From a virus: DNA of 20,499 nt. A program made the translations under genes and the position numbers. This document shows positions 1-20,499 of the stretch, in pieces; positions within the stretch are counted from its first letter, which is position 1; the number at the start of each line of letters is the position of its first letter. Location of the stretch: positions 1 to 20,499 of the IMG/VR virus record IMGVR_UViG_3300020435_000026; one strand, 5' to 3'. The notes beneath the pieces were generated by a model, which saw nothing but the letters and a program-made list of their open reading frames with translations, was not told where the DNA came from and did no database searches.

Positions 1-922
1 TGCGGGCCAAGTTGGCACGGGTCATTGATCCGGGCTGCAATGCTCCCGCTACCATCGCCGGACTGTCCAAGCCCATGCGCTGAACTGTGTTGCGGATCAC
101 GTCCATCGGATCACGGGCCGTTCCGCCCGGGCCGTAAAGTCCCATGCCCAACATCATGGTCATCATGTTGGACGACCCCGGTTGGGCCATCGCTCGTATC
201 ATCCTCGTGGCATCTTGAGTGCTATACCCAAAGCCAGAGGCTACCCTAATACCCTCAACCCCCTTAGCCATCTGCGTAGCATTAAGCCCGGTGGTGGCCT
301 GCAAACCAAGCAACGGGGTGATGCCCTCATTACCAATAAGATAATCTGTTAGGGGCTCACGAAAGTTAGCCTGATACTGTAGTTGAGTGCCACCGTACAT
401 CTGACGTAGGAGCATCCCCATACGATCAGAACTAAGGGCGTAACTAGCGTGGCTCTTGATACGAGACTGCGTCCAGCCCATACCCTGTTCAAGGGTCTGT
501 AGACCAAAGTTGATTGCCATACCCGCTGGTGTGGTGGCCTTGTTTATCTCCGTGTTTGCGTTCCTAAGTTGGTTTGAGAACTTAGCCCACATACCACTGC
601 TAGACGCTACGGCAATACCACCAGTACCACCAGCCGGAGTCCTGCCTCCTGTGCCAGAGGCTGGCGGGGGGACTGAGCCTCCACCACCTACGCCACCGCC
701 CGCTTGGGCTATGCCTTGTAGTGTTGTGGTAGTTTGAGCGCCAAGAGCAATCATCTTGGTCAACTCAGTGTTGATGTCCCTCAGAGAGTTCTTTAATCCA
801 CCAAACTCTCGTGTCAGTTTAGACAGGGAATCAATGTCAGTCTTGAAACGCGCCTTTATCGTGGCGAATTCCTTCTGAACCTCGTCTGAGGACTCCCCCA
901 GCGGGCCAGCGCCTTCAGGCAT
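1..922 (-). CDS. Tail tape measure protein, N-terminal part (runs off the window)
   Basis: Open from an ATG at 922 to the window edge, 307 residues visible and no stop, so the C-terminal part is missing. The start follows a GGTGG ribosome site eight bases upstream, and its A is the last base of the previous stop (TAATG). Residues about 12-60 look like a charged coiled coil. Residues about 75-102 are a Gly/Pro/Thr-rich linker. After that come Met-, Gly- and Ala-rich helical stretches. The tape measure sets tail length and is packed inside the tube. No motif proves this. The call rests on position directly after the tail assembly chaperone pair, on the long open frame and on the composition. 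A different large tail protein is possible but less likely. Confidence 0.75.
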   Translation of the reverse strand, partial: MPEGAGPLGESSDEVQKEFATIKARFKTDIDSLSKLTREFGGLKNSLRDINTELTKMIALGAQTTTTLQGIAQAGGGVGGGGSVPPPASGTGGRTPAGGTGGIAVASSSGMWAKFSNQLRNANTEINKATTPAGMAINFGLQTLEQGMGWTQSRIKSHASYALSSDRMGMLLRQMYGGTQLQYQANFREPLTDYLIGNEGITPLLGLQATTGLNATQMAKGVEGIRVASGFGYSTQDATRMIRAMAQPGSSNMMTMMLGMGLYGPGGTARDPMDVIRNTVQRMGLDSPAMVAGALQPGSMTRANLAR

Positions 923-1122
923 TACTTATGCCACCTAGACATATCACTCCAAAACGACCGCTGTCTGACAGACATAGATCGTATGTCCTGTAGGGTGTAA
1001 CCGGGATATGTTTGAGCAATGCTGTCATAATGCCAATATACGTGGTTGATGTTAACCGAATAAAAGGGAGACCCAGTCGAGTACCATAGAAATCTCCTTA
1101 CTACAGTAGGCGCACGGGGCAT
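922..1122 (-). CDS. Overlapping second frame of the tail assembly chaperone
   Basis: A 66-codon frame overlapping the last 71 bases of the zinc-binding chaperone gene, in the +1 (equivalently -2) frame. Its own ATG at 1122 follows AGGAGG at only three bases, rather close. The last 46 codons, beyond a slippery stretch at 1061-1068, contain a Tyr-Thr-Leu-Gln-Asp-Ile-Arg pattern and a Trp near the end. That resembles the C-terminal extension seen in frameshifted tail chaperones of many phages. A shift at Leu264 (CTT to TTT) would give a fused protein of about 310 residues. Tail phages commonly make such a minor fusion in a fixed ratio to help pack the tape measure. Independent translation from 1122 cannot be excluded. 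The stop overlaps the tape measure start as TAATG. Confidence 0.65.
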   Translation of the reverse strand: MPRAPTVVRRFLWYSTGSPFYSVNINHVYWHYDSIAQTYPGYTLQDIRSMSVRQRSFWSDMSRWHK

Positions 1123-1855
1123 TCACCTCCTCTAGCCTCGGGCCGGGTTGGTCTCCAAGCACGGCTTTGACTATCGTCTTACGGTCAGCCAACGACAGCG
1201 CCTTGGCCCACTTTTTCCTAACTAGTAGTGTTCGTTCGTCGTCCCACACAACGCTGTGTACGACTATCTCTGTGTTCTGTACCGCTGGGGTGTCGCCTGA
1301 AGCAGCGATAGCCGAAGCATCCCTGCCCGTTAGGTACTTGACCTTGATAGTATTGCCATTACGTAGAGTTAAAGGACGGGTTTCTCGTGGATCAGACTTG
1401 GGATAGTCCATCTCAAAGTCTGTATCCAGATTTACCCGTACTTCATTTTTCTCGTCACACTTGGGGCAAACAACAGAGAACGTACGTATGTTCCCGTAAG
1501 TTGCACGTATCACCCCCAGAAACAGCAGGTCCCTGTCTCCAATGATGAGGTCGTCCAGAGCGGACGGGGTGTCCGCCACTGTAACATCACCAATGCTTGT
1601 GACCGCACGACGAAGCAAGGCTGAGGTGTAGTCAGCATATGACAGATTGTCTACAGTGGTAAGACGATCCAACTCCTCCTCGTCCTCTCCTGTCATCTCG
1701 GACACTACAGCAGTGTCCTGCCATTCCTCTGTCTCAGGGTTCAACAACCCACACATCAGTTTTACCGTTGTGGGGGCTGGCTTACCTACCTCAGGTGGGT
1801 CATCAGCGATAACCTCGTTGATGACTTCGGCCTGTTCTGCCAAACTTAAACTCAT
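1052..1855 (-). CDS. Tail assembly chaperone, T4 gp26/gp51-like zinc-motif protein
   Basis: 267 residues. The ATG at 1855 follows AGGAGAGATCA, a good ribosome site. Two CxxC pairs, Cys130/Cys133 and Cys248/Cys251, could bind one zinc ion. The first sits in a Val-Cys-Pro-Lys-Cys-Asp-Glu context followed by a Val-Asn-Leu strand, as I recall from the T4 baseplate gp26/gp51 family. In contractile phages of this gene order, proteins of this type lie between the tube and the tape measure and act as tail assembly chaperones. The overlapping downstream frame supports that role here. The N-terminal 60 residues are acidic. If it is instead a baseplate hub assembly factor, the zinc motif would still fit; the position argues for the chaperone. 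Confidence 0.7.
   Translation of the reverse strand: MSLSLAEQAEVINEVIADDPPEVGKPAPTTVKLMCGLLNPETEEWQDTAVVSEMTGEDEEELDRLTTVDNLSYADYTSALLRRAVTSIGDVTVADTPSALDDLIIGDRDLLFLGVIRATYGNIRTFSVVCPKCDEKNEVRVNLDTDFEMDYPKSDPRETRPLTLRNGNTIKVKYLTGRDASAIAASGDTPAVQNTEIVVHSVVWDDERTLLVRKKWAKALSLADRKTIVKAVLGDQPGPRLEEVNAPCAYCSKEISMVLDWVSLLFG
1061..1068 (-). other. Candidate programmed frameshift site
   Basis: On the minus strand this reads CCCTTTTA. In the chaperone frame the codons are TCC CTT TTA. A peptidyl-tRNA on CTT can re-pair with the overlapping TTT after a +1 move, the same CUU-to-UUU slip known from bacterial release factor 2. A -2 move would place CTT on CCC, a poorer pairing. The zero frame ends four codons after CTT, at TAA (1052-1054). 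The shift direction and efficiency are inference. Confidence 0.4.
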
Positions 1856-1901
1856 TGATCTCTCCTACTAGTCTGTTTAATGTCTACGTATTATGTAAGT
1901 G

Positions 1902-2585
1902 TCAGCCGGGTGCTCCCGGTCCCTGTGTGGTACCGCCTGTAATCTCAGCGTTGTCAGCGATGTCATAGCCCCAGAACATCTCAAACCCCTCATGGTGCAA
2001 CTGCAACTGCTGGATCAGAATACCGTTGTCACCAGCGTTGAGATCACTGATAGAGAACGAACCGGGCCATGCGTTGTACAAGTTTACCCGAAGGCGTTTA
2101 GGCATTTTAGGATCAGTGGCGGCTGACGGGTCAACGTCATACTGATACGGGTTTCCCGTGGTACCAGAACTAGTCACTGGATGGTCATACACGACCACAG
2201 AAACGGTACAGCGGTAGTCACTAGCAGCATGGTGGTTGGCGTTACCTAGACCGCCACCCTTTGACCCACCACTGAAGCCGCCCTGCCATGTATGCAGGAA
2301 CTGCTGCCATTGGTACAACTGCTGCTGGTTAGCGAACACACCCCGTGCCAACGACACTGGAGCGAAGTCCGACTGACCTACCATCTTGTGTGGATGGGTG
2401 TTCATCCCACCCTCCCTGTACGGGATTACCTCGTTGGTGACAGCGATACCTGACATCTGAGCAAAGCCCAGTTTGTCAAGACCATCAGCCAACGAATTCA
2501 ACTCGTCATCCTGAGGCCAGATTTTGACCCTGAACTTAAAGTTACGCAGTGGATCTGTGCGTAGTGTTTGTGCGGATACTGTCAT
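1902..2585 (-). CDS. Tail tube protein, T4 gp19 family
   Basis: 227 residues. It has the typical gp19 pattern: Asp-Pro-Leu-Arg-Asn-Phe-Lys-Phe-Arg-Val near the N terminus, a Met-Ser-Gly-Ile strand before Glu-Val-Ile-Pro-Tyr-Arg-Glu-Gly-Gly, then Ser-Leu-Ala-Arg-Gly before a Leu-Tyr-Gln-Trp helix. The C-terminal half has Asn-Ala-Trp-Pro and a Gln-Leu-Gln-Leu-His-His-Glu-Gly strand. These subunits stack as hexameric rings to form the inner tube through which DNA passes. The gene follows the sheath with an 11-base gap, the standard sheath-tube order. A Gly/Ser/His-rich loop near residues 103-118 and a longer C-terminal Gly/Pro tail are slightly unusual. Family assignment is firm. Confidence 0.92.
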   Translation of the reverse strand: MTVSAQTLRTDPLRNFKFRVKIWPQDDELNSLADGLDKLGFAQMSGIAVTNEVIPYREGGMNTHPHKMVGQSDFAPVSLARGVFANQQQLYQWQQFLHTWQGGFSGGSKGGGLGNANHHAASDYRCTVSVVVYDHPVTSSGTTGNPYQYDVDPSAATDPKMPKRLRVNLYNAWPGSFSISDLNAGDNGILIQQLQLHHEGFEMFWGYDIADNAEITGGTTQGPGAPG

Positions 2586-2596
2586 TTACTTACTCC

Positions 2597-4501
2597 TTAA
2601 AGTTTATCTACTGCGTTGGAACCGCCGGTCCATTGACTGACGTTTACGATTACAAACTCGGTCGGGTACAGCAGAGCCAGTCCGACCTCTACGTGAAGTT
2701 CTCCGTTAGCGGCGGTAGAAGAGTTATTGTTAGTACCATCACAGGTCACATAGAATGCCTGAGCGGCGCTACCACCCTTAAGACCACCCTTGCCCCACAA
2801 ACCTCGCAAGAAGTTAGTGACAACCTGATCTACCTTTTCCCTTAGATTGACATCGTTCGGCTCAAACACTGCGAACCTCGTGATCTCCTTCATCTGGGCC
2901 TTCACGTAGTTCAATGTTCTACGAATAGGAATATACCGTTCAGGGGAAGTCTTAGCCAGAGTGCGTGTTCCGTTAATAATCGCTCCTGTACCGGGCACCA
3001 ACCGAATGGGGTTGATGTTTGCGTCGTACAGCGTCCCCTCTTCGGACTCTGTGTAGTTGGCTTTCAAACCAAACACATTGGGAATGTCGTAGTTGAAGCC
3101 AGCCGGGGCCTTGGCAATGGACTGCAACCTTTCAGCCCTCAAGAACACAGCCGCCACTGCCCCGCCCAAAGCATTGGTGCGTAGAGCAGCAGGCCCTGTC
3201 TTAGTTGGGTCTGGTCCAGTTACTGCGGGGTAGTAAACCGCCCCGTAACTGGTGTTGGTGTACGCCGCAACTGCCGTTACAGCCTGAGACGCTGTCGTCG
3301 CTGTTGGGTCAGGATCAATAATGACAAACCCTGTACCCCTATTAGCGGCATAGGACGTGGCGGCGTTGACCTCAGATGATCCGTACACCCCCGGCACGTT
3401 GATGAGCAAGTCACCAGTTACCTGATCCATGTAAGAAATAGCCGTGGTGTAGTCCGATGCCACAACAGCAGTCCCGTCAGAACCCCCCGCAAGCGTGTAG
3501 GTGCCTGCGGTAACCGAAGTGTTGGTAGCCTTAGCAGGCGTAGCAGCAGCAGAACACGTTACGTAGTCGGAGTACGTGTCGAGTAGAGTCTCGATGGACC
3601 TGTTGTGCGTAGAGTCCAAGGACACCTCAGTCCACCGCTCCTTCTCTACCCCGTTCAGTTTGACTACCAGATCGAAGGTTCCGTACGACGTAGCCGTAGC
3701 ACCCTCCAAACCGTCAGTAACCACGGCTGTCAGGTCGCTACCCCACGCTCCGTCGCTCTGTGCGGTGAGAAGGAAGTGGTTAGAGGCAACTCCAGCAGTG
3801 GTTCCCCGGACGTACCCCGTAGCCTTGGCGGACACACCATTGGTGGCCCCGCTAGCCAAGGTGAAGGTAACATCACCAGTGAATGACGTGTTGAACTGCT
3901 CGCCAGAGGCATGATTGTTGGTGACCTGCGCGGACACCGTGATGTACTGCGAACCAGAAACAGCGTTGTTGATAGCCTCTGTAGCAGACCCTGTTGACGT
4001 GGCGTTAGCGAAGGTCAGACCAACGTAGGTCTCCTTGGTGACGCCCTTGTACTTGACCGTCACGTCCAAGAGACCAGTACCACCCCCAGTGGTAGAATCG
4101 CCATTGCTGGAGTTCTTGGTGGCAACAAGAGTAATGTTGTTGCCGTCAGCACCAGCCAACTTAGATGTGGCAGTGAACAGGTTCTTGTCAGTGTCATGGA
4201 GCAGAGCAAGGGATGAGGCTGTATTAGCCACAGCACTTTGGGTCAGTACGCGAGTGATATAACACTCTGTGCCTCCGGTTGAGAAGAACTGGTACACAGA
4301 GTACCCCAGTTCAAATGACGGAGAGATGTCACCAAAGGTGGATATAAATGACCCCCATGATGAAATGAACACGGGCTTGCCTAGGGGGCCCCTGCTACTC
4401 TGCCCCACAAACGAGGCAGTTGTTCGTCCGGGTCGGTTGGTAACGACGGCCTTTAAAGCGGTCTCGTTAACAAAGACTCCGGGTCGGTTATACGTTGGCA
4501 T
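2597..4501 (-). CDS. Contractile tail sheath protein
   Basis: 634 residues. The start Met-Pro-Thr-Tyr-Asn-Arg-Pro-Gly-Val-Phe-Val-Asn-Glu is the classic sheath N terminus, and the ATG follows AAGGAG. The C-terminal third has the conserved sheath core: Asn-Pro-Ile-Arg, a Gly-Thr-Arg-Thr-Leu segment, Tyr-Ile-Pro-Ile-Arg-Arg-Thr, and the Phe-Glu-Pro-Asn-Asp helix region. Sheath subunits surround the tube and contract to drive it through the envelope. The middle holds two similar beta-rich segments, about residues 107-222 and 241-344. Both contain a 'VK-x-x-GV-x-KE' strand, a 'Y-I/V-T-V/C-SA' strand and an ending 'T-F/Y-TLA'. They look like a duplicated surface domain, which explains a length above that of many sheath proteins (about 400-500). 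Confidence 0.95.
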   Translation of the reverse strand: MPTYNRPGVFVNETALKAVVTNRPGRTTASFVGQSSRGPLGKPVFISSWGSFISTFGDISPSFELGYSVYQFFSTGGTECYITRVLTQSAVANTASSLALLHDTDKNLFTATSKLAGADGNNITLVATKNSSNGDSTTGGGTGLLDVTVKYKGVTKETYVGLTFANATSTGSATEAINNAVSGSQYITVSAQVTNNHASGEQFNTSFTGDVTFTLASGATNGVSAKATGYVRGTTAGVASNHFLLTAQSDGAWGSDLTAVVTDGLEGATATSYGTFDLVVKLNGVEKERWTEVSLDSTHNRSIETLLDTYSDYVTCSAAATPAKATNTSVTAGTYTLAGGSDGTAVVASDYTTAISYMDQVTGDLLINVPGVYGSSEVNAATSYAANRGTGFVIIDPDPTATTASQAVTAVAAYTNTSYGAVYYPAVTGPDPTKTGPAALRTNALGGAVAAVFLRAERLQSIAKAPAGFNYDIPNVFGLKANYTESEEGTLYDANINPIRLVPGTGAIINGTRTLAKTSPERYIPIRRTLNYVKAQMKEITRFAVFEPNDVNLREKVDQVVTNFLRGLWGKGGLKGGSAAQAFYVTCDGTNNNSSTAANGELHVEVGLALLYPTEFVIVNVSQWTGGSNAVDKL

Positions 4502-4535
4502 TATGCCTTCTCCTTAATACAGTGGGTTACGAGTT

Positions 4536-5276
4536 TCACGCCAATACATCCAGCGTGAGTTTGTCCTTAAGTGTTGTGCCCCCTGCTGCGTAGCCATCTT
4601 CGGTACGAGCGACCTGATACAATCCAACAAGACTAGTGGCTGGTATCTCTGATGTCACAGATAAAGTATAGACCTTCCTGAATATCCGTTTCTTGAATCC
4701 TGCTTCTTCATCTAGCATGTCAGCAGATCGCCAGTCAAGTAAATCCATGTGCCTACTAGTGTCGTCTATAGGCACGTCAAGGTACCCACGACGAAACGGA
4801 ACTACTCTAGTAAGAATGTGAGCCTGCAAGTAGCGATCATGGATTGCTGACCTAGTGAAGGTCGTCACTTGGTACAGCAGGTCAACCGGTACGTGCTCCA
4901 TGGCACTCAAGAAGGGTGATGACGCTATCCATGAAGTACCAGAGGCCAGCGTACTCACATCATCCGTATGGTCAGGCCAGTACGTAAATGTGTTCGCCTG
5001 ACCATCGGTCGAGTAGTGACCATCGGCCTGTCCTGTAGGAGCAGTACCACGAAATGCGTAGATGCGAGTATCGGAGTGCTGACGGTTAGTAGCGTGGTTT
5101 ATGTCCATCAACTCCAGAGTGATGAATGGGTACCTCTTCTCAGTCTCCCCCTCGGGATACCTGAAGAACACCTGCACGTCACGAGTAGCATCCCGGTCGT
5201 CAGACAACTGGATACCACTGAACTTGGCCTTCAGGGCCTGATCTTCGGCCAGAAGAAAGCCGGAACGGTCAGCCAT
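4536..5276 (-). CDS. Probable tail terminator / neck-region structural protein
   Basis: 246 residues, starting eight bases inside the end of the preceding gene, so the two are probably translationally coupled. Residues 40-60 contain Arg-Tyr-Pro-Phe-Ile-Thr-Leu-Glu-Leu-Met-Asp, a type of strand I associate with tail terminator and tail-completion proteins of long-tailed phages. A Leu-Leu-Tyr-Gln-Val-Thr strand follows in the middle. The position immediately upstream of the sheath is where a tail terminator or sheath-capping protein is expected, capping the tail before it joins the head. I do not recognise a family with certainty. No signal peptide or membrane segment is visible. Confidence 0.5.
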   Translation of the reverse strand: MADRSGFLLAEDQALKAKFSGIQLSDDRDATRDVQVFFRYPEGETEKRYPFITLELMDINHATNRQHSDTRIYAFRGTAPTGQADGHYSTDGQANTFTYWPDHTDDVSTLASGTSWIASSPFLSAMEHVPVDLLYQVTTFTRSAIHDRYLQAHILTRVVPFRRGYLDVPIDDTSRHMDLLDWRSADMLDEEAGFKKRIFRKVYTLSVTSEIPATSLVGLYQVARTEDGYAAGGTTLKDKLTLDVLA

Positions 5277-5769
5277 GTGACACCACCATTTCGCCCATCA
5301 ACCTGTCCGACTCCGCACTAACCTGATTAGTAATGGGGGTGGACTCTCTGTGCAGAGTCCTACGTACGAATCCCTGCATAGGAGTTCCTTCAGCGTCTCC
5401 GTACTCCAAAGCCGTGGCCCTCTCAGACAAGTGAGGAGGAAGACCGTGGAAACCGAACGAAAGCATGTCGCCACCTACGTCGTCCTGTACCACGTCATAG
5501 TACGGGGCCAGTTCAGCGTAGTTTTCGTCCTTAGACAGTGTCTTGCGTACCTGTGTTACATGGCGGTCTAGAACCTCATTGATAGCCAGCGCGGTTACCT
5601 CTGGCAACTGTAGGTACAGCCTGTTTCCATAGGAAACGTGGGCAGGGATACCAGAACTAAACAATCCTATGTACTGCTCACCAGACTCAGCAAACTTAGG
5701 CTGTGCCTTTACAGAAGTAGACTTAGCAGGGGACTCAGGGGCAGCATCTGTAGTTGGCTGTTCAGCCAT
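5269..5769 (-). CDS. Neck/tail-completion region protein, unknown function
   Basis: 167 residues from the ATG at 5769, which has AGGAG five bases upstream. The frame is open further to an ATG at 5868, but that start lacks a ribosome site and overlaps the previous gene, so I prefer 5769. The first 30 residues are Pro/Ala/Ser/Thr-rich and probably flexible. The rest is mixed helix and strand, with a Leu-Tyr-Leu-Gln-Leu-Pro segment and a helix around Ala-Ile-Asn-Glu-Val-Leu-Asp-Arg-His. No catalytic motif is seen. Its place among neck genes suggests a minor virion protein. A weak -10-like TATCAT at 5837-5832 lies upstream, consistent with the shorter start. Confidence 0.6.
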   Translation of the reverse strand: MAEQPTTDAAPESPAKSTSVKAQPKFAESGEQYIGLFSSGIPAHVSYGNRLYLQLPEVTALAINEVLDRHVTQVRKTLSKDENYAELAPYYDVVQDDVGGDMLSFGFHGLPPHLSERATALEYGDAEGTPMQGFVRRTLHRESTPITNQVSAESDRLMGEMVVSHG

Positions 5770-5843
5770 GCGCTCTCCTAGCGTCCTCTGGGCGATTGAG
5801 AGATCCCAACGCTCGTTAGGATCTTGTACTAATGATACACCAT

Positions 5844-6380
5844 TTAGGACGGTAGAGTAGCAGGCCATCCATAGTCTATAGCGGTCACAGACGGGGGCCC
5901 GGGGTCGTTCACGAACTCCTGATCGAGGTACTTCTCGATCCCTTCAAACGTGACCACAACGTCCTCTTGGGCACGTCCTCTCACCCGATAGGCGTTAACA
6001 GAATAGTGCCTACCATCGTAGAAGAACATATCGTTTAGGTGTCCTCGGTACTCCGACACGTTGCTGACACCAGCGTCCCGCATGTCTTTCACAGAGGCTA
6101 CGCCGAACACCACCTGTACCGGGTGGCGACCGTCTGCCGAAGCCCTCTTGGTGTCCTCGGTCTCCTGTATCTGGAGCACCGGAATGAGGACCCCGGTCTG
6201 GTAACGCAGTCCACCAGTGGCTAGTAGGCCCTCGTCGTACACATCGTCATAAAGACTGTCCGTAGCCGCTGTTGAACCGAAGGGCTGCAACTCGTACCAG
6301 ATAATAGTTTCTCCGGTGTCACGATGGTACCGGCGGTAGTTCTCCCACACATGGTCTAGTTCACGCTTTACGTCGACCAC
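5844..6380 (-). CDS. Putative head-tail connector (stopper-like) protein
   Basis: 178 residues with a GTG start that shares one base with the stop of the preceding gene (TAGTG), so coupling is likely. The protein is Tyr/Asp/Val-rich. It has a strand-rich core, a segment Asp-Met-Phe-Phe-Tyr-Asp-Gly-Arg-His-Tyr, and then alternating strands around Val-Val-Val-Thr-Phe-Glu-Gly. Small beta-rich proteins at this position, after capsid and before sheath, usually close the portal channel or join the head to the tail. That role is inferred from place and size. No recognised motif decides it. Confidence 0.5.
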   Translation of the reverse strand: MVDVKRELDHVWENYRRYHRDTGETIIWYELQPFGSTAATDSLYDDVYDEGLLATGGLRYQTGVLIPVLQIQETEDTKRASADGRHPVQVVFGVASVKDMRDAGVSNVSEYRGHLNDMFFYDGRHYSVNAYRVRGRAQEDVVVTFEGIEKYLDQEFVNDPGPPSVTAIDYGWPATLPS

Positions 6381-7177
6381 TAGAGATACCTAACGCCTGA
6401 AACATACCCTTCAGGAGGATCACCGTCGATGAACACGTCGGTACGTAGGTCATCCTGCTCCTCAGCAATGGTGATCTCTCCATCGTCAATCGGTGAGTAG
6501 ATCCGCTCAATCGGGCCGTAGTCGCCCAACTCACGAGACTTCTGTACCGGCACCAGTCGGTTGGTGGTGCGGGAGGTGCGCCGCAGGTTAAAGACCTCGA
6601 TGCGGTCCAGACCAATGTTGAGGGCACGGGCCTTCTTCTCGTACTCTGCGGTCCAGTGCTGTAGGAGTTGCTGGATCATGCGGAAGCGTTGAGAGGCAGG
6701 GATGTGGACGGCCTCGGACGTGGTGATGTCGATGTCCCTGCTGTACTCGGTCATCAGTCCCCAGAGAGATTCGATCATGGCGTCAATGCCAATAACGTCC
6801 TTGACCACTGCTGTCAACTGTTCCTTGTCCATGTCCAGATTGTGCATGTGTTGGTTCAGGGCCAGCGTGGCGTAGAACGTCAGGTCTGCCGGAAGGAGCC
6901 ACTCAAAGTAGTAGCCCTCTACAAGAACTTTAGTTCCCGAACTAGGCGTCGTAGCCAGACGTAGAAGGCCGTTCCTGTCATCAAGAGAAAACTGGCTAGT
7001 AGTAAGTTGCGTTGTCGTCCCACCGGCATAAGTTGCCACCCATAGTTTAGTTGAATCAATGTTTAGGTGACCTAGGTCAAAGGTACGGCCCGTAGCGTCA
7101 AAGTCCAACTGGAAGAACCGTGGGAAGTCCCGCAGGTAGTTCCTAGCAGTGGTCTCAACGTCAGTCAGCGCAGCCAT
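6380..7177 (-). CDS. Putative head-to-tail adaptor / neck structural protein
   Basis: 265 residues. Residues 1-20 form a short helix with Tyr-Leu-Arg-Asp-Phe-Pro. Residues about 30-95 look beta-rich, with a Ser-Leu-Asp-Asp-Arg-Asn-Gly-Leu-Leu-Arg-Leu turn. Residues 95-200 are helical, and the rest is an acidic tail with many Asp and Glu. I recall similar layouts from structural proteins near the head-tail joining genes of actinophages, but I cannot name a family. The ribosome site is weak. The previous small gene ends 15 bases upstream, so translation may depend on coupling. Confidence 0.5.
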   Translation of the reverse strand: MAALTDVETTARNYLRDFPRFFQLDFDATGRTFDLGHLNIDSTKLWVATYAGGTTTQLTTSQFSLDDRNGLLRLATTPSSGTKVLVEGYYFEWLLPADLTFYATLALNQHMHNLDMDKEQLTAVVKDVIGIDAMIESLWGLMTEYSRDIDITTSEAVHIPASQRFRMIQQLLQHWTAEYEKKARALNIGLDRIEVFNLRRTSRTTNRLVPVQKSRELGDYGPIERIYSPIDDGEITIAEEQDDLRTDVFIDGDPPEGYVSGVRYL

Positions 7178-7192
7178 AGCACCATTGTACTA

Positions 7193-7339
7193 CTAACTGG
7201 ATGAGTCTGGGCCGGGGATAGAGTCCTGTCCGGGTTGATTTACAGCGGGAAACTCGTCCCGTAACCTGCTGGGGGTGACCCTGCGAACAAGGATAATGTT
7301 AGTGGAGGCTTCTGCCGTGGGCTGGGGCAGATCAGCCAT
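7193..7339 (-). CDS. Small 48-aa protein between fibre and neck genes
   Basis: A short frame from an ATG at 7339 to TAG at 7193-7195. Its start overlaps the end of the fibre gene by eight bases, with the junction AATGGCTGA, the same kind of overlap as between the 167-aa and 246-aa genes. The peptide starts Met-Ala-Asp-Leu-Pro-Gln-Pro, has a central Ile-Ile-Leu-Val-Arg-Arg-Val strand and ends in a Pro/Ser/Asp-rich tail. No function is recognised. It fills the gap between two clear genes exactly, which is the main argument that it is real. Confidence 0.5.
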   Translation of the reverse strand: MADLPQPTAEASTNIILVRRVTPSRLRDEFPAVNQPGQDSIPGPDSSS

Positions 7340-8738
7340 TCTCAAGGGACTCCACCCGTGTAGTAAGTTCCTGCACGGCTTTGATGAGGGGTGCCATCAA
7401 GTCTATGTAGTTTAGGTTCCTGAAGCCTCCCTCATCTATCGTAACCAAACTGTTGTCTGCAACACTCTGCTCGGCGCAGAGTGCCTCAACATCCTGTGCC
7501 ACGATTCCCCAGCGGCGACTTGCTGGGTCATTCCTAAAGGTGTAAGACTGAGGCAGCAACCCATTGACAAAGTTGAGGCCGGGAACTGCATCAAAGTCTT
7601 GCTTTAAGTCTCTGTCTGAGTAGTTATTAGTAGACTGATAGTAAGACACAACGGCGTAAACGCCTGACCATCTGTTATTCCAACCCCCACAAGTCCAAGT
7701 GTTGTTTGTGTTAGGCCAGATGGACCCAGTGACTAGCGAGGTGTAAATGAACTGATCTAGGTCGAAGTCCCACGCGTCACCCCACGGGTCTGATACGAGG
7801 TAATGTGCTGGCTTGGTGGCCCCTGCGTTGTTGGTGAGGGTCCTGATGCGAGGCCACTCGTCATTAATCGTGATCGTGCCATTGCTGTGGGACAGGCTGA
7901 CCTCAGCGTCACTGGATATGTTTATCGCTACCGTCTCAGAGTCACCGATAGGTTCAGTACTACCCGCAACCGTGAGGTTCCACGATGAAGCCCCCGTCAG
8001 GTCGATTCCACCACCAGCGTCATCGTAGACGGCTGAGACGCCAGAGTGGGTGGCATCGGTGGTGAACATCGCACCAACAATGTCCTGTACTTCTTCCTCA
8101 CTCACCCCCGAAATAGGGGCTCCCATGAGGGTCCACGTTGTGGCGTCGGTCTTTACATAGACTCTGGTCTCCCCTTGGCCGGGGGTCATGTTGGAGTCAA
8201 TGCGGATCTCGCCAATGGCACCAACAGCAGAGCCGGGGGTAGACGTGACTACTGTGGGGTTGGCCTGTGGGAGGATGAGCACACGCTTGTCCACGATGGA
8301 CGCAGCAGTAATGTCCGTAGCCCCGGCGGCATAGTACACCGCTGCCAGCAACATGGAGTTGGGCATCGAAGAAGAGTCGTTGTAATCGGGATACAGCGCA
8401 TTAGTAGCGCTCTCACCACCGTTAGCCACGGTGCCCTCCAGCACAGTGGCACTGAAGGTGCTACCTGCCTTCTGGATCAAGACCAGAACGAACTTGGCGT
8501 TGCTACCAGAGGATGGCTGAGAGAAGTTAAGGACAGTGTCCGTAGAGATACTAAAGTATTCTCCAAGGAGGAACCCCGTGATAGCACCCACAGTGACAGT
8601 GTTTGTCGCTGTGCGTGTCACAGCACCCCCGGTTACCACACCGGAAGTACGATCTCCCAAGTTCTGAAAGTCACCCTTGTCAGGCTCTGCCTGATCGGCA
8701 TGGGTGGTGTCTGGGCGGTTAGGAACCGTGAAGGCCAT
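7332..8738 (-). CDS. Fibre protein with C-terminal S74 intramolecular chaperone
   Basis: 468 residues. The last 95 residues match the peptidase S74 / endosialidase chaperone domain. Ser374-Asp-Arg-Asp-Leu-Lys379 gives the Ser and Lys spaced by five, as in the autocleavage site of phage endosialidase. It is followed by Trp-Gly-Ile-Val-Ala-Gln-Asp-Val-Glu and a C-terminal helix. In this family the domain trimerises the fibre and then cuts itself off before the Ser. The N-terminal 370 residues are Ser/Thr/Gly/Val-rich with beta-repeat character, and Trp- and Asn-rich near 330-365, probably the receptor- or surface-binding part. The gene lies between capsid and neck genes, so the product may be a head fibre or neck appendage instead of a baseplate tail fibre. 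An AGG ribosome site precedes the start. Confidence 0.85.
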   Translation of the reverse strand: MAFTVPNRPDTTHADQAEPDKGDFQNLGDRTSGVVTGGAVTRTATNTVTVGAITGFLLGEYFSISTDTVLNFSQPSSGSNAKFVLVLIQKAGSTFSATVLEGTVANGGESATNALYPDYNDSSSMPNSMLLAAVYYAAGATDITAASIVDKRVLILPQANPTVVTSTPGSAVGAIGEIRIDSNMTPGQGETRVYVKTDATTWTLMGAPISGVSEEEVQDIVGAMFTTDATHSGVSAVYDDAGGGIDLTGASSWNLTVAGSTEPIGDSETVAINISSDAEVSLSHSNGTITINDEWPRIRTLTNNAGATKPAHYLVSDPWGDAWDFDLDQFIYTSLVTGSIWPNTNNTWTCGGWNNRWSGVYAVVSYYQSTNNYSDRDLKQDFDAVPGLNFVNGLLPQSYTFRNDPASRRWGIVAQDVEALCAEQSVADNSLVTIDEGGFRNLNYIDLMAPLIKAVQELTTRVESLENG

Positions 8739-8746
8739 GTCCTACC

Positions 8747-9055
8747 TCATGCGAGAGTATCGTAGATGTTTCCGCTCCCACGCAGATAGTTAAACAGGTC
8801 TGATGGGAGTTCATAGTACTCCCCATCGGTAAAGTCCCAAGGCGTTCCGTTGTAGTACATGCGCCAAGTGCCCTTAACGCGAGCACGCTTAGTAGCAGGC
8901 TCCACAACGACGGTTTCCTCAACCACCTCTGCGGCTTTAGCCGGAGCCTTCTTCTTGGCAGGAGCCTTCTTTGGCTTGGGGGCCTCTTCGACCTCTGCTA
9001 CCTCTTCAACCTCTTCGATTTCTTCTACTTCTTCTACTTCGGTTTCTTCTGACAT
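8747..9055 (-). CDS. Low-complexity acidic protein next to the capsid gene
   Basis: 102 residues in three parts. Residues 2-24 are nearly all Glu and Val. Residues 26-40 are a Lys/Ala/Pro stretch with two Lys-Ala-Pro-Ala-Lys units. Residues about 60-102 look folded: Lys-Gly-Thr-Trp-Arg-Met-Tyr-Tyr-Asn-Gly, then Pro-Trp-Asp-Phe-Thr-Asp-Gly, then Leu-Pro-Ser-Asp-Leu-Phe. The C-terminal part resembles small structural proteins encoded after the major capsid protein, so a capsid decoration or head-completion role is plausible but not shown. The start lies 13 bases after GGAAAGG, and a candidate promoter stands upstream at 9144-9129. Confidence 0.7.
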   Translation of the reverse strand: MSEETEVEEVEEIEEVEEVAEVEEAPKPKKAPAKKKAPAKAAEVVEETVVVEPATKRARVKGTWRMYYNGTPWDFTDGEYYELPSDLFNYLRGSGNIYDTLA

Positions 9056-9128
9056 TTTGAACTACGGGCCTTTCCGATAGGTGAATCAATCGTGTAACGA
9101 GGGGATAGGGCACGTAGGCCCCGTCCCC

Positions 9129-9144
9129 CCGCAACACTATACCA
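9129..9144 (-). promoter_or_regulatory. Candidate extended -10 promoter after the capsid gene
   Basis: On the minus strand TGG-TATAGT (9144-9136) gives an extended -10 element with a near-consensus hexamer. I see no -35 match, which is common for extended -10 promoters. A start near 9129 would leave a leader of about 74 bases before the 102-aa gene. The 97-base gap between the capsid gene and this gene is otherwise large for this operon. Confidence 0.4.
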
Positions 9145-9152
9145 AATCGCAA

Positions 9153-10247
9153 CTAGGCGATTGCACCACCAAGCGTGTTGATGACGACTCGTGACTCGCT
9201 CGTGATAACACCGAAGCCCCAGATGGCGTACCATGCTAGGCCGTGCTCACGCCCGAAGTCAATCACGCCACCGTCGCGCAACTCGACCGGCAAGGCGATA
9301 GCCTGACCGAAGGAGTTGTCGCCAATCATAATGGCGTTGTAACCGGTAGACAGTGGCTGGACACCGGAAGCGCTGGAGTTTGCGTCCAACGCAGTGATGT
9401 CTTCCAGCGGAGTTGTCAGACCCTGTGTGACCTGAGTGGTCTCAATGAAGACCACATCGTACAGGCGACCGATTTCACCGAGCATGAAGTTGCCGGGTGC
9501 GGCATACTTCGTGACCTCAATGAACTCGGGCCAGTCACGCAGTGAACGGCTCTGGCTCGGGTGGACGAAGCACACGTAGGTGTCGCCCAACCGGGGGATG
9601 TTCTCCGAAGCCAGTGTCTCAACCGCATCCTTGATGGTTGTGGGTGAGAGATAGCCCGGTGCATCCACCGTACCGATGGTGCCGCCATCGTATGGCGAAA
9701 CCGTGGTACGAGCACCAGCAGCCTTGGTCCGACCGAAGGTGACCGACGGAGCAACCGCCGAACCTCCACCGAACGGGATACCGGCAGCATACAGGGTGTT
9801 ACGTGCTTCAATGTCCATCGACTGGGCCATGTGACGGCCAAGTAGACGTGAGGACGAAGCCATCACGTCATCGAAGGAAGCATTGAGGAGCAACTCAGTA
9901 ACTGAGATCGCCTGACCACGCTCAGAGACAGTAATCTGAATCTGGCTAGCCGAAAGGGCGGTCGGCTCCATACGGGTACCTTCCGTCAGGGTCGCACCAG
10001 TACTCTGGTCAACCGTGAGGTTGGTATAACGCATGAAGTTGACGGTGAGACCCGGCATGACACCGAGTTCCGTCTTTTTAACAGCGAACTGCTCAAAGCG
10101 AAGAACAGGCATAGCCTGAAACAAGATTTCCTTGCTCCAGATAGTCTGAATCGCAGGAGTCAGCGCTGTGTCTGACGAGTAGCCCGTAAGCGACGACTGG
10201 TCAGCCGCCGTAGTAATCGAGCCACCCGAAGGAGCAGGCAGGGCCAT
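9153..10247 (-). CDS. Major capsid protein, N4 gp56-type
   Basis: 364 residues. The ATG has a perfect GGAGGAA site five bases upstream, the strongest in the window, as expected for the most abundant virion protein. Residues 49-58, Leu-Arg-Phe-Glu-Gln-Phe-Ala-Val-Lys-Lys, match the opening signature of the N4 gp56 capsid family. A Leu-Thr-Glu-Gly-Thr turn, a Ser-Glu-Arg-Gly strand, a Phe-Val-His-Pro-Ser segment and Gly-Glu-Ile-Gly-Arg follow, all typical of this HK97-fold group. It forms the icosahedral shell on the scaffold encoded just upstream. No N-terminal propeptide is obvious. Confidence 0.9.
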   Translation of the reverse strand: MALPAPSGGSITTAADQSSLTGYSSDTALTPAIQTIWSKEILFQAMPVLRFEQFAVKKTELGVMPGLTVNFMRYTNLTVDQSTGATLTEGTRMEPTALSASQIQITVSERGQAISVTELLLNASFDDVMASSSRLLGRHMAQSMDIEARNTLYAAGIPFGGGSAVAPSVTFGRTKAAGARTTVSPYDGGTIGTVDAPGYLSPTTIKDAVETLASENIPRLGDTYVCFVHPSQSRSLRDWPEFIEVTKYAAPGNFMLGEIGRLYDVVFIETTQVTQGLTTPLEDITALDANSSASGVQPLSTGYNAIMIGDNSFGQAIALPVELRDGGVIDFGREHGLAWYAIWGFGVITSESRVVINTLGGAIA

Positions 10248-10285
10248 AGGGATTCCTCCGTTAGGGAACTATAGGGTTCTGTTGT

Positions 10286-11092
10286 TTAAAAGCGGCTTTG
10301 TGAAGGCCGCGCCTTGAGGAGCCTGTCCCGCATTTGCATATACTGTTCCATCGGCATGTTGCGGATGTCCTCCGCTGACAATGTCTGCTGCTCCGTCTGA
10401 GTTTCCATTGGCCCAACTGGGGGAGCCGTTACCGGTGACCCCCGCAAACCACTCGGTTGAGTGGACTGCTGGATTGATTCCAGTATAGCACTACTGCGAT
10501 CTTTAAGTATCGCAATAGAGTTATCAATCTCATCCTCAGTAGTACCTGAGGCGAGATCACGTAGTTCAGGAATGATGTACTCCTCCTCTTCCACCATGCG
10601 GCGTCCAAGGTAGGTCTCCAGTTCTCGGTACCGTCGTTCCTTCTCCAACATCGCTTCTTGAGAAGCACGCTCCTCTTCGATCTTGGCGAGACGGCCTTCC
10701 CATTCCGTTTCTACTACCTTCAGTTTCTCATCGAACTCAGTCTCACGCTTGGTGATGAGTTCCTTAGCGCTCAGTTCTTCGTCTTCGCGCTTCCTGATAG
10801 CGTCGGACTCAGCCTTGGCAAGCCTTGCTGCCTCGGCCTTGCTCACTTCGCTCTCATTAGACAGCGTAGACAGTTGATCCTCAAGGGACTTGACTCGTCC
10901 ATCGGAGTCCTCAAGCCTCTTGTACAACTTATCCTTTTCCTGCTGTCTGATCTTTTCCACGTCGTCCTCTGTGAATGTGCGTGATGCGGCGGCTTCTTCA
11001 GTGCCGACGGCAAATGCTGTGTCCACAACTTCAGACGTGTCAGTGGCCTCCTGAGCAGGAGGCACTACTACTGTTTCGGTATTCTCTGCCAT
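10286..11092 (-). CDS. Capsid scaffolding protein
   Basis: 268 residues, very rich in Glu, Lys, Arg and Ala. Residues about 35-175 form a long predicted coiled coil with few breaks. A Pro/Gly/Thr-rich linker follows, then a C-terminal helix (Ser-Ala-Glu-Asp-Ile-Arg onward) ending in a basic tail. The design of acidic N terminus, coiled coil and basic C-terminal capsid-binding helix, placed between portal and capsid, is the standard scaffold pattern. No protease motif is present, so a separate protease domain is not fused. The ribosome site AAGGA lies six bases before the ATG. Confidence 0.85.
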   Translation of the reverse strand: MAENTETVVVPPAQEATDTSEVVDTAFAVGTEEAAASRTFTEDDVEKIRQQEKDKLYKRLEDSDGRVKSLEDQLSTLSNESEVSKAEAARLAKAESDAIRKREDEELSAKELITKRETEFDEKLKVVETEWEGRLAKIEEERASQEAMLEKERRYRELETYLGRRMVEEEEYIIPELRDLASGTTEDEIDNSIAILKDRSSAILESIQQSTQPSGLRGSPVTAPPVGPMETQTEQQTLSAEDIRNMPMEQYMQMRDRLLKARPSQSRF

Positions 11093-11139
11093 AACTGTTC
11101 CTTCTGTGGTTTGGCTAATACTATCTTGGGTAGTTGAAC

Positions 11140-12816
11140 TTATTTCTCGTCACCTGAGGGAACACGACGCTGGGCGAACCTAGCCCCGTATGCCCGATGT
11201 ACCAATTTATCTAACAACAAGGGATCAGCACCATCAACCATCGGGCCCGGTAGTACCGGCTCACCCGATTCAGGATCGGTGCCACCACCACCGGGAGGCT
11301 CCGCGCCTTCTGCGGGAAGCATTCCAGTGGCAGCAAAGATAGCCTGCTGAATCTGGGCGTTGAACATCTCCAACGTACCGGAATCCAGAGCATCATCCAT
11401 CTGTTCCTCAAATACCTCAGACATCTTCTCGTTCGGGAACTCTTCCCCGAGTATCTTGAGAGCCCCACGCTTGGACTCCAGTCCAAGTGCGAGTTTAGCC
11501 TGAATCTCATTGAGAGAAATCAATACGTCCACTGGCAGCGGTTCGGGCCAGTGGCATGTGGTCAAGTAGGTCAGCGGGTCAGCCGGGTCCAGTTCAATAG
11601 CGTTGTCCTTCTCCGGCATATCGGACACGGAAGCGTCGTACACCAGCATGTGAGGCTCAAACACGGCTGCTGTACGAATAACGATCTCGTTTACTCTCTC
11701 CAAACCTTTGGTGAAGTGAGCCTTCTTCATCTTGTAGCGGTTCATCATTGGCTGGTACTGAATAGCCAGCGCAACACCGCTCGTGTTAGAAATGGGCTGG
11801 GTCTGCCCGAGCGCTGTTTCAGGCACACCAGTAATCTCGTGCATGGTGCGCTTAATGTGTTGGATGTACTCCAGTGCCCCAGCCATCTCACCCCGTGATT
11901 CAAGGTTAAAGACGTTACTGTCCTTGGGCAGCCCAGCCCAGACCTTCTTAGGACCACGCTCCAACTGACTGGCCTTGGCTCCCGTGATGATAGTCACTGG
12001 AGCAGCGTGGTAGTTAATGATGTCTGATACTTCAGCCATCTTCTCATTCAGTTCTCTGTTCAGAGGAATGATGTCCCAAATGTCACTCTGACCCCACGGT
12101 GACGACGAGATAGTCGTGTTGGGGATGTGAACGATTGGGATATGGCCGATGGCGTTGGGGTAGGTGTCCACCAACTCATCGTTGATGTACTGCTCCACTG
12201 TGTCATCAGTGATGATTTCAGTGAAGGTGTACACCTGACGAGTGCCCTCTGAGGCTGTGCCCCAGAACCGGTACTTCAACTTAAACCGAAGAAGCCTAGT
12301 CCTGTCATGGGGGTGATACTCAGGGAAACAGTGTGCCGGGTTGAGTGGCAGAATGCGAATCTTACCCGGGATGGGGATGCCAATGGGGTCCACGTAGGGC
12401 TCCTCATAGGCAACCTTGACGAAGCAGTCTCCTGTGACACCGGCCAACTGGCCCATCTCCCAGAGGACATGCTCCTTGTTGTTGTGCTGCTCCCACACCT
12501 TGTTTAGCAGGTGCGGGATAATAGCGTTGTTCTGCTCCGGTGCCCGGAACTGGATGCTCTTACCAAAGCAGAAGTTAGTGATGTAGTCCGACATTGTGCG
12601 GACGTAGTTCAGGTAGAACTGGGACTCACCGAACTCTCGGCGGTATGCCCAGTGGTGTCCGAGGTACCACGCCCACGCTGCCGAGTAACGGTTCAGACGT
12701 GGGCCGTGGACCTCAAACTCCTCGTCGGCTAGTTCAACTAACCCGAGGGGGGAGATAGCGACGGTTAGATCACTGGCCGACGCACGATAAGATGGTGACC
12801 AGAAATCAACAGCCAT
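11140..12816 (-). CDS. Portal protein, SPP1 gp6-like
   Basis: 558 residues. The N-terminal part has Tyr-Leu-Asn-Tyr-Val-Arg-Thr-Met-Ser-Asp-Tyr-Ile and a Trp-Glu-Met-Gly-Gln-Leu-Ala-Gly-Val-Thr-Gly-Asp segment typical of the SPP1 gp6-type portal family. The middle has strand-rich wing segments and an Asp-Ile-Ile-Pro-Leu-Asn-Arg-Glu-Leu-Asn helix. The C-terminal 80 residues are Pro/Gly-rich with a basic end. Twelve copies form the ring at one capsid vertex through which the terminase pumps DNA. The gene stands directly before the scaffold. The ribosome site is weak, and the 70 bases upstream carry an unusual inverted repeat (12844-12883). Confidence 0.9.
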   Translation of the reverse strand: MAVDFWSPSYRASASDLTVAISPLGLVELADEEFEVHGPRLNRYSAAWAWYLGHHWAYRREFGESQFYLNYVRTMSDYITNFCFGKSIQFRAPEQNNAIIPHLLNKVWEQHNNKEHVLWEMGQLAGVTGDCFVKVAYEEPYVDPIGIPIPGKIRILPLNPAHCFPEYHPHDRTRLLRFKLKYRFWGTASEGTRQVYTFTEIITDDTVEQYINDELVDTYPNAIGHIPIVHIPNTTISSSPWGQSDIWDIIPLNRELNEKMAEVSDIINYHAAPVTIITGAKASQLERGPKKVWAGLPKDSNVFNLESRGEMAGALEYIQHIKRTMHEITGVPETALGQTQPISNTSGVALAIQYQPMMNRYKMKKAHFTKGLERVNEIVIRTAAVFEPHMLVYDASVSDMPEKDNAIELDPADPLTYLTTCHWPEPLPVDVLISLNEIQAKLALGLESKRGALKILGEEFPNEKMSEVFEEQMDDALDSGTLEMFNAQIQQAIFAATGMLPAEGAEPPGGGGTDPESGEPVLPGPMVDGADPLLLDKLVHRAYGARFAQRRVPSGDEK

Positions 12817-12843
12817 GTATCACACCCGGGGAGAGACTACTTG

Positions 12844-12883
12844 CTATCAGTATACACGATAACGTGAGTCAGTATAACGATAG
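12844..12883. repeat. Nested inverted repeat upstream of the portal gene
   Basis: CTATCAGTATAC (12844-12855) faces GTATAACGATAG (12872-12883): ten of twelve positions pair. Inside lies CACG-ATAA-CGTG (12855-12866), a perfect four-base hairpin. On the minus strand the arms include two TATACT hexamers that could serve as -10 elements. There is no T-tract, so a simple terminator is unlikely. An operator, a promoter with symmetrical control sites, or an RNA processing site are all possible. Confidence 0.5.
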
Positions 12884-12886
12884 TAG

Positions 12887-13093
12887 TTAGTCAACGAGAG
12901 AAGCGGAGCCTTTGGTGCCAACCTTGGCAGCAAACGCACCCTTCAGAACTGATAGCGCTGCGGCAACGCCAGCACTCAGAACCATTTTCCAGTTGTCGAC
13001 GCCTAGGTCTAGGACGCTGTTAGTGCCAACGGCACCAATAGCAGCCTGACCAAAGGTGGCGGCGACCCGTTCAAGTAAGTCCTTATTGAACAT
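12887..13093 (-). CDS. Holin, r1t-type
   Basis: 68 residues from the ATG at 13093, nine bases after AAGGA. The frame is open to 13132, but that start has no ribosome site. The sequence fits the r1t holin pattern: Asp-Leu-Leu-Glu-Arg-Val-Ala-Ala-Thr-Phe-Gly-Gln at the N terminus, two hydrophobic segments (about residues 15-30 and 37-57) and the ending Lys-Gly-Ser-Ala-Ser-Leu-Val. Holins of this type accumulate in the inner membrane and open it at a set time so that a lysin can reach the wall. The gene sits between the phosphoesterase and the portal, away from any visible endolysin. Confidence 0.75.
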   Translation of the reverse strand: MFNKDLLERVAATFGQAAIGAVGTNSVLDLGVDNWKMVLSAGVAAALSVLKGAFAAKVGTKGSASLVD

Positions 13094-13142
13094 GAAAGAC
13101 ATTCCTTTGTAGGGAATAGGGAACCACACCACATCAGGTGCT

Positions 13143-13160
13143 TGGGCCCATTATAGCCCA
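13143..13160 (-). promoter_or_regulatory. Candidate promoter for the holin
   Basis: A perfect TATAAT hexamer on the minus strand (13155-13150), in the gap after the phosphoesterase stop. The hexamer lies in the loop of a TGGGC/GCCCA inverted repeat. No good -35 is found. A start near 13143 would leave a leader of about 50 bases before the holin ATG. Confidence 0.35.
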
Positions 13161-13168
13161 CGATCCTG

Positions 13169-14320
13169 TTACAGATTTGTATACTCTCGTCCTCTATACA
13201 TTGCCCATCCATCCCGTATGGTCACCATCTCTAGGTTGAACTTGCCGTCGCCCTCCTCGTACTGCACCACCGACAGCCCCTGCTGCCAGTTCTCATGGCG
13301 CTTCAAGGGCCTACCATCGAGGTCAGTGCCCCCTTTTGTGGAGGGAACCGCTCCGTCAATGCGGGCCAAGCATCCGGGGGACGCTGCGATGACAGTCCTA
13401 GGTCCGTCATAGTCTTCCCGAGTCATCTCAGCCCATTCACGCCTATGTATATGTCCGTATAAAACAGATACCTTCTCACGATTCAGATAGGCGTGAGCGG
13501 TACTACCATTAGACCGGACCAGATCGCCGTGGATGACCTTAATGTGCTCGTTGATCCAGACGCAGGAGGCGGGGTACCCAGCAAGATACTCGATGTCAAA
13601 GTCGTCCAAGCGGCACAGGCTGGGGATACTCAGCACCGGCCAACTGTCTGGACGAGAACCAACACGGATACCGAAGGCTGCGGCAGCGTTGTCCAACATG
13701 AAGTTGGTCAACCTCTCCTCATGGTTGCCCGCCAGCCATTTAATCTCTGCCCCGGGGGCAGCGGCGCGCAGGGCTGCACATATTTCTGTCGCCCTGTCCA
13801 CCGACGCTTGGGTGGTCTGCTGGAAGGCTGGGGACAGGCGGTACTTACCCAACTCTGGAAGATCCAGATTGTCTCCAACCAGTACCAGCAGTTCAGGTTT
13901 GATGTCGGAAACTATCTCCAGAGACAGCGCTATGGCACCCTCATCGTGGGTTGGTTCTAGCGAGCCGTCTTTGCCCTTGAAGTATCCAATCTGCATGTCG
14001 GGAAGTACAACACAGTTCTTTAGCGATGCCTTCGATTTGGTGGCAGAACTCTTGGGAAGTTTGATCGCTGGGCCGGGTTGGATGACCGGCCACTCCGGGC
14101 CCGTTTCCCACGCCGGAGAAATCTGGATACCAACCAAGTCGTGAATCTGCGCTTCACCATCTGAATCCTTCGTTAAAGACTGATAAAGGGACACCTTCTT
14201 GATGTCCCCAATGTCTTCCAAGTCTATGTCATGGCGATCCAGTAGAGCAGCCAGTTTACCAATGGCTTGCTTGGGTGGACCCTTGTCCAGTTTGCTGGAC
14301 AGTTCGCTCATGTTACTCAT
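13169..14320 (-). CDS. Calcineurin-like metallophosphoesterase
   Basis: 383 residues from the ATG at 14320, seven bases after GAGGAG. Its start overlaps the end of the HTH gene. Metal-site motifs appear in the right order: Asp108-Met-Gln110, Gly-Asp150-Asn-Leu-Asp, Gly-Asn199-His200-Glu, His264-Gly-Asp and Gly-His290-Ile-His292. The first motif has Gln where many members have His; the other ligands are intact, so the enzyme is probably active. The first 100 residues are extra, with a short helical part. The substrate cannot be told from sequence: nucleotides, nucleic acid ends or phosphoproteins are all known for the family. Phages often carry such an enzyme, and here it neighbours HTH and holin genes. 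Confidence 0.85.
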   Translation of the reverse strand: MSNMSELSSKLDKGPPKQAIGKLAALLDRHDIDLEDIGDIKKVSLYQSLTKDSDGEAQIHDLVGIQISPAWETGPEWPVIQPGPAIKLPKSSATKSKASLKNCVVLPDMQIGYFKGKDGSLEPTHDEGAIALSLEIVSDIKPELLVLVGDNLDLPELGKYRLSPAFQQTTQASVDRATEICAALRAAAPGAEIKWLAGNHEERLTNFMLDNAAAAFGIRVGSRPDSWPVLSIPSLCRLDDFDIEYLAGYPASCVWINEHIKVIHGDLVRSNGSTAHAYLNREKVSVLYGHIHRREWAEMTREDYDGPRTVIAASPGCLARIDGAVPSTKGGTDLDGRPLKRHENWQQGLSVVQYEEGDGKFNLEMVTIRDGWAMYRGREYTNL

Positions 14321-14618
14321 TCGTCGTCTCCTCAGATCGGCAACTGCATACGTCACGGATGTGTCGTTGGATTGTCGCAGAAGATATAGGGTGACCCTGA
14401 GTGGTCAGCACGTTCGCCAACCACGCTGACGAGTAGACCTTACGCTGGCCGTTGTTGTCGTCTCCACGCACACGATCCAAGGCCCGGTCCAAGGCGTTCT
14501 GCTCTTCCTCTGCCAACCCGGAACGCACACGGGAGTACAGGCACTTACGATGTACTGGATCTCGTAAGGGGGTCTCTAGCGCTTCGACTAGAGTTACGGG
14601 AGGTAAGTCGTTCGACAC
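14313..14618 (-). CDS. Small helix-turn-helix protein
   Basis: 101 residues from the GTG at 14618, eight bases after AAGGAG. The frame extends to 14642, without a ribosome site. Residues about 65-86, Ala-Trp-Leu-Ala-Asn-Val-Leu-Thr through Ile-Gln-Arg-His, look like a helix-turn-helix with the recognition helix after 'Gly-His-Pro-Ile-Ser'. A Cys-Ser-Cys follows. I recall this layout, ending in an 'RH...C-x-C' tail, from small actinophage proteins of unknown exact role. A DNA-binding regulator or a packaging-related DNA binder are both possible. The gene end overlaps the phosphoesterase start. Confidence 0.65.
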   Translation of the reverse strand: MSNDLPPVTLVEALETPLRDPVHRKCLYSRVRSGLAEEEQNALDRALDRVRGDDNNGQRKVYSSAWLANVLTTQGHPISSATIQRHIRDVCSCRSEETTNE

Positions 14619-14654
14619 GGCATCTACTCCTTCTGCTACCACTCATGGTACACG

Positions 14655-14671
14655 ACATGACTGCCTCATGT
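14655..14671. repeat. Short perfect inverted repeat before the HTH gene
   Basis: ACATGA and TCATGT flank a five-base centre, between the end of the 85-aa gene and the start of the HTH gene. It could be an operator for the HTH protein or a small RNA hairpin. It is too short to be certain. Confidence 0.3.
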
Positions 14672-14678
14672 GGGCACG

Positions 14679-14936
14679 TCACTTCTTTGCTGCTGGTTTC
14701 CTCCGTGGAGGCTTCTTCTCCTTCACATGCCAGTCTAGGTGATCGGTGAGCCTGTCACCATTCTTGTCCACAGCCACCTTAACATCTGCGAGGGACTTCA
14801 CGAGACCTTTCAGCCTGTTAGCCACGTCAGCATGGTCCCTCTGGTTCTCATCCCGAAAGCGTCGTAAGAACAAGCCTAGCACCCCGAAGGAGCCAGTGAC
14901 CAACGCCGCCACGACAATGCCCCACGCCTCGGTCAT
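14679..14936 (-). CDS. Membrane-anchored coiled-coil protein (DUF2746-like)
   Basis: 85 residues. Residues about 5-24 form one membrane segment, followed by Arg-Arg-Phe-Arg. Residues 30-70 look like a charged helix with Asp-Arg-Leu-Thr-Asp-His-Leu-Asp-Trp-His, and the end is a Lys/Pro/Arg tail. In actinophages, small proteins with this design are found in lysis cassettes beside holins. This one may assist or regulate lysis, or act as a second holin. The ATG lies nine bases after GGAGG. Confidence 0.7.
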   Translation of the reverse strand: MTEAWGIVVAALVTGSFGVLGLFLRRFRDENQRDHADVANRLKGLVKSLADVKVAVDKNGDRLTDHLDWHVKEKKPPRRKPAAKK

Positions 14937-15118
14937 GCTAGAGTACCTCCATGGAGATCACACTGAACGAGGACGACTTCCTCGCCATCTACGATACGTT
15001 TGCCGCTCACTACATTGGGGGTGGGGACATCACCGAGGCCGAAGAGGTGGAGTTTGACCGGTTGGTGGCTCTGGAAGACCGAGCGTGGAAAGTGGTGCAG
15101 AGGGTGTACGCTAGACAT
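14933..15118 (-). CDS. Alternative antisense ORF, doubtful
   Basis: 61 codons exactly antisense to the plus-strand small gene. In its favour, the start shares a base with the 278-aa gene's stop (TAATG) and its stop overlaps the 85-aa gene's start (ATGA), junction types used elsewhere in this phage. Against it, the peptide is rich in His, Pro and Leu, its codons show weaker purine-first bias, and it has no ribosome site. Codon-aligned antisense frames of GC-rich genes stay open by default because only TTA, CTA and TCA codons close them. Confidence 0.25.
   Translation of the reverse strand: MSSVHPLHHFPRSVFQSHQPVKLHLFGLGDVPTPNVVSGKRIVDGEEVVLVQCDLHGGTLA
14936..14951 (+). promoter_or_regulatory. 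Candidate leaderless extended -10 promoter
   Basis: On the plus strand TGC-TAGAGT (14936-14944), then six bases, then ATG (14951). The spacing from the -10 hexamer to the ATG is identical to that of the plus-strand promoter at 19331-19346, so transcription would begin at or next to the start codon. Confidence 0.4.
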
Positions 15119-15130
15119 TATAGTGAGTAG
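14951..15130 (+). CDS. Small acidic protein on the plus strand, unknown function
   Basis: 59 residues in an otherwise leftward block. It starts Met-Glu-Ile-Thr-Leu-Asn-Glu-Asp-Asp-Phe and continues as acidic, amphipathic helices, ending Val-Gln-Arg-Val-Tyr-Ala-Arg-His. About half its codons begin with G and about 70% with a purine, typical of real coding. It fills the gap between two minus-strand genes, overlapping the end of the 278-aa gene by 13 bases. There is no ribosome site, but an extended -10 lies six bases before the ATG, as expected for a leaderless mRNA. A codon-aligned antisense ORF (14933-15118) competes for the same DNA. I favour this strand. Confidence 0.6.
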   Translation: MEITLNEDDFLAIYDTFAAHYIGGGDITEAEEVEFDRLVALEDRAWKVVQRVYARHYSE

Positions 15131-15954
15131 TACCTGTCGTAATCACCAATGTCATGTAGGTACTGGTCAAAGTTGAAACCGGGCCTCTGGCCCCCCTTAA
15201 TCCTCTTCCAAGTACCCCATGTTTGTGCTTGTGCCGTGCTGGGTAGGTCCATCCCCTGACGAGCCGCTGCTGTACGGTAGATGTCAGCGAACTTGTCGTA
15301 CCTACCGGGCGCAGACAACCCTCTCTCCCCTCCTGTAATCACCGAACCCGTAGTGGCATCGTGGGCATGGCGGTCGATAGTCACCCATGCAGGATCACTG
15401 GGGTCTTTCAGGTTGCGATAGAAGTGATACGACTTGTTCCTAGGGTTGGGTCCTTCTGACCCGCCTGTAATCACAGTATCTTCCGGGTTGGCACCTCGTA
15501 GTATGTCACTCGCCTTGTCCGTCTGAACCTTTCCATAGGGCTCAAAGGTTCTACCTGTAGTAGCCATGGAGTGAGCATTAATGAGGTTGAGATCCCACTC
15601 TACGGATGGGCTCAGTGCTGCTATCACACCAGCGCCTACGTCAGTGGCGTCTGAGTCAATGCGGTGACCGGCCAACTTTCCCATACGTCGGGAGTGGTCT
15701 TGACCAGAGGGGTACCACTCCCTACCAGCCCTGACCTCTTGTGCCGTGGACTGGCCGAGGATGGTCTCCACGTTGGTAACCATCGTGTTGAACTGGCGTG
15801 TAGCCAGTCCGCGCACGGCAGAAGGCGCACTATCCCTAGGCCACCCGCCGTAAAAGAGGACACCGTACTTGTTATCCTCGGTCGCACCGTGCCAGCCGGG
15901 TGGCCTTACCAGACCCTCAACCCCGCGTACAACGCGGAGTGGTGATTTGTCCAT
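15118..15954 (-). CDS. Conserved-looking phage protein, possibly HhH-GPD glycosylase-like
   Basis: 278 residues. The pattern Glu-Trp-Tyr-Pro (79-82), Ala-Ala-Leu-Ser-Pro (112-116) with Glu-Trp shortly after, Lys174, then Val-Thr-Ile-Asp194-Arg-His196, then Gln-Ala-Gln-Thr-Trp is one I recall from unnamed actinophage proteins. A Lys about 20 residues before an Asp-x-His recalls the catalytic Lys and Asp of HhH-GPD DNA glycosylases (Lys, then the VDTHV Asp). This is inference, since the hairpin-helix-hairpin itself is not clear. The motif Val-Ile-Thr-Gly-Gly occurs twice (161-165 and 205-209). The start codon lies between two RNA hairpins. Downstream of the terminase, a role in DNA modification or repair would be possible. 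Confidence 0.7.
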   Translation of the reverse strand: MDKSPLRVVRGVEGLVRPPGWHGATEDNKYGVLFYGGWPRDSAPSAVRGLATRQFNTMVTNVETILGQSTAQEVRAGREWYPSGQDHSRRMGKLAGHRIDSDATDVGAGVIAALSPSVEWDLNLINAHSMATTGRTFEPYGKVQTDKASDILRGANPEDTVITGGSEGPNPRNKSYHFYRNLKDPSDPAWVTIDRHAHDATTGSVITGGERGLSAPGRYDKFADIYRTAAARQGMDLPSTAQAQTWGTWKRIKGGQRPGFNFDQYLHDIGDYDRYYSL

Positions 15955-15974
15955 GACCCTGCCCCGCTGGCAGG
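15923..15974 (-). promoter_or_regulatory. Two hairpins flanking the start codon of the 278-aa gene
   Basis: On the minus strand CCTGCC-AGCGG-GGCAGG (15974-15958) lies between the previous stop and the start at 15954, and its right arm contains the only ribosome-site-like bases (GGCAGG). A second stem, CCGCG-TTGTA-CGCGG (15937-15923), lies within codons 6-11. No T-tract follows either. They may limit translation of the gene. Confidence 0.4.
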
Positions 15975-15975
15975 A

Positions 15976-16395
15976 TTAGTCGTGGACGCGAGTGGCGTTG
16001 GGCCGGTTCATGTGTGCGCCAGAGTTGAAGGAACGCTCAAACTTGGGCATTCCGTCACCAGCCACGACACCCTGAACGAACTCTCCAAGCACAGACGGGG
16101 CCTCGATCCATGAAGCAGAGCCGACGTGGGCACGCTCCTGCATCGTGACTTCGGCTGGCTTGTAGAACATCGCCGGGTTGTTGTGGTTCGGGCGACCCGG
16201 AACCGACGAGGTATCGACGTACGAGCCGATAGCGAAGTCATTAGGGACATCGGTATCAGTCGCTACACCTTCCTCAAACCGGAGAGAGCCACGCTGGCCG
16301 GGAATGTCCGGGCCCATCGTGCGCTCAAAGATGTTGCCCGCAACCTCAGGAAAGAGTGGTGCTGGTGCAACTGTTGGGTTCATTACGTTCGCCAT
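15976..16395 (-). CDS. Unknown protein downstream of the terminase
   Basis: 139 residues, Pro-, Asn- and Gly-rich and likely extended. No membrane segment, signal peptide or catalytic motif is visible. The segment Gly-Gln-Arg-Gly-Ser-Leu-Arg-Phe-Glu-Glu-Gly and several Pro-Asn-His/Pro-Asn-Ala turns suggest a structural or capsid-associated protein rather than an enzyme. GGAGGATTCC precedes the ATG, a strong ribosome site, and a candidate promoter lies at 16441-16426, so it may be made in quantity. I do not recognise its family. Confidence 0.65.
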   Translation of the reverse strand: MANVMNPTVAPAPLFPEVAGNIFERTMGPDIPGQRGSLRFEEGVATDTDVPNDFAIGSYVDTSSVPGRPNHNNPAMFYKPAEVTMQERAHVGSASWIEAPSVLGEFVQGVVAGDGMPKFERSFNSGAHMNRPNATRVHD

Positions 16396-16425
16396 GGAAT
16401 CCTCCGAGGATAACGGGTAGGTACC

Positions 16426-16441
16426 TTGCTATATGATACCA
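16426..16441 (-). promoter_or_regulatory. Candidate extended -10 promoter after the terminase gene
   Basis: On the minus strand TGG-TATCAT (16441-16433) directly after the terminase stop. A start near 16426 would leave a 31-base leader holding the strong GGAGGA ribosome site of the 139-aa gene. No -35 is seen. Confidence 0.4.
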
Positions 16442-18016
16442 CTAAACAAAGAACGGATTCTCCGCTACCGACACTGTGGGCATGATGTCGTGAACCGACA
16501 TGGCGCAGGCCAAGGCCAAACTGTCGGGGTAATCATCGAAGGCACCCCTCTCATCGGGGGCCTCAGCCAGCAAGTATGGTCCTCGGTTGATGCGCTCTAG
16601 GTCCAACATCTGTTGATTAAACTTCTTCCAACGCTTCGTTCGCCTTGCCTTGGAGTGGCCCGGGATGACCAACTGGTTTCGCTGGATCAACTCCGTGAGG
16701 TGTACCCAACGCTCATTCTGGGCCTTGGCGTCAGATGAGATAGACAGAACTTCAATGTCTGGTAACAATAGTGCCAAGCGTTCTGCTACTGCCCCTCCCA
16801 CGCCCTGTGCGTCGATGCCCACTCTCATTACTTCGTAGTTTCGTACGAAATCAACGATCTTAAAGTACTGGGACTCCCAGTCGGTGTCATGCAGTTCCAA
16901 CCAGTTCAGGACCCGGTGCTCAAAGAACCCCAGCCCATCTGGGTGGTCCCAGTCCACCCACACCGCAGTAGCAACAGTAGAGTCGTTGCTCCTAGCCACG
17001 TCGATACCCATAATTATGGGAGTCCTCCACCACTCAGGAACCAGTGGCATGGACGGGTCGTACAGCCTGCCCAAACGGTCCTCGGTGACAAACATACCCT
17101 TCTCAAGCATCCAGTGGTTGAGGTAGGACATGCGAAACTCATCAGAGTCCTCCCCGATACGCACCTTCTCCTTGCTGATGAACCGGCCATAGTTCTCGTT
17201 GTACTTAGCAGCAGTACGCCAGTCGTACTCAAAGTGCGACTGCCTTTGGCCTCGTTTCTTACTAATGTCCCGACGTTTATTAAACTGAATCATCTTGTAG
17301 AAGTACGACTTGTTACGAGTAGCCGTACCAGTTAGAGCGATGGTGCCGTTGTTGAACGCCAACATGGGCTTGATTGACTTGGTAACCACATACTCGTCGG
17401 CCTCCTGAGCCTCGTCCACAATGGCGAAGTGGTACGTCTTGGACTCAATCTTGGCCTTAGGGTTACACGTCTGCATACGGCAGAGCGACCCAGAGTTCTT
17501 CAAGGACACTATCTTACCCTTGCCTCTGGCCCCCCCAGACGCAGCCCGATCATCAATCTCGGGGTCCAGTAGAAACTCTAGAGCATGGTCGCTGGTAAGA
17601 CGAGTAACTATACGACTAAACACCGTGTCAGCCTGATCCTCTGTGGGAGCGAACACCCCACACCACAGACCCTTACTGAACTTACTCAGCCACAAGGGGT
17701 ACACCATAGACAACTTGGGAAGAATCACCATCAGGGCGGCAATGACGTTTGACAGCACCTCCGACTTACCACTCTGTCGAGTGGCTATCAGGGTCAGTTC
17801 CTCACCATCACCGATAACAATGGATTCAATAAACCTGTAAGCAATGGGAATCTGGTAGGGAAAGAACTCTACGTCACAGAACTCTTCTGTAAATATAACT
17901 AGTTTCTTACACAGTTCGTCTACAAACTCAGCCGACGCCTCGTCCAGTTCGATCTCCAGATCAGCGATAGATTCAACATCATCATCTATCTCTGACTCTA
18001 GAAGATCGGTGCTCAC
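16442..18016 (-). CDS. Terminase large subunit
   Basis: 524 residues, GTG start overlapping the previous stop (GAGTGAGC), with GAGAGG five bases before it. The N-terminal ATPase has Walker A Thr-Arg-Gln-Ser-Gly-Lys-Ser (79-85), Walker B Ala-Ile-Val-Asp201-Glu202 and a coupling motif Thr-Gly-Thr-Ala-Thr (229-233). The C-terminal nuclease, of RNase H fold, has Gly-Ile-Asp339, Gly-Ile-Asp402 and Phe-Asp-Asp-Tyr-Pro-Asp498, the three acidic metal-binding positions. It pumps DNA into the head through the portal and cuts it to length. All key residues are present and length is typical. The small subunit is not identified; the 78-aa gene upstream is a weak candidate. Confidence 0.95.
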   Translation of the reverse strand: MSTDLLESEIDDDVESIADLEIELDEASAEFVDELCKKLVIFTEEFCDVEFFPYQIPIAYRFIESIVIGDGEELTLIATRQSGKSEVLSNVIAALMVILPKLSMVYPLWLSKFSKGLWCGVFAPTEDQADTVFSRIVTRLTSDHALEFLLDPEIDDRAASGGARGKGKIVSLKNSGSLCRMQTCNPKAKIESKTYHFAIVDEAQEADEYVVTKSIKPMLAFNNGTIALTGTATRNKSYFYKMIQFNKRRDISKKRGQRQSHFEYDWRTAAKYNENYGRFISKEKVRIGEDSDEFRMSYLNHWMLEKGMFVTEDRLGRLYDPSMPLVPEWWRTPIIMGIDVARSNDSTVATAVWVDWDHPDGLGFFEHRVLNWLELHDTDWESQYFKIVDFVRNYEVMRVGIDAQGVGGAVAERLALLLPDIEVLSISSDAKAQNERWVHLTELIQRNQLVIPGHSKARRTKRWKKFNQQMLDLERINRGPYLLAEAPDERGAFDDYPDSLALACAMSVHDIMPTVSVAENPFFV

Positions 18017-18249
18017 TCGTCCCTCTCCGACAACTCATCCCACATTGTGGCAAGCATGTCCAACCTAGATGAAACCTCGTCTGCCCCACGGGAGTGGTGC
18101 CTCCATTGGTCGTATGCCTGACCCAAGTGCATGATCTCTAGGTCCATCCAGTCCTTCAAAGCCGGAGTACCCATCTTAGTGACCCTAGGTGAGCGCTCCA
18201 AGGTTCGTACTGAGTGCTCTTTCTCTCCTTGCCAGAACTTCAGTGCCAT
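18013..18249 (-). CDS. 78-aa protein before the terminase, unknown
   Basis: 78 residues. AGGAG lies eight bases before the ATG. The sequence is helical and charged, with several Trp and a repeated heptad look in Ala-Tyr-Asp-Gln-Trp-Arg-His and Leu-Ala-Thr-Met-Trp-Asp-Glu-Leu. Its end overlaps the terminase GTG, so the two are probably made together. The place fits a small terminase subunit, but it is short and no DNA-binding helix-turn-helix is visible, so I leave it unnamed. Confidence 0.65.
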   Translation of the reverse strand: MALKFWQGEKEHSVRTLERSPRVTKMGTPALKDWMDLEIMHLGQAYDQWRHHSRGADEVSSRLDMLATMWDELSERDE

Positions 18250-18653
18250 GTGCCTATCTCCTTTGGTTTACCCGGAAGTCGTCGGCCAACCAAGGAATGC
18301 AGTAGACCTTCTTCCACCGTGTAGTGCTCCGATGGTTTACAAATACCTATTTGGAATGTCCGGTACGGGACCACAACCTGCATCCCACGACCGGTCCTCC
18401 ACGGGTAGTCTGTTTCCCTCATAAAAGACATCCGTAGACCGATCTTCTTTACGGTCGTCTGGCGTGTCAGCCAGTACACCGGTCCAACTCCCTGCACCAG
18501 ATCCAGAGTGTCCCGTAAAACTAACCACCAACTAATAGTAGCACCCACCAGCCCTACCAATAACCACCACCCATGTAAGAATGGCAGTACAGGCAGGAGT
18601 AGTAGGCCGATAACTAGGGGGCTATACCCCAATACTTTACTTGTAATAGTCAT
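18240..18653 (-). CDS. Membrane protein with two N-terminal helices
   Basis: 137 residues. Residues about 11-27 and 29-47 are hydrophobic and likely form a membrane hairpin. The remaining 90 residues are basic and probably cytoplasmic, with Tyr-Trp-Leu-Thr-Arg and a Gly-Arg-Arg-Leu-Pro-Gly-Lys-Pro end. It overlaps the 78-aa gene by ten bases and the 26-aa peptide gene upstream by 17. The ribosome site is weak, so coupling is likely. No family is recognised. Superinfection exclusion or a host-membrane role is possible only by analogy. Confidence 0.65.
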   Translation of the reverse strand: MTITSKVLGYSPLVIGLLLLPVLPFLHGWWLLVGLVGATISWWLVLRDTLDLVQGVGPVYWLTRQTTVKKIGLRMSFMRETDYPWRTGRGMQVVVPYRTFQIGICKPSEHYTVEEGLLHSLVGRRLPGKPKEIGTWH

Positions 18654-18717
18654 ACCAAGTGAAGATAAGAATAATGGCTAGTAGGACCATGCACCCTAGA
18701 GAACCCCAGTACAACAT
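18637..18717 (-). CDS. 26-aa single-helix membrane peptide
   Basis: The start shares a base with the KTSC gene's stop (TAATG), and the frame ends inside the start of the 137-aa membrane protein gene. The peptide begins Met-Leu-Tyr-Trp-Gly, has an uninterrupted hydrophobic core of about 15 residues and ends Trp-Tyr-Asp-Tyr-Tyr-Lys, an aromatic and basic border typical of a membrane helix. It fills the 63-base gap. It may bridge translation to the next gene or be a membrane micro-protein. Confidence 0.5.
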   Translation of the reverse strand: MLYWGSLGCMVLLAIILIFTWYDYYK

Positions 18718-19121
18718 TAGCCAAAGTCCGAGAAGAACTGCATGTCTTTGTCCTTGGCCTCATGGTAGCCAATACCATTCAGGGTGGAGTTGATGAACTT
18801 GCCCTTTGACGTGCCGGGGGAATGGAAGTTCAAGTACGTGTGGTACGGCACATTTGGATACACGTACTCTCTCCTACGATTACCCTGCTTGATAAACTTA
18901 ACGCACAGGTTCCCCACACCGCTGTCAAACTCATTTTCGTCATCAGGTACGTACTTGTAAGCGTGAACACGAGTGCTGGCTGGGTACTCGACCTCAAACC
19001 GAGAGCCTTCCTTGCGCTCTGCGTCCAGAGATGTGGTACTTCCAAGAGTACCTGACTGTCCAGAACTTTGGTTGTCCGCTAGATCGTCAAGGGACTCTCT
19101 AGTCCTGTCCGGCTTCGGCAT
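18717..19121 (-). CDS. KTSC-domain protein
   Basis: 134 residues from the ATG at 19121, about ten bases after GAGGAG. A longer frame to 19163 only shadows the previous gene. The first 40 residues are Asp/Ser/Thr-rich and flexible. Residues about 50-118 match the KTSC fold: Val-His-Ala-Tyr-Lys-Tyr-Val, Leu-Cys-Val-Lys-Phe, a Tyr-Val-Tyr-Pro-Asn-Val-Pro turn and a Ser-x-Gly-Lys-Phe-Ile-Asn helix. The role of KTSC is not well known. It occurs in phage and plasmid proteins, sometimes beside nucleic-acid enzymes. It overlaps the end of the 59-aa gene. Confidence 0.75.
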   Translation of the reverse strand: MPKPDRTRESLDDLADNQSSGQSGTLGSTTSLDAERKEGSRFEVEYPASTRVHAYKYVPDDENEFDSGVGNLCVKFIKQGNRRREYVYPNVPYHTYLNFHSPGTSKGKFINSTLNGIGYHEAKDKDMQFFSDFG

Positions 19122-19278
19122 CGTCGGTGGGCTCCTCGTCCTGTGGCCCAGCCAGAGCGGCACGAAGTTCTGTCACCATCGCTGCCAGCACGACGTTCTC
19201 GCCCTGCAAAGCATTCAGACGATTCTGAAGTTCGTTGATTACGGTCTGGGGGTTGAGTTGAATGTTGTCTGCGTCCAC
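19099..19278 (-). CDS. 59-aa coiled-coil protein, first gene of the leftward operon
   Basis: GTG start with AAGGAG upstream at a good distance, and an open frame to TAG at 19099-19101. Residues 9-42 form one amphipathic helix with Leu, Val and Ile at regular spacing, and the last 15 residues are very acidic. It is the first gene behind the minus-strand promoter at 19308-19323. No family is recognised. Confidence 0.65.
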   Translation of the reverse strand: MDADNIQLNPQTVINELQNRLNALQGENVVLAAMVTELRAALAGPQDEEPTDDAEAGQD

Positions 19279-19307
19279 TGGTGCTCCTTGACCTGTACGG
19301 ATAGATA

Positions 19308-19323
19308 CCTCTCTAGTGTATCA
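19308..19323 (-). promoter_or_regulatory. Leftward extended -10 promoter of the structural operon
   Basis: On the minus strand TGA-TACACT (19323-19315). A start near 19308 would leave a leader of about 30 bases with the AAGGAG site of the 59-aa gene. It is the mirror image of the rightward promoter. The two -10 hexamers are 13 bases apart. Confidence 0.55.
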
Positions 19324-19340
19324 CCGAGAATGGTACACTA
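19314..19340. repeat. Perfect seven-base inverted repeat in the divergent promoter
   Basis: TAGTGTA (19314-19320) and TACACTA (19334-19340) flank 13 bases. Each arm contains the -10 hexamer of one of the two opposing promoters. A regulator bound to this site would block both promoters. Confidence 0.6.
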
Positions 19341-19346
19341 TTCTTA
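19331..19346 (+). promoter_or_regulatory. Rightward leaderless extended -10 promoter
   Basis: TGG-TACACT (19331-19339) lies six bases before the ATG at 19346, so the mRNA would start at or next to the start codon. There is no ribosome site before that ATG. Leaderless mRNAs are common in actinobacteria. Confidence 0.5.
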
Positions 19347-20083
19347 TGCGACAAGTTCCACATCCAGACCCAGCGCCGCATACCTGTCCCCGGTGCCTTG
19401 GCGGCGTACCAAACGAGGAGATGCGGGGCCAGTATCCCGGTGCTTTGAGCCGCACGGACAACTTAACTGAGGTCTGCTCCAACTGTGGCACCATGGAAGC
19501 CATAGAGCAGATGGGTGGAGTGCTGTATAGGCAAGCCGACTGGCCGCTAGCGGGCGGGCCTACACGTAGTCTGCAAGACATTCTTAGTGATCCAGAGGAC
19601 CCGGATCGGGCTCCAGCACCTTCCCAGCGCACAGGGGGCCGAAGGTCGGAGTTCATCGAGGACCCAGAAGGCTCTGCCAATCTGCCTAGACACCCAGATG
19701 GGTCCGTGGACATTGAGTCTTTGCGTGGTGGTGAGTCCATGGCCTCCCACCCATCCGATTGGGAACAGTTCCCACATGCCACCAATATCACAGAGACAAT
19801 GGATACCATTAACAGAAGCAGTGATGACCCGGACTGGCAACGATGGCTGCGGACTGGCCGGAACCGACCGGAACATGGTGGGCCCCACACACCAGATATG
19901 GTGGACTGGGAAGGTAGAGCCTTTAGACCTAACTATGACGAGCCAGACCCCTTTGACACCTCAAACCCCGAAGAGGCTGCCCAAGCCGAGAACATTGAAG
20001 AGACAGAACAGTTATTCTCCCAGTGGGATGAAGAGAGAGACCGCAGACGCAGATGGCTTGATGGTAGGGGCAGAGAGAGTTAG
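19346..20083 (+). CDS. Zinc-ribbon protein with a long acidic disordered tail
   Basis: 245 residues, the only long plus-strand gene. Cys14-Pro-Arg-Cys17 and Cys44-Ser-Asn-Cys47 form a zinc ribbon, with Tyr-Pro-Gly-Ala-Leu-Ser-Arg-Thr-Asp-Asn between them. I know this pattern from small proteins widespread in actinophages. Residues about 60-245 are Asp/Glu/Pro/Arg-rich, with repeated Trp in acidic settings and a charged C-terminal helix. The frame is open ten codons further upstream, but 19346 fits the promoter. Being divergent from the structural operon and sharing its control site, it may be regulatory. The zinc ribbon could bind DNA, RNA or a protein. Confidence 0.75.
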   Translation: MRQVPHPDPAPHTCPRCLGGVPNEEMRGQYPGALSRTDNLTEVCSNCGTMEAIEQMGGVLYRQADWPLAGGPTRSLQDILSDPEDPDRAPAPSQRTGGRRSEFIEDPEGSANLPRHPDGSVDIESLRGGESMASHPSDWEQFPHATNITETMDTINRSSDDPDWQRWLRTGRNRPEHGGPHTPDMVDWEGRAFRPNYDEPDPFDTSNPEEAAQAENIEETEQLFSQWDEERDRRRRWLDGRGRES

Positions 20084-20090
20084 ACTAGTT

Positions 20091-20228
20091 CTATTCCGAC
20101 TTGAGCAGCATCCTCAAGTCCAATAGCATGTTCTGTACCTCAACCGTAGAAAACAAATCACGGTGGGCACTACGCTCAAGAAAGGCATCAATCTCTTCGA
20201 TCAAACAGTCCACGTCAACGTCCATCAT
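20091..20228 (-). CDS. 45-aa small protein
   Basis: The start at 20228 (or the next ATG at 20225) overlaps the previous stop, and GAGGA lies three to six bases before. The peptide is acidic and helical, starting Asp-Val-Asp-Val-Asp-Cys-Leu-Ile-Glu-Glu and ending in a Leu/Met-rich amphipathic helix. Its end meets the end of the plus-strand gene tail to tail, seven bases apart. No family is recognised. Confidence 0.6.
   Translation of the reverse strand: MMDVDVDCLIEEIDAFLERSAHRDLFSTVEVQNMLLDLRMLLKSE
20098..20120. terminator. Hairpin between convergent genes, possible bidirectional terminator
   Basis: GACTTGAG and CTCAAGTC form a perfect eight-base stem with a seven-base loop, lying inside the last codons of the 45-aa gene and just after the plus-strand gene. 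No T-tract follows in either direction, so efficiency as an intrinsic terminator is doubtful. Confidence 0.4.
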
Positions 20229-20499
20229 TCGTCCTCTTCAATAGTTAGTCGGTACCAGCCGTCGTGGCTGCTATTGTAGACGGATGCACGCACCACATAG
20301 TCGCCTTCCTCTAGGTTGGTGCGGACAATCTCGCTGTCCCAAGTGTCACTCACATTGTCAATGACTGCGGGAAGATCCGGCCAACCTGAACAATCGGTGC
20401 CAGCGTTTTCACATCTTATTACGTGCGGAGTTTCGTCAGGGTCGGTGGCAGTGCTCGGCGGGTTGATACACCCCTGTATGCCCCCGTTGTCATCACACT
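20225..20499 (-). CDS. C-terminal part of a Cys-containing, probably exported protein
   Basis: 90 codons are visible, open at the window edge, so the N terminus is missing. Four Cys (two early, two in an Arg-Cys-Glu-Asn and an Asp-Cys-Ser setting) could form disulfides. The end reads Leu-Glu-Glu-Gly-Asp-Tyr-Val-Val-Arg-Ala-Ser-Val, then Gly-Trp-Tyr-Arg-Leu-Thr-Ile, like the last strands of a beta-sandwich such as pre-peptidase C-terminal domains. An extracellular or virion-surface role is plausible. A signal peptide cannot be checked here. The stop overlaps the start of the 45-aa gene. Confidence 0.6.
   Translation of the reverse strand, partial: CDDNGGIQGCINPPSTATDPDETPHVIRCENAGTDCSGWPDLPAVIDNVSDTWDSEIVRTNLEEGDYVVRASVYNSSHDGWYRLTIEEDE

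Follow-up and report, generated by a model that had tools for sequence, protein, structure and literature searches.

A 27-bp inverted repeat that probably comprises divergent extended -10 promoters, one of them leaderless, in a putative actinobacterial phage

The window, as we call the whole 20,499-nucleotide stretch analyzed, comes from a myovirus-like phage; in this 20.5-kb fragment a leftward structural operon and a rightward zinc-ribbon gene flank a short inverted repeat. On comparing this junction across related phages we consider it very probable that the 27-bp repeat consists of two back-to-back extended -10 promoters of sigma-A type that diverge, that the phage is actinobacterial, and that the rightward mRNA is leaderless. 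The leftward promoter would be ancestral and would drive the structural (head and tail) operon through a leader of about 30 nt with a Shine-Dalgarno sequence. The rightward promoter would have come, or arisen, with a zinc-ribbon gene that some members of the group carry at the junction, and its transcript would begin with the A of the ATG. The two elements are most likely ordinary extended -10 promoters of SigA type that have no -35. The components all have precedents: promoters with an extended -10, leaderless mRNAs of actinobacteria, and divergent overlapping promoters. We describe the anatomy of the junction with high confidence and its interpretation as a switch with low confidence.

Anatomy of the junction

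The first leftward gene (GTG at 19278) and the zinc-ribbon gene are separated by 67 bp, and the repeat lies within this interval (Table 1). The leftward genes of the window encode terminase, portal, capsid, sheath, and tube proteins. The heptamers TAGTGTA (19314-19320) and TACACTA (19334-19340) stand 13 nt apart. The repeat extends beyond these 7+7 bases, since each extended -10 has a TG that pairs with the CA of the other; in full it reads TAGTGTANCA-N7-TGNTACACTA and is symmetric at 9 of 10 bases. The inverted repeat amounts to two copies of one promoter 10-mer, TGNTACACTA, that face opposite ways across 7 bp. Both promoters are packed into 27 bases and their -10 hexamers are identical; no recognizable -35 accompanies either of them at the junction. 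The ATG (19346-19348) begins exactly 6 nt past the rightward -10. A previous sequence-only reading had given these coordinates and letters, the divergent extended -10 elements, the 13-base gap, and the distance to the ATG, and we confirmed all of them. The 5' ends that we predict, 19308 (-) and 19346 (+), coincide with the end coordinates given in that reading.

Table 1. Coordinates of features at the junction and elsewhere in the window
Feature	Position	Strand	Comment
Inverted repeat TAGTGTATCA-CCGAGAA-TGGTACACTA	19314..19340	.	Two opposed promoter elements
Leftward extended -10 TGATACACT	19315..19323	-	Putative structural operon promoter
Rightward extended -10 TGGTACACT	19331..19339	+	Putative promoter of the zinc-ribbon gene
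Predicted leftward transcription start, G	19308	-	7 nt after the -10; leader ~30 nt; placed from the -10 position
Predicted rightward transcription start	19346	+	A of the ATG (leaderless mRNA); placed from the -10 position and the conserved 6-nt spacing
Shine-Dalgarno sequence AAGGAG	19284..19289	-	Of the leftward 59-aa gene
59-aa gene, GTG start	19099..19278	-	phrog_1399, unknown function; first gene of the leftward structural operon
Terminase large subunit gene	16442..18016	-	Downstream in the leftward operon
Zinc-ribbon gene, 245 aa	19346..20083	+	phrog_2945, E 1.5e-4
Extended -10 TGCTAGAGT, 6 nt, ATG (14951), 59-aa gene	14936..15130	+	Inside the leftward operon

The repeat is rare. A 7+7 repeat with a gap of 10-16 nt is expected 0.00 times according to shuffles of the window, and 2.9 million viral contigs yielded the 18-base pattern in only 11 stretches, of which 5 belong to this phage family. 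The six other stretches with the double element (L116-L120 and L122) have no common gene arrangement and were taken as unrelated. In L118, L119, L120, and L122 a perfect repeat with 10-bp arms, TAGTGTATCA-N7-TGATACACTA, stands immediately 5' of an ATG; these contigs are apparently unrelated phages, two of them of 166 and 369 kb, and the resemblance probably has no relation to the window finding. We also noticed that TACACT occurs within the window only at the two junction sites (2 vs 12.3 expected; 18 vs 45 in the relative G001). Because the depletion is modest with a higher-order expectation (39 vs 67, pooled) and codon usage was not controlled, we dropped it as evidence.

Conservation of the two elements in related phages

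Relatives were found via the 59-aa gene that heads the structural operon, and the upstream region is present in 32 of them, giving 33 loci with the window. We found TGNTACACT 39-47 nt 5' of the start of this gene in all 33 loci, window included. In distant homologues, whose protein is 60-77% identical, TGNTANACT is kept at the same place and the hexamer varies within TANACT; it is changed to TGATATACT in L027 and L028, to TGCTAGACT in L021-L023, and to TGCTAAACT in L024. Hexamer variation at a kept site is the behavior expected of a -10 element, and the conservation of TGNTANNNT 5' of the gene, with a hexamer that varies within TANNNT, corresponds to an extended -10 of sigma-A type. A Shine-Dalgarno AAGGAG is found in 6/6 zinc-ribbon loci and in several loci that have the left element only; most others have an AAAGG-type sequence.

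In most relatives with the leftward promoter the upstream gene is co-directional. At many loci (L125, L128-L130, L133-L136, L138-L140, L142-L144, and L149-L155) the TGA stop codon of this upstream gene supplies the TG of the extended -10 TGATACACT. This overlap was seen with two unrelated upstream genes, a 270-aa gene of unknown family and a ferredoxin gene, and since both end in its TG, different genes abut the same leftward promoter. To judge from these sequences, the junction looks like a gene-exchange boundary. The ferredoxin gene (Fer4_15, E 1e-18) lies directly upstream of the structural operon promoter in L145 (1129-1395), L148, L154 (1186-1455), and L155.

The opposed rightward copy is present in all six contigs that carry the zinc-ribbon gene at the junction (the window, L008, L009, L010, L016, and L018) and in 0 of the 27 other loci, which have the leftward promoter and lack both the rightward arm and the zinc-ribbon gene. 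Retention of both arms and of their 13-base spacing among related phages had been proposed as a check of the sequence-only reading; it was borne out in 6/6 zinc-ribbon contigs, where most of the spacer is constant too, and failed in 27/33 loci for want of the right arm. The spacing from the rightward -10 to the start codon is 6 nt in all six contigs, the codon being ATG in five and GTG in L018. Because this spacing is fixed while the N-termini of the zinc-ribbon proteins differ in length ahead of the first cysteine, the position of the start codon follows the promoter and not the protein; upstream of the start, L008, L009, and L010 offer no longer reading frame. The earlier suggestion of a leaderless rightward mRNA accordingly stands as the best reading of the alignments.

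The six contigs are not independent trials, because a single arrangement is ancestral to all of them and the terminases of L009 and L010 are near-identical, leaving about five lineages; part of the conservation of the 13-nt gap may be ancestry. Across the zinc-ribbon contigs, 4-fold codon sites of the terminase gene are 56-77% identical to the window. In the five lineages 74/196 (38%) of these sites are invariant vs 16/16 fixed promoter positions (f^16 ~2e-7, with the neutral rate taken from codon sites of another gene, terminase).

At the N of TGN, each arm varies without regard to the other (T/G, T/A, G/A). Extended -10 elements behave in this way; a palindromic operator or a hairpin would not. 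We weighed both. If the repeat were a repressor operator with two arms 20 bp apart, center to center, its promoter likeness would be incidental, and the near-symmetric 10-bp arms, the two-turn spacing, and the adjoining gene for a zinc-ribbon (possibly DNA-binding) protein would all be accommodated. However, 27 relatives have the left arm and lack the right one, the left arm takes the form of other TANNNT hexamers in distant relatives, the arms differ at the N position, and the right arm keeps a fixed distance from the start codon. We regard an operator as very improbable, and rejected it on the lone left arm, the hexamer changes, and the independent N variation. Still less credit is due to a role of the repeat as RNA, that is, as a hairpin or terminator in read-through transcripts. 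Folding yields a 10-bp stem of -10.6 kcal/mol (z -2.55), but the repeat is upstream of both predicted starts and therefore in neither mRNA, no U-run follows the stem, a G-A mismatch falls within the stem in L009 and L010, and the partner arm is absent in 27 relatives. We rejected this possibility on the fold and the conservation pattern, and we retain the interpretation as two opposed promoters.

The zinc-ribbon protein itself has a CPRC...CSNCG N-terminus, a variable middle, and a conserved tail, WDEERDRRRRWLDGR. Its N-terminal 70 residues weakly match generic zinc-ribbon proteins of gut phages; the full-length protein has no match among sequenced phages, to which the window shows no direct DNA similarity either. 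Among the longer relatives we did not find the zinc-ribbon gene at this junction; elsewhere in these genomes there is a weak zinc-ribbon match in G001, and matches to the C-terminal module in G004 and G005. The C-terminal part matches several other genes in relatives, three of them adjacent (G004, 12845-14144) and another at G005, 35838-36035, which suggests that it may be a reusable module.

Competition between the opposed promoters

The sequence-only reading had also proposed that the junction is a built-in switch between the structural operon and the zinc-ribbon gene. The part of this proposal that treats both elements as promoters agrees with their behavior across relatives; the built-in switch finds no support. 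Because 27/33 relatives have no rightward arm, expression of the structural genes needs no paired arrangement, and because the two -10 elements have the same sequence, nothing seen favors one direction at one time. That two polymerases are unable to bind together is a reasonable supposition from the 38-bp distance between the predicted starts and the usual footprint of the polymerase. With starts this close, each open complex should block the other, and some mutual competition is likely. We infer that such competition probably follows incidentally from the compact packing and does not constitute a dedicated switch.

The phage lambda promoters pR and pRM are likewise opposed between two phage transcription units. 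In the window the leftward unit is the structural operon, and we found neither repressor operators nor lysogeny genes. The junction resembles the bidirectional promoters known from E. coli and other prokaryotes in being divergent, in its pseudo-symmetric DNA, and in its overlapping polymerase sites (Warman/Grainger; PMC12825309). Those promoters have a shared or overlapping -10 and starts mostly 18, 10, or 23 bp apart (PMC12825309), whereas the window has a separate extended -10 for each direction and 38 bp between the predicted starts; the junction thus lies outside the definition of Warman, which places the starts within a shared -10 or to either side of it.

A regulated switch appears unlikely to us. 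In it, polymerase competition would decide whether the structural operon or the zinc-ribbon gene is expressed, perhaps with tuning from a phage WhiB protein or from the product of the zinc-ribbon gene. Simultaneous occupancy is improbable with predicted starts 38 bp apart, 6/6 contigs share the 13-nt gap and most of the spacer, relatives encode WhiB proteins, and activated E. coli bidirectional promoters repress the opposite direction (PMC12825309), all of which would suit such a switch. Yet the structural operon is run without an opposing promoter in 27/33 relatives, both elements have the same hexamer, and we found neither operator nor asymmetry at the junction. Moreover, basal competition was absent at 5/5 promoters tested; the overlapping bidirectional promoters of E. 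coli compete only under strong activation of one direction (PMC12825309). A more specific version, a repressor-free competition module, is more doubtful again: here an activator encoded by the phage, such as a WhiB protein that acts on SigA at promoters that lack a -35 and have identical -10 elements and a fixed gap, would tip the polymerase and time the zinc-ribbon gene against the structural operon. With close relatives that have and lack the opposing promoter, the junction offers a natural test case for polymerase competition.

Probable host, leaderless genes, and palindrome avoidance

The host is probably an actinomycete, because relatives carry WhiB genes and the nearest annotated terminases are those of Streptomyces phages (45-46%) and actinobacterial genomes (48-51%). 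This assignment is drawn from the relatives, the window itself having no host marker. WhiB genes are present in 5 longer relatives, including G001 (89% terminase identity), and among the control genomes they were specific to Actinomycetota. One closely related contig (85%) is part of a MAG labeled Chloroflexi; the label could be a binning error or could reflect a real second host.

SigA of M. smegmatis prefers TANNNT as its -10; in that species leaderless transcripts make up 24% of the total, and an ATG or GTG is enough for leaderless initiation (PMC6448022). Leaderless SigA-type promoters of Actinomycetota (M. smegmatis and M. tuberculosis) have the same TANNNT about 6 nt 5' of an ATG or GTG, with no Shine-Dalgarno sequence (PMC6448022). 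The window differs from these in belonging to a phage, in the invariant extended TGN before the -10, and in having a second promoter back to back.

Further candidates for leaderless genes occur in this phage group. Among frames of at least 50 aa, those that start within 0-17 nt past TGNTACACT do so at 5 nt (six cases) or at 6 nt (four cases, all of them zinc-ribbon genes) and at no other distance. Genes with TGNTANNNT-N5-6-ATG recur in G001, G004, and G005, and TGATAAACT-N6-ATG precedes a 242/243-aa gene in three of them. Within the window, the rightward 59-aa gene located inside the leftward operon has the element TGCTAGAGT-N6-ATG (14936-14953), kept in homologues in L007, L009, L010, and L011, and is likely a second leaderless gene, antisense in the structural operon. 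Another TGNTANNNT-N6-ATG match, the window's third (20269), opens a 5-codon frame only and was set aside as chance. In addition, TGGTACACTNGGGT stands directly 5' of the ATG of a ~195-aa gene in the structural region of L099, L105, and L109, and also of L011, L030, and L037; this would likely be another leaderless late gene.

The comparison provides a sequence-level definition of a promoter element, TGNTACACT or more loosely TGNTANACT, for widespread uncultured, probably actinobacterial, myovirus-like phages. The element predicts leaderless genes, whose starts can be misplaced by gene callers that rely on Shine-Dalgarno sequences.

A separate observation concerns short palindromes. AGCT occurs 0 times in the window (~70 expected) and 0 times in ~209 kb of four relatives (~670 expected). 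It is absent from nearly all close relatives fetched (L005-L020, L025-L056, G001, G004, G005, and G006) and present in L021-L024 and in more distant relatives (L057-L084). AATT and CGCG are strongly depleted in the AGCT-free phages, and 16/64 six-base palindromes stand at zero in the pooled sequence, for example CTGCAG (0/75), GGATCC (0/80), and GACGTC (0/76). The pattern looks like extreme restriction-site avoidance, and is probably more interesting than the promoter finding.
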